Source of the DNA: Thermophilibacter provencensis
GTDB lineage: Bacteria > Actinomycetota > Coriobacteriia > Coriobacteriales > Atopobiaceae
Reading direction: 5' to 3'
Length of the DNA: 64,000 nt
NCBI RefSeq assembly: GCF_030372065.1
Contig: NZ_JAUDEA010000002.1
Coordinates: 1 to 64,000, forward strand
Shown: positions 1-64,000 of the stretch, piece by piece
How the letters are laid out: the number at the start of each line of letters is the position of its first letter
How positions within the stretch are numbered: position 1 is the first letter of the stretch
Translations under genes and position numbers: made by a program
The notes under the pieces: model-generated
The model's database searches: none
The model's input: the letters and a program-made list of their open reading frames with translations, nothing else
What the model was told of the DNA's origin: nothing

Positions 1-47
1 GGGCCCCCCTCCCGGGCCCCGGCCGCACCGGACCGGCCCGGGCCCCG
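1..47. other. GC-rich imperfect dyad at the window edge
   Basis: This stretch is almost pure G+C and contains the related blocks GGGCCCCGGCCG and GGCCCGGGCCCC, which can fold back on each other imperfectly. It lies just downstream of the minus-strand pseudogene and next to a REP-like hairpin. It may be part of a terminator or repeat that continues outside the window. I cannot assign it a function. Confidence 0.25.
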
Positions 48-80
48 TGATTCAATTGGGGACAGACCCCTTTTGGATCA
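48..80. repeat. REP-like hairpin, GGGGACAGACCCC family, copy 1
   Basis: The arms TGATTCAATTGGGG and CCCCTTTTGGATCA flank the loop ACAGA. The same element, with perfect arms, recurs at 51176-51208. It begins 2 bases beyond the stop codon of the minus-strand pseudogene (83-85). Words of this type are often the substrates of REP-associated tyrosine (Y1) transposases; no such transposase gene lies in this window, so that assignment is inference. Confidence 0.7.
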
Positions 81-82
81 CC

Positions 83-1068
83 CTACAGGGCGTTGGCGGC
101 GGCGTAGGCGGTTCGGATGGCGCTCGCGATGTCGGCGGTGCGCTCACCGGAGCAGTCGCCCACGTACGTGACGGGCGCGGTGATGCCGCTCGCGTCAAAC
201 GGCACGGCGCGCGAGCCCACGGCCATAACGACGGCATCGCACGGGATCGTCACGGCCTCCTCGCCGCAGACGGCCACGACGGCTCCCTCGGTGATGGCGG
301 TGACGCGCGTGTTCACGTGCTGCCTCACGCCCTTCTCGGCAAACTCGGCCATGATCGTGGGCAGGGTGGTGCCGGACTCGCCGGAGGCAATCGTGTCGAG
401 CATCTCCACGATGGTGACCTAGAAGCCCCGGGCGAGGAGGTACTCCGCGGTCTCGGATCCCACGAGGCCGCCGCCGATGACGGCGACCTTGCCCTCGGGC
501 TCCGCCGTACCGGCGAGCACGTCCCACGCGGAGAAGACGTTTGCGCCATCGGTGCCCGGCACCGGAAGGAACACGTTCTCGGCACCCACGGCAACGATGA
601 CGGCGTCAAAGGCGTTGAGCTCGTCGGTCGTGGGCTGGTGGCCAAGCTTCACCGCAACGCCGAGCGTGGGCAGCGCGGCCTGCGCCTTCTGGCCCTCCAT
701 GGCGGCCATGCGCGAGGTCATGATGAGCCTGCCCACGCCCGGGACGTCGTACTCGGGGTGGAAGAGTTGAAGTGCGAGCTTGGCGCCGTGGGCGTGGACG
801 GCGTCGGCGAGCGCGGCAAAGCTCGAGATCTGCGAGTCGTCGCAGAGCTTGGGCGTAGGGCTCGCGGCGTTCACGGGCGCAACGTCGCCAAGTTGCCTGA
901 CGATGTAGGAGACGCCGCCCTTGGCAAGCGCTCGTAGAACGCGAGGCTGCGCGGGCCAATGGAGCTGTCGCGCTCCTCGTAGCCCGTCGTGAGCGGCGGG
1001 AACATGATGTGGTTCTTGAGGGTGAGGTTGCAGACCTTAATCGGCTCGAGCAGCTTTGACGTTGCCAT
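83..1068 (-). pseudogene. Decayed NADH:flavin oxidoreductase (Old Yellow Enzyme / 2,4-dienoyl-CoA reductase type)
   Basis: The remains of an FMN/4Fe-4S/FAD reductase of the FadH/BaiCD type. The N-terminus (ATG at 1066-1068, good AGAGGAAG ribosome site) has the typical LLEPIKVCNLTLKNHI opening of the TIM-barrel domain. A frameshift near 875-885 changes the reading frame. The frame then jumps from an early barrel segment (LALQLFHPEY) straight into the C-terminal dinucleotide-binding half (DAVIVAVGAE, VAVIGGGLVGSETAEYL), so most of the barrel and the iron-sulfur region are deleted. An in-frame TAG at 419-421 interrupts the GF-VTIVEML motif. Intact relatives are about 640-670 residues; fewer than half remain. 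Three independent lesions make a sequencing artefact unlikely. Confidence 0.85.
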
Positions 1069-1097
1069 GGGTCTTCCTCTCCAGAGCGGCCGCGGGC

Positions 1098-1213
1098 TTG
1101 CGGGGACGCATTCCGACGATTACGGCCGCAAAAGCGTCGGCAAGGGTCCCCACTTGCGTTAGTGGGGACGCGCGCCGACAGTTCCGGAGGAAATAGTGTC
1201 GGCAAGGGTCCCC
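1098..1213. repeat. Compound REP cluster (BIME-like)
   Basis: Alternating inverted copies of one unit. The 16-mer GTCGGCAAGGGTCCCC occurs exactly at 1136-1151 and 1198-1213, and inverted forms (GGGGAC...CCGAC) occur at 1102-1118 and 1164-1179. GTCCCCACT at 1146-1154 pairs perfectly with AGTGGGGAC at 1161-1169. The cluster fills the space between the pseudogene start and the hemW stop codon (1237-1239). This alternating layout is like enterobacterial BIMEs built from REP units. Confidence 0.75.
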
Positions 1214-1236
1214 GCTCAACCGAGGGTGCGGCGGGT

Positions 1237-2460
1237 CTAGCAGCGTGCCGTCGCAACCTCGCTGGGGGCGAGGTCCCAAAGCGCGCCGTAAAGCTCATTT
1301 CCAAGGAGCCAGCCACGCTGGGTGGGAGCAAGCCTCCCTCCCCTCTCGGCAAGAAGCCCGCTCGCGAGAAGCCCCTCAATCGTGCCGTCAAGCCTCCCCC
1401 CAAAGAGCGCTCGGGCACGAGAGACAAGCTCTGGATCCAGCCCCTCGACAAGACGTGCCCCGAGCATGAGGTCCTCGGCGACGGCCTGGGGCTCTGACAA
1501 GAACTCAAGCGAGAAGGACAGGGTCGAGAGTCGCGAGTCCTCCACAAGGGCACGGCGATCTGACGCCACGGTAAGTCGGGCTCGGACGCTCTCCCGGGGC
1601 GGAAGCGGAAGCTGAGGCGCCACGACCCTCAGCCTCAAGTACTCATCTAGGCTGAGCATTCCCGAGGCCCCCGTGCCAAGGCCGAGATACGAGACGCCCG
1701 TCCAATAGGCCTTGTTGTGGCAACACGCCTTACCTGGAACGCTGTAGCTCGCGACTTCGTAGCGAGAATAACCGTGACCCTCAAGCGTCACCTGAGCCTG
1801 AGTCATTCTCGCCGCCTGCACCTCGTCATCGTTCCAGGCGCACGCGTCATCAGCGTAGCGGGCCTCGAGCGCGGTGCCCTCCTCGATCTGCAGCGGATAC
1901 ACACTCACGTGCCCGACGCCCAGCGAAGCCACGTCCTCAAGCGTGCGTGCCCAGCTCTCGTCCGTCTGCCCTGGCGTGGCGCACATGAGGTCCACGGAGA
2001 CATCAAGACCCGACGCCACGGCGGCGCGGACGCGCACTCGCGCGCAGGTGGCGTCGTGCAGGCGCCCAAGCTCAGCAAGCTCACCGTCATCAAGGCTTTG
2101 AACGCCGATGGAGAGCCTCGTCGCTCCCGCCTCGCGCAGGGAAAGAAGAACGCCGTCGTCAAGAGAGTCCGGGTTTGCCTCACAGGTGAGCTCGTCCATC
2201 TCCGGCGCAACCTTTCGGACGGCAGAAACAAGCGCCCCGAGGGCCTTCTCGCCCAGAAGGGATGGCGTTCCCCCGCCAATGTATGCGGTCTTGCAGTCCG
2301 CGAGAAGCCCAAGAGAAGCAACCTCGTCGAGCTGAGAGAGAAGGGTGCGCGCGTACCGCGTCATGAGCGGGTCATTTGCGGCGGTGGCCCATGAGGCAAA
2401 GTCGCAGTATGCGCACTTCCTGGCGCAGAACGGCACATGTAGGTAGAGGGCTCCCGCCAT
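1237..2460 (-). CDS. hemW: HemW-like radical SAM protein (coproporphyrinogen III oxidase family, heme chaperone)
   Basis: A 407-residue radical SAM protein. The start ATG at 2458-2460 is preceded by GAGGGG and puts the cluster motif CARKCAYC at residues 12-19 (C12, C16, C19), as is usual for this family. An upstream GTG at 2497 would add 13 residues without a clear ribosome site. Further family motifs are YIGGGTPSLL, the CEANP strand, LSIGVQSLDD and VSVYPLQIEEGT. Proteins of this family were long annotated as oxygen-independent coproporphyrinogen oxidase, but most act as heme-binding chaperones (HemW); true HemN needs other motifs. The gene is divergent from the DUF2142 gene. No other heme gene is visible, so the physiological role is inferred from family only. 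Confidence 0.85.
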   Translation of the reverse strand: MAGALYLHVPFCARKCAYCDFASWATAANDPLMTRYARTLLSQLDEVASLGLLADCKTAYIGGGTPSLLGEKALGALVSAVRKVAPEMDELTCEANPDSLDDGVLLSLREAGATRLSIGVQSLDDGELAELGRLHDATCARVRVRAAVASGLDVSVDLMCATPGQTDESWARTLEDVASLGVGHVSVYPLQIEEGTALEARYADDACAWNDDEVQAARMTQAQVTLEGHGYSRYEVASYSVPGKACCHNKAYWTGVSYLGLGTGASGMLSLDEYLRLRVVAPQLPLPPRESVRARLTVASDRRALVEDSRLSTLSFSLEFLSEPQAVAEDLMLGARLVEGLDPELVSRARALFGGRLDGTIEGLLASGLLAERGGRLAPTQRGWLLGNELYGALWDLAPSEVATARC

Positions 2461-2553
2461 CGTTTTTGCACCCCTCACTGAGCAGGCGTACACTCGCACT
2501 CACGTAAGGACGATACAATAGCTCATGTGAAACCGCGTAAAGGATGGAGCTTG

Positions 2554-4068
2554 ATGATAGAAAACGCACCCGCGCGCTCGGGGCGCCACTTGGACGCCGG
2601 TGCGCTTGGGCCCACCTTCCAGGGTCCTGCCCTGCCGCGTCCGGCTCAGCCACATTGCGTGTTTCTTATCCTGTGGCTGATTGCGGCGACCACCATTGCC
2701 ATCATGGTCCCGCTCGGCGCTGGATTTGACGAGACCATGCACATCGCGCGCGTAAGCCAGCTCGCACACGGCGTCATCCTGCCCCAGGAGGTCTCTTACG
2801 ACGACATTGACCCCTCTGCGGCTGCGCAGCCCCCGACCGACGAGTACGCCCTGTACGGAGGATCAGAGGATGCGGCTCTGCAGGAGCTTGCCAAGGCGGG
2901 CAATGTGAGTTTTCAGACTGCCGACCTCGCAAACGACCCCTATGCCTTCCCTTGGTGGACCGACGCTCGCTTCTCAGGTGCGGGTGAGGTGGGATACGCT
3001 GATATAACTTGGGCTTTCCCCAACACTGCCATCAACTCCCCCCTTGCCTACCTTCCCTACGTGGTGGGCTTTCTCGCGAGCTCGCTCCTTACGCAGAGCC
3101 CCGTGATCATCGGAATCGTTACGCGGCTCTGCGGAATACTCTTCTTTGGCGCAGCCATTGCTCTGGCCATCCGCCTTGCTCCAGCTGGGAAGTGGGCCAT
3201 CGCTGCTGTGGCGCTCACGCCCCTCTCCCTGCTCGACCATTCATTTGTCACGGCGGACATGATGACCTTTGCCGCCGCGACGCTCTTTGTCGTGGGCGTC
3301 ATGCGCCTGGCGACACGGCCTTCTCCCTCGCGAGCAGACTGGGGTCTTGTGGCGGCTTCCGGCTGTGTCGTCGCGCTTGCCAAGCTCACCTACCTTCCCC
3401 TCGGGCTCATTCTCTTTCTCGTCCCCGCCCTGCGTAAGGACCTGCGCGACCGGAGCACGTGGTCGCGAATCGCGCTCGTCTGCATTGCGGCGCTCTCGCT
3501 CTTTGCCCTGTGGTACATCCAGATCAAGGACGTCAACACCGGCGCAATGTGGTCTGACGCGGTTGATCCCGCCGCCCAGGGCGCCTTTGTCCTCTCCAAC
3601 CCGCTGCGCTATCTCTATCTCTTTGTGTGTCAGCTCTTCTCGACCGACTGCTTCGCGCTCGAGGCCCCCTTTACGGTCATGTACCCCTCATGGCTGACCG
3701 TTCTCGTCTACGTTGCGGCGCTGTACGCGGATTCCCGCTCGCTCTCGGCGCTCTGCACTCCTTCCTTGGGCAGAGGCCGCGTCGTCGTCTCCGGGCTTCT
3801 TGCTGGCGTGTGGTTGCTCGTGGGCTTCCTCATATCGCTTGCCCTCTACCTGCAGTTTACTCCGGTTGGAAGCCTGGAGGTCGCCGGGGTGCAGAGCCGC
3901 TACTACCTGCCGCTCATTGTGCCCGCGCTCGGCGCGCTCATGGTTGCGCTCGTTCCAGGCGGCAGGCCGCGGGAGGAGGGGCCGTCCCGCGCGGACGTCG
4001 GTACCGCGGTGCTTCTCGTCGTGATGGTCCTGCTCACGCTCGTGGGGACCTTTATTAAGATGTATTAG
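2554..4068 (+). CDS. DUF2142 polytopic membrane protein (glycosyltransferase C-like)
   Basis: A 504-residue protein with about eleven hydrophobic segments spread from the N-terminal helix (around residue 30-50) to the last helix at the C-terminus. The extracytoplasmic signature GAGFDETMHIARV directly after helix 1 is typical of DUF2142, a GT-C-like family of predicted sugar transferases in envelope glycan loci. The start is ATG at 2554, preceded by AAAGGATGGAG; a GTG at 2527 in frame would add nine residues. The following gene, 45 bp downstream on the same strand, is a GT2 glycosyltransferase of the polyprenyl-phosphate mannosyltransferase type, which fits a pair in which one enzyme makes a lipid-linked sugar and the other uses it outside the membrane. 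The exact substrate is unknown. Confidence 0.75.
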   Translation: MIENAPARSGRHLDAGALGPTFQGPALPRPAQPHCVFLILWLIAATTIAIMVPLGAGFDETMHIARVSQLAHGVILPQEVSYDDIDPSAAAQPPTDEYALYGGSEDAALQELAKAGNVSFQTADLANDPYAFPWWTDARFSGAGEVGYADITWAFPNTAINSPLAYLPYVVGFLASSLLTQSPVIIGIVTRLCGILFFGAAIALAIRLAPAGKWAIAAVALTPLSLLDHSFVTADMMTFAAATLFVVGVMRLATRPSPSRADWGLVAASGCVVALAKLTYLPLGLILFLVPALRKDLRDRSTWSRIALVCIAALSLFALWYIQIKDVNTGAMWSDAVDPAAQGAFVLSNPLRYLYLFVCQLFSTDCFALEAPFTVMYPSWLTVLVYVAALYADSRSLSALCTPSLGRGRVVVSGLLAGVWLLVGFLISLALYLQFTPVGSLEVAGVQSRYYLPLIVPALGALMVALVPGGRPREEGPSRADVGTAVLLVVMVLLTLVGTFIKMY

Positions 4069-4113
4069 GTGATTGGGTGCGCGGAGACGCCCCACGCCCC
4101 TTAGGAGGGACGC

Positions 4114-5055
4114 ATGGAGACATATCAATCGGTGGCGGTGCTCATTCCCTGCTACAACGAGGCGCTGACCATCGGCAAGGTTGTCGATGACTTTATGGCT
4201 GCGCTTCCCGGCGCCACCGTCTATGTCTACGACAACAACTCCACGGATGGCACGGCCGCCATAGCCCTTGAGCATGGCGCTCGGGTGAAGCGGGAGTCCC
4301 GCCAGGGCAAGGGCAACGTGGTGCGCCAGATGCTGAGGGACATCGATGCAGAGTACTACCTGCTCGTTGACGGCGATGACACGTATCCCGCCGAGGCGGC
4401 CCCGCTCCTCATTGACCCGCTCGCAAACGATGAGGCCGACACCGTGGTTGGCGACCGTATCTCCAACGGCACCTACGGCGAGGAGAACACGCGGGCCTTT
4501 CACGGGTTTGGGAACAACCTGGTAAGAGGCCTGGTCAATCTCCTTTACGGCTTTCGGTACAACGACATCATGACGGGCTACCGCTCGTTCAACCGCGTGT
4601 TTGCCAAGACGCTCCCCGTGCTGTCAACGGGCTTTCAGATTGAGACCGAGATCTCCATCCATGCGGCCGACAAGCGCTGGAGAATCAAGCAGGTTCCCAT
4701 TGAGTATCGCGACCGCCCTGCGGGATCGGTCTCCAAGCTCAACACGTTCTCGGACGGCGTCAGGGTGCTCGGGATGATCTTCTCGCTCTTCAAGGACTAC
4801 AAGCCCCTCGGCTTCTTCTCGCTGCTCGCGGTCATCTCAATGGCCGTCGGATTGGTCCTGGGCATACCTGTGGTGATTGAGTTTGCCGAGACGGGCCTTG
4901 TCGAGCGCATGCCCACCGCCATCATGGCGGTCGCGTTCTGTGGGCTGGGAGCCCTCCTGCTCGTATGCGGCCTCATCCTCGACACGGTGGTCAAGGGTCA
5001 CAGACGAGACTGGGAGCTTAGGGTTACCGAGGAGTACGCCAAGCAGCGACGATAA
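4114..5055 (+). CDS. Family 2 glycosyltransferase, dolichyl/polyprenyl-phosphate sugar transferase type
   Basis: A 313-residue enzyme with a strong AGGAGGGA ribosome site. The N-terminal GT-A fold shows VLIPCYNEALTIGKVV, the nucleotide-binding DNNSTDGTAA and the metal-binding DGDD motif near residue 90. Two hydrophobic helices at about residues 225-250 and 262-290 anchor it in the membrane. Family knowledge suggests transfer of a sugar from a nucleotide donor to polyprenyl phosphate. It probably forms an operon with the DUF2142 protein upstream. It ends 10 bp before the convergent dus stop codon. Confidence 0.85.
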   Translation: METYQSVAVLIPCYNEALTIGKVVDDFMAALPGATVYVYDNNSTDGTAAIALEHGARVKRESRQGKGNVVRQMLRDIDAEYYLLVDGDDTYPAEAAPLLIDPLANDEADTVVGDRISNGTYGEENTRAFHGFGNNLVRGLVNLLYGFRYNDIMTGYRSFNRVFAKTLPVLSTGFQIETEISIHAADKRWRIKQVPIEYRDRPAGSVSKLNTFSDGVRVLGMIFSLFKDYKPLGFFSLLAVISMAVGLVLGIPVVIEFAETGLVERMPTAIMAVAFCGLGALLLVCGLILDTVVKGHRRDWELRVTEEYAKQRR

Positions 5056-5064
5056 GCAACTGCC

Positions 5065-6090
5065 TCAGCATGTCCATTCTGTACCGGGTGCATTTTGGAC
5101 ATTTTGGACGCTGGCGCGGACGGAAGCGGCAACGGCGAGAAACTCCTCGGCTGTGACGCAGCTCATGGCAGCGTTTCTCCAGCACGCGGCGTCGGGCATC
5201 CCCTTGAAGTACCAGCCAGCAAGGCTGCGGGCACGTTTGAGATGGGCACCGGTGGCCTCGAGCAGGCGCACGTGGCACTCAAAGGCAGCAATCCTCTCGG
5301 CTGCCGTGGGCTCGTGACCCGAGAAGACCCACGGGTTGCCATACGTCCCCCGTGCCACCATCACGGCCGAGGCGCCAGTCTGCGAAAGAGCTCGCTGCGC
5401 GGCATCGTGGGAGAGGATGTCACCTGAGGCTATGACGGGCACGCTCACGGCATCGGCAACGCGGTCGATGACGCCCCAGTCCGCCTCGCCGTGATACATC
5501 TGCGTGGCAAAGCGTCCGTGCACGGCGATGGCACACGCCCCGGCATCCTCCATGGCGCGCGCAAACTCGGGCGCTACCTCCTGGCCCATGTAGCGACCAC
5601 GACGAATCTTGACGGTCACGCGCGCGTCCGGCGCGCCCTCGCGGCATGCGCGCACGATCTTGGCCGCGAGCTCGGGGTCCTCGAGCAGCGCGGACCCCTC
5701 CCCCTTCTTGGTGACCTTGGGCACGGGACACGCCATGTTGATGTCAAGAAGCGCGAGCCGCTCGCCCAGGCGCTCGGAAACGCGCTGCGCCGACTCGCGG
5801 AAGAGCTCCGGCTTGGAGCCGAAGAGCTGCACGGCAATGTCGGGCTCCGCGGGATCCGGGTCAACGAGCCCCCAGCTCTTCTCGCCATAGTGAAGACCGG
5901 CACACGAGACCATCTCCGAGTAGGCCAGCGCCGCCCCGCCCGCGCGCGCCATGAGGCGGTACGCAGCGTCGGAGACGCCCGCCATGGGGGCCATGAGCAG
6001 CTTGCCAGAAAACTTGCCGCCCCAGGGAGAAAGGTCAGAGGAGAGCGCGGCGTCGGCGGCAAACTCGGACAGGACCTCGGCGGCCGTCAC
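5065..6090 (-). CDS. dus: tRNA-dihydrouridine synthase (Dus family, DusB-like)
   Basis: A flavoenzyme that reduces uridine to dihydrouridine in tRNA. The 341-residue sequence has the family opening [15 protein letters not shown], the SEMVSCAGL segment, the NMACPVPKV motif with the catalytic cysteine, VKIRRG, AIAVHGR and IASGDI. The GTG start at 6088-6090 overlaps the lepA stop (GTGA), so translation is probably coupled to lepA. The last dozen residues, up to EWTC, do not look like the family. They are encoded by an intergenic repeat-like stretch (GTCCAAAATG twice in tandem), which suggests that a repeat insertion supplied a new stop codon. Confidence 0.9.
5069..5108. repeat. Small repeat at the dus 3' end (TGTCCA...TGGACA)
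   Basis: The plus strand carries TGTCCATTCT, a short spacer and ATTTTGGACATTTTGGAC, giving an imperfect dyad plus a direct repeat of the ATTTTGGAC word. It overlaps the last codons of dus and lies 14 bp beyond the stop of the convergent glycosyltransferase gene. It resembles the other stop-codon-proximal dyads of this window but is weaker. Confidence 0.4.
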
Positions 6091-7898
6091 TGGTCGTCCA
6101 CCTTGAGGACGGCGAGAAACGCCTCCTGCGGCACCTCAACCGAGCCGATCTGCTTCATGCGCTTCTTGCCCTCCTTCTGCTTCTCGAGAAGCTTGCGCTT
6201 GCGAGAGATGTCTCCGCCGTAGCACTTTGCCAAGACGTCCTTGCGCACGGCCTTGACAGTGCTTCTCGCGATGATCTTGTTGCCGATGGCACCCTGGATG
6301 GGCACCTCGAACTGCTGACGCGGGATGATCTCCTTGAGCTTGTCGCAGAGCCCGCGCGCAAGCGTATAGGCCTTGTCGCGGTGCACGATGAAGCTGAGGG
6401 CGTCCACCTCGTCGCCGGAGAGCAGGATGTCGAGCTTCACGAGGTCGCTCGTGCGGTAGTCGGAGAACTCGTAGTCCAGGCTCGCGTAGCCCTTGGTGCG
6501 GCTCTTGAGCTGGTCAAAGAAGTCGAGGATGAGCTCGGCGAGCGGGATGTCAAAGTGCATCTCCACGGACTTCTCGGTGAGGTAGATCATGTCCTGCGTG
6601 ATGCCTCGGTGCTCGATGGCAAGCTGCATGACCGCGCCCGTGTACTCGGGCGGCACGATGACCTTGGCCTTGAGGTAGGGTTCCTCAATATGGTCGATGC
6701 GCGTGACGTCGGGAAGGTCCTGGGGGCTGCGAACCTCGATCATCTCGCCGTCGGTCTTGTAGACGTGATAGTCTACCGAGGGCGAGGTGGCTATGAGCGA
6801 GAGCGAGAACTCGCGCTCCAGGCGCTCCTTGACGACCTCCATGTGGAGCAGGCCCAAAAAGCCCACGCGGAAGCCAAAGCCCAGGGCCACCGAAGTCTCG
6901 GGGCTCCACGTAAGGGACGGGTCGTTCACGCGAAGCTTCTCAAGGGCGTCGCGGAGGTTCTCGTAGTCCTTGTTGTCCACCGGGAAGATGCCGGTGTAGA
7001 CCATGGGCTTTGCCTCGCGATAGCCCGGGAGCGCCTCCGCGCACGGGCGGTCGCGGTACGTGAGCGTGTCGCCCACGCGCACGGCGTCGGGGTCCTTGAG
7101 GCCCGTGACGACAAAGCCGACCTCGCCCACGCCCAGCTCGTCCACGAGCTGCTCGGCCGGGCGCTTGACGCCCACGCCGTCAACGAGGAAGCCCTCGCCG
7201 GCCTGCATCATGAAGAGCTGGTCGCCCTTGCGGATGTGGCCATCGAAGACGCGCACCGTGGCCACGACGCCACGGTACTCGTCGAAGTAGGAATCCAGGA
7301 TGAGAGCTTTGAGCGGGGCGTCATAGTCCCCCTTCGGCGGAGAGACGAGGAGCACGATCGCCTCGAGAAGGTCATGGATGCCCTCGCCCGTCTTACCGGA
7401 GACGCACACGGCGTCATCCGCGGGAATGGCAAGGTCCTCCTCGATCTCCTCCTTGACCTCGTCAGGTTGCGCGCTCGGAAGGTCAATCTTGTTGATTGCC
7501 GGCACGATGTCTAGGTTGGCGTTCATCGCAAGGTTGGCGTTGGAGACGGTCTGGGCCTCCACGCCCTGCGTGGCATCAACCACCAGAACCGCACCCTCGC
7601 ACGCGGCAAGGCTGCGAGAGACCTCGTAGGTGAAGTCAACGTGGCCAGGCGTGTCAATGAGGTTGAACTGATAGGTCTCCCCGTCGTCGGCGTCGTAGGT
7701 CACGCGCACCGCGTTGGACTTGATCGTGATGCCGCGCTCGCGCTCGATGTCCATCGTGTCGAGCAGCTGGGCCTCCATGTCGCGCTCCTCCACCGTGTGG
7801 GTGAGCTCGAGAATGCGGTCCGAGATGGTCGACTTGCCGTGGTCGATGTGCGCAACGATCGAGAAGTTGCGAATATGTGAGGTATCGTTAGTAGACAT
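6087..7898 (-). CDS. lepA: Elongation factor 4 (LepA)
   Basis: A 603-residue translational GTPase that acts on the ribosome (back-translocation/biogenesis factor). The G1 motif AHIDHGKST is at residues 16-24, followed by the G2 GITI segment, DTPGHVDF and NKIDLPSA. The LepA-specific C-terminal domain ends in [18 protein letters not shown], which is diagnostic against EF-G. The start is the ATG at 7896-7898. The ribosome site is weak; a TATCAT box close upstream could even give a near-leaderless message. It is divergent from rpsT and translationally coupled to dus. Confidence 0.97.
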
Positions 7899-7929
7899 GT
7901 GGTGAATGATAGCGAACTCCGAGCCGACA

Positions 7930-7938
7930 TGCTATACT
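7930..7938 (+). promoter_or_regulatory. Extended -10 promoter of rpsT
   Basis: TGCTATACT matches the extended -10 form (TGn followed by TATACT at 7933-7938), 70 bp before the rpsT start. No good -35 hexamer lies at the usual distance, which is acceptable for extended -10 promoters. Confidence 0.55.
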
Positions 7939-8008
7939 CGCTGATTGTTGACCTCGCCGTGTCTCAGCACAGAGGCCTCAGATAAGTAAGAACCGAAAGG
8001 AACTGCAC

Positions 8009-8272
8009 GTGGCTAACATCAAGTCTCAGAAGAAGCGCATCATCACCGCTGAGAAGGCGCGTCAGCGCAACCGCGCGGTCCGCTCCGAGCTCAAGACCGC
8101 TGTCAAGAAGGTTCGCGTCGCCGTCGAGGCCGGCGACGCCGCCGCTGCCCAGGATGCCGCCAACAAGGCGAGCCGCCTGCTCGACAAGGCTGCCTCCAAG
8201 GGCATCATCCACAAGAACCAGGCCGCTCAGCGTAAGAGCGGCGTCCAGAAGCTCGTGAACACCATCAAGTAG
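8009..8272 (+). CDS. rpsT: 30S ribosomal protein S20
   Basis: An 87-residue, lysine- and arginine-rich protein that binds 16S rRNA early in 30S assembly. The sequence opens with [11 protein letters not shown] after the GTG start, has the [10 protein letters not shown] helix, and ends in [22 protein letters not shown] lies at the right distance upstream of the GTG. It is a single-gene transcription unit with its own promoter and a clear terminator, between divergent lepA and convergent holA. Confidence 0.97.
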
Positions 8273-8296
8273 CTTCTCTCCTCATCGATCGTGAGA

Positions 8297-8332
8297 CGTG
8301 GGTCCGGGGTGCTGCCCGGGCCCACGTTTTTT
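8297..8332 (+). terminator. Rho-independent terminator of rpsT
   Basis: CGTGGGTCCGGG and CCCGGGCCCACG form a stem with one T-G mismatch around the loop GTGCTG, followed by six T residues. The holA stop codon overlaps the end of the T tract from the other side. Confidence 0.93.
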
Positions 8333-9314
8333 ATGTGGGTAGACGGTGGCCCTTGGAGACCCCGCAGATGCGCGCAATGAGGCGCACCATGACCGTTTCC
8401 TCTTCCTGGCCGCTCTTGAGCGCACGCTCGGCCTCGGCACAAAGGCCGAGAAGACCCTCGAGCTCGCCCTCGGAAAACGAGCGCGCCCAACGGGCGTGGT
8501 TTCTTACCTGCCAGTCCTGCTTCTTCAGCTCTGTGGCGAGGGCGTGACCCTGCCCGCGCGCCTCGAGCGAGCGCGCGCAGACGAGCTCGCGAAGCCTGCC
8601 CACGATGAGCGAGAGCAAGCCAAGGGAGGAGCCGTCGAGCAGGCGATACAGTGCCAGGGCGCGGTGCGCGTCGCGCCCGGAGAGCCGGTCGAGAAACTCC
8701 CAGGGCTTGACCTCCGCCACGCGCGCCACGTTCTTCTCGACAAAGGGCCTGGTGATTGTTCCGGTGCTGCCAAGGAGCACCGCGAGCGTGGCAATCTGCG
8801 TGTCGAGCATCGTCGTGGACTCTCCCACGCGGGCGACGAGCTCGGTTGCCGCGTCGGATGCGATTGAGACCCCATGCGTCTGGGCGAGCTTCTGAACGTA
8901 GGGAGGCAGGTCCCTTCCCTTCTTGGCGGCGCACTCGATCACCGACTTGGGCCCCACCTTGGCGACCGCCTTGTAGAGTCGCGTCGTCTTTGCGAGCGTC
9001 GTCGCAACGAGCGCGAGCGTGCAGCTCTCGTTGGGGTTACCGAGATACTCGACGATGGCCTCGGAAACGGCCTTGGGGAGCTTCTCGGCATTCTCGATGA
9101 CCACCACGCGGCGGTCGCCCCCCATGGGTAGCGTGTTGAGTGAGGCGAGCACGCCCACCGGCTCGAGGTCACCGGAAGCCACCAACTCCTCTAGGTTAAA
9201 CGCGGAGAAGGGGCCGTCCACGCGTGCCTTGAGGCGCGTGACGGCCTGCTTGCGCTTGAGCTCGTCCGGCCCGACGATGAGGTACGCCGGGAGCAGCGCG
9301 GGCTTGTCTGCCAT
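8331..9314 (-). CDS. holA: DNA polymerase III delta subunit (clamp loader)
   Basis: A 327-residue clamp-loader subunit. It has the HolA pattern: N-terminal LLPAYLIVGPDELKRKQAV, the strand RRVVVIENAEKLP of the ATPase-like domain, the LVARVGEST segment of the lid domain, and a C-terminal collar domain (DRLSGRDAHRALALYRLL...LLSLIVGRLREL). In many Gram-positive genomes holA follows comEC and is next to rpsT, and the same order is seen here except for the TA pair between comEC and holA. Confidence 0.9.
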   Translation of the reverse strand: MADKPALLPAYLIVGPDELKRKQAVTRLKARVDGPFSAFNLEELVASGDLEPVGVLASLNTLPMGGDRRVVVIENAEKLPKAVSEAIVEYLGNPNESCTLALVATTLAKTTRLYKAVAKVGPKSVIECAAKKGRDLPPYVQKLAQTHGVSIASDAATELVARVGESTTMLDTQIATLAVLLGSTGTITRPFVEKNVARVAEVKPWEFLDRLSGRDAHRALALYRLLDGSSLGLLSLIVGRLRELVCARSLEARGQGHALATELKKQDWQVRNHARWARSFSEGELEGLLGLCAEAERALKSGQEEETVMVRLIARICGVSKGHRLPT

Positions 9315-9353
9315 GAGGCTCCTTCCTTGCCACCTGAACGGCAGCGTAGGCGT

Positions 9354-9659
9354 TTAGAGCAGGCGCGCGTAGTCCTGCTTTGAGTGAAAGATGCGAGCGA
9401 TCTCGACCGATTCCCCGCTCAAGCGATAGAGCAGAACGTAGCTGAGAAGGACCGCCTTGCGATACCCCTCCTCTGCGGCTCGCCCCTCCGTTGCACGGGG
9501 ATACATTTCCAGTGCTCGCGAGAGGTTTTCCACGACGTTGTCGAGAGCATCGAGAAAGCGCGTGGCGGCGCCACGGTTCCCAAGCGTCACCAGACAGTAG
9601 GCTACGATCTTATCCTTGTCCCGCTCGGCGGGCTCAGTAAAGGTGACGTCATAGGCCAT
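9354..9659 (-). CDS. RelE/ParE-superfamily toxin
   Basis: A 101-residue protein with the ParE/RelE pattern: MAYDVTFTEPAERD strand, a helical middle, EGYRKAVLLSYVLLYRL strands, and the typical end IARIFHSKQDYARLL. It starts at ATG 9657-9659, inside the antitoxin gene (11 bp overlap), which is usual for type II toxin-antitoxin pairs. Relatives either cut ribosome-bound mRNA or poison gyrase; which one applies cannot be told from sequence. The pair lies between comEC and holA, where most relatives have no gene. Confidence 0.82.
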   Translation of the reverse strand: MAYDVTFTEPAERDKDKIVAYCLVTLGNRGAATRFLDALDNVVENLSRALEMYPRATEGRAAEEGYRKAVLLSYVLLYRLSGESVEIARIFHSKQDYARLL

Positions 9660-9918
9660 AGCGATCACGTGTCCTCTTGATCGAATCCCTGGCATCTACC
9701 ACACGACCGTCACGAGAGGCCTCCTCGGCTTCGTCAAGAAGACGGTAGAGCTCGGCTCGGGCGCGCTCCATGCGCATCGCGTCAAGGAGCTCGATGGACA
9801 TCGCGGCAAAGGCCTCGCGCCCGTTGCGCGTCACGATGACGGGCTCGGGCGACTCCTCGACGATCCTCGCAAACTCCGTGGTGTTCTTGATCTCCTTGAT
9901 GGGTATGCACCTTGGCAT
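9649..9918 (-). CDS. Phd/YefM-type antitoxin
   Basis: An 89-residue protein. The N-terminal part (PIKEIKNTTEFARIVEE, PVIVTRNGREAFAAMS) is the Phd/YefM DNA-binding fold; the C-terminal half is a charged helix likely to wrap the toxin. The start ATG at 9916-9918 follows AGGGGG. A palindrome at 9933-9950, on top of the probable promoter, is the likely operator for autorepression. The gene overlaps the toxin gene. Confidence 0.85.
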   Translation of the reverse strand: MPRCIPIKEIKNTTEFARIVEESPEPVIVTRNGREAFAAMSIELLDAMRMERARAELYRLLDEAEEASRDGRVVDARDSIKRTRDRYGL

Positions 9919-9932
9919 TTCACACCCCCTTT

Positions 9933-9950
9933 GGGCCATGATTATGGCCC
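9933..9950. promoter_or_regulatory. Candidate TA operator
   Basis: GGGCCAT at 9933-9939 and ATGGCCC at 9944-9950 form a perfect dyad with a 4-bp centre, 14 bp upstream of the antitoxin start. On the minus strand it contains the -10-like CATAAT/TAATCA, with TTGAGT upstream inside the comEC 3' end. A dyad over the promoter is what is expected for Phd-type autoregulation. Confidence 0.6.
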
Positions 9951-9962
9951 CTAGTGTAGCAC

Positions 9963-12299
9963 TCAAAGCTCCTCCCCTCCTTGGCAGGTCACAACAGGCC
10001 CGGCCTCACCAGGCTCCACGGTGACGTCTCCCACGTCCTTGGTGCAGAGAAACACTGACCCAGCCTCCTCGAGCACCTCGACGCACACTGGATCTGGGTG
10101 ACCGTAGGCGTTGCCCTCCCCCGCACTTGCCACGCTCACCTCGGGTCGGAGCGTCCGTGCGAGATCGGACGTGAGGGAGGCCTCGGACCCATGATGGCCA
10201 ACCTTGAGGAAGTCGATATCACCCACGTCCCCGCGCACAACAGCGGCCCCGATCTCATCGCGCTCGGCATCCGCCGCAAGCAGCCCCGCGAGATGCCGGC
10301 TCCCCTGAGTGTAATCAAGGGAGAGCACGAGCGAGCCCTCGTTGCCCTCCCCTCCCGCGGGCTCAACGGGCGACACTGCCCGCAGCGCAAAGTCACCCAC
10401 AATGATGCGGTCTCCGTAGCTCAACTCCTCGATTCGCGTGCCCTCACCCAGCTGCGAGGCGTCCGTGCCCTCAGGAACAACGACCATTCCCACACTCACG
10501 ACGCCCTGCACGCCGTCAAGTCCCCCCGCATGGTCCGCATGCAGGTGCGTGAGCACCACGGCGTCGAGGTGAAAGACGTTATTCCTCGCGAGCGCCTCAA
10601 CAACGGCCTCACCGGGCCCCGTGTCAACAAGCACGGACGCCGCACCGTCTGTGATGAGAATCGCATCACCCTGCCCCACGTCAAGCACGCGCACGCAGGG
10701 CGGGGCAAGGAAGCGCCACCTCACAACGTGTGCCCCACCAAAGATCAGGAGAAGGCCGAGCAGGCACAGGATCGCCCGTCTCGTGACGCGGGGCCACCAC
10801 AGTAGCAGCGCCACCACAGCCGCTCCCAGCACAAGAAGACCCAGGCTCTCGTCCACGCTCACGGCAACGCAGGCCAAGGGAAGCCGTGCCAGACCGCGAA
10901 CCACCATCATGAGCACGCTGCCTATGGCGTCGCAGCCCACAAGCAGCAATGCCTGCGCAGGAGGAAACCATAAGAGTCCGGCGCATACGAGCCCCAGGGC
11001 AAGAAGCGCCGAGAAGAGCGGGGCGAGAAGGACGTTTGCCAGGGGCGCGATGAGTGAGAGCTGGGAGAAGGTCGAGCAGATGAGCGGGAGCGTGACTGCC
11101 TGAGAGACAAGCGTGAGTGCCAGCACCTCGCGTGCGTCCTCTTCGATTCTTCGCAGCGCCACAAAGAGCATCCCGTGAGTTCGCATTCCAACACCGGGAA
11201 CGCACACGCGCACGACATAGCGGGCGTAGCCCCCGAGCGCGCAGATGCCGCAGACGCACATGACCGAGAGCAGGTAGCCAAGTTGACCCGTCACCCCCGG
11301 GTTCACCAGTGCCATTGCAAGGGCAACTGCGCATACGGAGGAGAGCGGATGCGAGCGCCGACGGGCTGCTCGCGAAAGCTCCGCCACAAGGGACATTGCC
11401 CATGACCTCACCGCCGATGGCGGGGCCCCACAATAGACCACAAAAGAGCCGGTGATGATGAGAAGCGCCACCACCCGAAGGGGCACGGGAAGTCGCGCCC
11501 GATCAAGGGCCCAGCCCGCGAGTGCCGTGACGAGCACGAGGTGCCCACCAGAAACTGCCACAAGGTGAGAGACGCCGCATGCGGCAAAGAGCTCGCTCAG
11601 GCCCCGCTCCGCCATGGCGACGGTTGAGCCGCAGATCGTTCCGGCAAGCAGGGCCCGTGCGTCGGATGAGGAGGGCTCAAGGCGTGCGAGCGTCTCCTCG
11701 CGAAGGTCGAGCACCATACCCCACAGCCCATCCGCTGCCCGTCGCTCAAGGACGCTCACCGCCCGCACGGTACCCGCAAGCCCCTGGGCGCGCGATGACG
11801 CTCCCCACTCGTTGTCATCGTTTTCCGAGAAGCGCCCCACGACCCTCAGCGTTGTGCCAACGCGATGCCGCTCGTCAGATACGAGCCATACAGAGCCGGC
11901 GCTCCGTCCATCCCAGAGCGCGCTTGCCCTGCCCCTCCACCCGGAGGACCCCTTGCTCATGTCAGCATCCAGGAGAAACTCCCATGAGGAGACCGACGAG
12001 GCTCCCAAGCCTTGCGCAAGCGATGCCTGTTGCGCAAGCTCGAGGGAGCAGGCGCCAAGCGAGCAGGCAAGGGCGGCAAAAACGGGCAACACGAGCGTCA
12101 GAAGTCCGTCTCTACGCAGGGCGTGGACTGCAAAGACGCAAAGCGTGCCCAAACCAACGACAACGACCGCCCCAACACGTATCATCCGCAGGTCCGGACC
12201 GTTCCAGAGCACCATGCGCATGCAGCTCAGCGCGGCGAGAAGAGCCCAAAAGAGGGGCGGCAGCATCGGTCGTTCCGGGCGCTCGAGGGGCTCAGACAC
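9963..12299 (-). CDS. comEC: ComEC/Rec2 competence DNA channel
   Basis: A 778-residue membrane protein that carries single-stranded DNA across the membrane in natural transformation. It has an N-terminal OB-like region, the ComEC core with about ten helices (AGTICGSTVAMAERGLSELF, GVSHLVAVSGGHL), and a C-terminal metallo-beta-lactamase-like domain with HLHADHAGG and the GHHGSEAS motif, both needed for a metal site. The full length and intact motifs argue for a working protein. The GTG start overlaps the comEA stop by 8 bp, so the two are co-translated. Confidence 0.93.
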   Translation of the reverse strand: MSEPLERPERPMLPPLFWALLAALSCMRMVLWNGPDLRMIRVGAVVVVGLGTLCVFAVHALRRDGLLTLVLPVFAALACSLGACSLELAQQASLAQGLGASSVSSWEFLLDADMSKGSSGWRGRASALWDGRSAGSVWLVSDERHRVGTTLRVVGRFSENDDNEWGASSRAQGLAGTVRAVSVLERRAADGLWGMVLDLREETLARLEPSSSDARALLAGTICGSTVAMAERGLSELFAACGVSHLVAVSGGHLVLVTALAGWALDRARLPVPLRVVALLIITGSFVVYCGAPPSAVRSWAMSLVAELSRAARRRSHPLSSVCAVALAMALVNPGVTGQLGYLLSVMCVCGICALGGYARYVVRVCVPGVGMRTHGMLFVALRRIEEDAREVLALTLVSQAVTLPLICSTFSQLSLIAPLANVLLAPLFSALLALGLVCAGLLWFPPAQALLLVGCDAIGSVLMMVVRGLARLPLACVAVSVDESLGLLVLGAAVVALLLWWPRVTRRAILCLLGLLLIFGGAHVVRWRFLAPPCVRVLDVGQGDAILITDGAASVLVDTGPGEAVVEALARNNVFHLDAVVLTHLHADHAGGLDGVQGVVSVGMVVVPEGTDASQLGEGTRIEELSYGDRIIVGDFALRAVSPVEPAGGEGNEGSLVLSLDYTQGSRHLAGLLAADAERDEIGAAVVRGDVGDIDFLKVGHHGSEASLTSDLARTLRPEVSVASAGEGNAYGHPDPVCVEVLEEAGSVFLCTKDVGDVTVEPGEAGPVVTCQGGEEL

Positions 12300-12981
12300 A
12301 GATCATCGCCTCAAGCCTGGCAAACTTCTTCTCCCCAATGCCCGATACGCGCATGAGGTCCTCGGGTGCGGTGAAGGGGCCGTTTGCCTCACGGTCCTCG
12401 ACAATTGCCCGCGCCGTTGACTCCCCCACCCCCGGCAGCTCGTCAAGCGTCGCGACGTCTGCAGTGTTGATGTTGATGGGAGCGGAGTCGTTTGACTCAG
12501 TCCCTCCCGTAGAGGAGGCGGAAGAGGCCACGGCCTCATCCTCGGATGGTACGTGAATCTTCTCGCCGTCCGAAAGACTCGCGGCAAGGTTTATTGAAGC
12601 GGTATTGGCGTCATCACGCAGTCCGCCGGCGGCAAGAACGGCGTCGTTGACCCTGGAGCCCTCCGCGAGCTCGTAGACGCCCGGCGCGCCCACGGCGCCG
12701 TCCACGTGCACGAGAAGCGTTGCGGGGGCTTCCCGAGCGACCTCATCTTCTTCTGGGTCGACCGTCGTGTCCTCGTTCGTCTCGTTCGGAATCGTATCGG
12801 TTGACTGCTCGACGATCACGGGCTCGGCGCGCTCGATGAGCGAGCCACCGCCACGAGAGAGTACGACGGCAAGTGTCACAGCAACGACCGCGAGCGCCGC
12901 AACAACGCCTGCGGTCCACCGACCCTTGATCCCAAACTTCCTGAGTAGCCTTGCCCGATTCCTCTGCCTCTCTTGCGCCAT
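12292..12981 (-). CDS. comEA: ComEA DNA-binding competence protein
   Basis: A 229-residue protein. It has a short basic cytoplasmic tail, one membrane helix at about residues 22-42, an acidic linker, an SLBB domain (LLVHVDGAVGAPGVYEL, about residues 90-145) and a C-terminal double helix-hairpin-helix (ININTADVATLDELPGVGES, VSGIGEKKF) that binds double-stranded DNA outside the membrane. GAGGGGGTGG precedes the ATG. It is the first gene of a comEA-comEC operon; the pilus and comEC-partner genes are not in the window. Confidence 0.93.
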   Translation of the reverse strand: MAQERQRNRARLLRKFGIKGRWTAGVVAALAVVAVTLAVVLSRGGGSLIERAEPVIVEQSTDTIPNETNEDTTVDPEEDEVAREAPATLLVHVDGAVGAPGVYELAEGSRVNDAVLAAGGLRDDANTASINLAASLSDGEKIHVPSEDEAVASSASSTGGTESNDSAPININTADVATLDELPGVGESTARAIVEDREANGPFTAPEDLMRVSGIGEKKFARLEAMICV

Positions 12982-13081
12982 ATGACCACCCCCTCACTAG
13001 CGTGGAGGAAGTCAAAGGTGGCGGAATCAAGAATCACAAGATGCGGGTCGGGAAGCTTCCCCCTATCTGCCGCACAGCTCT

Positions 13082-13120
13082 CAAAAAAGAGATACGCCCT
13101 CGATTATGGGGGCGCATCTC
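13082..13120 (-). terminator. Rho-independent terminator of the mihF-gmk-rpoZ-thiI operon
   Basis: Read on the minus strand, GAGATGCGCCC pairs with GGGCGTATCTC and is followed by six T residues. It lies about 40 bp downstream of the thiI stop codon. Confidence 0.88.
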
Positions 13121-13162
13121 ATAAGGTCTCAAATGAGGTGCCGGTCGCTCGCGGAGCGTAGC

Positions 13163-14410
13163 CTACCGCTCGGCCCCAGAGAAGGGCTGGAGCTCGCGAT
13201 GGTGCTCCCGAAGCGTCCCCTTGGGGGCGTGATAGGAGGGGCACTGCGAGAAGTCCCTCCACTCGACGTTCTCCACGAGGTCGCTCACCATCCCCTCATG
13301 GTCAAAGCTCTCCCAGGCCTCGAGAACCTGGTCCATACGGGCATGGGTCTCGGGTCGACGGGGCATGAAGAGGGTGCAGCAGTCAGGGGCAGTCTGACAG
13401 GAGATGTCGTAGGTCCCAATCTCCTCGGCACGACGAATGATCTCCTGCTTGTCGGAGCCGATGAGCGGACGGAGCACTGGGATGGTCACGACCTCATTGA
13501 CGGCAGCGATGTTGTCGAGCGTCTGAGACGCCACCTGGCCGAGCGACTCTCCGGTCACGAGGGCCTTGGCACCCTCTAGCCGCGCGATGCGCTCGGAAAC
13601 CTGCATCATGACGCGGCGGTACATGATGATGCGAAGGCTCTGCGGAACGGCAAGCGAGATCTCGCGCTGCCGCTCGCCAAAGGGCACCACGTAGAGGCGC
13701 CCGACAATGCCTGCGGGAGCCAGCGCGTCTACAACGTCCTGACAGAGCCACTCGCTCGTGTCGGAGGTCATGGGGCGTCCCGAGAAGTGCACCGGGACGC
13801 AGATGGCGCCACGGCGCCCCACCATCCACGTGGCGACGGGAGAGTCAAAGCCACTCGAGAGCAGGGTGACGACCTTGCCGGCCGTACCCACGGGAAGTCC
13901 GCCCACGCCCGGCGCCGAGGCGGCATAGACATAGGTGCTTCCCTGAACCACATGCACCACGACCGTGAAGTCGGGATGATGCACGTCCACCTTCTTGTCG
14001 GGGAACGCCTCGCAGAGGGCGGCGCCCACAAGACGGTTCATGTCGAGGCTGTGCAGCTCGTAGGTTGTTGAGGAGCGACGCGCGTGCACCTTGAACGAGG
14101 AAAACTCCCCTGCCTCACCGAGCGCCTGGATGGCGGCGGTCACGTACTCGCGGTCGTCGAGGCCACACTTGTAGGCAAGCGAGACGCGCGCCACACCGGG
14201 CACGCGACGTATGGCGGCTGCAAGCTCCTCAGTTGCGCGGTGATCTGCGGTCTCCACAACAAGGTGCCCCGAGACGCGGCCGACATGAGAGATGTCAAAC
14301 ACGGACAGGGCACGATGAAGGTTCGTAACGAGCTGATTCTCAAACGTCGCGCGGTTCTTGCCCTTGAGGCCAATCTCGTGATAGTGAACGAGACAGAGTC
14401 TTTCGGTCAT
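13163..14410 (-). CDS. thiI: tRNA 4-thiouridine synthetase ThiI
   Basis: A 415-residue enzyme that adenylates and thiolates U8 of tRNA, and may serve thiamine thiazole synthesis. It has the N-terminal ferredoxin-like and THUMP regions (HYHEIGLKGKNRATFE), the PP-loop LLSSGFDSPVA and the AAANH-related C-terminal half with CCTLFMPRRPETHA. It ends without the rhodanese domain found in E. coli ThiI, as is normal for Gram-positive and actinobacterial forms. It is the last gene of an operon with rpoZ. Confidence 0.93.
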   Translation of the reverse strand: MTERLCLVHYHEIGLKGKNRATFENQLVTNLHRALSVFDISHVGRVSGHLVVETADHRATEELAAAIRRVPGVARVSLAYKCGLDDREYVTAAIQALGEAGEFSSFKVHARRSSTTYELHSLDMNRLVGAALCEAFPDKKVDVHHPDFTVVVHVVQGSTYVYAASAPGVGGLPVGTAGKVVTLLSSGFDSPVATWMVGRRGAICVPVHFSGRPMTSDTSEWLCQDVVDALAPAGIVGRLYVVPFGERQREISLAVPQSLRIIMYRRVMMQVSERIARLEGAKALVTGESLGQVASQTLDNIAAVNEVVTIPVLRPLIGSDKQEIIRRAEEIGTYDISCQTAPDCCTLFMPRRPETHARMDQVLEAWESFDHEGMVSDLVENVEWRDFSQCPSYHAPKGTLREHHRELQPFSGAER

Positions 14411-14418
14411 GCGCGCGC

Positions 14419-14703
14419 CTAGAGAACGATGGTGTTGGCACCCTTGATGTCCTCGTCAAACTCCTCCTTGACGAAGCTCAGGGTGTCGTCCTCGATCTCC
14501 TGCATGGCAATGGAGACGGGGTCCTTGCCAGAGGCGACGGTGGTGATGTCGTCAAAGTCCTGGATGGCGGTCACGCGAAGGTGCTGGCCGCGAACCATGT
14601 TGTTGATGTCGCAGGCGCGCTTGGACGCGATCGAGCAGAGCAGGAAGGGGTTGTGCTCGGTCTTGTCGAGCAGCGTGTCGATCTCGGGCTTGATAACGGA
14701 CAT
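14419..14703 (-). CDS. rpoZ: RNA polymerase omega subunit
   Basis: A 94-residue protein. KPEIDTLLDKTEHNPFLLCS and the following KRACDINNMVRGQ helix match the omega fold, which stabilises the beta-prime subunit. The start ATG at 14701-14703 is preceded by GGAGGT; the longer open frame upstream overlaps gmk and is not needed. gmk stops 1 bp upstream. The mihF-gmk-rpoZ order is characteristic of Actinomycetota. Confidence 0.9.
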   Translation of the reverse strand: MSVIKPEIDTLLDKTEHNPFLLCSIASKRACDINNMVRGQHLRVTAIQDFDDITTVASGKDPVSIAMQEIEDDTLSFVKEEFDEDIKGANTIVL

Positions 14704-14704
14704 G

Positions 14705-15286
14705 TTACTGGTGACCTCCGTCGTAGTTCTCGTATCGTTCAATCACATTCTGAAGCTCGACGCACGCTCGTTCAAGGTCATCATTAACAATGCGCACGTC
14801 ATAGCGGTCGGCATAGGCCATCTCGCCACGGGCGTTGGCAAGGCGCGTCTCGATGGATGCCTCGTCCTCGGTGCCGCGGCCGCGAAGCCTGCGCTCAAGC
14901 TCCTCGGAGCTCGGGGGCTCGATGAAGACGAGAACCGCATCGTGGATGGCCTGACGGACGTTGATGCCGCCCTGCACGTCAATCTCGAGAACGACGGAGC
15001 GGCCCTCCGAGATGACGCGTTCGACCTCCTGCCTGAGCGTTCCGTAGCGGTGCTCGTGGACCCATGCCCACTCAAGAAAGTCCCCGGCATCAACGTGGCG
15101 CTGGAACTCCTCATCGCTCATGAAGTAATAGGACGTTCCGTCAATCTCACCGGGACGCGGGGAGCGCGTCGTGGCAGAGACCGTCAGTCCCAGGCAGGAA
15201 ACACGCTCGCGCACGAGTGCAACGAGCGTGCCCTTACCTACGCCTGACGGTCCAGAGACGACGAAAATCCGAGCTCGTCTAGCCAA
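14705..15286 (-). CDS. gmk: Guanylate kinase
   Basis: GMP + ATP to GDP + ADP. The P-loop FVVSGPSGVGKGT sits about ten residues after the proposed TTG start at 15284-15286, giving 193 residues, the normal length. Other motifs are SATTRSPRPGE, the YYFM segment, and EIDVQGGINV. An ATG at 15367 in frame would add a 27-residue Ser/Ala-rich extension lying wholly inside mihF, which I think is spurious. The start is the least certain part of this call. Confidence 0.9.
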   Translation of the reverse strand: MARRARIFVVSGPSGVGKGTLVALVRERVSCLGLTVSATTRSPRPGEIDGTSYYFMSDEEFQRHVDAGDFLEWAWVHEHRYGTLRQEVERVISEGRSVVLEIDVQGGINVRQAIHDAVLVFIEPPSSEELERRLRGRGTEDEASIETRLANARGEMAYADRYDVRIVNDDLERACVELQNVIERYENYDGGHQ

Positions 15287-15287
15287 C

Positions 15288-15596
15288 TTACTTGGAGAGA
15301 GCCTCGACGAGCTGCTCGCGCTGACGGGCGCCGAGGCCCTTGACGCGACGGGTGGCGGAGATGCCAAGCTCGTCCATGATCTTGGCGGCCTTGGCCTTGC
15401 CGTAGCCAGGAAGGGACTCGATGAGGGTGGAGACCTTCATGCGGCTGGCGATGGGGTCATCGGAGTCGAGGACGTCCTCGAGGGTGACCTTGCCGCTCTT
15501 GATCTTCTCGCGAAGCTCGGCGCGCTCGTGACGGGCCTGGGCGGCCTTCTCGAGGGCGGCCTTGCGCTGCTCGTCGGTAAGCTGGGGTAGAGCCAT
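15288..15596 (-). CDS. mihF: Actinobacterial integration host factor (mIHF)
   Basis: A 102-residue DNA-binding nucleoid protein. The C-terminal half has the helix-two-turn-helix-like LPGYGKAKAAKIMDELGIS followed by RRVKGLGARQREQL, typical of mIHF and unlike the HU/IHF family of proteobacteria. The N-terminal half is a charged helix. The start ATG at 15594-15596 follows GGAGGA. It heads the mihF-gmk-rpoZ-thiI operon. It is a strong taxonomic marker for Actinomycetota. Confidence 0.93.
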   Translation of the reverse strand: MALPQLTDEQRKAALEKAAQARHERAELREKIKSGKVTLEDVLDSDDPIASRMKVSTLIESLPGYGKAKAAKIMDELGISATRRVKGLGARQREQLVEALSK

Positions 15597-15663
15597 GTGT
15601 TCCTCCAAACATCGTATAGAGCCAATGAGCCGCCCAACGCCGTGGGCAAACTCGCATCAACAT

Positions 15664-15692
15664 ACTATGCCCTTTGAGCTTTGGTTTTGCAA
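15664..15692 (-). promoter_or_regulatory. Promoter of the mihF operon
   Basis: On the minus strand, TTGCAA (15687-15692) and CATAGT (15664-15669) are separated by 17 bp, about 68 bp upstream of the mihF start. The region between this box and pyrF (to 15779) is AT-richer than its surroundings and holds no gene. Confidence 0.6.
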
Positions 15693-15779
15693 TACCTCTC
15701 TACCAAAAGTGCAGCTCACGGGGACAATACTCCACAAACGCAGCGCACTATGACAAATGCGCACGTCAGAGGGGCAATG

Positions 15780-16502
15780 TTACGCCATGATCTCGGCGCA
15801 GATGGCGTCAAACGCGGCCACCGGGTCGTCGGCTCCCGTGATGGGGCGGCCGATGACGAGCTTGGACGCGCCGGCGGCAAGCGATGCGGCAGGGGTCGCG
15901 ATGCGCTTCTGGTCGCCCACCTCGGCGCCGGCGGGACGGACGCCCGGCGTCACGATGAGGGCATCGGGGCCAAGAAGCGCGCGCATCTCGGCAGCCTCCT
16001 GCGGCGAGCACACGATGCCATCCGAGCCAGAGCCGTAGGCCAGGCTCGCAAGACGAGCGACCTCCTCGGCGACGGGGGACTCGACGCCGATCTCGGCCAG
16101 GGCGGCCTGGTCCATGCTCGTGAGGACGGAGATGGCAACCAGGCGGGTGCGGTCTCCGCCACGCTGCTCGGCCGCCTCCTCGGCGCCCTTGCGGGCCGCG
16201 GCGATCATCGCGGAGGAGCCCAGGCCGTGGATGGAGAGGATGTCGGCGCCCGTGAGGGAGGCAGCGCGGACGGCGCCCTGCACCTGGAACGGGATGTCGT
16301 GCACCTTGAGGTCAAGGAAGACGCGCAGGCCGCGCTCGCGCATCGCGTCCACGATGGCGGGACCCTCGGCAAAGAAGAGCGTCATGCCCACCTTGACCCA
16401 CGTTGCCTTGCCGGAGAGCATGTCGGCAAGCTCAAAGGCGCGCTCCTTCGAGCAGTCGAGGGCAATGATGACCTTGTCGCTTGCCTGTTCGTACGTCAGC
16501 AT
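15780..16502 (-). CDS. pyrF: Orotidine 5'-phosphate decarboxylase
   Basis: The last step of UMP synthesis. This 240-residue TIM barrel has KVIIALDCSK, the catalytic FLDLKVHDIP (D-x-K-x-x-D), TPGVRP and the C-terminal VIGRPITGADDP phosphate site. It follows pyrD with an ATGCTGA overlap and is the last gene of the pyrRBCKDF operon. Confidence 0.95.
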   Translation of the reverse strand: MLTYEQASDKVIIALDCSKERAFELADMLSGKATWVKVGMTLFFAEGPAIVDAMRERGLRVFLDLKVHDIPFQVQGAVRAASLTGADILSIHGLGSSAMIAAARKGAEEAAEQRGGDRTRLVAISVLTSMDQAALAEIGVESPVAEEVARLASLAYGSGSDGIVCSPQEAAEMRALLGPDALIVTPGVRPAGAEVGDQKRIATPAASLAAGASKLVIGRPITGADDPVAAFDAICAEIMA

Positions 16503-17425
16503 TCGAAGGCTCCAATCAGTTCGTTGACATCAGATGCGCCCTGCTCGGCCACCCAGGCGGCAAGTCCGTCCACAATGTCGGCGGCGCAGGTGGGGTTGTA
16601 GAAGTTTGCGGTTCCCACCGTAACGGAAGTGGCGCCGGCGAGAATCATCTCGGCGGCGTCCTGCCAGCTGGCAATGCCGCCCATGCCGTTGATGGGAATC
16701 CTGACGGCCTGCGCCGCCTCCCAGACCATGCGCACGGCGATCGCGTGGATGGCAGGGCCAGAGACCCCTCCGGTGGGCTTGGAGAGGCGGCTCCTGCGGG
16801 TGCGCACGTCAATGGACATGCCGTTGATGGTGTTGATGAGCGAGAGGGCGTCCGCCCCCTCGGCCTCGCAGGCGCGCGCGATCTCAGGAACGCGCACGGG
16901 TGCCATCTTCACGAGAAGCGGTCGCTGGACGCGCGGGCGCACCGCGCGAACGACCTCGGCAGCGCTCTCGGGCGTGCCGCCCACAAGGGCGCCTCCGCGG
17001 GCGATGTTTGGGCACGAGATGTTCATCTCGACGCCGCTCGCCCAGGGACAGTGCTCCTCGATGAGCTCCACGGCGGCGACGTACTCCTCGACGGAGTGGC
17101 CGGCGGCCTGCACGATGACGCGGCAGCCGCGGCCCTCAAGACCGGCGAGATACTCGCCGTACTGCTCGACCATGCCCACAACGCCAGGGTTGGCAAGGCC
17201 GACAGTGTTCATCATGCCGGACGGAACCTCGCACATGCGAGGCGCGGGGTTGCCGGTCCAGGGCTCGGCGGAGCAGCCCTTGAGGGTGATCGCGCCAAGC
17301 CGAGAGACATCGTAGAAGCTCTCGAAGACCGAGCCAAAGGCAAAGGTGCCCGAGGCGGTGTTCACCGGGTTCTGCATGCGCACGCCGCCGAGGTTGACGG
17401 CCATGCTCACGTTCTTCTCGCCCAT
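16496..17425 (-). CDS. pyrD: Dihydroorotate dehydrogenase, type 1B catalytic subunit
   Basis: A 309-residue FMN barrel that oxidises dihydroorotate to orotate. It has NPVNTASGTF, NISCPN with the nearby conserved segments, and the KMAPV strand. The active-site base falls in the type 1B region around MNISCPN. The start ATG at 17423-17425 follows GGAGGTGG and overlaps the pyrK stop by one base. Pairing with pyrK marks it as the NAD-linked PyrDB type rather than the quinone-linked type 2. Confidence 0.93.
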   Translation of the reverse strand: MGEKNVSMAVNLGGVRMQNPVNTASGTFAFGSVFESFYDVSRLGAITLKGCSAEPWTGNPAPRMCEVPSGMMNTVGLANPGVVGMVEQYGEYLAGLEGRGCRVIVQAAGHSVEEYVAAVELIEEHCPWASGVEMNISCPNIARGGALVGGTPESAAEVVRAVRPRVQRPLLVKMAPVRVPEIARACEAEGADALSLINTINGMSIDVRTRRSRLSKPTGGVSGPAIHAIAVRMVWEAAQAVRIPINGMGGIASWQDAAEMILAGATSVTVGTANFYNPTCAADIVDGLAAWVAEQGASDVNELIGAFEC

Positions 17426-18213
17426 TACCACGCCACCTCCTCGGCATCGAAGACGGGGCCGTCCTTGCAGCAGGACTTGTAGGTCCCATCGGCCATGGCC
17501 ACGTTGCACGTGCCGCAGGCACCAAAGCCGCAGCACATCATGCGCTCCATGGAGACCCTGCAGGAAACGCCTGCCTCGCGGCAGAGGCGCGCCACGCCGG
17601 CCATCATGACCTCGGGCCCGCAGGTGTAGACCACGTCGTAGGTATTGCTGTCGAGAAGCTCGGAGAGGGCGTCGGTCGTGAACCCCTTGCGCCCGGCCGT
17701 GCCGTCGTCCGTCGTCACCGCAACGGTTTTAGCCCCAAGCCCCTGGAGCACCTCGGCACCCCAGAGCTTGCCGGCCGTCTGCGCGCCCACCACGGCATCA
17801 AAGGCCACGCCGGCGTGCTCGAGCATGCGAGCGCAGGCAACGACGGGCGTGACGCCCACGCCGCCCGCAACGACACAGGCGCGACGAGCGCCCTCGACAA
17901 GCGGCCAGGGGTTTCCGCAGGGTCCGACGGCGGTTGAGGACTCCCCTACCGCCATCGCGGAGAGGCGACGCGTGCCGTCACCCACCACGGCATAGACGAT
18001 CTCGACCGTGCCGGCCTGCGCGTCCGCATGCGAGAAGGACAGCGGGATGCGCAGGATCTGGCTCGCGTCACCGGGAACGTGGATGTTCACGAACTGACCG
18101 GCCTCAAGGGAGGCGGCAAGCTCGGGAGACGAGAGCACAATCCTCATGAGCCCTTCGGCGACGGGCTCGTTTGAGACCACGGTGAAGTCGTGGACCGACG
18201 TGGTGGCACTCAT
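17425..18213 (-). CDS. pyrK: Dihydroorotate dehydrogenase electron transfer subunit (PyrK)
   Basis: A 262-residue FAD/[2Fe-2S] protein that passes electrons from PyrDB to NAD+. It has a FAD-binding N-terminal barrel (RIPLSFSHAD, GQFVNI), an NAD site (VVAGGVGVTPV) and the C-terminal cluster motif CCGFGACGTC followed by a later CC pair. The start ATG at 18211-18213 overlaps the pyrC stop (ATGA). Confidence 0.94.
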   Translation of the reverse strand: MSATTSVHDFTVVSNEPVAEGLMRIVLSSPELAASLEAGQFVNIHVPGDASQILRIPLSFSHADAQAGTVEIVYAVVGDGTRRLSAMAVGESSTAVGPCGNPWPLVEGARRACVVAGGVGVTPVVACARMLEHAGVAFDAVVGAQTAGKLWGAEVLQGLGAKTVAVTTDDGTAGRKGFTTDALSELLDSNTYDVVYTCGPEVMMAGVARLCREAGVSCRVSMERMMCCGFGACGTCNVAMADGTYKSCCKDGPVFDAEEVAW

Positions 18214-19523
18214 CGAAGGACCCTCTTGACCGGGGTCACAACGCCGTTGGTGAGCGTGTGGCGACCGGCAACAAAGACCTCGGTGGCGCAGCCGGTAAGG
18301 GACTTGCCGAGCCACGCGGAGTTCTTGGAGCGGCTCTGGAGCCAGTCCTCGGTGACCGTCACCTCGGCGGTGGGATCGATGAGCGTGAGGTCGGCGGTGC
18401 AGCCCTCCTCGATGCGAATCTCGGGGAGGCGCAGGCAGCGACGTGGGTTCACGGCCATGACCTCAACGAGGCGCGACCAGCTCATCGTGCCGGGAAGCAC
18501 GAGGTTGGTGAGCATGAGCGGCAGCGACGTCTCGAGGCCCACGATGCCAAAGAAGGCGATCTCCCACTCGCAGTCCTTCTCGTGCGGGGCGTGCGGGGCG
18601 TGGTCGGTCACAATGCAGTCGATCGAGCCGTCGAGAATGCCCTCGCGCAGCGCGGCGGCATCAGATGCGCTGCGCAGCGGCGGGTTCATCTTGAGGTTGG
18701 TGTCGTAGGCATCGGTGATGTCGTCCTCGCACAGGAACAGGTGGTGCGGGGTGACCTCGCAGGTCACGGGCAGTCCCTCGGCCTTGGCGGCGCGGACGAG
18801 CTCGAGGCTCTTCTCGGTGGAGATGTGGGCGATGTGCAGGGCACAGCCGGTCATGCGGCAGAGCTCGATGTCACGATAGATCTCGAGCTCCTCTCCCAGG
18901 GCGGGCCAGCCGAACATGCCGAGGCGCGTGGAGGCGCGGCCCTCGTTGATGACACCGTGCGTGGTGAGCGACTCGATCTCGCAGTGCGCGGAGACAACCT
19001 TGTCGAACTGCGAGACGTACTCCATGCAGGTGCGCATCATGCCGGCGCTCTGGACGCCGTGGCCGTCATCGGAGAAGGCGACCGCACCCTCCATGACCAT
19101 GTCGCCGATCTCCGCGAGGGTCTGGCCCTTCTCCCCCACCGTGAGGGCGCCGATCGGGCGAATGTGGCAAAGGCCCGCGTGACGGGAGCGGTCGATCTGG
19201 TAGCGGACCTCGGCGCCCGTGTCGGTCACCGGGTCGGTGTTGGGCATGGTGGCAACGTCGGTGAAGCCGCCGTGGGTTGCCGCGCGGGCGCCGGTCTCGA
19301 TGGTCTCCTTGTACTCAAAGCCGGGATCACGGAAGTGCACGTGCATGTCCACGAGGCCGGGAACGAGGTACTTGCCGGTGGCATCGATGACCTCGGCGTC
19401 GGCGGGCGGCTCGATGCACGTGCTCACGCACGCGATCTTGTCGCCGTCAACGAGCACGTCGCGAACGTCGTCAAGGCCCACCTGCGGGTCGACGACGTGG
19501 GCTCCCTTAAGCAGATACGCCAT
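18210..19523 (-). CDS. pyrC: Dihydroorotase
   Basis: A 437-residue metal-dependent amidohydrolase that cyclises carbamoyl aspartate. It has the metal motif LVDMHVHFRDPGFEYKE near residue 55, AHCEIE, AHISTEKS and the TDHAPH motif of type I dihydroorotases. Its start overlaps the pyrB end by 17 bp. Type I length and motifs separate it from allantoinase or hydantoinase, and the operon settles the function. Confidence 0.95.
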   Translation of the reverse strand: MAYLLKGAHVVDPQVGLDDVRDVLVDGDKIACVSTCIEPPADAEVIDATGKYLVPGLVDMHVHFRDPGFEYKETIETGARAATHGGFTDVATMPNTDPVTDTGAEVRYQIDRSRHAGLCHIRPIGALTVGEKGQTLAEIGDMVMEGAVAFSDDGHGVQSAGMMRTCMEYVSQFDKVVSAHCEIESLTTHGVINEGRASTRLGMFGWPALGEELEIYRDIELCRMTGCALHIAHISTEKSLELVRAAKAEGLPVTCEVTPHHLFLCEDDITDAYDTNLKMNPPLRSASDAAALREGILDGSIDCIVTDHAPHAPHEKDCEWEIAFFGIVGLETSLPLMLTNLVLPGTMSWSRLVEVMAVNPRRCLRLPEIRIEEGCTADLTLIDPTAEVTVTEDWLQSRSKNSAWLGKSLTGCATEVFVAGRHTLTNGVVTPVKRVLR

Positions 19524-20442
19524 TGTTCTCTCCTCCCAGAAGCAGGTACATCTCGGCCATGCGCGTGAGAACGCCGGCGTTCACCTGGTCAAGAATGCGC
19601 GAGCGCGCGCAGTCGGCAACGTCCGCGTTGATCTCCATGCCGCGGTTCATGGGGCCGGGGTGGCAGATGATGGCCTCGGGCTTCATCTTGTCCACACGGC
19701 TCATGTCGAGGCCCCAGAGACGGTTGTACTCGCGGCGGGACGGGATGGCCGCGCCCTCCATGCGCTCGAGCTGGACGCGCAGCATGTAGATGACGTCCAT
19801 CTCGGGGATCACGGAGTCAAAGTCGGCGGTCTGCGGCACGCCGTAGTAGTCCGGGTCGTCAACCTGGAAGGTGGGCGGGCCCACGAGGGTGACGTCGGCG
19901 CCCATGGTCTTGAGGGCGGGCACGAGGCTGCCGCACACGCGGCTGTGGCTGAGGTCGCCCACGATGGCGACCTTGAGGCCGTCGAGGTGGCCGAAGTTCT
20001 CTCGGATGGTGTAGAGGTCGAGCATCGCCTGCGTGGGGTGCTGGTGCTTGCCGTCGCCGGCGTTAATGACGATGGCGTCGGTGTGCTCGGTGATCTTCTG
20101 CGGCGTACCGGCGAGCTTGGCGCGGCAGATGAACATGTCGACGTTCATGGCGTCAATGGTCTCGATGGTGTCGGCGAGGCTCTCACCCTTCACGACCGAG
20201 GACGTGGCGCCGCCCATGGAGAGGGAGTCGGCGGAGAGGCGCTTCTCGGCGAGCTCGAAGGAGCTCTTGGTGCGGGTGGAGGGCTCGAGGAAGAGGTTCA
20301 CGATCGTGCGGCCGCGCAGGGCGGGAACCTTCTTGATGGCGCGGTTGTTTACCTCGGAGAACGAGCGGGCCGTGTCGAGGATCTGCGTGATGTCGTCGGC
20401 AGTGAGGCTCGTCGTGTCGATCAGGTGCTTGACGGAAAGCAT
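19507..20442 (-). CDS. pyrB: Aspartate carbamoyltransferase catalytic subunit
   Basis: A 311-residue enzyme that makes carbamoyl aspartate. It shows the carbamoyl phosphate motif EPSTRTKSSFELAEKRL, the KGESLADT loop, HQHPTQAMLDLYT and a VGDLSHSRVCGSL strand. No pyrI regulatory gene is present, so regulation is more likely through PyrR. It follows pyrR by 21 bp. Confidence 0.95.
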   Translation of the reverse strand: MLSVKHLIDTTSLTADDITQILDTARSFSEVNNRAIKKVPALRGRTIVNLFLEPSTRTKSSFELAEKRLSADSLSMGGATSSVVKGESLADTIETIDAMNVDMFICRAKLAGTPQKITEHTDAIVINAGDGKHQHPTQAMLDLYTIRENFGHLDGLKVAIVGDLSHSRVCGSLVPALKTMGADVTLVGPPTFQVDDPDYYGVPQTADFDSVIPEMDVIYMLRVQLERMEGAAIPSRREYNRLWGLDMSRVDKMKPEAIICHPGPMNRGMEINADVADCARSRILDQVNAGVLTRMAEMYLLLGGENNGVSA

Positions 20443-20463
20443 GTGGTTGGCACCTCCTGTGCT

Positions 20464-21015
20464 CTAGTCGGTGGGCTTGGTCCAGATCTCGACGGAGTTG
20501 ACGTCGTCGTACGGGGCAATGGTCACGCGCACGTCCTCGCCGTGCGAGGAGGGGACGTTCTTGCCCACGTAGTCCGCGCGGATGGGGAGCTCGCGATGGC
20601 CGCGATCGATCATGACGGCAAGCTGGACCGTCTTGGGACGACCGAGGTCGATGAGGGCGTCGAGCGCGGCGCGAATGGTCCGGCCGGTGTAGAGGACGTC
20701 GTCAACGAGAATGATGTCGCGCTTGTCGACGTCAAAGGGGATGTCGGTGCCAAACTCGACGGGGGCGATCTTGCGACTCACGTCGTCGCGGTAGAAGCTC
20801 ACGTCGAGCGTGCCCACGGGCGGGCGGGTGCCCTCGATCTTCTCGATCTCATCGGCGAGCAGCGGCGCGATGGCGGCGCCGCGGCGAACGATGCCGACAA
20901 GCGCAATGCCCTCGGCTCCCTCGTTCTTCTCGATGATCTCATGGGCGATGCGGGTGAGCGCGCGGCTCATGGCCTGCTCGTCCATAATCTGGGCCTTGAG
21001 CTTGGCCTGTTCCAT
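20464..21015 (-). CDS. pyrR: PyrR bifunctional regulator / uracil phosphoribosyltransferase
   Basis: A 183-residue RNA-binding attenuation regulator. The PRPP-binding loop is DIILVDDVLYTGRTIRAALD; the N-terminal region (RIAHEIIEKNEGAEGIALVG) also fits the family. It is the first gene of the pyr operon. A terminator-like hairpin lies immediately upstream (21032-21069), where PyrR-controlled attenuation would be expected. Confidence 0.95.
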   Translation of the reverse strand: MEQAKLKAQIMDEQAMSRALTRIAHEIIEKNEGAEGIALVGIVRRGAAIAPLLADEIEKIEGTRPPVGTLDVSFYRDDVSRKIAPVEFGTDIPFDVDKRDIILVDDVLYTGRTIRAALDALIDLGRPKTVQLAVMIDRGHRELPIRADYVGKNVPSSHGEDVRVTIAPYDDVNSVEIWTKPTD

Positions 21016-21031
21016 GGGACTCCCTTCTCAC

Positions 21032-21069
21032 AAAATGACGCCCTGCCGGCAAAGCCGACACGAGCGTCA
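21032..21069 (-). promoter_or_regulatory. Candidate transcription attenuator of the pyr operon
   Basis: On the minus strand TGACGC, an internal CGGC-TTT-GCCG hairpin and GCGTCA form a two-part stem followed by TTTTG, 17 bp upstream of the pyrR start codon. I could not find a convincing match to the known PyrR binding loop in the 120 nt upstream, nor a clear antiterminator, so the mechanism is inferred from position only. Confidence 0.5.
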
Positions 21070-21190
21070 AGATAAGGCTATGAGAAGCGTCCCGAGGGAC
21101 CTGACCTTGCTGGCGTCTCGCACCGGCTTAAAGAATCCATCCCACTGTACGACAATCCGGCCGGAAGAACAAGACGAAAGAGAGCGGGGC

Positions 21191-21943
21191 CTAGCTAAAC
21201 TGCTCGCTATAGGCCGCGAGGACCTCCGCCGCCGGGCCGTCCATGCGCTGGACGCCCTTCTCGATCCAGATGGCTCGCTGGCAGATGCGCTCGACCTGCT
21301 CCATGGAGTGGGAGACAAAGAGAACGGTCACGTTGCCGGACTCAATGAAGTGCTTGATGCGCTGCTCGCACTTCTCCTGGAAGAAGACGTCGCCCACCGA
21401 GAGAGTCTCGTCGACGATGAGGACGTCGGGCTCGGTCACCGTTGCAATGGCAAAGGCGATGCGCGCGACCATGCCGGAGGAGTAGTTCTTGAGCGGCATG
21501 TCCATGAAGTCCTGGAGCTCGGCAAAGTCGATGATGTCCTGAAGGTGGCCGTCGACGAACTCGCGCGAGTAGCCGAGCAGCGACCCGTTGAGGTAGATGT
21601 TCTCGCGCGCCGTGAGCTCGGGGTCAAAGCCGGCGCCCAGCTCGATCAGCGGCGCGATGTTGCCGCGGACCGTGATGGTGCCCTCGGAGGGCTCCAGGAC
21701 GCCGGCGATGCACTTGAGCATCGTGGATTTGCCGGAACCGTTGGTGCCCACCAGGCCAACGACCTCGCCGCGGCGCACCTTAAAGCTCACGTGGTCAAGC
21801 GCGCGAAACTCCTTGAAGAAGAGCTCGTGCCTCATGATCTTGATGAAGTACTCCTTGAGGTTGTTGAGCTGCTCGCTGGCGATGTTGAAGATCATCGAGA
21901 CGTCGTTGACCTCGATGGCGTACTCGGAGGTGGTGTCTGCCAT
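21191..21943 (-). CDS. ABC exporter ATPase, polysaccharide/teichoic acid type (TagH/Wzt-like)
   Basis: A 250-residue nucleotide-binding protein. Walker A is VGTNGSGKST, the signature is NYSSGMVARIAFA, and Walker B is DVLIVDETLSVGD. This short-type ATPase, with its NIAPLIELGAGFDPE segment, is typical of glycan exporters that work with a six-helix permease; it lacks the extra C-terminal sugar-binding domain of some Wzt proteins. The permease gene is 9 bp upstream. The substrate is not known; no glycan cluster is adjacent. Confidence 0.88.
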   Translation of the reverse strand: MADTTSEYAIEVNDVSMIFNIASEQLNNLKEYFIKIMRHELFFKEFRALDHVSFKVRRGEVVGLVGTNGSGKSTMLKCIAGVLEPSEGTITVRGNIAPLIELGAGFDPELTARENIYLNGSLLGYSREFVDGHLQDIIDFAELQDFMDMPLKNYSSGMVARIAFAIATVTEPDVLIVDETLSVGDVFFQEKCEQRIKHFIESGNVTVLFVSHSMEQVERICQRAIWIEKGVQRMDGPAAEVLAAYSEQFS

Positions 21944-21952
21944 GGGAACCGC

Positions 21953-22777
21953 CTAGATGTAGAGGATGAACTTGTGCTCGGTCTTGCGGAAGACGAGATA
22001 GCCCGCAAGAAGCGCCACGAGCGCCCAGACAATCGAGAGGATGATGACCGTGGAGCCGGGGCTCGCCTGGTAGACGATGGCGCAGCGCATCATGTCGATG
22101 TAGTTGTACATGGGGTTGGCCTTCACCACGGCAATGACGTACCAAGGGGCGTTTGACGCCGTGAGCAGGGAGAGATCCCAGAAGATGGGCGTGAGGTAGG
22201 TCCACGCGGTGAGAAGGACGCTCCAAAGGTGGATCATGTCGCGGAAGAACACGGCGAGCGCGCCGATGAGCAGGCTCACGCCCATGCAGAAGACCATGAG
22301 CAGCAGCAGCGCGGGAATCATCCAGATGATGTGCCAGGTGGGCACAACGCGGAAGAACAGCATGACAATGACGACCGCGATGAGCGAGAACGCAAAGTTG
22401 AAGGCCGCCGAGAAGACCTTCTGCACCGGGAACACCCAGCGGTCCACCCTCACCTTCTTGAGCAGCGGGGCGGCGTCGATGATGGAGCGCAGGCCGGTGC
22501 TCGTTGCCTCGTTCATGAGCGAGAAGGTGATGTTGCCCACGATGAGGTAGAGCGGGTAGTTCTCTACGTTGGACCCGCGCAGGAAGTACGAGAAGACAAA
22601 GCTCATGATGATCATCATGAGGAGCGGGTTGAGGACGCTCCAGACAACACCAAGGATGGAGCGACGGTAACGAAGCTTGAAGTCCTTCGTCACGAGCTGA
22701 AGAAGGATGAAGCGATCCTTGGCAAGGTTGCCCGTCACATGCGTGACCTTATCGTTTATCTCGGCTCTGTGGCTCAA
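21953..22777 (-). CDS. ABC-2 type exporter permease (TagG/Wzm-like)
   Basis: A 274-residue six-helix permease. The cytoplasmic N-terminus holds FKLRYRRSILGVVWSVLNPL, the classic start of ABC2 glycan permeases, and the C-terminus ends in the hydrophobic helix VIILSIVWALVALLAGYL. I chose the TTG at 22775-22777 because GAGGAGGTT sits 4-5 bp in front of it; an ATG at 22816 in frame has no ribosome site but would add 13 residues. It is the first gene of a two-gene operon with the ATPase. Confidence 0.85.
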   Translation of the reverse strand: MSHRAEINDKVTHVTGNLAKDRFILLQLVTKDFKLRYRRSILGVVWSVLNPLLMMIIMSFVFSYFLRGSNVENYPLYLIVGNITFSLMNEATSTGLRSIIDAAPLLKKVRVDRWVFPVQKVFSAAFNFAFSLIAVVIVMLFFRVVPTWHIIWMIPALLLLMVFCMGVSLLIGALAVFFRDMIHLWSVLLTAWTYLTPIFWDLSLLTASNAPWYVIAVVKANPMYNYIDMMRCAIVYQASPGSTVIILSIVWALVALLAGYLVFRKTEHKFILYI

Positions 22778-23207
22778 GGAACCTCCTCGTGTGCGCCCCA
22801 CACCAACGTTGCACATGCTAGCACAGCGCCTGCGCGCTCATAGAAAAGGCAGAGGCCTGCGTGCGGCGCGCCCGATTCTTGCCCCAAATAAGAAGTTTTG
22901 CGTTTTGGAGACCTTGCGCGTCGTCGGAGCATCCCCCACCGTGGTGTTTTGGCCGATTGTGGGGCAAAGATTTGATATCGGGCGACAAGAGCGGTGCCCC
23001 CTCTTCTTTCACGGCAGCACGGGGATTGACGTTTTCCCAGTTGAAGAGATTGCGACAAGGACGAAAAGAACCGCCTGCACGCATTTCTCGCCCCAACGCA
23101 TCAAATCTTTTGCCCAAAAGTGACGAGGATGCTTTTGTCTCGTTGACGCGCACGATAATAAGCGTCCCAACAACAATCCGCCCTTTAGAGAAAAACAAAA
23201 TTCCCCC
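22778..23207. other. 430 bp without a gene; inverted repeats and a probable exporter promoter
   Basis: I see no supported gene. Close to the exporter start, TGCTAGCAT on the minus strand (around 22811-22819) is a possible extended -10. TTGCCCCA at 22879-22886 pairs with TGGGGCAA at 22960-22967. GGGGCAAAGATTTGAT (22961-22976) is the inverse of ATCAAATCTTTTGCCC (23100-23115), a word that recurs at 55731-55746. The region therefore looks like degenerate repeat DNA of the same family as 55711-55945. Confidence 0.5.
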
Positions 23208-23235
23208 TTGCGCGACTGACGCACTTCTGTATACT
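23208..23235 (+). promoter_or_regulatory. Promoter of tRNA-Asn
   Basis: TTGCGC at 23208-23213 and TATACT at 23230-23235, separated by 16 bp, lie 20 bp upstream of the mature tRNA 5' end. Confidence 0.65.
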
Positions 23236-23255
23236 TACTTCTTGCGCGAACACAT

Positions 23256-23330
23256 TCCCCGGTGGCGCAGTGGTAGCGCAGCTGACTGTTAATCAGCGTG
23301 TCGTAGGTTCGAATCCTACCCGGGGAGCCA
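23256..23330 (+). tRNA. tRNA-Asn (GTT)
   Basis: A 75-nt cloverleaf with encoded CCA. The acceptor stem TCCCCGG pairs with CCGGGGA, the anticodon arm is GCTGA-CTGTTAA-TCAGC with anticodon GTT, and the T arm contains GTAGGTTCGAATCCTAC. It has its own promoter and terminator. Confidence 0.97.
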
Positions 23331-23338
23331 GAGACCTC

Positions 23339-23367
23339 AGGCCGGAGACTTGCTCTCCGGCCTTTTT
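23339..23367 (+). terminator. Rho-independent terminator of tRNA-Asn
   Basis: GGCCGGAGA pairs perfectly with TCTCCGGCC around a 5-nt loop, followed by five T residues. Confidence 0.93.
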
Positions 23368-23404
23368 CATATGCATTTTTCCAATTAATCGAATGACTGG
23401 CACA

Positions 23405-23595
23405 GCTACAGGCTGTTCTCGGTACGAGTGGTACAGCGGCCGATATTTCTCGGCAATCCATTTTGAAGTACGGTACAGGGAGCCGATTTAATAGTCGTAT
23501 CACGCCGAAGCCGGTACAGACTCCGAGTTTTCTCGGCACGCACTTCAGTGATCGGTACAACACCGCGGTTTTCTCGGCACGTGATCTGTATGAAC
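23405..23595. repeat. Degenerate tandem array of about 41-bp units, GGTACAG...CCGA-TTTTCTCGGCA
   Basis: GGTACAG (GGTACAA in the last copy) recurs at 23430, 23472, 23513 and 23553, giving spacings of 42, 41 and 40 bp. Three of the four units continue into a small hairpin, such as GCCGA-TATTTC-TCGGC and CCGAG-TTTT-CTCGG. The second unit keeps only part of this. A partial copy lies at 23405-23429. There is no open reading frame of interest, and the units are too variable for a CRISPR array. Confidence 0.65.
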
Positions 23596-23600
23596 GAGAA

Positions 23601-23639
23601 ACACAAAGCGGCCCCGCACGAGCATTCGCACGGGGCCGC
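23601..23639 (-). terminator. Rho-independent terminator of the rimP-rpoD operon
   Basis: On the minus strand GCGGCCCCG pairs with CGGGGCCGC (with further pairs inside), followed by the T-rich TTTGTGTTT. It lies 22 bp downstream of the last gene, the small membrane protein. Confidence 0.8.
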
Positions 23640-23660
23640 AAGGGTGCACCATTGGAAAGA

Positions 23661-24079
23661 CTACCCGAGGACTTCCTCGTTAGCTTTGACGGCATACAGG
23701 TACGCGAAGATGCCAACGCAGGCGATGGCGAGCTCGGTCCAAGAGATCTGACCGGTGGTGAGACTCATGAGGAACTCGATGAACGCCACCAGGATGAGAG
23801 CCATGTCGAGCTTCTTGAAGCCGCCAACGTGGCGGGGGTTGTTCGCCGAGCGCGCGCCCATCACGCCAACGATGAGGCAGTAGACGCCAACGATAATCGC
23901 CACGATGCCGAGCACCTCGGAGGCGATGACGCCGTCGGTCATGTCTCCGGCCACCTCAAGGCGCAGACCAGCGGCAAGCGGAGAGGCGGCAATCAGGAAG
24001 GCACCACCAATCAGGTGCAGCAGCGCAAAGATCATGATCGCAAACGAGAAGTACTTGAGCTTCCTCTGGTTATCAGACA

Positions 24080-24080
<1 letters not shown>
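23661..24080 (-). CDS. Small four-helix membrane protein, function unknown
   Basis: A 139-residue protein with four predicted membrane helices (about residues 9-30, 48-75, 86-108 and 113-133) and short loops; a GFKKLD motif precedes helix 3. I do not recognise a family. The ATG start shares one base with the rpoD stop (TGATG), so it is translationally coupled to the housekeeping sigma factor and ends the long information operon. That coupling is the only clue to its role. Confidence 0.75.
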
Positions 24081-25441
<1,361 letters not shown>

Positions 25442-25485
25442 GTAGGTCCTTTCGACATACAAACTTTCAGGATTATACCCAAAAT

Positions 25486-27423
25486 CTACTCGTCAGTTAC
25501 CGCTGAAAGCTTTCTCGTGAGCGCGTTCACACGACGCTGAAGCTCCGCTGCCTCGCCAAAAAGCCGCTCGGAGTCTTCGTCGGATGGTGCCGAGGAGCGC
25601 AGTGCGGCGCGAATCTGGCGGATGCGTCGCTTGCATGAGCAGAGCTCGGCAGTGTCAACGATGAGGTCGAGCTTCTCGGAGTCAGAGAGCTCGGGCTCCG
25701 CCATCACGCGTCCGCCAGAGAGGATGCGCGGCGCGTCCGGTACAACCGATACGGCGGCGGCCACAACGTCAGCGGGCGCGGACCCCTCGGGCGTGGAGAG
25801 CATGGCCCACGCCATCGCCTCGTGACGCCCATCCGCCCAGGAGAGCTCGGCGATGCGGTCGGCATAGGCGCGCAGCGCATCGGGCCGCGACGCGAGGGCA
25901 CACAGGAGCTCGCGCTCGGCAGCCACCTGCATTCTGTCGTCAGAGGAGAGCGGGACCTGCGAGAAGGGCGAGGGCGCCTCAACCATGACGGGCGCTCCCC
26001 CCTCGTCCAGCGCCTCAGCGGAAACGTAGTCGTAGGCATCGAGCGGGACCTCGTCATCCCCGGGACGCGATGAGGGTGCAGGTGCGTCCGTGCGGCGCGC
26101 GTCCCTTCTCGGTCGCTCCTCGTCAAGCTCGCGCACCGGTGCCTCACGGATGGCGCGCTTGGTCTCCCCCACGTCCATTCCCAGCGTGTCGGCCAGACGC
26201 GTGGCGTACTCGTCGAGAAGGACCGAGTGCTTGAGAGGCGCCAGCAAAGACGCCATGTCCTCAAGGGCGCGCACGCGTCGTCCCGGTGCCGAGAGGTCAT
26301 GCCCGGCGAGGCGCTTCTCGAAGACAAAGTCCATGAGGGGGCGTGCAGAGTCAAGGATGGGGTGCAGCGCGTCGGCGCCGTGGTCGGCGAGAAACTCCAT
26401 CGGGTCCTGGTTGTTGGGCAGGACCACGCAGAGCAGGGCAGCCGAGGTCTTGTCGATGTAGCGCACGGCGCGCTCCGCCGCGCGCTGGCCGGCGGCGTCA
26501 CCGTCGAACATGCAGATGATCTTGCTCACGCGCTGGCGCTCCATGAGGCGCACGTGGTCAAGACGGAAGGCCGTGCCGAGCGCCGCCACCGTGTTGGTGA
26601 AGCCCGCCTCGTGCATGGCGATGACGTCAGTGTAGCCCTCGCAGACGATGGCCACGCCGGTCGCCGCCATGGACTCCTTGGCCTTGTCGTAGGCAAAGAG
26701 GTGCTTGCCCTTGTTGAACGCGGGCGTGTCGCGCGTGTTCACGTACTTGGCAACGTTGTCGCGCTTGGGACCCAGGATGCGCCCACCAAACGCGATGGTG
26801 CGGCCGAGCTCGTCGTGAATGGGAAACATCACACGGTCAAAGAAGCGGTCCGAGAGCCTCCCCGAGCGCTCCATGGCAAGGTCGGCGGAGACGAGCTCGG
26901 CGGAGGTGAAGCCCTTCGAGCGCAGCTGGGCGACGAGCTGACCGTGCCCCGGGGCAAAGCCGAGCCCCCAGCGTCTGCAGACGTCCGAGCCTAAACCGCG
27001 ACCGGAAAGGTAGCGGCGCGCGGCATCGGGCCCCTCGCCACGCCCGCGCATGAGCATCATGTGGTAGTAGGACTCGGCCTCCCCCAGCGCCTCCATGAGA
27101 CGGGTCTTCTTGGGCCCGCGGCTGCCCCCGCGCTCCTCGGTGAGCTCGATGCCCGCACGGTCCGCAAGGTAGCGAATCGCGTCCGGGAACTCCAGGTTCT
27201 CGCGCCGCTGCACGTAGGAGAAGACGTCGCCGCCCTCACCGCAGCCAAAGCAGTGCCAGAGCCCCGTCGAGGGGTTCACCTTGAATGAGGGGGTCTTCTC
27301 GCCGTGGAATGGGCAGCACCCCCAAAAGTCCTGGCCACGCTGCCGCAGCTCGACCGTCTCGGAAACGAGCTGCACAAAGTCCGTCGCCTGGCGGACCTTC
27401 TCCTTGTCCTCCTCAGAGATCAT
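25486..27423 (-). CDS. dnaG: DNA primase
   Basis: A 645-residue primase that makes replication primers. The N-terminal CHC2 zinc domain is [12 protein letters not shown] with the later [11 protein letters not shown]. The TOPRIM core follows ([15 protein letters not shown] and [16 protein letters not shown]). The C-terminal helicase-binding region is less conserved. The ATG at 27421-27423 follows GGGAGGTG and overlaps the upstream stop (ATGA). The region around residues 420-470 is a low-complexity linker. Confidence 0.96.
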
Positions 27424-29564
27424 CCGCACCTCCCGGAAAGCTCGATGCCCTTCTCGCCCAGCGTCTTGCGTACCCATTCAACGTTGGAGAGAACCACGCG
27501 CTCCAGCTCCTCCACAGAGCCAAACGTCCGCGGCTCCCTCAGCCAGCGCACAAAGACCACACGGACGACACGGCCGTAGAGGTCGCCCTCAAATCCCAAC
27601 AGCGTGGCCTCAAGGAACTGCTCCCCCTCCTCATGTGGCGAGAAGGTCCGGGGCTTACCCACGTTTATTGCCGCGGGATAGGCGACCTCACCCACGTGAT
27701 CGGTGCCAAGACCGTTGCCCACAACGACAAAGCCCGCGTAGACGCCCTCGGCGGGAAGGCACGCGCCCGGAGCCACGCACACGTTGGCCGTGGGAAAGCC
27801 AAAGCCCGTGCCCTCGCCGCGCCCGCGCTCGACCTCGCCCTCAACAAGGTGACAGCGGCCGAGAAGGACGGACGCCTCCTCAACGCTCCCCTGCCTGATG
27901 AGGCCACGAATGCGCGTCGCGGTGATGGGCTCGCCGCCCTCGCGGGAGAGCTCCACGCCGATGACGTCAAAACCGTCCGTCTCGCCAAGCTCGCTCAGGG
28001 CAGAGACGGTGCCCTCGCCGCGCGCGCCCAGGCAGAAGTCCTCGCCCACCACAATGGCGCGCACGTCAAGAAGGCTGCCAAGGCACGTGCGGACAAAGTC
28101 CTCGTAGGGCACGGAGGCCAGCTCGGGCGTGAACGAGAAGACGAGAAGCGCGTCGGCCCCCGTGTCGATGAGGGCATATTCGCGGTCATCTGCGGAGAGC
28201 AGGTCATCGGGAGCATCCTCTGGGGAGAGGACGCGCGCGGGGTCGGGCGAGAAGGTCACGACGGCAAGGCGGCAGCCCCGGTGGTCGGCCTCGGCGCGTG
28301 CGCGGGAGAGAAGTGCGCGATGACCGCGGTGCAGGCCGTCAAAGGCACCGATGGCGCAGACAAAGCGACGGTCCCCGCCGAGCGCGGCCTTCTCGGAGAA
28401 GAGCGGGTCCTTGACCGTATTGCCCCGCTCGTCGACAGCGGCAGTGAAGAATGGATCGCAGTAGGGAACGTCGAGCACGCACTCGACGGAGCCCTCGAGC
28501 AGGCGCATGCCAAAGCCGCCACGAAGCGCGCGGCCCGCGGGAACTGAGGCTCGCACGAGCGCGCGGATGCCGCGGGCGTCGAGCGGCGACTCGGGAGCGA
28601 GCGAGCGGACGTCGACGGGCTCGCGCACCCCCTCGATGGCCTGGGGGAAGTTGTTCTCGCAAATGAGGGATCGTCCCTCACGTCGCCAGATGCCGGCAAG
28701 CCCCCCACCTAAGGTGAGCGCCACGCGCTCCCCAGGGTTTGGCACGCGAGACACGCAGTCGTAACGAACCTCTCCAAGCGAGATCCTGCGCCCGTTCATG
28801 ACGTCAACGACCTCGTCGAGACCAAGGGCGCGCTCGGGGAGCCCGAGGACGCGGACGGGATCGAGGCAGCGCTCGTGAACGAGCTCGGCGCCGCGGGCCT
28901 CAAGCTCGTCGAGCGTCACGCAGTCAGCGAGCGTCACAGGCCCAGAGAAGGTGCGCCTGAGCGACGACACGTGCGCGTAGCACCCAAGCTTGCGACCAAG
29001 GTCGCGCGCGAGGCTGCGCACGTAGGTGCCCTTGGAGACGTCAAGCGAGAGCTCCCAGCTCTTGGCCTCGGCGTCCACGGAGAGAAGACGCGCGTCAAAG
29101 ACACGGACGCGCCGCGCAGCCAGCTCGAGCTCCTCCCCTGCCCGCGCGGCGTCGTAGGCGCGGCGGCCGTTGACGGAGACAGCCGAGAAGGCCGGGGGCA
29201 CCTGGTCCTGCTCGCCCCTCATCTCGGCTACCTCAAACTTGGCGCTCCCAAGATCAAGCAGCTCGTCCGACACCGGGGCCGTACGCGTGACCTCGCCCTC
29301 GGCGTCGTCCGTTGTGGTCTCCGCACCCAACTGGAAGGTGGCATCGTAGCCCTTACGGTCGAGCGTGAGCAGGCCCAGGAGCTTGGTCGCCTGACCAATG
29401 CCCACCACGAGCACGCCCGTGGCCGCCGGGTCAAGCGTACCAGCGTGCCCCACGCGCTTCTCGCCCACCGCGCGGCGCACGCGCGAGACAACGTCGTGGC
29501 TCGTCATGCCGACGGGCTTGTCGATGGCTATGAGCGCCGAGAAGGCACTGGGCTTACGGCTCAA
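27420..29564 (-). CDS. Fused tRNA pseudouridine-55 synthase and riboflavin kinase/FMN adenylyltransferase (TruB-RibF)
   Basis: One 714-residue open frame joins two usually separate enzymes. Residues 1-300 are TruB, with the catalytic aspartate at D45 in GHAGTLDPAATG, GYDATFQLGAETTTDD and KGTYVRSLARDLG. Residues 399-714 are RibF, with the adenylyltransferase GAFDGLHRGHRALLSRA and the kinase motif GFGFPTANV plus AINVG. About 100 residues of linker lie between them and contain a short PUA-like stretch (VALTLGGGLAGIWRREG). The start is TTG at 29562-29564 with AGGAGGAGG before it, overlapping the nrnA stop. truB and ribF are neighbours in many genomes, so loss of the intervening stop explains the fusion. 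Confidence 0.93.
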   Translation of the reverse strand: MSRKPSAFSALIAIDKPVGMTSHDVVSRVRRAVGEKRVGHAGTLDPAATGVLVVGIGQATKLLGLLTLDRKGYDATFQLGAETTTDDAEGEVTRTAPVSDELLDLGSAKFEVAEMRGEQDQVPPAFSAVSVNGRRAYDAARAGEELELAARRVRVFDARLLSVDAEAKSWELSLDVSKGTYVRSLARDLGRKLGCYAHVSSLRRTFSGPVTLADCVTLDELEARGAELVHERCLDPVRVLGLPERALGLDEVVDVMNGRRISLGEVRYDCVSRVPNPGERVALTLGGGLAGIWRREGRSLICENNFPQAIEGVREPVDVRSLAPESPLDARGIRALVRASVPAGRALRGGFGMRLLEGSVECVLDVPYCDPFFTAAVDERGNTVKDPLFSEKAALGGDRRFVCAIGAFDGLHRGHRALLSRARAEADHRGCRLAVVTFSPDPARVLSPEDAPDDLLSADDREYALIDTGADALLVFSFTPELASVPYEDFVRTCLGSLLDVRAIVVGEDFCLGARGEGTVSALSELGETDGFDVIGVELSREGGEPITATRIRGLIRQGSVEEASVLLGRCHLVEGEVERGRGEGTGFGFPTANVCVAPGACLPAEGVYAGFVVVGNGLGTDHVGEVAYPAAINVGKPRTFSPHEEGEQFLEATLLGFEGDLYGRVVRVVFVRWLREPRTFGSVEELERVVLSNVEWVRKTLGEKGIELSGRCG

Positions 29565-30583
29565 CGAGCGGCCTCCTCCTGCGCGTAGAGCGCCCTGAGC
29601 TTGGGAAGCACGACGGAGAGCGCCTGGTCGATGTCACCCTCGACGGTGAAGCCGGCGGCAGCGGGGTGACCGCCACCGCCCATCTCGCGGGCAACGACGG
29701 AGATGTCTCGGTCGGACTTGGCGCGCAGGTTTCCGCGCACCTTGCCCCCGGGGACCTCCTTGAGAAAGAGCGCGATTTCAGATCCGTCAACGCGGCGCAC
29801 CAGGTCAACGAGGCCGTCACACTCAGCAACGGGAACGCCGGTGGCGGCAAAGTCAGCGGAGGTGGCGTAGCTGTAGGCAATCTTTCCCTGCTCAAAGGTG
29901 GTGATGCGGCCCATGACCGTCGCCGAGAGGTGGAGATAGCCCAGGCGGTCGCTCTGGTAGACGTTGAGCGCCACCTCGGAGGGCGAGGCGCCGGCGTCCA
30001 CGAGGGCACTCGCCACGCGGAAGGCCTCGCCGTTGGCGTTTTGATACTGGAAGCGCCCGGTGTCCGTCATGAGCGCGCAGAGAAGGTTCTGCGCCATGGT
30101 CTGCGTGAGGGACCCGGCAAGGTGAAGCGCGTACTCGGCCACGATGACGCCAGCCGCCGCAGCCTCGGGGCGAACGATGCCGGCATCCCAGAAGCGCTCG
30201 TTAGAGGGATGGTGGTCAATGACGGCGGAGTGCGCGGAGCGCTCGAGAACCGCCTCGGCGTCGGCAAGGCGGCTCGGCTGCGAGAGGTCCACGCAGAAGA
30301 AGAGGTCGGGCGCGCCCTCGTAGTCGCGGGCGCGAACAAGGCGGTCCGCGCCCGGCAAAAACTGGTAGATGCGAGGGACCACGTCGTCGTCGGCGAGAAG
30401 CCCGACGACCTCCTTCTCGGGCCAACGGGACGCTATGAGCTCGACCAGGGCGAGCTCGGAGCCGAGGGCGTCTCCGTCGGGCGAGGTGTGCGCGCAAACG
30501 GCAACGCCGCGCGCGCCCTCAAGAAGATGGGTGATCTCGTCAAAGCTTGCGCTCTGACCGTCGTGGTCAAGGCCACACAGCAC
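29561..30583 (-). CDS. nrnA: DHH/DHHA1 phosphoesterase (NrnA-like nanoRNase / pAp phosphatase)
   Basis: A 340-residue manganese phosphoesterase. DHH domain motifs are AHTSPDGDALGSELAL, VDLSQPS, and IDHHPSNERF; the DHHA1 domain ends in EMGGGGHPAAAGFTV. NrnA degrades short RNA oligomers and 3'-phosphoadenosine 5'-phosphate. The GTG start follows GGGGAGAC. Its place between rbfA and truB is the common Gram-positive order. Confidence 0.9.
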   Translation of the reverse strand: MLCGLDHDGQSASFDEITHLLEGARGVAVCAHTSPDGDALGSELALVELIASRWPEKEVVGLLADDDVVPRIYQFLPGADRLVRARDYEGAPDLFFCVDLSQPSRLADAEAVLERSAHSAVIDHHPSNERFWDAGIVRPEAAAAGVIVAEYALHLAGSLTQTMAQNLLCALMTDTGRFQYQNANGEAFRVASALVDAGASPSEVALNVYQSDRLGYLHLSATVMGRITTFEQGKIAYSYATSADFAATGVPVAECDGLVDLVRRVDGSEIALFLKEVPGGKVRGNLRAKSDRDISVVAREMGGGGHPAAAGFTVEGDIDQALSVVLPKLRALYAQEEAAR

Positions 30584-30594
30584 GGCTGTCTCCC

Positions 30595-31008
30595 CTACTC
30601 CTCGTTGGGTGCGGAATCCGTGGGGGCGGGCTCAACGGGATAGCCAAACTCGTCCTTCTCCACGGCGAGCGTGGGCGGCACGTCCCCAAGGGCGCGGCTG
30701 ATGCGCTCGGCCTCGTCGGTGGTGGTGTCGATGCGGAAGTCGAGCTCCGGGGTGACGCGCCAGCCGAGCGAGCGGCCAAGAAGCGAGCGAATGCGGCCCT
30801 TCGCGCGCCCGAGCGCGGCGGTGACCTCGTCATAGCGATCGGCGTCGCAGCTCACATAGGCGCGCAGGTAGGACTTGTCCACGGAGACCTCAACGCCGGT
30901 GATGGTCAGGAGCGCGAGGTCGGGGTCGGAGACCTCAAAGAGCAGGATGTTTGCGAGCTTGACGCGCGCCTGCTCGTTGGTTCTTCTCGAGTGCTGATTC
31001 TGCTTCAT
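30595..31008 (-). CDS. rbfA: Ribosome-binding factor A
   Basis: A 137-residue KH-like protein that helps mature the 5' end of 16S rRNA in 30S assembly. The start ATG at 31006-31008 follows GGAG; the longer open frame upstream runs into infB and is rejected. Family segments are KLANILLFEVSDPDLALLTI, the VSVDKSYLRAYVS strand and TPELDFRIDTT. The tail after residue 110 is proline-rich and variable. Confidence 0.92.
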   Translation of the reverse strand: MKQNQHSRRTNEQARVKLANILLFEVSDPDLALLTITGVEVSVDKSYLRAYVSCDADRYDEVTAALGRAKGRIRSLLGRSLGWRVTPELDFRIDTTTDEAERISRALGDVPPTLAVEKDEFGYPVEPAPTDSAPNEE

Positions 31009-31055
31009 AGTGTGCTCCAAGGGAGGGCGGGGCCCAGGAGCCCCGCCCAAGGTGT

Positions 31056-33686
31056 CTACTCGGTGCGTGCGACCTGCTCGATGCGGTAGCCCTCGATCTG
31101 ATCGCCGGGCTTGACGTCCTGGAAGTTCTCCAGGCCAATGCCGCACTCGAAGCCGGCCTTGACGCTCTTGACGTCGTCCTTGTAGCGGCGCAGCGAGGCG
31201 ATCTTGCCGTCGTAGACGACGATGCCGTCGCGCACGAGGCGAACCTGGTCGTCGCGGGAGATCTCGCCCTCCTGAATCATGCAGCCGGCGGCGATGCCGA
31301 CCTTGGGGACCTTGAAGGTGTCGCGAACCTCGGCAACGCCGGTCTGGACCTCGACCTCGGTGGGCTTGAGCATGCCGATGCGCGCGGCGTCGATGTCCTC
31401 GATGGCCTTGTAGATGACGCTGTAGGTGCGGATCTCCACGCCGTCGCGCTCCGCGGCGCTCTTGGCCTTGGCCTCGGGGCGCACGCCAAAGCCGATGATG
31501 ATGGCGTTGGAGGCGTCGGCGAGGATGACGTCGGTCTCGGTGATGGCACCGACGGCGGAGTGGATCGTGTTGATGCGGACCTCGGACTGGTCCATCTTGT
31601 CGAGAGAGTCCTGGAGCGCCTCGATGGAGCCTTGGACGTCCGCCTTGATGATGAGGTTGAGCTCCTTGACCTCGGCGTCGGCCATCGTGTCGAAGAGGTT
31701 CTCGAGCGTGACGTGCTTCACGCGGTTCTGCTCCTCGATGCGGGCCTTGAGGGCGCGTTCGTCCGCGAGCTGGCGGGCATCGCGCTCGTCGTGGAAGACG
31801 CGGAACTCGTCGCCGGCCATGGGCACGCTCTGAAGGCCGAGGATCTCCACGGCGTCGGAGGGGCCGGCCTCGGTGACGGCGTTGCCCTTGGGGTCGAGCA
31901 TCGCGCGGACGCGGCCGTAGGACATGCCCGCCACGAGGGCGTCGCCAATGCGCAGGGTGCCGCGCGTGACGAGGACGGTCGCAACCGAGCCGCGGCCGCG
32001 GTCGAGCTTGGCCTCGAGCACGTTGCCGGAGGCAAAGGTGTCGGGGTTGGCCTTGAGCTCAAGGACGTCAGCCTGGAGAAGGACGGTCTCGAGCAGGTCG
32101 TCGATTCCGATCTTCTGCTTGGCGGAGATGTTGACGAACATGTTCTGTCCGCCCCACTCCTCCGGAATGATGCCGTACTCGGTGAGCTCCTGGCGGACCT
32201 TGTCGGGGTTGGCGCCGGGCTTGTCGATCTTGTTGACGGCAACGATGATGGGCACGCCGGCGGCCTTGGCGTGGTTGATGGACTCGATGGTCTGCGGCAT
32301 GACGCCGTCGTCGGCCGCGACGATGAGGATGACGATGTCGGTCACCTTGGCGCCACGGGCACGCATGGCCGTGAAGGTCTCGTGTCCGGGGGTGTCGATG
32401 AAGGTGATGATACGGTCGTTGATGGTGACCTGCGAGGCGCCGATGGCCTGGGTGATGCCGCCGGCCTCGCCCGCGGCAACGCCCGTGTGACGGATGGCGT
32501 CGAGAAGCGACGTCTTGCCGTGGTCGACGTGACCCATGACGGTGACCACGGGCGGACGAGGCTTGAGGTCCGCGGGGTCGTCGTAGAAGGTGAAGGAGTT
32601 CTCCTCCTCCTTGGTCATGACCTTGACGTCACGGCCGAGGTCGTCAGCCACGAGCTCGATGAGCTCGTCGGACATGGACTCGGTGAGCGTGAGCGGGGTG
32701 CCCAGGAGGAAGAGTCGCTTGATGATGTCGTTGGCGGGGACGCCGAGAAGCTCGGCGAGCTCGCCCACGGTGGAGCCCTGCGGGACCTTCACGGTGTCGA
32801 GCTGCGAGAGGTCCTGGTCGTTGGCGAGCGCCTCCTCGATGCGCTGCTCCATCGCGGCCTCGGCGGCCTGCTTCTGGCGGCGCTCCTTGCGGCGCTTGCG
32901 GCGACCGGTGGACTCGCGGGACGCCTCCTCGACGGCCACGCGTGCCTCTTCGAGAACGCGGCTGCGGTTATAGGCCTCCGCCTCACGGGCCATGCGGCTG
33001 TAACGGTCCTCGCCGCCGTCCTCGCCGCGACGACCCTTCTTGCCACGGCGACGACCGCCGGCATCCCCGCTCGGCGCCGCGGAGGCGTCGGCGGCAGCCT
33101 GAGCGGGCGCGCCGTGGCGAACCCCGCCGCGCGGGCCATCGGCGTGACGGGAGGGACGGTTCCTCTCCGCAGCCTTCTTCTGGGAGGACTCCTCCGCCTG
33201 CTTCTTGAGGATCTCCTCCTGCTGCGCGATCTGGTCGAGCAGCGAGGTGAACGAGGGCACGCTCTTGGGAGCGTTGTCGCGCACGCGGTTGCGCTCGGCC
33301 TCCTCCTTGGCGAGGCGCTCGGCCTCGGCCTTCTCGGCCTCACGCGCCTTGCGCTCCGCCTCGGCGGCGGCGCGACGGCGCTCCTCCTCGGCGCGCTCGC
33401 GCTCGCGGCGCTCCTCGGCGGCGATGCGCTCGGCCTCGGCCTTCTCGGCGGCGATGCGGGCCTCCTCGGCCTTGGCCTCTTCCTCGGCGCGCTTTGCGGC
33501 CTCGATCTCAGCCGCGCGGGCCTCGAGAATGGGCTTGAGCTTCTTGCGCACCATGGAGACGTAGGCGTCCTCGAGAGTAGAGGACGCGGACTTGGCGGGA
33601 ATCTTCATGTCCTGGAGGTGCTCGAGCATCTCCTTGCTGGACATCCCGTACTCTTTAGCGAGGTCATGTACGCGAGTCTTTGCCAT
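31056..33686 (-). CDS. infB: Translation initiation factor IF-2
   Basis: An 876-residue GTPase that places fMet-tRNA on the 30S subunit. The N-terminal IF2N module ([20 protein letters not shown]) is followed by a long Ala/Glu/Lys/Arg-rich region (about residues 60-290). A second IF2N segment ([18 protein letters not shown]) precedes the G domain, with [25 protein letters not shown] and NKIDKPGA. The C-terminal half carries domains II to IV. A short GGGC-ACGC-GCCC hairpin followed by TTTT lies in the nusA-infB gap (33704-33724) and might modulate readthrough. Confidence 0.97.
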
Positions 33687-33743
33687 GTGACCTACCTTCC
33701 AGGAAAACGGGCGCGTGCCCGGGACTGATCGTTCTGGCGCCCC

Positions 33744-34985
33744 TTAGATGAGGGAGTCGGGGTCGGAGCTGACCTCCACGTCTGCCATCTGCTCGTGAAC
33801 GCCGCAGAAGCGCGAGCCGGGACGGGCCATGTTGCGGCACTGAATGCCGTTGGCGCCCACGTACTCGCAGCGGTGCTCGCCCTCCTCGACGGTCTCCTCC
33901 TCGACGGTAGCGCGCGGGAGGTCACGCAGGATGCCCGCGGCGAGGGACTCGTTCTTGATGTCAATGTGAAGGCCCGTGAGGCGTGCGGCGAGGCGGGCGT
34001 TCTGGCCCTCCTTGCCAATGGCGAGCGAGAGCTGGTCGTCGGGAACGATGACCGTGGCGTAGCCTGTCTCGGGGTCAATGATGACGCGGGAGACGCGAGC
34101 CGGGGAGAGCGCGGATGCCACGCACTTGGCGGGATCGTCGCTCCAGAGGACCACGTCGACGCGCTCGCCGCGAAGCTCGGAGACGACGGTGCGCACGCGG
34201 CTGCCCTTGGGGCCAACGCAGGCGCCCACGGGATCCAGGCGGTCGTCGTTGGAGGAGACGGCCACCTTGGAGCGGATGCCGGGCTCGCGGGCAACGCTGC
34301 GAACCTCGACGATGCCGTCATAGACCTCGGGAACCTCAAGCTCAAAGAGGCGACGGAGCAGGTCCGGGTGGGTGCGGGAGACCACGATGGGCGGACGCTG
34401 ACGCTCGCCGCGGACCACGGGCTGTGTGGAGTTGGGGTCGCGCACGTCGATGATGATGGCCTTGATGCGCTGGTTGTGGCCGTAGCGCTCGCCGGCGGGG
34501 CGCTCGTTGCGCTCCTCGGGGTAGCGGCGCTGGTCAAAGTGCGGGAGTTCGGCCTCCACGCCCTCGCGGATCTTGATGATCGTGAAGTCGGGCGTGGTCT
34601 GGAGCACCGTGCCGGTGATGATGTCACCGATGCGCTGCGAGAACTCCTCGTAGATCTGCTGGCGGGCGGCATTGCGCACGATGGCGCGAATCTCGGCCTT
34701 GGCGTGCTGCGCGGCGATGCGGCTCGTGTCGGGGGGCGTGACGTCAACCTCGTCAAACTCGGAGTACTCGCCGGTCTCCGGGTCCTCCTCGCCCTTGGGG
34801 ACGAGCTCGTAGACGTAGACGCGGCCCGTGGTGCGGTCGATGGTCACGCGCGCGCCAAAGGGCAGGTGCAGGACGTCGGCATAGCTCTTGGCGAGCGACT
34901 GCTCAAGACGCTCGATGAGGTAGAGCTGGTCGATGTGCTTCTCCTGGCACAGAAGCTCGAGGGCTTCCATCATCTCAGATGCCAT
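33744..34985 (-). CDS. nusA: Transcription factor NusA with a C-terminal Cys/His finger
   Basis: A 413-residue elongation and antitermination factor. The N-terminal domain, S1 domain (IGDIITGTVLQTTPDFTII) and two KH domains (GACVGPKGSRVRTVVSEL and SLAIGKEGQNARLAARL) are complete. After the KH2 domain comes an unusual tail with C373, C383, C394 and H397 in a C-x9-C-x10-C-x2-H pattern (CRNMARPGSRFCGVH), which resembles small zinc-binding modules. The usual ylxR gene is absent between nusA and infB. The tail may be a lineage-specific RNA or protein contact. Confidence 0.94.
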   Translation of the reverse strand: MASEMMEALELLCQEKHIDQLYLIERLEQSLAKSYADVLHLPFGARVTIDRTTGRVYVYELVPKGEEDPETGEYSEFDEVDVTPPDTSRIAAQHAKAEIRAIVRNAARQQIYEEFSQRIGDIITGTVLQTTPDFTIIKIREGVEAELPHFDQRRYPEERNERPAGERYGHNQRIKAIIIDVRDPNSTQPVVRGERQRPPIVVSRTHPDLLRRLFELEVPEVYDGIVEVRSVAREPGIRSKVAVSSNDDRLDPVGACVGPKGSRVRTVVSELRGERVDVVLWSDDPAKCVASALSPARVSRVIIDPETGYATVIVPDDQLSLAIGKEGQNARLAARLTGLHIDIKNESLAAGILRDLPRATVEEETVEEGEHRCEYVGANGIQCRNMARPGSRFCGVHEQMADVEVSSDPDSLI

Positions 34986-35000
34986 GGTTTTTATCGCTCC

Positions 35001-35492
35001 TTACTTCTTTGTGCCCGCGTCGTTGAAGTCGGGCTTGATCGTGCACTTCCTGATATCGTCGAGGGCAAGCTCAACGCGCTCGCCATCGCACTCAAGGGCC
35101 ACCGTGGACCCCTCAATACCCAAGAGGACGCCCGTGTAGCGGCGCCTTCCCTCACCCGGGACAAGGCTGGCGGAGACCGTCTCGCCCGCAAAGCGCTCAA
35201 AGTCATGCGGCTTGCGGAGCGGGCGCGCCATGCCCGGGGACGAGACCTCAAGCGTGAAGCTCGAGGGAATGGGATCGAGCTCGTCCAGAGCGGCGGAGAT
35301 CCACTCGGTCTCGGCCGTCACCTCGTCGAGCGAGATCGTGGGCAGAGACTCGTCCGCATGGTCAATGCGGACGCGGACGCACGGGGCCTTTGTCGCGCCA
35401 ACGACCTCGACGTCAACGACGTCAATGCCGCGCTCCGCACCCCGGGGCTCCAGGGCGTCAATGATGGTCTGCTCAAGACCTGCCTTGGGCAT
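35001..35492 (-). CDS. rimP: Ribosome maturation factor RimP
   Basis: A 163-residue protein for 30S maturation. The N-terminal half has GIDVVDVEVVGATKAPCVRVRID and the family signature LEVSSPGMARPLRKPHDFERF; the C-terminal half is the Sm-like domain. GGAGGAAGC precedes the ATG. It is the first gene of the long rimP-nusA-infB-rbfA-nrnA-truB/ribF-dnaG-rpoD operon, so the promoter should lie in 35493-35700. Confidence 0.92.
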   Translation of the reverse strand: MPKAGLEQTIIDALEPRGAERGIDVVDVEVVGATKAPCVRVRIDHADESLPTISLDEVTAETEWISAALDELDPIPSSFTLEVSSPGMARPLRKPHDFERFAGETVSASLVPGEGRRRYTGVLLGIEGSTVALECDGERVELALDDIRKCTIKPDFNDAGTKK

Positions 35493-35701
35493 GCTTCCTC
35501 CTCACCTGCATACAGAAAGGAAGCGGGGCGAGAAGATCCACCCCACTTCCTACGATTACAACTTCGAATACGCTGCTAGTCTACGGTGTTTCTCGGTTTG
35601 CGTCAACCGCCCCTCCACGATAACCCCACAAGACGCACCCATCGGAGGCGAATATCTGTTGCGCGGCACCCCTCGTGTCACGCACGCCCAGTGTCCCCTG
35701 G
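35493..35701. other. rimP upstream region, no gene
   Basis: About 200 bp with lower GC content than its surroundings. It should contain the promoter of the rimP operon on the minus strand, but I could not choose a convincing -35/-10 pair. A CGAGAAG word occurs at 35529-35535. Nothing else is recognisable. Confidence 0.4.
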
Positions 35702-36062
35702 TGCTCAAAACCGGATATGAGCAATCGGCGCGCTCAAATCCCCTCTTTGAGCGCAAGCACCTCAGTGAGAGGTCCTTCTCGCCAACGAGAGCCCAGCTAG
35801 CGAGAAGGACGATTGAAGTTGAGCTTCAAAATCCCAGCCCCTACAACGCCACCTGCACTCAAATCCCTGTTTTGAGCAACGCGTTTGCTCAAAACTAGAT
35901 TTGTGCTCAAACGCCCACCCAGAACCGGATCTGGGTGCAAGACTGACCCAGAACGGGGATTTGCACACGAAAGGAAAGCCCAAATCTGGTTTTGGATGCT
36001 GCGTTGTACACAGATCTAGTTATGTGTACGGGCGAGCGCCCAGATCTGGTTCTGGGTGCTCG
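35702..36062. repeat. Array of short hairpins with covarying arms and a related AAAAC..GATTT core
   Basis: At least nine small dyads in about 360 bp. Examples are TGCTCA...TGAGCA (35702-35723), GCGCTCAAA...TTTGAGCGC (35730-35754), GTCCTTCTCGC...GCGAGAAGGAC (35772-35810), CTCAAA...TTTGAG (35858-35876), CACCCAGA...TCTGGGTG (35916-35937), GTGCAA...TTGCAC (35935-35966), GTACACA...TGTGTAC (36006-36029) and GAGCGCCCAGA...TCTGGGTGCTC (36034-36061). Arms differ from unit to unit yet stay self-complementary, while the centre is often a form of AAAACCGGAT or its complement. Units occur in both orientations. No coding potential is evident. Confidence 0.75.
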
Positions 36063-36097
36063 ATAGCCACCATGAGCAAAGACCGACACAACGCAAA

Positions 36098-36159
36098 CGG
36101 CACCGACATTCCGGCGAGAAGTTCCGCAAAGCGCACTTCTCGCGGGAAGGTCGGTGCCG
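36098..36159 (-). terminator. leuS terminator hairpin with conserved GAGAAGT core
   Basis: CGGCACCGAC (36098-36107) pairs with GTCGGTGCCG (36150-36159). Inside, GCGAGAAGT pairs with ACTTCTCGC around TCCGCAAAGCGC. It begins 20 bp beyond the leuS stop codon. No strong T tract follows, so termination efficiency is uncertain. The inner 26 bp are nearly identical to those of the two hairpins at 38801-38864 and 38888-38953. Confidence 0.7.
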
Positions 36160-36179
36160 CCCAACCCGTACGTATGGCT

Positions 36180-38741
36180 TTAGATGGCCACTATGTTGAC
36201 CAGGCGGCCCTTGATGACGATGACCTTCTTGATCTCCTTGCCGGCGAGCTGCTCGGCAACCGCGACCTTGGCGGCCTCGGCGACCTCGTCGTCGGTGGCG
36301 TCGGCGGCAACCGTCACGCGGCCGCGAACCTTGCCCTTGATCTGGACGGCAATCTCGACCTCGTCGGCCTTGGCGGCCGCGGCGTCAAACTCGGGCCAGG
36401 CGGCGTTGTAGACGGAGCCCTCCTGGGCGAGTGCCTTGTGCCAGAGCTCCTCGGCCCAGTGCGGGCAGATCGGGGCGAGCATGGTCACGATCGCGTGCGC
36501 CACGGCAAAGCAGAGCGCCGGGTCGCGCTGCTCGAGCGTCACGTCGTTCACGTACTTGGACGCGGCGTTGGTGATCTCCATGACGGCGGAGATGGCGGTG
36601 TTGAACTGACCGCGGTCGAAGTCGGTGGTGCACTTGATGCCCATGCCGTTGAGCGTGCGCCAGAGCTCCTTGCCCGCCGCGTCGAGGGTGCCCGCGCCCA
36701 CGGTGCCGGCGGCGGCGCCCTGGCTGAGCAGCCAGACGACGCGCCACGCGCGCTTGATGAAGCGGTTGGCGCCGGCGACGGCCTCCTCGTCCCAGTTGAA
36801 GTCCTTCTCGGGCGGGGCAATGAAGAGGATGGCCAGGCGCATGGTGTCTGCACCGTACGGCTCGATCACCGAGGACGGCGGCACGACGTTGCCCTTGGAC
36901 TTGGACATGGTGTCACCGTTGGCGTCCTTGACCATGCCCTGGCAGAGGAGGTTCTCAAAGGGCTCGTCGATGCCGATCATGCCGAGGTCGCGCAGGACCT
37001 TGGTGAAGAAGCGGCTGTAGAGCAGGTGCAGGATGGCGTGCTCGATGCCGCCGATGTAGTTGTCCACCGGCATCCAGCGGTCCACGGCCTCGCGCGAGAA
37101 GGGCAGCTCCTCGTTGTGCGGGTCGCAGTAGCGCAGGTAGTACCAGCTGGAGCACGTGAAGGTGTCCATGGTGTCGGTGATGCGCTTGGCGGGCTTGCCG
37201 CACTTGGGGCACGTGGTCTCGTAGAACGGCGCGTAGGCGGCGAGCGTCTCGCCGGCGCCGAGGTCGAGCGTGTCCGGCAGCGTGACGGGCAGGTCCTCGT
37301 AGGGCACCGGAACGTCACCGCAGTCGTCGCAGTGGATCATCGGGATGGGGTTGCCCCAGTAGCGCTGGCGGCTGATGAGCCAGTCGCGCAGGCGGAACTG
37401 CACCGTCTTGCGGCCGAGGCCCTGCTGCCCAAGCCACTCGATGATGGCGTCCACGGCCTCGGAGTGCTTGCCGCCCTTCATGCCGGTGAAGCGGCCGGAC
37501 TGCACGAGGTAGCCCTCGGCCTCCATCGCGTGGTCCCAGTCGACGGAGGTGACGACGAGCTCGCGCTGGTCCTTGAGCTGCTCGTAGAGCGGGTCGTCCT
37601 TCTCGCAGATGATCGGGGCAATCTCGAGGCCGTACTTCTTGGCGAAGTCGAAGTCGCGCTGGTCGCCGCAGGGAACGCCCATGACGGCGCCGGTGCCGTA
37701 GTCCATGAGGACGTAGTCGGCGACCCAGATGGGCGCCGGGCGGCCGTTCACGGGGTTGATCACGTAGCGGCCCGTGAAGACGCCGTGCTTCTCGCGCTCC
37801 GAGCCCTGGCGGTCGACCGAGGAGACCTTCTCTGCGGCGGCCTTGAGCTCGAGGAAGGCGGCCTCGTGCTCCGTGCCGGCAACGAGCTCCGCGGCAAGCG
37901 GGCTCTCGGGCGGCAGCAGGAAGAAGCTCACGCCAAAGAGCGTGTCCGGGCGCGTGGTGAAGACGGTGATCTTGGTGTCGGTGGGCGTCACGCCATCGAC
38001 GTCCGCCAGCGTGAAGTCGATCTCGGCGCCCTCGGAGCGACCGATCCAGTTGGCCTGCATCGCGCGGACGCGCTCGGGCCACTTGCCCTCGAGCTTCTTG
38101 AGGTCATCGAGGAGCTCCTGGGCGTAGTCGGTGATCTTGAAGTACCACTGGGAGAGGGCGCGCTTCTCGGGCACGGAGCCGCAGCGCCAGCACTTGCCGT
38201 CCACGACCTGCTCGTTGGCGAGGACCGTCTGGCAGCCGGGGCACCAGTTCACCGGCGAGTTGTCGCGGTAGACGAGGCCCTTCTCCCACATCTTGAGGAA
38301 GATCCACTGGCCCCACTTGTAGTACTCGGGGTCGCAGGTGTTGAACATGCGGTCGTAGTCATAGGAGAAGCCCATGCGGCGCATGGTCTTGGTGGCCTGC
38401 GCGATGTTCTGGTGGGTCCAGACGCTCGCCTGCGTGTTGTGCTTGATGGCGGCGTTCTCGGCGGGCAGGCCAAAGGCGTCGTAGCCCATCGGGTGCAGCA
38501 CGTCGAAGCCGCGCATGCGGGCCTGACGGGCCATGGCGTCGCCGATGGTGTAGTTGCGCGCGTGGCCCATGTGCAGGTCGCCCGAGGGGTACGGGAACAT
38601 CTCGAGCACGTACTTCTTGGGCTTCTCGGGGCTCTCCTCGGTCTTGTAGAGCTCCTCGGCGTCCCAGGCCGCCTGCCAGCGGGTCTCGATCTCCTCGGCG
38701 TCGTAGGCCGGGACCTCAAAGTTCTTCTCGGCGTCGCTCAT
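36180..38741 (-). CDS. leuS: Leucyl-tRNA synthetase
   Basis: An 853-residue class I synthetase. The HIGH motif appears as [12 protein letters not shown] and the KMSKS loop as [10 protein letters not shown]; the CP1 editing domain (residues about 230-430) and the C-terminal anticodon-binding region are complete. The ATG at 38739-38741 follows AAGGAG. Unlike ileS, there is no T-box upstream; a TACAAT box at about 38782-38787 on the minus strand is a likely -10. Confidence 0.97.
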
Positions 38742-38800
38742 CTGCGTGACTCCTTTGTGTGCGATGGTCAACCGCTTGATTGTAGCAGCACCTCGGCTCA

Positions 38801-38864
38801 GGCGGTCGAACGTTCCTCCGAGAAGTGCGCTACGCGAAACTTCTCTACGGAACGTCCGACCGCC
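38801..38864. terminator. Hairpin with conserved GAGAAGT core, copy h1
   Basis: Outer arms GGCGGTCG-ACGTTCC and GGAACGT-CGACCGCC enclose GAGAAGTGCGC...AACTTCTC. The inner core is the inverse of the one in the next hairpin. It lies between guaB and leuS and may be a second terminator for guaB. Confidence 0.65.
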
Positions 38865-38887
38865 GTGATGAAGTTCAAGAAACGAAA

Positions 38888-38953
38888 GGCCTCCCGGATG
38901 TCTCGTAGAGAAGTTCCGCGTAGCGCACTTCTCGAAGAGACATCCGGGAGGCC
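38888..38953 (-). terminator. guaB terminator hairpin with conserved GAGAAGT core, copy h2
   Basis: GGCCTCCCGGATGTCTC pairs perfectly with GAGACATCCGGGAGGCC; the interior again has GAGAAGTTCCGC and GCGCACTTCTC. It starts 22 bp beyond the guaB stop. The minus strand then reads TTTCGTTTCTT, a passable T-rich tail. Confidence 0.8.
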
Positions 38954-38975
38954 GGCAGGTCCAGGTTCTTCTCGC

Positions 38976-40487
38976 CTAGCGATAGCTCACGCTGTGCTGG
39001 GAGTCCTTGACCACAACGTCGTGCGCGCCGCCCTCGACGATGGAGGTGGACGAGACGAGCGTCAGGCGCGCCTTCTCCTGCAGCTCCTTGATGGTCTTGG
39101 CGCCGCAGTTGCACATCGTGGACTTGATCTTGTAGATCGTCTGACCCACGCCCTCCTTGAGGGAGCCGGCGTAGGGCACGTAGGAGTCGACGCCCTCAAC
39201 GAAGCCCAGCTTGGAGGCGCCGCCCTGGTCGTAGCGCTGCCAGTTGCGGGCGCGCGCGGAGCCCTCGCCCCAGTACTCCTTCATGTACTGGCCGTTCACG
39301 TTCACGCGCTCGGTGGGGCTCTCGTCAAAGCGGGCGAAGTAGCGGCCGAGCATCATGAAGTCGGCACCCATGGCCAGCGCGAGCGTCATGTGGTAGTCGT
39401 AGACGATGCCGCCGTCGGAGCACACGGGCACGTAGACGCCGGTCTCCTCGTAGTACTTGTCGCGCGCGCGGCAGACGTCGATGACCGCCGAGGCTTGGCC
39501 GCGGCCGATGCCCTTGGTCTCGCGCGTGATGCAGATGGAGCCGCCGCCGATGCCCACCTTCACGAAGTCGGCGCCGCAGTCGGCAAGGAAGCGGAAGCCG
39601 TCGCCGTCGACAACGTTGCCCGCGCCGATCTTGACGGAGTCGCCGTAGTTGGCGCGGACCCACTCGATCGTGCGCTTCTGCCACTCGGAGAAGCCCTCGG
39701 AGGAGTCGATGCACAGCACGTCGGCGCCCGCCTCCACGAGCAGCGGCACGCGCTCGGCGTAGTCGCGCGTGTTGATGCCCGCGCCCACCATGTAACGCTT
39801 ATTGGCGTCGAGCAGCTCGTTGGGGTTGGACTTGTGCTGGTCATAGTCCTTGCGGAAGACGATGCCCATGAGGTGGTCGTTCTCGTCCACGACGGGCAGG
39901 GCGTTGAGCTTGTTGTCCCAGATGACGTCGTTGGCCTTCTTGAGGGTGATGTCCTTGTCACCCACGATGAGCTTCTCGCGCGGCGTCATGAACTCGCGGA
40001 CCTTCTTCTGGTGGTCGTCACGACTGGGACGGTAGTCGCGGCTGGTCACGATGCCGAGGAGCTTGCCACGGGAGGAGCCGTCGTCAGTGACGGGCATGGT
40101 GGAGTGGCCGGTGCGAGCCTTGAGCTCCATGACCTGCTCCATCGTCATGTCCGGCGTGAGCGTGGAGTCGGACTCCACGAAGCCGGCCTTGTGGTCCTTG
40201 ACGGCCTTGACCATGGCGGCCTCGGACTCGGGCGTCTGGTTGCCATAGATGAAGGCGAGGCCGCCCTCGATGGCGAGCGCCACGCCCATGTCAACGCCCG
40301 AGACGGACTGCATGATGGCCGAGACCATGGGAATGTTGAGGCTGAGCGCCGGCTCCTCGCCGCGACGGAACTTCACGAGCGGCGTCTTGAGCGAGACGTT
40401 GGCGGGAATGTTCTCCGCCGAGGAGTATCCGGGAACGAGCAGGTACTCGGAAAAGGTGTGGGACTCCCCCTCGAAGAACGTTGCCAT
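38976..40487 (-). CDS. guaB: IMP dehydrogenase
   Basis: A 503-residue enzyme that converts IMP to XMP, the committed step to GMP. The catalytic loop is [12 protein letters not shown] with the active cysteine, preceded by [10 protein letters not shown]. Two CBS domains (about residues 110-225) carry STMPVTDDG and [15 protein letters not shown]. The C-terminal region with [12 protein letters not shown] and a CNCGA segment near the end fits a recognised long-flap subgroup. It stands alone between the AraC gene (divergent) and leuS. Confidence 0.93.
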
Positions 40488-40636
40488 GCGCTGGCTCCTC
40501 TCCCCGCCCGCGGCGGTTGGTTGGTTGAGTTCACCTCATTGTAACATCCGCTCACGGGTTTTTCAGGGGCCGTTTGCCGAGAAGTGCCAGCTCACGAGAA
40601 GGACATGCGAAGGGTGGTCGCAGGAGGCGAGCGCCG

Positions 40637-40642
40637 TATACT
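40637..40642 (+). promoter_or_regulatory. Candidate -10 box of the AraC-type gene
   Basis: TATACT lies 23 bp upstream of the proposed start. No good -35 is seen at the correct distance, which is common for activator-dependent promoters. Confidence 0.35.
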
Positions 40643-40664
40643 CGAAGCATCGAGAGGGGGCCTC

Positions 40665-41492
40665 ATGGAAAGTGCGCGCGTGGCCGCGGCGGTGCGGCAA
40701 ATCATGGACGAGACGGCAAGTCGGGCGACACGGGCGGGGCGCAACGTCCTCATGCTGGCGTGGTTCGAGGACGAGATGGGCGCGCTGCCGCGCAACCCCG
40801 GCGACTACGACATCATCTCGATGACGGCGCCGCTTGGCGGGCTTTGCGGAGACGCGTCGTGCCCGGACGCGGACCGCACGGTTTTTCTCGCCCTGTACTT
40901 CATGACCGATCGTTTTGTTCAAAGTCTCATGCCCATCGCGGACGAGGACTCACCGCTCTTTCACATGCTCACGACCACCGCTGCAAAGCGCCACCCCGTG
41001 CGCCGCGTCAGCACGCCCGACCCCAACAAGGAGCTCATGATCGACCTCTTTGCCGCCGCGGCGGTGGCCTACGTGGAGCGCCACGACGGCTGGGAGCAGC
41101 TGGTGGAGGCGCTCGGCGTCGCCATCATTGCCTTGGTCTCCCCTGTCATCCCCGAAGAGGCGCCGAAGGGTGCAGACGAGGTGCTCGCTGTTATCCTGCA
41201 GGAAATCTCCGCGCACCCGGAGTCCGTGAGCCTCTCTGCGCTGGCGCGGCGCTACTCATACAGCACCACGTACCTCTCCGAGCTCATCCATGAGCACTGC
41301 GGCATGACGTTCACCCAGCTCGTGGCCGAGCAGCGCATGGATCGAGCGGCAATGCTGCTGCGCGCGACGAATCTGCCGGTGCGCGAGGTGGCTAGGCAGG
41401 TGGGCTACTCGGGGACAAGCAACTTTTACCGCACTTTTAGAGCCCGTTTTGGGTGCGGTCCCGCCGAGTACCGAGCAGGTGCCAAAAAATAA
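40665..41492 (+). CDS. AraC/XylS-family transcriptional regulator
   Basis: A 275-residue regulator. The C-terminal 100 residues are a double helix-turn-helix (LSALARRYSYSTTYLSELIH and VREVARQVGYSGTSNFYRTF). The N-terminal half is a beta-rich sensor of unknown ligand (NPGDYDIISMTAPLGGL). The start ATG at 40665 follows GAGAGGGGG; an upstream in-frame start at 40584 is less likely. It is convergent with two ABC half-transporters, which it may control. The stop codon lies inside the left arm of a long inverted repeat. Confidence 0.85.
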   Translation: MESARVAAAVRQIMDETASRATRAGRNVLMLAWFEDEMGALPRNPGDYDIISMTAPLGGLCGDASCPDADRTVFLALYFMTDRFVQSLMPIADEDSPLFHMLTTTAAKRHPVRRVSTPDPNKELMIDLFAAAAVAYVERHDGWEQLVEALGVAIIALVSPVIPEEAPKGADEVLAVILQEISAHPESVSLSALARRYSYSTTYLSELIHEHCGMTFTQLVAEQRMDRAAMLLRATNLPVREVARQVGYSGTSNFYRTFRARFGCGPAEYRAGAKK

Positions 41493-41580
41493 CGGACATT
41501 GGTTTCCTAAAAATGGCTCGCAGAGAAGCGTTTTCCCAGTTGAGCAACTTTTTTAAGGAAAACAATGTCCGTTATTTTTA
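41484..41580. repeat. Stop-codon-spanning inverted repeat, ATAACGGACATTG type
   Basis: AAAAATAACGGACATTG and its inverse CAATGTCCGTTATTTTT, plus the inner TTTCCT/AGGAAA, form arms of about 24 bp with a single mismatch. The TAA stop of the AraC gene is inside the left arm. The loop of about 45 nt includes GAGAAGCG and TTTTCCCAGTTGA. With T runs at both ends it could terminate transcription from both sides. Confidence 0.8.
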
Positions 41581-41598
41581 CGCCGTCCCGACCAGACA

Positions 41599-43194
41599 TC
41601 ACTTGACGCGGGACAGGCGGCCGTCGCGGACCTCGTAGATGCGGTCGGCCGCCGCGTCAAGCTCGCCCGAGTGCATGATCGCCACGACGGTCTTGCGGCC
41701 GCGCAGGCCGGCGAGGTGGTCGCACAGGCGCGCCCGCACCCCGGCGTCGAGGTTCGCGAGCGGCTCGTCGAGAAGGACCACGGGCTCGGGGCGCGAGAGC
41801 GCGCGGAGGAGCCCCAGCTTCTGACGCTCGCCGAGGGAAAGGTTGAGCGGCTGGTCCGTGATGGCGCGCTCGGTCAGGTCGCCCAGGTCGAGTACGCGGG
41901 CCGCCTCCGGGTCCGCCGCGGCGCCGAGGAGATTGTAGGCGAGATTTCCGGGAAACACGGGAACGGGATAGGTGAGGTAGGCCGCATGGAGCGCCTCCAG
42001 CGAAAGCGCGGCCTGCCCGTCGAGGTCGGCTGGGTCTGAGAGCCCGCGCAGGAAGTCCAGCAGGCGGGACTTGCCCGAGCCGTTGGCGCCCTTCACCACC
42101 ACGAGCTCGCCGGGGCGCACCTCGAACTCCCCCGCCCAGAGGCGCTTGCCGTCCTCGTCGCGCGCGGGCGTCGCCCAGAGCGTTCCGTCGACACGCGCCG
42201 CGGGGTCACCGGAGCCCATTGTCGAGAGCGCCTCGAAGCCGGAGGGCTCCGCCGCAGCCGCGGCAACCTCACGCAGGCGCTCGACGTGCGGAATGTTTCC
42301 ACGAACCTGCGCCACGCGCTGCGCGATAGCAGTAAGCGGCGCCTGAACGAGCTGCGCAAGCGAGTACGCCACGAGCACCTGGCCCACGCCTGCCGCACCC
42401 AACACGCAACGCCACGCGGCAACGCCCATCATCGCCGCCGCGAGCGCGCAGGAGAGCAGCGCCGGGAGGTTGGAGATGAGCAGCTCGAGGAAGCGATAGC
42501 GAGTCACGGTGCACAGAAACGCCTCGGAGCGGTCGCGATAGCGCGCCGAGAAGTACCCCTCGGCGCCGGCCGCGTTGACGGCGCGCTTGTTCTCAACGAT
42601 GCGCTTGGACTCGCCGAGCCAGGCGTCCTGCACGGGGAGGATGTCGCGCTCGAGCTCGGCGAGCGAGCGCGTGGGAAGCCGCAGCGCGAGCCAGAGGACG
42701 GGCGCGTAGACGACGATAAGCGCCGCCATCAGCGGGTCGATCAGCGCCGTGATGGCCACGGTCCCCACCAGCGCCAGCACCGCCCCCGGGATGCGCACGC
42801 TGGCCCCGGCGTAGAGCAGCGTGCCGTAGGTGTCGGTCGAGTTCATGAGGACGTTCACGAAGTGGCCCTTCTCACGGCGCGCGAAGGCGCGCTGCGGGGC
42901 CGCGAGGATGTTCCTAGCGCAGGCCACGGCGCTATCGAGGAAGCGGCGCACCCCCAGCCACGTGGGCACCCACTCGCCAAGGAGAACCGTCGCGGCAACG
43001 GACGCCACTGCGAGGACGAGGGCGAGGGAGAGCGGCGTCCCGACGCCCGGTGCCCCGCTCGCAAGCACGTCGACGACGCGCCCAACGACGATGCTCGTCG
43101 CTGCGGCGAGCAGCGTGGACGCCGCGACGCCCACGGAGCGAGCGACATTGCGAATGCTTATGTCCACAATCGGGTATGTGCTCTTCTTAATCAT
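41599..43194 (-). CDS. ABC half-transporter (membrane plus ATPase), downstream copy
   Basis: A 531-residue exporter-type half-transporter: about six membrane helices in residues 15-300 and a compact ATPase domain with Walker A VKGANGSGKSRLLDFL, signature LNLSLGERQKLGLLRAL and Walker B PVVLLDEPLANLD. The ATG at 43192-43194 has only a modest ribosome site (GGTGG). It is the tandem paralogue of the next gene. They probably form a heterodimer. The last 313 bp of both genes (41605-41917 and 43275-43587) are identical base for base. The substrate is unknown; AraC-ABC-ABC cassettes elsewhere serve drug efflux or metal-siderophore uptake. Confidence 0.85.
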   Translation of the reverse strand: MIKKSTYPIVDISIRNVARSVGVAASTLLAAATSIVVGRVVDVLASGAPGVGTPLSLALVLAVASVAATVLLGEWVPTWLGVRRFLDSAVACARNILAAPQRAFARREKGHFVNVLMNSTDTYGTLLYAGASVRIPGAVLALVGTVAITALIDPLMAALIVVYAPVLWLALRLPTRSLAELERDILPVQDAWLGESKRIVENKRAVNAAGAEGYFSARYRDRSEAFLCTVTRYRFLELLISNLPALLSCALAAAMMGVAAWRCVLGAAGVGQVLVAYSLAQLVQAPLTAIAQRVAQVRGNIPHVERLREVAAAAAEPSGFEALSTMGSGDPAARVDGTLWATPARDEDGKRLWAGEFEVRPGELVVVKGANGSGKSRLLDFLRGLSDPADLDGQAALSLEALHAAYLTYPVPVFPGNLAYNLLGAAADPEAARVLDLGDLTERAITDQPLNLSLGERQKLGLLRALSRPEPVVLLDEPLANLDAGVRARLCDHLAGLRGRKTVVAIMHSGELDAAADRIYEVRDGRLSRVK

Positions 43195-43245
43195 GATTCC
43201 ACCAATCTGGCGCGCTCGCGCCTTAGGGATGACTCCAGCCGGAAC

Positions 43246-43275
43246 CTGTAAATGGGGACCGCCCACAATTAACAG
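43246..43275. repeat. REP-like dyad at an ABC gene stop codon
   Basis: CTGT...ACAG ends enclose AAATGGGGACC and the complementary-looking GCCCACAATTAA. The dyad is imperfect, about four mismatches in 15 bp. The stop codon of the upstream ABC gene (43269-43271) lies in it. The GGGGAC word links it to the other stop-codon elements. Confidence 0.5.
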
Positions 43276-44879
43276 ACGCGGGACAGGCGGCCGTCGCGGA
43301 CCTCGTAGATGCGGTCGGCCGCCGCGTCAAGCTCGCCCGAGTGCATGATCGCCACGACGGTCTTGCGGCCGCGCAGGCCGGCGAGGTGGTCGCACAGGCG
43401 CGCCCGCACCCCGGCGTCGAGGTTCGCGAGCGGCTCGTCGAGAAGGACCACGGGCTCGGGGCGCGAGAGCGCGCGGAGGAGCCCCAGCTTCTGACGCTCG
43501 CCGAGGGAAAGGTTGAGCGGCTGGTCCGTGATGGCGCGCTCGGTCAGGTCGCCCAGGTCGAGTACGCGGGCCGCCTCCGGGTCCGCCTCCCGGCCCAGCA
43601 GGTTCTCCGCGAGCGAGCCTGTTACCACGGGCACCGGGTACGTGAGGTAAGCTGCGTCAAGCGCCTCCGGCGCGAGCACGGCCTCGCCGTCGAGGTCAGC
43701 GAGGTCGGATAGCCCGCGCACGAGGTCGAGCAGGCGGGACTTTCCCGTTCCGTTGGCGCCCTTCACCACCACGAGCTCGCCGGGGCGCACCTCGAACTCC
43801 CCCGCCCAGAGCCGCTTGCCGTCCTCCCCGCGCGCGGGCGTCGCCCAGAGGGTTCCCTCCACGCGCGCCACCAGGTCCTTCTCGCCCGTCGAGAGCGCCT
43901 CGAAGCCGGAAGGCTCCCCGGCCTCACCGGCGTGCTCGCGCAGCAGAACGACGTTCGGACGGCTGGCAACATAGAAGCTCACGAACGAGCAGATGCCTGC
44001 CATGGGGGTCTGTAGCAGCGAGAAGAGCTGCCACGCCGCGACGACCGACCCGAGGCTCACCTGTCCCGCCGACCAGAGCGCCACGCACACGGCGAGCACC
44101 GCGACTTGAAGTGCCGGCGAGATGGCGGCAGGAAGCGTCGCCTGCACGGTGTCAGCGAGGCGATGCCGGCGGAGGAACGCGCGATACTCGTTCGTGCTCC
44201 CCTCAAAACGCTGCAGGTAGAACTCCTCGGCGGCGCCGGCGTTAGCCGCGCGCTTCTCCTCCACGAGGCGACGGACTTCCTCCTGCCAGGCCTCACTCGC
44301 GGGCATCATCTCCATGAGCAGGCGCCCGGCGGAGTGCATGGGGCCCCAGTTGACCGCAAAGTACACGGCCAGGCCACAGAGAAAGACGAGCACGAGCAGG
44401 ACGTCGATCGCCGTGGCGCAGCCCAGCAGCGCCACGACCGCGATCGCGTACCCCACCGCGTTCACGTTCAGGTAGACCGCCATGGCACCGTAACCAAACG
44501 CCGCAGCGTTCACCACGTTCAGGAAGTGGCCGGCGTCGTGGCGCTCAAAGGCGCGCTGCGGCATGGCGAGCAGCTGGTCGATCGCCCCGTCGGAGGCCTC
44601 CACCTCCGCGCGGAGGTTGGCCTTGAGCGGGAGCCAGTCATCGAGGGCGAACTTCGCGAGCGCGGCCGCGAGCGACACGCCGAGAAACGTCGTCAGACGC
44701 GCCACAATCTCACCGAGCGTGAGCCCGCCCGATGCAAGCCCGTCCACGATCGCGCCCAGCAGGTACGCCGCGCCCGCCGAGAGCACGGTCCCAGAAGCCA
44801 CGCCGAGTGCCAGCATAAGGTTGTGCACGCTCGGCCTAAAGAGCGGGTATGCCTTCCCGCCTGAGGTTCTTCTTGTCAT
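43269..44879 (-). CDS. ABC half-transporter (membrane plus ATPase), upstream copy
   Basis: A 536-residue half-transporter with about six helices in residues 20-300 and an ATPase domain with VKGANGTGKSRLLDLVRGL, LNLSLGERQKLGLLRAL and PVVLLDEPLANLD. The ATG at 44877-44879 follows AAGGAG. The membrane domain differs clearly from its partner while the 3' 313 bp are identical, which points to gene conversion or a recent partial duplication. The ATPase linker also shares long near-identical stretches (VRPGELVVVKGANG). Confidence 0.87.
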   Translation of the reverse strand: MTRRTSGGKAYPLFRPSVHNLMLALGVASGTVLSAGAAYLLGAIVDGLASGGLTLGEIVARLTTFLGVSLAAALAKFALDDWLPLKANLRAEVEASDGAIDQLLAMPQRAFERHDAGHFLNVVNAAAFGYGAMAVYLNVNAVGYAIAVVALLGCATAIDVLLVLVFLCGLAVYFAVNWGPMHSAGRLLMEMMPASEAWQEEVRRLVEEKRAANAGAAEEFYLQRFEGSTNEYRAFLRRHRLADTVQATLPAAISPALQVAVLAVCVALWSAGQVSLGSVVAAWQLFSLLQTPMAGICSFVSFYVASRPNVVLLREHAGEAGEPSGFEALSTGEKDLVARVEGTLWATPARGEDGKRLWAGEFEVRPGELVVVKGANGTGKSRLLDLVRGLSDLADLDGEAVLAPEALDAAYLTYPVPVVTGSLAENLLGREADPEAARVLDLGDLTERAITDQPLNLSLGERQKLGLLRALSRPEPVVLLDEPLANLDAGVRARLCDHLAGLRGRKTVVAIMHSGELDAAADRIYEVRDGRLSRVC

Positions 44880-44977
44880 GTTCTTCTCCTTCCACGATGC
44901 TGGAACCATCGTAGAGACGAGAAGTACGCCGCAGGTCAGAACAGCGCCACGTCCGAAACCGCGTCACTCAGCACCCG

Positions 44978-45014
44978 AAAAATCGGCGCACCCCCACAGC
45001 AGGAGTGCGCCGAA
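44978..45014 (-). terminator. Rho-independent terminator for the ileS-lspA-rluD-glycosyltransferase unit
   Basis: On the minus strand TTCGGCGCACTCC pairs with GGGGGTGCGCCGA around a short loop and is followed by TTTTT. It lies 127 bp past the glycosyltransferase stop, and the space between is filled by the palindromic element 45029-45140. Confidence 0.82.
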
Positions 45015-45028
45015 TCTTTGGATTGGCA

Positions 45029-45140
45029 GGCAAAAGGGGACGTGTTATTTCTCTCAGAGTTTTTGGGACAGGCCTGCCCACGCAAATTTGGGCAGGCCTG
45101 TCCCAAAAACTCTGAGAGAAATAACACGTCCCCTTTTGCC
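45029..45140. repeat. Perfect 112-bp palindrome with 52-bp arms, directly after a stop codon
   Basis: The left arm 45029-45080 and right arm 45089-45140 are identical in all 52 positions and are separated by the 8-bp loop CGCAAATT. Words inside are AAAAGGGGACGTGTTATTT, CTCTCAGAG and GGGACAGGCCTGCCC. The glycosyltransferase stop codon (45141-45143) abuts the right arm with no spacer. It separates that gene from its own terminator, so it looks like an insertion. It has no coding capacity. Confidence 0.92.
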
Positions 45141-46445
45141 CTACGCGCCGGAACCGCCCACGACGTCGTCAACGTTGACGGCAATGTCGTGCTTGGTGGG
45201 CACCCACTCGACCTTCTTGAAGAGCGCGGCCACCGTAATGGGGATGTAGGTCATCATGAAAAACGGGAACGTGAAGATGTTCGTGACGACTCGCCACTTT
45301 TTCTTGGCGTGAATCTTCTTGCGCTCGGAAATCGTGGTGATCACCGCAAGGATGAGAAACACGACGTACATGGACGCAAAGGTCATGATGAGCGACCCCA
45401 CGCACATGTCGAGCTCGGCCTGCGTGGCAATGAAGCCGTGGCTAAGCGAGCCCACGATGAGGTACGTCGCGTTCACAAAGAACGAGAGCAGCGTCAAGAT
45501 CATGCCGGGCGCCACCGTCATGAGCATGTCGTAGCTCGCGAAGCGGCCCTTGGAGATGCCCTTCACCAGGTCGCGCCCGTAGCTAAAGAACACCTGGTAG
45601 AAGCCCTTGGTCCAGCGCATGCGCTGAGTCCAGGACGCCTTGAACGTGACGGGCTGCTCGTCGAAGAACTCCGCCGGCGCATAGCCGATCTGCACGTTGT
45701 TGGCGCAGCAGAACGTGGAGAACTGGATGTCCTCCGTGAGGGTGTGGAAGTCCCAGCCGTGCATACCGCGCACGATGCGCTCGGACACCATCCAGCCCGA
45801 GCCGGAGATGGCGCAGCTCGTGCCCATCATCATGCGCGCGTTGTTGAGGAACTTCGCCTCGCGCATGAACCAGAGCGCATAGGCGGCGCTCACCCACGAG
45901 GAGTCAAAGTTCTTGGAGTTGCGATACCCCGTGCAGACGAGGTAGCCCGCGTCAAAGGCCTGGTTCATAACTGAGATGAAGTCCTTTGAGACGAGGTTGT
46001 CCGCATCAAGGACGACAAACGCCTCGTACTTGTCGCCGTACTCGTTGAGGATGCGGTCGAAGCCGTAGTCGAGCGCCCAGCTCTTGCCGCGGCGCGCGAG
46101 GTCGTTGCGGTCCCAGACGATGGCGCCCGCCTTCTCTGCCTCGGCGTGCGTGTTGTCCGTGCAGGCGTCGCACACCACGAAGACGTCCATGAGCTCGCGC
46201 GGGTAGTTCTGCTCGAGGATGGAGCGCACGAGGTTGCCAATAACGACTTCCTCGTTGTGTGCCGAGATGAAGAAGGCGTAGCGGTGCTGCTTCTTGGCCT
46301 CGGGCAGCCTCACGGTGCCCTTGAACATCACGCGCAGCACATACACGATCTGGTAGAAGTACGCCAGCGTGAAGAACAGCCAGATGATCAGGTTGAAGAT
46401 GACGAGCGGCGTGAGGCCAAACTTGTTGAGCTCCATCATGGGCAT
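45141..46445 (-). CDS. Processive-type family 2 glycosyltransferase (BcsA/hyaluronan synthase-like)
   Basis: A 434-residue membrane enzyme. One or two N-terminal helices (residues 12-40) precede the cytoplasmic GT-A domain with FFISAHNEEVVIGNLV, the DAD motif (VVLDADN), an acceptor GSG motif, TEDIQFS and QRMRW, the full set seen in processive synthases. Three to four C-terminal helices follow (residues 310-410). No PilZ domain and no accessory polymer gene are nearby, so the product is unknown. It follows rluD by 27 bp and is probably in the ileS operon. Confidence 0.87.
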   Translation of the reverse strand: MPMMELNKFGLTPLVIFNLIIWLFFTLAYFYQIVYVLRVMFKGTVRLPEAKKQHRYAFFISAHNEEVVIGNLVRSILEQNYPRELMDVFVVCDACTDNTHAEAEKAGAIVWDRNDLARRGKSWALDYGFDRILNEYGDKYEAFVVLDADNLVSKDFISVMNQAFDAGYLVCTGYRNSKNFDSSWVSAAYALWFMREAKFLNNARMMMGTSCAISGSGWMVSERIVRGMHGWDFHTLTEDIQFSTFCCANNVQIGYAPAEFFDEQPVTFKASWTQRMRWTKGFYQVFFSYGRDLVKGISKGRFASYDMLMTVAPGMILTLLSFFVNATYLIVGSLSHGFIATQAELDMCVGSLIMTFASMYVVFLILAVITTISERKKIHAKKKWRVVTNIFTFPFFMMTYIPITVAALFKKVEWVPTKHDIAVNVDDVVGGSGA

Positions 46446-46472
46446 GGCGCACCCCTTGCGCTTCTCGGCGGA

Positions 46473-47495
46473 CTATGCGGAGACGCCGAGCTGCGGGCAG
46501 ATGTCCTCGCCCGCGGCGGTGCGCCCCATTGAGGTTTCCTTAAGAGATTCTAGTACATCGAGCAGGTCGTCCGGCAGGCGGTCGGCAAGCTCTATCGTCT
46601 CTCCGGAGACGGGATGGTCAAAGCGGATGTGCCAGGAGTGCAGGAACTGGCGAGAAAGACCGCGGTTGATGCGCTCGTCCCCGCGCCCGTAGAGCTGGTC
46701 GCCCACAAGCGGGTGGCCAATGTGGCGCATGTGCACGCGGATCTGGTGCGTGCGACCGGTGTAGAGGTGGCACTCCATGAGCGTGTACCCCTCGTCGCGC
46801 CTGCCCGCCTCAAAGCGCTCGAGCACGCGGAAGGTGGTGATGGCCTCGCGGGCCCCCGGCGCGTCCGAGACCGCCATCCGGATGCGGTCGCGCGTGGAGC
46901 GCGCGATGCCGGTCTCGATGGTGCCCTCGTCATGCGCCACGTAGCCGTGCACGAGCGTCACGTAGCGACGGTCGAGCACGCGCATGCGAATGAGGTCCTG
47001 GAGGGCCTTCTGCGTGGCGTCGTCCTTGGCGGCAACCATGAGCCCCGTCGTGTCCATGTCCAGGCGGTGCACGATGCCGGGGCGCTCCTCGCCCTGCAGC
47101 ATGCCCAGGTGCTCGTAGCCGCAGTGGGCAACGAGGGCGTTGGCGAGCGTGTCGTCCACGTGGCCGGGACTCGGGTGGCACACCAGGCCCAGCTGCTTGG
47201 AGAGCACGATGAGGTAGTCGTCCTCAAAGCGGATGTCGAGCGGAATCTCCGGGTTGGGGCGCAGCGGCCCCGTGGGGGCGTCCGGCTCCTCAACGAGGGC
47301 GCGCACGCGGTCGCCGAGAAGGACCTTCTCGCTTTTGCTCGTGGCGGGGGTCTCGTTGATGGTGACGGCGCCCTCTTCGACGAGACGGGCGCAGGCGGAG
47401 CGGCTCGGCATGCCCTCGCCCGTGGCGAGAAAGGCGTCAAGCCTCATGCCATCGGACTCGGGCCCCACCAAGAGGTTCATCACGCGCGACGCCAC
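46473..47495 (-). CDS. rluD: 23S rRNA pseudouridine synthase, RluD type
   Basis: A 340-residue enzyme. The S4-like N-terminal domain (GMRLDAFLATG, SRSACARLVEEGAVTIN) is followed by the catalytic domain with GIVHRLDMDTTGLMV, containing the active aspartate, and ARTHQIRVHM-type residues (GRTHQIRVHMRHIGHPLVGD). The GTG start at 47493-47495 follows GGGAGGAG. lspA-rluD is a common pair, but here 291 bp of repeat DNA separates them. Confidence 0.92.
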   Translation of the reverse strand: MASRVMNLLVGPESDGMRLDAFLATGEGMPSRSACARLVEEGAVTINETPATSKSEKVLLGDRVRALVEEPDAPTGPLRPNPEIPLDIRFEDDYLIVLSKQLGLVCHPSPGHVDDTLANALVAHCGYEHLGMLQGEERPGIVHRLDMDTTGLMVAAKDDATQKALQDLIRMRVLDRRYVTLVHGYVAHDEGTIETGIARSTRDRIRMAVSDAPGAREAITTFRVLERFEAGRRDEGYTLMECHLYTGRTHQIRVHMRHIGHPLVGDQLYGRGDERINRGLSRQFLHSWHIRFDHPVSGETIELADRLPDDLLDVLESLKETSMGRTAAGEDICPQLGVSA

Positions 47496-47786
47496 AGGCT
47501 TTCTCCTCCCCCGTCTCGGGCGCTGCCATCGGCAGGCTATCGTATCACGGGGCGGAAGCGCCCACAGCGCCTACACGTACGGATGCAGTGGTGCTCGGTA
47601 AGCCGCCGGCGCACATGTTCCGCGAGTGCTCATGTTCCGCGAGTGCGCGAAACTCGGCCGCCATTCTCAAAAATAGCCCTTCTCGCGCAAAAATTACCCG
47701 CGGAAACGTTGGCGAGAAGGACGTCGTTTTGAAAACTCAAGCCGAATTTCGCACACTCGCGATCCTAGTGGAGTCAGCCGGCGGCG
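47496..47786. repeat. lspA-rluD spacer with a 17-bp tandem repeat and a long imperfect hairpin
   Basis: CATGTTCCGCGAGTGC occurs twice in tandem at 47614 and 47631 (period 17). CGCGAGTGCGCGAAACTCGGC (47638-47658, written here as two halves of one 21-bp arm) pairs with 47741-47761 with two mismatches. Inside, CCTTCTCGC (47678-47686) pairs with GCGAGAAGG (47712-47720), and TCAAAA pairs with TTTTGA. The whole unit is a folded element of about 124 nt. No gene is seen. Confidence 0.65.
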
Positions 47787-48320
47787 TCAGGCCGAATGCT
47801 CGGCAGAGCGCCCGCCATCGTGCTCGTGCTCCTGACGCGCATCCCAGCGCCACCAGAGAAACAGGGCGACGAACACCCCGCAGGTGACAAAAATGTCGGC
47901 CACATTGAAGATGGCAAAGTCCATGAACGTGGTTTTGAAGAAATCCGTGACGGCACCAAGCGTAACGCGATCGATGGCGTTGCCGATGCCGCCGCCCGCG
48001 ACGCCCGCAACAACCAGCAGCAAAGAGAGCGGGACGTCGGTGCGGCGCCACGCCACCCAAAGGCCGGCGCAGCTTATCACGGCCGCAATGGCAACAAAGA
48101 GCGGACCCGCGCCCTCCCCCATCGAGAACGCAGCGCCGGTGTTGTAGACAAGGCTAAGTTCCATCACGCCCGGGATGAGCGTGACGGGCTCGCCGGGCAC
48201 GAGCTCGGCGCGCGCGGCGCCCTTGCTCCACTGGTCAAGCGCCACGACCGCGGCGGCGACCAGCGCAAAGAGCGCCAGCCGCCGCACGCGGGCGGAAGTC
48301 GATGGGCCGGTCGCGGTCAC
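47787..48320 (-). CDS. lspA: Lipoprotein signal peptidase (signal peptidase II)
   Basis: A 177-residue, four-helix aspartyl protease that cuts prolipoproteins. The catalytic aspartates are in GNAIDRV and FNVADIF, and the VYNTGAAFSM segment is conserved. The GTG start lies 3 bp after the ileS stop. The C-terminal tail (DARQEHEHDGG) is charged and variable. Confidence 0.95.
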   Translation of the reverse strand: MTATGPSTSARVRRLALFALVAAAVVALDQWSKGAARAELVPGEPVTLIPGVMELSLVYNTGAAFSMGEGAGPLFVAIAAVISCAGLWVAWRRTDVPLSLLLVVAGVAGGGIGNAIDRVTLGAVTDFFKTTFMDFAIFNVADIFVTCGVFVALFLWWRWDARQEHEHDGGRSAEHSA

Positions 48321-48323
48321 GCG

Positions 48324-51161
48324 CTACTCCGCGTCCTCGAGCGCGGCCACGGCGTCGTGGCAACGCGGGCAGAGACCATCCTCGCCGAGCTCGCGGAAGT
48401 TCCAGCAGCGCGGGCACTTCTCGCCGTGCGCGGGCTCGACGGAGCAGGCGAGCTCCTCGCCCTGGGCGAGAAGGACCTCGGAGCAGACGAAGGGCTCCGC
48501 AAGGTCGCAGCCCTGCTCGCCGGAGAGGAGCGCGAGGGTCTCGGCCGGCGCCGTAAGCGTGGCGCGCGCGGCCTGCGTGGTCTTCTCGGTGAGCGTGCTG
48601 TCGGCGATGGCGGCCTCGTAGGCCTTGGTGAAGGCGGCGCGGGCCTCGACGACGGCATCGTAGGCGGCGAGGTAGGGCTCATAGACCTCGGCCGTCCAGG
48701 GAGCTTGGTACCAGTCGAGAAGGGCGGCGTACTCCTGGCCGTCGCGCAGCGACGCCGGGAGGTAGCTCATGGCCTCGTCGGTGGTGTAGACGAGGATGGG
48801 CTGAAGGTCGTGGACCAGCATCGAGAGGATCTGCGCCCACACGGTAAGCGCGGAGCGGCGCTCGAAGCCGTTCTTCTCGCCGCAGTAGACACGGTCCTTG
48901 GTGGCGTTGAGGTAGCCGTTGGAGAGCTCCGTGATCACGTAGTCGTAGAGGGTGCGGTAGACCACGTTGAAGCGATAGGACTCGTAGGCAGCGCTCACCT
49001 GGTCGTGGACCTGGCAGAGGCGCGCGAGCGTGAGCTTGTCGTACGGGAGGAGCTCGTCATACGGCACGGCGTCGGTCGCCGGGTCAAACTGGCCCTCGAT
49101 CTCGCCCAGCAGGAAGCGCAGGGTGTTGCGGAAGCGGCGGTAGGCCTCGCCCACGTGGTCGAGGATGGAGTCGTCGCAGGGTATGTCGTTGGAGGTGTCC
49201 ACCGAGGTGACCCAGAGGCGCAGGATGTCGGCGCCGCGGGTGTCGCACTCGGCGTTGGGGTCGATGACGTTGCCGAGCGACTTGGACATCTTGCGGCCCT
49301 GGCCGTCGAGCGTGAAGCCCTGGGAGACCACGGACTTGTACGGCGCCACGCCGTAGGCGCCCACGGAGGTCATGAGCGAGCTCATGAACCAGCCGCGGTG
49401 CTGGTCGGAGCCCTCGAGGTACATGTCAGCCGGGAACGTGAGGTTGTCGCGGTGGCGGCAGACGGCGGTGTGGGAGACGCCGGAGTCCCACCAGACGTCG
49501 AGAATGTCCTTGTTTGCCTTGAGGTGGTGAGAGCCGCACTTGGGGCAGACGCACGACTGCCCGAGGTAGCTCGCGGGGTCATCGGTGAACCAGGCGTCGG
49601 AGCCCTTGCTCCGGAAGAGCTCGATCACGGCGTCGAGCGTGTCGTCGTTCATTACGGTCTCGCCGCAGTCCTGGCACGTGAAGGCCGGGATGGGCACGCC
49701 CCAGTTACGCTGGCGGCTGATGCACCAGTCCGGGCGGCCCTCAACCATCGAGCCGATGCGCTTGATGGCGTGGGACGGGTAGAACTGGACCTTGGAGAGC
49801 TCCTCGAGCGACTGCTCGCGGAGGCTCTTGCCGCCGCGCAGGGGCTTGTCCATGGAGACGAACCACTGGCTCGTGGCGCGGAAGATGACGGGCTCCTTGC
49901 AGCGCCAGCAGTGCGGGTAGCTGTGGTTGATGTCCTCGTGAAGAATCAGCGTGCCGCGCTCGCGCAGCCACTCGATGATCTTGGGGTTGGCCTCGTTCAC
50001 CTCCATGCCGGACCACGGGCCGCCTGTACCCATGCCGTCACCCACAAAGAAGCGGCCGTCGTCATCCACGGGCATGACCGTGGGGATGCCGAACTTCTGA
50101 CCGGCGAGGTAGTCGTCCACGCCGTGGCCGGGAGCGCAGTGGACGATGCCCGTGCCGTCGTCTAGGGTGACGTAATCGGCGTAGATGAACTCGCCCGTCT
50201 CGCCCTGGTCGCCAAAGATCGGCTGCTTGTAGCGGTTGTGCGCGAGCTGCTCGCCCGTGGCGCGCCAGGGCTCGCCGTCCTCGCCGCGCACGAGCTCGAC
50301 CTCGCCGTAGCCAAACTTGGCGGCGCAGCGCTCGGCGAGCGCTTCGGCCACGATCTCCGCGCGGCCGTCGTGGACGAGCGCCACGTAGGTGGCCTCGGGG
50401 TGGCAGATCACGGCGTCGTCGGCGGGAAGGGTCCACGGCGTGGTGGTCCAGATGTCAACGAAGAGCCTGCCGGCCCAGGCCTCGAGGCCCGCCGGGGTCG
50501 TGGTCATCTCAAAGCGCACGAAGATGGCCGGGCTGACCTCGTCACCGTACTCGATCTCCGCCTCGGCGAGGGCCGTGTGGCAGTGGGAGCACCAGTGCAC
50601 GGGCTTGGAGCCCTGCGTGATGGCACCCGCGTCAAAGATGGCCTTGAAGATCTCGATGTCCGTGGCGTCGTAGTCGTTCACGTAGGTGAGGTAGGGGTTG
50701 TCCCACTCGCCCAGCACGCCCAGGCGCTTGAAGCCCTGGCGCTGGGTGTCAACCTGCTCCACGGCCATCTTGCGGCAGAGCTCGCGGATCTTCTCGGTGG
50801 GAAGCTGGTTGAACTTCTCGGTGCCGAGCATGGTCTCGACCTTGTGCTCGATTGGCTGGCCGTGGCAGTCCCAGCCGGGGACGTACGGCGTCTGGTAGCC
50901 GCGCATGGACCAGTAGCGGTTGATGATGTCCTTGGAGATCTTGTTCTGAGCGTGGCCGAGGTGGATGGGGCCGTTGGCATACGGGGGACCGTCGTGAAGG
51001 ACGAACTTCTCGTGCCCCTCGTTCTTGGCGATCATCTGCTCGTAGACGTGGTTCTCCTCCCACATGGCCAGGCGCTTGGGCTCGTTCTGGGCCAGGCTGG
51101 CGCGCATGGGAAAGCCCGTGCTCGGCAGGTTGGTCGTTTTCTTGTACTCGTTTTTCGCCAC
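48324..51161 (-). CDS. ileS: Isoleucyl-tRNA synthetase
   Basis: A 945-residue class I synthetase. HIGH is PIHLGHAQNK near residue 66, KMSKS is RKMSKSLGNVIDP, and the C-terminal zinc motif is CPRCWNFRELGEDGLCPRC. The editing domain is intact. The start is GTG at 51159-51161 with AAGGAGGAG. A T-box leader (51224-51490) controls transcription into ileS-lspA-rluD and probably the glycosyltransferase. A REP-like palindrome lies between the T-box terminator and the ribosome site. Confidence 0.97.
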   Translation of the reverse strand: MAKNEYKKTTNLPSTGFPMRASLAQNEPKRLAMWEENHVYEQMIAKNEGHEKFVLHDGPPYANGPIHLGHAQNKISKDIINRYWSMRGYQTPYVPGWDCHGQPIEHKVETMLGTEKFNQLPTEKIRELCRKMAVEQVDTQRQGFKRLGVLGEWDNPYLTYVNDYDATDIEIFKAIFDAGAITQGSKPVHWCSHCHTALAEAEIEYGDEVSPAIFVRFEMTTTPAGLEAWAGRLFVDIWTTTPWTLPADDAVICHPEATYVALVHDGRAEIVAEALAERCAAKFGYGEVELVRGEDGEPWRATGEQLAHNRYKQPIFGDQGETGEFIYADYVTLDDGTGIVHCAPGHGVDDYLAGQKFGIPTVMPVDDDGRFFVGDGMGTGGPWSGMEVNEANPKIIEWLRERGTLILHEDINHSYPHCWRCKEPVIFRATSQWFVSMDKPLRGGKSLREQSLEELSKVQFYPSHAIKRIGSMVEGRPDWCISRQRNWGVPIPAFTCQDCGETVMNDDTLDAVIELFRSKGSDAWFTDDPASYLGQSCVCPKCGSHHLKANKDILDVWWDSGVSHTAVCRHRDNLTFPADMYLEGSDQHRGWFMSSLMTSVGAYGVAPYKSVVSQGFTLDGQGRKMSKSLGNVIDPNAECDTRGADILRLWVTSVDTSNDIPCDDSILDHVGEAYRRFRNTLRFLLGEIEGQFDPATDAVPYDELLPYDKLTLARLCQVHDQVSAAYESYRFNVVYRTLYDYVITELSNGYLNATKDRVYCGEKNGFERRSALTVWAQILSMLVHDLQPILVYTTDEAMSYLPASLRDGQEYAALLDWYQAPWTAEVYEPYLAAYDAVVEARAAFTKAYEAAIADSTLTEKTTQAARATLTAPAETLALLSGEQGCDLAEPFVCSEVLLAQGEELACSVEPAHGEKCPRCWNFRELGEDGLCPRCHDAVAALEDAE

Positions 51162-51175
51162 GCTCTCCTCCTTCG

Positions 51176-51208
51176 TGATTCAAAAGGGGACAGACCCCTT
51201 TTGAATCA
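51176..51208. repeat. REP-like hairpin, GGGGACAGACCCC family, copy 2
   Basis: TGATTCAAAAGGGG and CCCCTTTTGAATCA are perfectly complementary 14-bp arms around the loop ACAGA. The same element with three arm mismatches is at 48-80. It ends 16 bp before the T-box terminator T tract and begins 15 bp upstream of the ileS start codon. Confidence 0.85.
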
Positions 51209-51223
51209 TTTTCCCTCGGGCAC

Positions 51224-51262
51224 AAAAAGCGCGCCCGTCCCTCCTGCTGGGACGAAGCGCGC
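51224..51262 (-). terminator. T-box regulated terminator upstream of ileS
   Basis: GCGCGC-TT-CGTCCC pairs with GGGACG-GG-CGCGC around AGCAGGA, followed by TTTTT (51228-51224). It is the off-state structure of the T-box. Confidence 0.9.
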
Positions 51263-51490
51263 ATGCGACTTCGCTTGTGAACCACCCAGCGAGCGGATTT
51301 CCGCCTTACTCGGCTGGCCTGTGTCGGCGGCCACTCCGGCGACGCCTACTCACGGCGAGAAGAACGCTCCTCTCGGCGCTTTGGGGCCGCAGCTCGGGGG
51401 TGATCTTCGCCGGGACACGGCCGCGGGCTCCCACCGTCCCCGCTCTCTCTTGACCGCGCGACCCCGGGTACTCTCCCCTTCATCGCCTGT
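51224..51490 (-). promoter_or_regulatory. T-box riboswitch for ileS (specifier ATC, isoleucine)
   Basis: The minus strand starts with GAAGGGGAGAGTACCCGG, the stem I opening typical of T-boxes. GAAGATCACC (ATC at 51404-51402) is the probable specifier loop for isoleucine. GGGTGGTTCAC (TGGT at 51284-51281) is the T-box bulge that would pair with the ACCA end of uncharged tRNA-Ile. A perfect terminator follows (51224-51262). Uncharged tRNA-Ile should favour the antiterminator and turn on ileS-lspA-rluD. A TGCTACCAT extended -10 at about 51497-51505 is a likely promoter. Confidence 0.85.
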
Positions 51491-51645
51491 TGCAGCATGG
51501 TAGCACGTCAGCGTGGTGCGTCGCGTCAAAATGTTCGCAAAAGCGCAACCATGGAGACCTCGCAGGCACCTCACCAAAAAGTGGTTGCCTAATTTGATAC
51601 CAGTGGCACAGAATGGGGTTCAGAGTCCACCACGAAGGGACGCCC

Positions 51646-53547
51646 ATGGCAGACAAGGCACTCTCCCCCGCCAACCGCAAGTACCTCGAGCTCCTCTCCG
51701 AGAAGTTCCCCTCCGCGCAATCGGTCTACACGGAGATTATCAACCTCGAGGCCATCCTCAACCTCCCCAAAGGCACGGAGCACTTTGTCTCGGACGTGCA
51801 CGGCGAGTACGACGCCTTCAAGCACATCCTCAACAACTGCTCCGGCGTCATCCGGGAGCGCGTGGCCGCCACCTTCCGCTTTGAGCTCACTCACGACGAG
51901 CAGGCCGACCTCTGCACCCTCATCTACTACCCGCACCGCAAGCTCCGCCGCCTGCGCTCCAGCGGCACGGCCACTCCGGAGTGGTACGCCATAACCCTCA
52001 TGCGCCTCGTGCGCCTGGCGCGCTACCTCTCGGACTCCTACACGCGCTCCAAGGTGCGCAAGGCCATGCCCGTCGAGTATGCCTACATCATCGATGAGCT
52101 TCTCCACGCGGCCCCCGGCGAGGGCGAGCAGCGCCAGCGCTACCACCAGCGCATCATCGACACCATCGTGGACACCGGCTCGGCCGATGACTTCATCGTG
52201 AGCCTCGCCTCGCTCATCAAGCGCCTCGCCGTGGACCACCTCCACCTCGTGGGCGACGTCTTTGACCGCGGGTCGCACGCCGACAAGATCCTCGACCGCC
52301 TCATGGAGTACCACTCCGTGGACCTACAGTGGGGCAACCACGACATCGTGTGGATGGGTGCGGCCGCGGGTTCCGCCACGTGCCTTGCCGCCGTCATCCG
52401 CAACAACATCCGCTACGACTCGCTCAAGATCCTCGAGGGCGCCTACGGCATCTCCCTGCGCGAGCTCGCGCTCTTTGCGGAGGCAACCTATCGCGCAGAC
52501 GACGCCATGAGCCCGCTCGAGAAGGCCATCTCGGTCATTCTCTTCAAGCTCGAGGGGCAGACCATCCTTCGTCACCCCAACTGGCACATGGAGGACCGCC
52601 TGCTGCTCGAGCACGTGGACCCCGCCCGGGGCGTCGCACGCGTGGGCGAGAAGGACTATGAGCTCACCACGAGCGACTTCCCCACGCTCAATCCGGGTGA
52701 CCCCTACGCACTCTCCGAGGACGAGCTCCGCGTGATGGACAACCTCCTCGAGGCTGTGCGCACCTCGTACAAGCTGCAGAAGCACGTGAACTTCCTCTAC
52801 GAGCACGGGAGCGCCTACCTCGTCCACAACAACGACGTGCTGTTCCACGCCTGCGTGCCCATGAACGAGGACGGCACGTTCCACCCCGTGAACCACCAAG
52901 GCCAGCTGCTCTCCGGCAAGGCCTATTACGACTACGCGGACAAGCTCGCGCGTCGCGCCTGGCACGAGCACGACGAGGTCTCGCTCGATTGGATGTGGTA
53001 CCTCTGGTGCGGACGCTACTCCCCGCTCTCGGGCCGCGTGGTCAAGACCTTCGAGCGCACCTACTTCAAGGACCGCAGCACGTGGGAGGAACCTCGAGAC
53101 CCCTACTACGCGCTCACGGATGACGAGCGCGTCTGCCGCCGAATCCTCGAGGAGTTTGGCGTAGACCCCAGCTGCGGCCACATCATCAACGGCCACACGC
53201 CCGTCCATGCCTCGGAGGGCGAAAAGGCCGTGCGCGCGGGGGGACGGCTCATCGTCATCGACGGAGGCTTCTGCCAGGCCTACCACAAGACCACCGGTAT
53301 CGCCGGCTACACCCTCATCGCCGACCCGCGCGGCATGCGCATCAAGGCTCATCGCCCCTTCGGCTCAATTGCGGACGTCCTCGACCTCAACGCCGACATC
53401 ATGAGCGACGACGACCGCTTCGAAGTAAGGCCGCACCCTCTCACGATCAACGACACGGACACCGGCGCCGACATCCGCGAGCAGATCGCCGACCTCCGGG
53501 CGCTTCTCAACGCCTACCGCTCTGGCGAGCTCCCCGAGCGCTCGTAA
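51646..53547 (+). CDS. fbp: Fructose-1,6-bisphosphatase class III
   Basis: A 633-residue gluconeogenic phosphatase of the class found in Firmicutes and Coriobacteriia, with a calcineurin-like metal core: SDVHGEYDAF, GDVFDRG, GNHDIVWMGAA and the later INGHTPVHASEGEK. GAAGGGA precedes the ATG at 51646. The length is normal. The TAA stop lies inside the left arm of a long inverted repeat. It is on the opposite strand to ileS, sharing the 51500-51645 promoter region. Confidence 0.95.
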   Translation: MADKALSPANRKYLELLSEKFPSAQSVYTEIINLEAILNLPKGTEHFVSDVHGEYDAFKHILNNCSGVIRERVAATFRFELTHDEQADLCTLIYYPHRKLRRLRSSGTATPEWYAITLMRLVRLARYLSDSYTRSKVRKAMPVEYAYIIDELLHAAPGEGEQRQRYHQRIIDTIVDTGSADDFIVSLASLIKRLAVDHLHLVGDVFDRGSHADKILDRLMEYHSVDLQWGNHDIVWMGAAAGSATCLAAVIRNNIRYDSLKILEGAYGISLRELALFAEATYRADDAMSPLEKAISVILFKLEGQTILRHPNWHMEDRLLLEHVDPARGVARVGEKDYELTTSDFPTLNPGDPYALSEDELRVMDNLLEAVRTSYKLQKHVNFLYEHGSAYLVHNNDVLFHACVPMNEDGTFHPVNHQGQLLSGKAYYDYADKLARRAWHEHDEVSLDWMWYLWCGRYSPLSGRVVKTFERTYFKDRSTWEEPRDPYYALTDDERVCRRILEEFGVDPSCGHIINGHTPVHASEGEKAVRAGGRLIVIDGGFCQAYHKTTGIAGYTLIADPRGMRIKAHRPFGSIADVLDLNADIMSDDDRFEVRPHPLTINDTDTGADIREQIADLRALLNAYRSGELPERS

Positions 53548-53627
53548 ATTGTGACAATGGCGACAGGGTAGATTGTCACCATGGCCCAATGGTGACAATC
53601 TACCCTGTCACCATTGTCACAATTTAC
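53544..53627. repeat. Stop-codon-spanning inverted repeat, GTGACAATGG type
   Basis: The 39-bp arms 53544-53582 and 53589-53627 differ at one position and are separated by GGCCCA. Words inside are GTAAATTGTGACAATGG and GGTAGATTGTCACCAT. The fbp stop codon TAA (53545-53547) is part of the left arm. It may work as a terminator, but no T tract follows. Confidence 0.88.
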
Positions 53628-53700
53628 GCCGTCAGCTTTGTCACCAAAATGGGTATCAGATAACCCAAGTACCACCTCTTACGAAGGGTAAACGCAAAAG

Positions 53701-55602
<1,902 letters not shown>

Positions 55603-55627
55603 CCACTCATCTTACGAGCACGCCCTC

Positions 55628-55667
55628 GGCCCCCGCGACCATGCTGAGTCGCGGGGGCCGCCTCTTC
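55628..55667 (+). terminator. ftsH terminator
   Basis: GGCCCCCGCGAC pairs perfectly with GTCGCGGGGGCC around an 8-nt loop; the tail CGCCTCTTCTC is pyrimidine-rich rather than a clean T run. Confidence 0.7.
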
Positions 55668-55710
55668 TCGCCGGTTCTTCTCGCGGTGTCTCAGGCGGTT
55701 CCGCCGACCT

Positions 55711-55945
55711 GGCAAAACACTTGGGTTTTGGGCAAAAGATTTGATGCCCTCACGCGCCTGAGAGCTCGCGCGCATAAAACATGTTGCCCAAAACCGGGAT
55801 ATACCATCTCTTAGATTAATTACTGGTGAGAAGAACTGGCCACTCGGACCAGTGACATAAAACTTGTTGCCCAAAACCCGGCAAAACCATTCGGAAACGA
55901 GAGCTCCGCGAGCACGAGAGGGTCAAAAACCCAAAACCGGCAGAA
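55711..55945. repeat. Intergenic repeat array with TTGCCCAAAACC words
   Basis: CATAAAACATGTTGCCCAAA (55773-) recurs as CATAAAACTTGTTGCCCAAA (55856-), 83 bp apart, and both continue into ACC-CGG. CAAAAC (55713) pairs with GTTTTG (55725). A related AACCCAAAACCGG lies at 55927-55939. GGGCAAAAGATTTGATG (55730-55746) is also found inverted at 23098-23114. The core AAAACC-GGGAT resembles the array upstream of leuS. The 379 bp between ftsH and the SpoU gene hold no gene. Confidence 0.65.
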
Positions 55946-55981
55946 ACGGTGCTAGGAAGAGAGGGGCTAACGCCTGTGCTC

Positions 55982-56800
55982 CTACCGGAAGAGCTGCCAG
56001 AAGGCCACGGCCGAGCTCGCGGCAACGTTGAGCGAGTCAACCCCATGGGACATGGGTATGATGACGCTCTTCTCGCACCCCTCGATCGCGGCGCGAGAAA
56101 GCCCGTACCCCTCGCTGCCAAAGAGGAGCGCGCGCTTCCCCAAACCGCGGAGGGACGCATCGTCAAGGGGGACGGCATCGGGATCGAGCGCCATCGCAAG
56201 GCATGAGAAGCCCTTCTCGCGCAGAATGCCGAGCGTCCGTGCGGGCCACTCCCCCTGCGCTGCGCGAGCCCAGGGCACCTGAAAGACGTTACCCATGGAG
56301 ACGCGCACGGAGCGCCTGCAGAGCGGGTCCGCACAGCGGGGCGAGAGGATCACGGCATCCGCGCCGAGCGCCGCGGCATTGCGAAAGAGCGCTCCCACGT
56401 TAGAGACGTCCGTAAGGTCCTCGATCACCGCAACGTTGCGAGCCCCCTCGATCACCTCGGGCACGCTGCGCGGACGTGGCCGTCGCATGGCGCAGAGCAG
56501 GCCCCGCGTGAGACGAAACCCCGTCAGGTGCTCCATCTCGGCATGCGGGAGCACGAACGCCGGCACCTCATCTCCCGCGCGATCAAGCAGCTCGCGGCTT
56601 GACTCAAGGTCGCGCTCGTCAACAAGAAAAGAACAGGGCTCAACCCCACTTTTAAGGGCAACGTCCACCACGATATGAGACTCCGCGACGAGCACGCCCC
56701 TCTCGGCATTGATACGGTTCCGTAGCTGATGTTCTGTGAGCCGGGCAAAGACATCGAGCCTTTCGTCATTAAGAGTATCAAGCTGCAGGATTTGTGCCAT
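55982..56800 (-). CDS. TrmH/SpoU-family RNA 2'-O-methyltransferase
   Basis: A 272-residue SPOUT enzyme. The N-terminal substrate-binding region (AERGVLVAESHIVVD) precedes the knotted domain with motif 1 VAVIEDLTDVSNVGALFRNA, motif 2 LLFGSEGYGLS and motif 3 IPMSHGVDSLNVAASSAVA. The substrate, rRNA or tRNA, cannot be told. It is divergent from the L,D-transpeptidase gene. Confidence 0.9.
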   Translation of the reverse strand: MAQILQLDTLNDERLDVFARLTEHQLRNRINAERGVLVAESHIVVDVALKSGVEPCSFLVDERDLESSRELLDRAGDEVPAFVLPHAEMEHLTGFRLTRGLLCAMRRPRPRSVPEVIEGARNVAVIEDLTDVSNVGALFRNAAALGADAVILSPRCADPLCRRSVRVSMGNVFQVPWARAAQGEWPARTLGILREKGFSCLAMALDPDAVPLDDASLRGLGKRALLFGSEGYGLSRAAIEGCEKSVIIPMSHGVDSLNVAASSAVAFWQLFR

Positions 56801-56903
56801 GGCCTACCCTCCGCGCTCTTCGGTGTATGATGCACATGTGTTCAGCAAGTTTATGCCAGCCGACACCATCCGTCGACGCAGATAGCAAGGCGAGGTTCCC
56901 CAT

Positions 56904-58397
56904 ATGCCCAGCCACATGAGCTCCCCCCAGACGCCCTCCCCAAAGAAGGGCGGCGGGAAGAAGGCGCTCGTCGCAGTCCCCGTTACCCTCGCGGTCGTGC
57001 TCGGGGGCGCCTATTTTGGCGGCGTCTACGCATTTGGCCAGTATTTCATGCCAGGCACCACGCTTGAGGGACGAGACGTCTCCCTCAAGCCCCTCTCTGA
57101 GGTGGCCGCGGAGAAGGACGCTTCCTACGACGGCTTTGAGACCCACGTCTCCGGAAACGGCATCGACCTCACGATCAGCGCGAGCGACGTGGACCTCCGC
57201 TGCGACGGGGAGGCCTACGCCCAGTCCGCGATATCCTCCGTCGACCCCTGGGCGTGGCCGCTCGAGATCACCAGGTCCCACGAGCTCACCGCCAATGAGA
57301 GCATCTCATTTGACCGCGACAAGCTCGTCGCGCTCATCCAGCCCCTCATCGAGCAGAGCGCTCAGGCCGCAGACGCCACCGGGGCGAGCGGCATCACCTA
57401 CAACGCCGATCAGGGCGCCTTCGTCATGAGTGACGACGTCGTCACCCAGCACCTCAACCTCGATGCCGTCGTAGACCGCATTGCCTCCGCCTTCTCGGCC
57501 CGCGAGACCGAGGTCACCATCGGTGATGAGTGCCTTGACGCCTCGGACTCCCTCGACGCCGTTCTCGACGCCGCCAATGCCTACCTCGCGGCAACCCCCG
57601 AGCTCACGCTCTCCGGCGAGAAGGCCTACGACCTCACGAAGGACATGGTCGCCAGCTGGGTCGTCATCGGCGAGGACCTCACGGTGGGCCTTGATGAGCA
57701 GGCCATCGCCGACTGGTGCCACGGCGAGCTCTCCGAGAAGCTCGACACCGTGGGCACCAAGCGCACCTACACGCGCCCCGACGGCAAGAAGTTCACGGTC
57801 TACGACGACCGCAGCAACTACAACTCCGACCCGTATGGATCGAGCGTCTACGGCTGGAGCATCGACGGCGAGAAGACCGCCCAGGAGATCATTTCCTGCC
57901 TCAAGGGTGGCCAGCCCTCCACCATCGAGATCCCGTGCCTCTCGACCGCCGCCTCGATCAACCCGGGTGGCCAAGACTGGCCCGACCGCTACATTGACGT
58001 AGACATAGACGCCCAGCACGCCACGTTCTTTGACGGCGGCGAGGTCATCTGGGAGGCCGACATCACCACCGGTCAGCCGAGCAAGCACAATGACACCCCC
58101 ACCGGCGTGTGGGTCGTCGGCGCCAATGGTGGCGTCATGCAGGAGGGAGACGTCAACCTGCGTGGACCGCTGGACTCCTCCGGCAACCCCGAGTGGGACA
58201 GCCACGTGAACTTCTGGATCCCCGTGGTGCGCAACCTCGTGGGCTTCCACAACTGCCCGTGGCAGTACGAGTTTGGCGGGGACATCTACACCTACTACGG
58301 CAGCAACGGCTGCATCCGCATGAGCTACGAAAGTGCCGAGAAGCTTTACGACATCGTCGAGATGGGTGACGCCGTGGTCATCCACAAGGAGCCCTAG
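56904..58397 (+). CDS. L,D-transpeptidase with peptidoglycan-binding domain (YkuD)
   Basis: A 497-residue cell-wall enzyme that makes 3-3 crosslinks or attaches proteins. One N-terminal signal anchor (residues 20-46) follows a basic tail. Residues about 50-330 are a PG_binding_4-like region in two parts. The C-terminal YkuD domain has the catalytic S-N-G-C-I-R motif (YYGSNGCIRMSYESA) and the upstream GFHNCPW histidine. A TGTATGAT box near 56824 is a possible -10. Confidence 0.92.
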   Translation: MPSHMSSPQTPSPKKGGGKKALVAVPVTLAVVLGGAYFGGVYAFGQYFMPGTTLEGRDVSLKPLSEVAAEKDASYDGFETHVSGNGIDLTISASDVDLRCDGEAYAQSAISSVDPWAWPLEITRSHELTANESISFDRDKLVALIQPLIEQSAQAADATGASGITYNADQGAFVMSDDVVTQHLNLDAVVDRIASAFSARETEVTIGDECLDASDSLDAVLDAANAYLAATPELTLSGEKAYDLTKDMVASWVVIGEDLTVGLDEQAIADWCHGELSEKLDTVGTKRTYTRPDGKKFTVYDDRSNYNSDPYGSSVYGWSIDGEKTAQEIISCLKGGQPSTIEIPCLSTAASINPGGQDWPDRYIDVDIDAQHATFFDGGEVIWEADITTGQPSKHNDTPTGVWVVGANGGVMQEGDVNLRGPLDSSGNPEWDSHVNFWIPVVRNLVGFHNCPWQYEFGGDIYTYYGSNGCIRMSYESAEKLYDIVEMGDAVVIHKEP

Positions 58398-58425
58398 TCC
58401 TTCTTGGCATTCGATAGATTCTATC

Positions 58426-58460
58426 CGGAGCGCCGCCCGTTGCCGAGCGGCGCTCCGTTT
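58426..58460. terminator. Hairpin between the convergent L,D-transpeptidase and ffh genes
   Basis: CGGAGCGCCGC pairs perfectly with GCGGCGCTCCG around CCGTTGCCGA, followed by GTTTG on the plus strand. It probably serves the plus-strand gene. The T tract is short. Confidence 0.7.
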
Positions 58461-58462
58461 GC

Positions 58463-59857
58463 CTAGAACGGGAACCTGCCGCCGCCCATTCCGCCGCCCA
58501 TGTTGCGCATCATCTGCTGCATCGCGCGACGGCTCTTCTTGCCGCCCTTGCCACCCATCTGCTGGGCCATGCCGCGCATCTTGCCCATCATCTTGTTCAT
58601 CTCGTCCCACTGCTTGATGAGCTGGTTGACCTCCTGGACGCTGCGGCCCGAGCCAACGGCGATGCGCTTGCGGCGCTGACCGTTGATGATCTTGGGACGG
58701 GCGCGCTCCTCCTTGGTCATGGAGTGAATGATCGCCTCGATACGGGTCATCTGGCTGTCGTCCATGCCGGCCGGCATCTGGCTCATGGCGCGCTCCATGC
58801 CCGGAATCATGCCCATGATCTTCTGCAGGCCGCCCATCTTGCGAATCTGCTGCATCTGCTTGAGGAGGTCGTCCATCGTGAAGCCCTCGCGCAGCATGCG
58901 CTCTGCGTCTTCCATCTGCTGCTCGTCGGCAACCTTCTGGGCCTGCTCGATGATGCCCACCACGTCGCCCATGCCAAGGATGCGCTTGGCCATGCGGTCG
59001 GGGTGGAAGACCTCGAGGGAGTCGGGCTTCTCCCCCATCGAGACGAACTTGATGGGCTTGCCGGTGACCTCGCGCACGGAAAGCGCTCCGCCGCCGCGCG
59101 CGTCGCCGTCGAGCTTGGACATGATGACGCCGTCAAAGTCAACCCGATTGGCAAACTCGGTGACCACGTTCACGATGTCCTGGCCCGTCATGGCGTCCAC
59201 GACCATGAGGATCTGATCGGGGCGCACGGCGCGCTTGATGGCCACGGCCTCCTCCATCATCTCCTCGTCGATCTGAAGGCGTCCGGCGGTGTCCACGATC
59301 ACGATGTCGTTCATGTGGTCCACGGCCTCCCGGATGGAGCCAGTGGCAACGGCGACGGCATCGCGGCCGTCGCCGCGATAGACCGAGACGCCAATCTCGC
59401 TGCCAAGCGTTGCAAGCTGGTCGGCGGCGGCGGGGCGATGCGTGTCGCAGGCAGCCAGAAGCGGGCTGTGGCCCTGGCTCTTGAGGAGGTAGGCCAGCTT
59501 GGCGGCGGCCGTCGTCTTGCCGGAGCCCTGCAGGCCCACGAGCATGATCACGTTGGGCGTGCGGTTCTGCGCAAGCGTGAGCTTGGAGTCCGTGGAGCCA
59601 AGAAGCACCGTGAGCTCGTCCAAAACGATGCGGACCACGTTTTGGGCCGGCGTGAGGGAGTCGAGCACGTCGGACTCGAGGCACTTCTCCTTGCAGCGCG
59701 CCACGAAGTTCTTGACCACGCGGAAGTTGACGTCGGCCTCGAGAAGGGCCATGCGAATCTCGCGCATGGCGACGTTGATGTCATCCTCCGTGAGGCGGCC
59801 CTTGCCGCGAAGCTTGTCAAAGGTGTCCTGGAGACGGTCGGAGAGGGAGTTGAACAT
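58463..59857 (-). CDS. ffh: Signal recognition particle protein Ffh
   Basis: A 464-residue SRP GTPase. NG domain: VGLQGSGKTTAAAKLAYLL, DTAGRLQIDEEMM and SKLDGDARGGGAL. The M domain from about residue 300 is methionine-rich and ends in a Gly/Met tail (MMRNMGGGMGGGRFPF). With ftsY 2 bp upstream it forms the SRP/receptor pair for co-translational targeting. The 4.5S RNA gene is not in the window. Confidence 0.97.
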   Translation of the reverse strand: MFNSLSDRLQDTFDKLRGKGRLTEDDINVAMREIRMALLEADVNFRVVKNFVARCKEKCLESDVLDSLTPAQNVVRIVLDELTVLLGSTDSKLTLAQNRTPNVIMLVGLQGSGKTTAAAKLAYLLKSQGHSPLLAACDTHRPAAADQLATLGSEIGVSVYRGDGRDAVAVATGSIREAVDHMNDIVIVDTAGRLQIDEEMMEEAVAIKRAVRPDQILMVVDAMTGQDIVNVVTEFANRVDFDGVIMSKLDGDARGGGALSVREVTGKPIKFVSMGEKPDSLEVFHPDRMAKRILGMGDVVGIIEQAQKVADEQQMEDAERMLREGFTMDDLLKQMQQIRKMGGLQKIMGMIPGMERAMSQMPAGMDDSQMTRIEAIIHSMTKEERARPKIINGQRRKRIAVGSGRSVQEVNQLIKQWDEMNKMMGKMRGMAQQMGGKGGKKSRRAMQQMMRNMGGGMGGGRFPF

Positions 59858-59859
59858 GG

Positions 59860-60768
59860 CTACATCCCTTCGCCCACGAGCGCGCGGCAGAAGTCGAGCG
59901 CGTCAAAGGTCTGGAGGTCGTCGATCTTCTCGCCCACCCCAATGCGATAGATGGGCAGGCCGAGCTGGCTGGAAATGGCAAGGGCGATGCCGCCCTTTGC
60001 GGTGCCGTCGAGCTTGGTGACGATAAGGCCATCAAGCTCGAGCGCGTCGTTGAACTCCTTGGCCTGGTTGAGGCCGTTCTGGCCCGTAGTGGCATCGATG
60101 ACGAGCACCACGCTCACCGGAATCGACGAGCGCTTGCGCGTGACGTTGACCACCTTGGCGAGCTCGCGCATGAGGTCGGAGGAAGTGTGCAGGCGCCCCG
60201 CGGTGTCGATGAGGACGAGCTGAGCGCCGCGCTTCTCGGCCTCCTCAACCACGTCATAGCAGACGCTCGCCGGGTCGGCGCCGCGCTCGCGCGTGATGAC
60301 GTCGATTCCCGCGCGCTGCCCCCAAACCTCAAGCTGCTCAATGGCCGCCGCGCGGAACGTGTCCGCACCGCCAATCACGCAGGGCACGCCTGAGTCCTTG
60401 GCACGACCGGCAAGCTTGCCCACCGTGGTGGTCTTGCCCGCGCCGTTGATGCCCACAAAGAGCACGCAGCTCGGAAGGTCGGTGAAGGGGTCGCGGCTTG
60501 CGGCGGGAAACTCGGCCGCAAGACGGTGAATCAGGGCGTCGCGCAGCTGCTCCGCTCGCGTGAGGTTCTCGCGGGCGGCGCGCTCGCGGAGGTCGTCGGT
60601 CACGCGCATGGCAACCCCGGCTCCCATGTCGCCCATGACGAGCGTGTCCTCGAGGTCCTCCCAGAAGCTCTCGTCAACCTCGCCGCCCATGTAGAAGATC
60701 TCGTTGATCGCCTCGCGCGAGCGCTTGAGGCCCTGCTTCAGGCTGTCAAAGAATCCCATCTTACGCAT
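59860..60768 (-). CDS. ftsY: Signal recognition particle receptor FtsY
   Basis: A 302-residue receptor with a very short N-terminal region: it starts MRKMGFFDSLKQGLKRSR and goes almost straight into the N domain, without the long acidic A domain of E. coli. The G domain has VGINGAGKTTTVGKLAG, DTAGRLH and TKLDGTAKGG. I chose ATG 60766-60768, after AAAGGTGG; an ATG 9 bp later is possible. The start overlaps the smc stop by 8 bp. smc-ftsY-ffh is a conserved order. Confidence 0.95.
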   Translation of the reverse strand: MRKMGFFDSLKQGLKRSREAINEIFYMGGEVDESFWEDLEDTLVMGDMGAGVAMRVTDDLRERAARENLTRAEQLRDALIHRLAAEFPAASRDPFTDLPSCVLFVGINGAGKTTTVGKLAGRAKDSGVPCVIGGADTFRAAAIEQLEVWGQRAGIDVITRERGADPASVCYDVVEEAEKRGAQLVLIDTAGRLHTSSDLMRELAKVVNVTRKRSSIPVSVVLVIDATTGQNGLNQAKEFNDALELDGLIVTKLDGTAKGGIALAISSQLGLPIYRIGVGEKIDDLQTFDALDFCRALVGEGM

Positions 60769-63700
60769 CAACCACCTTTCCCGTGGCTTTGTCGAGCCTC
60801 TGCGAGACAACGCGGCTCACGCCGTCCGCCTGCATGGACACACCGTAGAGTACGTCGGCCTGCTCCATCGTGCGCCTCTGGTGAGAGATCACGATGAGCT
60901 GAGTGCTCTCCTTGAGCCGCTCAATGGCGTCGAGCAGCTTGGAGAGGTTGGAGTCGTCAAGCGCCGCCTCGACCTCGTCAAAGACGTAGAACGGGACGGT
61001 TCTGACCTTGTAGACCGCAAAGAGCAGCGCAAGCGCCGTGAGGGACTTCTCGCCGCCGCTCATGAGCATCATCTTGGCGATGCGCTTGCCGCGCGGCTGC
61101 GCCACGATCTCGATGCCGGTCTCGGAGGGGTTGTCTGGGTCGGTCATCTCAATGTGCGCCTGGCCGCCCGGGAAGAGCAGCGAGAAGATCTCCGAGAAGT
61201 TCCTGTTGACCTTCTCAAAGACCACAAGGAAGCGGTTTCTCATCTTGCGATCGATGGCGGCGGTGATCTTCTTGAGGGACGCACGGGCGCTCTCGAGGTC
61301 CGCGACCTGCTCGTCGATGTAGTCGGCGCGCTGCTTGAGGCGCAGGTATTCGTCCATGGCAACCGCGTTGACGGGGCCGATGGACTCGATCTGGCGCTTG
61401 AGCGTGGCCACGCGGCGCTCCGCAGCCTCGCGGTCGTCCGGAGCGGGAATCTGAAGCGCCTCGTCAAGGACGGCGCCCGTGGCAACGATGGCGTTGATGG
61501 CGGCCTCAACCTGGACCTCGAGCTTGCCGAGGTCGACCTTGACCTCGGAGGAGGCGGAGCGGGCGCGCTCCAGCTCGGCAGAGGCGGAGCTCACGGCCTC
61601 GCGCGCCTCCCCGATGGTGCGCTTGAGCGACTCGGAGTCGGCCTCCGCGAGGGAGGCGCGGTCCTTGAGGCGAGCGGCCCAGTCGAGCGCGCGCTCGCGG
61701 ATGGCCTCATAGCGGTCGTAGAGCGGGTCAACGCGCAGGCGGACGACCTCAAGGGCACGAGAGGAGCGCTCCGTGGATGCAATGCGGAGCTCAAGGTCGG
61801 TGACGCTGCGGGCGAGCTCCCTCTCTCGCCTCTGGGCGTTGGCGCGTCGCTCGCTCGTCATGGCAAGCTCGAGACGAGCGTCAGAGAGGGCGCGGCTCGC
61901 CTTGCCCTGGGCTGCGATGGCGTCCTGGTGCTCGTCGTTCTTCTGCGAGAGGGCGTCCGCGAGCTCCTCGGCGCGCGCACGAGCGGAGCGAGCGGCACGG
62001 CGATGGCCCTCGATCTGCTCGCGCGCCTCGGCGGCCCTCGTTGCGGCGGCCTCGCGCCTCTTAGTCACCTGCGAGCGCTCGGAGGAGGCAGCGGAGATCT
62101 GCGCCTCGAGCCTACCGCGCTCGGAGGTTGCCGAGGAGAGCTCGGCGGAGAGTCGGGCGACCTCGCCCTTGGTGGCCGCCTCCTCCTCGCGAGCCGCCGC
62201 GAGCGCGGACTCCGCGTCAGAGACGCCCTGGATGGCATCCTCGAGCGCCTCCGCAAGGCCTCCCAGGCTCTTCTCGAGCGCGCGAATCCTGCGTTTGCGC
62301 TCGAGGGCGCCCGTCTCGTTGGACGGCGCGGAGCCAACGTGGATGCGGCCGTCCGGAAGCACCGCAACACCCTCGCGCGTGACAAAGGTGAGGCCGGGGA
62401 ACTTCCCGTGCGCCGCAAGGGCGGCCGCGGGGTCATCAACGAGCCGCACATCGCCGAGAAGCGAGAAGAGCAGGTCGCGCGAGGCGTCTGAGACGCGCAG
62501 GCGCTCGGCGAGCGGAACGCCGGGGGCATCCTGCACGGGCTCCCGCGTGAACGCGGAGAGGGAGACGATGGTCGCGCGACCGGCTGCGTCCTCAAGGGCA
62601 AGCGCGCTCGAGACGAGCCTGCCCGCAGAAGAGGCGTCAGGGACCACGAGGGCGGCGAGGTCGTCTCCCAGCAGCTGCTCGACGAGCGACTCGAGGTCCT
62701 TGTCGGCGTCTATGAGGTCAGCGAGACGGCATGTGGCGCTGTCACCGGCCTCCGCCGCAAGCGCCGCCACAAGCGGGCTTGCCTTCTCCACCTCGGCGTC
62801 AACGGAGCGCAGGGCGTCAAGGGTGGCCTGCGCCGATGAGAGCGCGGTACGCGCCTCCGACTCTGCGCTGCGCGCGGAGACGAGCTCCTGGCTGCGCTGG
62901 GTGATGGAGCGCGCCAGGGCGGCGGAACGCTCGCGCGCCTCGGAGAGCTCGGCCTCAACGCGCTCCGCGTGACGGGCGCGCTCCGAGAGCGCCTCCTCGG
63001 CGGTGCGCACGGTCTCGTCGAGCTGCTCAAGGCGCGAGGAGAACATCTCATCCTCAACCTCAGCGTTAGAAATCTGGTCCTCGAGCTTTGCGTAGGCAAG
63101 CGTCTCGCGGTCCGCCTCTGAGCGGGCGGCGCGCTCATCGGAGGTGATGCGCGCCATCTCGGCGTCCAGGGCACGGCGACGCTCAACCGCCTCGTGGGAG
63201 GCAGCCGAGAGCTCGTCGACCGAGCCTCTGAGGTCCTCCTCGCGCACGAGCAGGTCAGAGAGCTCGTCCGCAAGGCGGTCGTGCTCGCGCGCGGCGTCTC
63301 CGCGCTGCTTCTCCATGGCAGAGAGCTGCATGCGCATGTCGGAGAGGCGCGAGATCATGTTCTTGCCCTTCTCCTCGAGAAGGCGCATGTCGGAGTCCAT
63401 CCGACCAAGAATGTCCTGCATCCTGCGGCGCTGCTCGCCGAGGTCGCCCACAAAGAGGCCCTTCTGCTCAAGCAGCGATTGGAGCTTCTCGAGCTCGCGG
63501 CTTTTCTCGTCATAGCGATACTGTGCGAGCTCGATGGCGGCGTCGGCCTCCTTGTCGCGCGCCGCGAGAAGGTTGTAGCTCGTCTGGAGACGACGAAGGT
63601 CGTCAACGTAGAGCTGCACCTCGAGCTCCTTGAGCTCGTCCTCGAGGGCACGTGCGCGCTGAGCCTTGTCGACCTGGCGCTCCAGGGGCTTGAGCTGACG

Positions 63701-64000
63701 GGCAAGCTCGCGCGAGACGACCTTGGCGCGGGCGAGGTTCTCGTCCATCGAGGCGAGCTTGCGCTCGCTGCGCTCCTTGCGGCGGCGATGCTTTGAGATG
63801 TCGGCCGCCTCCTCGATGAGGGCACGGCGCTCCTCGGGGCGGCTCGAGAGGATGGAGTCGAGCTTGCCCTGGGAGATGATCGAGTGCGTGTCCTTGCCGA
63901 GGCCAGAGTCGTGCAGGATGTCCTGCACGTCCATAAGGCGGCTCGGGGAGCCGTTGATGAGGTACTCGGACTCGCCGGAACGGTACATCCGCCTCGTGAT
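60761..64000 (-). CDS. smc: Chromosome partition protein SMC (5' end outside the window)
   Basis: At least 1,079 residues are visible; the reading frame is open to the right edge (ITRRMYRSGESEYLING), which corresponds to about residue 105 of the family, so the Walker A head is missing. The N-terminal coiled coil, hinge (SATCRLADLIDADKDLESL, then RLRVSDASRDLLFSL) and the returning coil are present. The C-terminal head has LMSGGEKSLTALALLFA and FYVFDEVEAALDD. The protein condenses and segregates the chromosome with ScpAB. Confidence 0.96.
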   Translation of the reverse strand: MTRRMYRSGESEYLINGSPSRLMDVQDILHDSGLGKDTHSIISQGKLDSILSSRPEERRALIEEAADISKHRRRKERSERKLASMDENLARAKVVSRELARQLKPLERQVDKAQRARALEDELKELEVQLYVDDLRRLQTSYNLLAARDKEADAAIELAQYRYDEKSRELEKLQSLLEQKGLFVGDLGEQRRRMQDILGRMDSDMRLLEEKGKNMISRLSDMRMQLSAMEKQRGDAAREHDRLADELSDLLVREEDLRGSVDELSAASHEAVERRRALDAEMARITSDERAARSEADRETLAYAKLEDQISNAEVEDEMFSSRLEQLDETVRTAEEALSERARHAERVEAELSEARERSAALARSITQRSQELVSARSAESEARTALSSAQATLDALRSVDAEVEKASPLVAALAAEAGDSATCRLADLIDADKDLESLVEQLLGDDLAALVVPDASSAGRLVSSALALEDAAGRATIVSLSAFTREPVQDAPGVPLAERLRVSDASRDLLFSLLGDVRLVDDPAAALAAHGKFPGLTFVTREGVAVLPDGRIHVGSAPSNETGALERKRRIRALEKSLGGLAEALEDAIQGVSDAESALAAAREEEAATKGEVARLSAELSSATSERGRLEAQISAASSERSQVTKRREAAATRAAEAREQIEGHRRAARSARARAEELADALSQKNDEHQDAIAAQGKASRALSDARLELAMTSERRANAQRRERELARSVTDLELRIASTERSSRALEVVRLRVDPLYDRYEAIRERALDWAARLKDRASLAEADSESLKRTIGEAREAVSSASAELERARSASSEVKVDLGKLEVQVEAAINAIVATGAVLDEALQIPAPDDREAAERRVATLKRQIESIGPVNAVAMDEYLRLKQRADYIDEQVADLESARASLKKITAAIDRKMRNRFLVVFEKVNRNFSEIFSLLFPGGQAHIEMTDPDNPSETGIEIVAQPRGKRIAKMMLMSGGEKSLTALALLFAVYKVRTVPFYVFDEVEAALDDSNLSKLLDAIERLKESTQLIVISHQRRTMEQADVLYGVSMQADGVSRVVSQRLDKATGKVVDA

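Follow-up and report, generated by a model that had tools for sequence, protein, structure and literature searches.

A perfect palindrome at a stop codon in Thermophilibacter provencensis is most probably a cargo-less copy of a Y1 transposase-linked terminal inverted repeat family

The window analyzed here, a stretch of 64,000 nucleotides of Thermophilibacter provencensis (assembly GCF_030372065.1, contig NZ_JAUDEA010000002.1, positions 1 to 64,000), contains at 45029..45140 an unstranded inverted repeat of two 52-nt arms that are 100% complementary and enclose an 8-nt spacer. The left arm (45029..45080, plus strand), which includes a conserved 41-nt stretch at 45032-45072, is followed by the central spacer (45081..45088, likewise unstranded) and by the right arm (45089..45140, minus strand), the exact reverse complement of the left. 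Its last base, 45140, touches the TAG stop codon (45143-45141, the complement of 45141-45143) of a minus-strand glycosyltransferase gene (45141..46445) that encodes a 434-aa product and has orthologues in relatives. The native intrinsic terminator of this gene (44983..45013, minus strand), which is also found in relatives lacking the element, is displaced, with its stem starting at 45013, 127 nt from the stop. The geometry claimed by the sequence-only reading (arm and spacer lengths, contact with the TAG, distance to the terminator) is therefore exact. By the search used, no other perfect inverted repeat of at least 20 nt occurs in the 64-kb window. The palindrome region is predicted to form an extremely stable hairpin (−146 kcal/mol; folding z-score −17), and no canonical terminator match lies within it. 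Since the native terminator was the sole one found at the site, a canonical terminator function of the palindrome was rejected, as were Rfam matches (mir-3913, mir-581 and others), which are hairpin look-alikes with scores under the gathering scores. Elsewhere in the window, two adjacent ABC transporter genes (41599-43266 and 43269-44909) share nearly identical C-terminal ATPase parts, a pattern that suggests duplication or conversion.

Searched at the DNA level, the genome that contains the window (G000) gave 90 matches, grouped into about 39 places that carry the arms of the palindrome, so that the further copies the sequence-only reading had proposed to look for do exist. What stays constant in this repeat family, termed family A, is the arm, ~41 nt long (G000 consensus AAATGGGGACGTGTTTTTTCTCTCAGAGATTTTGGGACAGG), and the spacer is different in nearly every G000 copy. 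Copies end either in CTGTN or in GGC followed by AAAAGGGG, and about half have the end CCCCAAAT, without a T-run. Family A repeats break short-read assemblies, with contig ends often falling inside the arms (G000 C11, C24, C25, C33, C34 and C19; also in G009, G022 and G025), and copy numbers are thus lower bounds. Palindromes of a second family, B, are nested in the middle of family A at two loci, L152 1519-1713 (G000 C10:25818-26007) and L156 1592-1730 (G000 C23:82688-82832), the latter with full symmetry, and in L170 (G014) the symmetry reaches a further 56 nt outwards, as though one family A palindrome lay inside another. The window itself holds a family B palindrome at 53543-53628 (40-nt arms, 98%, 6-nt loop), located between the fructose-bisphosphatase gene and ftsH and including the TAA stop of the former.

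Three Y1 transposase genes (PF01797, with the Y1 proteins matching above cut-off) are present in G000, every one flanked by its own inverted-repeat family: family A around the gene on C33, family B (TGACAAAGGTGACAGGGTA...) as the terminal inverted repeat (TIR) of the gene on C32, and family C (GAAGGGACAGTCCCTTC...) around the gene on C23. When the family A arm profile was compared with Y1 loci fetched from 31 congeneric genomes, it matched the flanks of one Y1 clade, and nine genomes carry a family A-flanked member of that clade (G000, G009, G022, G018, G010, G012, G014, G027 and G025). The sole profile match outside the clade was a weak one, at L207. Most clade loci have two arms upstream of the Y1 gene and one inverted arm downstream; at nearly every Y1 locus outside the clade the TIR is a different one and usually contains a GGG(G)AC core. 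Family A matches are more numerous in genomes with the clade (P = 3e-5, the counts being lower bounds), yet G029, G011, G021 and G017 have family A matches and no family A-flanked Y1 gene. The arm sequence is tied to one Y1 clade, which bears out the suspected involvement of a Y1 (TnpA_REP-like) transposase, and the palindrome is one copy of a transposase-linked TIR family, in keeping with the mobile-element origin that had been proposed for it.

The family A Y1 proteins of the relatives are 252-258 aa long, and the HUH histidines H60 and H62 and the tyrosine Y119 are invariant. In a fold search with an AlphaFold2 model of the transposase (mean pLDDT 80), the best PDB match was 4er8, the structure of E. 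coli TnpA_REP in complex with a REP hairpin, whereas phmmer gave no match in the PDB. With regard to the C-terminal helix-turn-helix domain typical of TnpA_REP subclass 2.1, the model shows C-terminal helices at 211-223, 228-235 and 239-251, with no Pfam HTH match above cut-off, and the NCBIfam model REP_Tyr_transpos (NF047646) scored four Y1 proteins at 41 to 72 bits, under its curated cut-off of 80 bits. In G000 the cognate Y1 gene is 5'-truncated: the first ~35 codons are gone and the left arm runs straight into the middle of the frame, and the family A transposase is, on its sequence, probably inactive in this genome. In 15 genomes the ptsI stop is closely followed by a Y1 gene with its flanking TIRs (a TIRtron). 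Among these genomes, Y1 identity falls as low as 47% and the TIR families differ; the Y1 loci at the ptsI 3' end include L154, L185-L193, L120, L125, L128, L195 and L199.

To place the insertion in time, we compared the same site in relatives found via the neighboring gene, which comprise Olsenella, Thermophilibacter and other Atopobiaceae, many of them from chicken gut as read from their record names. A related palindrome follows the same glycosyltransferase stop in L011 (G014, Olsenella sp. SW781), G012, L017 and L021. In L011, an isolate with a 255-kb contig, and in G012 it is perfect and differs in sequence from that of the window, with a spacer homologous to the window's and diverged from it, and in L017 and L021 it has a variant or degraded form. 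L010 retains a remnant, and L018-L020 carry no element. As a separate observation, L016 carries at this very stop a palindrome that is also perfect but whose family (GTGACAATTAGGACAGGTTGGATTGTCAC core) is unrelated.

These comparisons bear directly on whether the arms are perfect simply because an active element arrived recently and they have had no time to diverge, one of two options that the sequence-only reading had thought likely, the other being active maintenance. The perfection of the arms, the presence in the genome of an autonomous copy with family A TIRs, and the view that long palindromes are generally unstable would all fit such an arrival. It is largely refuted by the orthologous copies, and we regard it as improbable: G014 and G012 have the element at the same stop, with spacers that are homologous but diverged, variant or degraded forms occupy it in L017, L021 and L010, the arm differences between species come in matched pairs, and the cognate Y1 protein in G000 lacks its first ~35 residues. 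As judged from these alignments, the insertion at the glycosyltransferase stop is not recent, because the same stop codon carries an element in other species, the arm changes are paired and the spacer has drifted. A fold-back artefact of assembly is next to negligible as an explanation. Draft contig ends of G000 and its relatives do often lie in family A arms, and L009/L089 (G025) and G022 C91 look like fold-backs, but the window palindrome has an asymmetric spacer and unlike flanks on its two sides, and independent genomes, one of them the SW781 isolate, have their own perfect palindrome at the same stop.

We then quantified the matched evolution of the two arms at orthologous sites, defined by ≥80% identity of both flanks across ≥200 nt, with one pair per site and with the fold-back-like loci named above left out. 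Relative to G014, the window shows 5 arm sites with a change in both arms and none with a change in a single arm; the corresponding numbers for G012 were 3 and 0. Over 11 orthologous sites there were 18 matched changes, where independent arms would be expected to give ~2 sites with a change in both, together with 23 one-arm changes and 1 site at which both arms changed differently. At the C14 site, the spacers are still alignable across five genomes though the arms changed in pairs. The paired changes at the 11 sites and at C14 thus indicate, from the aligned sequences, that the two arms are kept in agreement in elements already in place, and the perfection of the arms is better explained by this upkeep than by recent arrival. 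The matching is not absolute, given the 23 one-arm changes.

Template switching between inverted-repeat arms is known to make the arms of quasi-palindromes identical in yeast and E. coli (PMC8604942, PMC7202029). The outcome is the same here, with the difference that homogenization is deduced from species comparison and not observed. A serious, if less favored, possibility is that the arms match by repeated re-insertion or by conversion from other genomic copies rather than by arm-to-arm correction in place. Arm types are partly genome-specific (GTG in 31/39 arms of G000, GGG in 41/56 of G014), and the same stop codons hold different palindrome families in different species, as would be expected under such replacement. 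Re-insertion should, however, replace the spacer, and the C14 spacers align in five genomes despite the paired arm changes.

Next, we asked how family A elements lie relative to gene ends, with coding frames scored by the codon usage of six window genes and gene ends called by a simple codon score. Among 107 element sides with a gene end at −150..+60, the stop lies at −13..+2 in 73. Reduced to 61 independent sites (one element per orthologous site), 38/64 gene ends fall at −13..+2 of the arm, and the first bases of the element itself are part of 19 stop codons. This clustering has P ~4e-8 by a simple binomial that allows insertion only 60 nt of room per site. Contact with stop codons is a habit of the family. 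Overlapping stops are mostly CTG-TAA, CTG-TGA or N-TAA(AAGGGG), and the CTG[TC]N end is found on only 22/76 stop-adjacent or overlapping sides, so a target rule based on it is incomplete. Outward spreading of the palindrome up to coding sequence was rejected as a general cause, with symmetry beyond the arm mostly 0-6 nt. The precision noted at the glycosyltransferase stop, from which the sequence-only reading had proposed target choice by structure or sequence, is thus systematic and family-wide; target sequence, structure or selection may each set it.

Two convergent junctions, EngB/MntP and ClpX/GT8, were compared over ~30 species. The C-termini of EngB and ClpX are essentially unchanged with and without the element, which supplies the stop where it is present, and other palindrome families occupy the same stops in other species. 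L308 (G011) has, at the EngB/MntP junction, a multi-layer palindrome spanning from stop to stop of the convergent genes. A target site duplication, as a MITE of a DDE transposon would have, was not apparent at the window site or at the two junctions EngB/MntP and ClpX/GT8, although the element-free sites used for comparison are diverged. The ClpX/GT8 junction also bears on the idea that the palindromes are host-made bidirectional terminators or RNA-processing hairpins, kept for function at gene ends and linked to the transposase only historically. The native terminator of element-poor relatives is missing at this junction in G000 and G014, where the element is present, and the extreme stability of the window hairpin points the same way. 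Conversely, the element has no canonical terminator match, this being confined to the native terminator, roughly every second copy has CCCCAAAT and no T-run at its end, and presence is patchy among close species. We consider a host-made hairpin unlikely, though less so than a recent arrival.

Together, family membership, the link between arm and Y1 clade, the site shared across species, paired arm change and the stop-codon habit are direct observations, and with considerable confidence we interpret the palindrome as a non-autonomous, cargo-less TIRtron copy, that is, two TIRs of a Y1/HUH REP-type transposase (TIRYT) placed head to head. In the mechanism we envisage, a full-length TIRYT, since truncated in G000, would have dispersed the element in the form of a folded single strand and inserted it at gene ends, into short sites of which CTG-T is an example. 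The first bases of the element (CTG TRA, or T followed by AAAAGGGG) would restore the stop codon, so that insertion would do little harm and the copy would survive. Once the element is resident, the identity of its arms may be due for the most part to hairpin template switching or conversion rather than to recent arrival. The mobility of family A is itself something we infer from sequence. More tentatively, and with more doubt than confidence, the family could be viewed as a repeat population in which insertions at stop codons outlast species and arms are rewritten together towards the type of the host genome, in parallel with a TIRYT that is inherited vertically and held at the ptsI 3' end while its TIR changes family.

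With these results, the known range of TIRYT repeat families comes to include gut Atopobiaceae, where a transposase clade is clearly paired with a repeat sequence. Orthologous long palindromes in close species also offer a direct test bed for how palindromes stay perfect and why they lie at stop codons. Of specialist interest are the matched arm evolution at fixed sites and the change of TIR type at a transposase locus that itself stays in place.

Several features of family A have published precedents. Y1 genes that lie between long TIRs (TIRtrons, TIRYT), with TIR families of moderate abundance, were described by Di Nocera et al. (2013; PMC3733652). These authors also reported that, of the REPs situated between convergent genes, most are ≤20 bp from both 3' ends, and that a TAG stop is often supplied by GTAG REP ends. 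Compensatory changes across REPIN hairpins were reported by Bertels and Rainey (PMC3116915), and vertical inheritance of RAYTs is established (PMC8049555). Because 3'-end location, REP-supplied stops and compensatory arm changes have already been published, family A belongs to a known kind of element; what is new is a TIRYT/TIRtron-type repeat family in Olsenella/Thermophilibacter. With the TIRtrons and their TIR families (PMC3733652; TnpA_REP subclass 2.1, PMC6006769) it shares the HUH motif and catalytic tyrosine, long TIRs flanking the Y1 gene, and a moderately abundant, dispersed TIR family whose members are often paired as inverted dimers and have a GGGGAC-type core. As to the GGGGWSAS-type TIR motif, family A contains GGGGACGT and GGGACAGG, with GGGGACAG in some copies only, and the motif fits many other TIRs of the genus. 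It differs from the described TIRtrons in its host group, Actinobacteria not being mentioned in the 2013 paper (PMC3733652), in TIR pairs nearly fused into perfect palindromes of ~100 nt, in the nesting of several families in one another, and in CTGTRA ends that supply stops.

Like REPs and REPINs (BIMEs) with their RAYTs, family A comprises non-autonomous doublets in inverted orientation, linked to one Y1 gene that is inherited vertically; these doublets lie at 3' ends, supply stop codons and show compensatory arm changes. Unlike them, it has an arm of ~41 nt in place of a short REP hairpin, and its ends lack the GTAG at the hairpin foot that marks the GTAG REP superfamily. The CGTC REP superfamily consists of 20-40 bp repeats with an unpaired terminal CGTC and no linked transposase, whereas in family A the CGTC is internal and paired (GGGGACG/CGTCCCC), the element is ~100 nt long and a transposase is linked to it. 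Finally, the Y1 HUH catalytic domain and fold are the same as in IS200/IS605, from which the family A system is set apart by its TIR layout and the C-terminal extension of its transposase, with TnpA_REP being the better match in both fold and NCBIfam comparisons.
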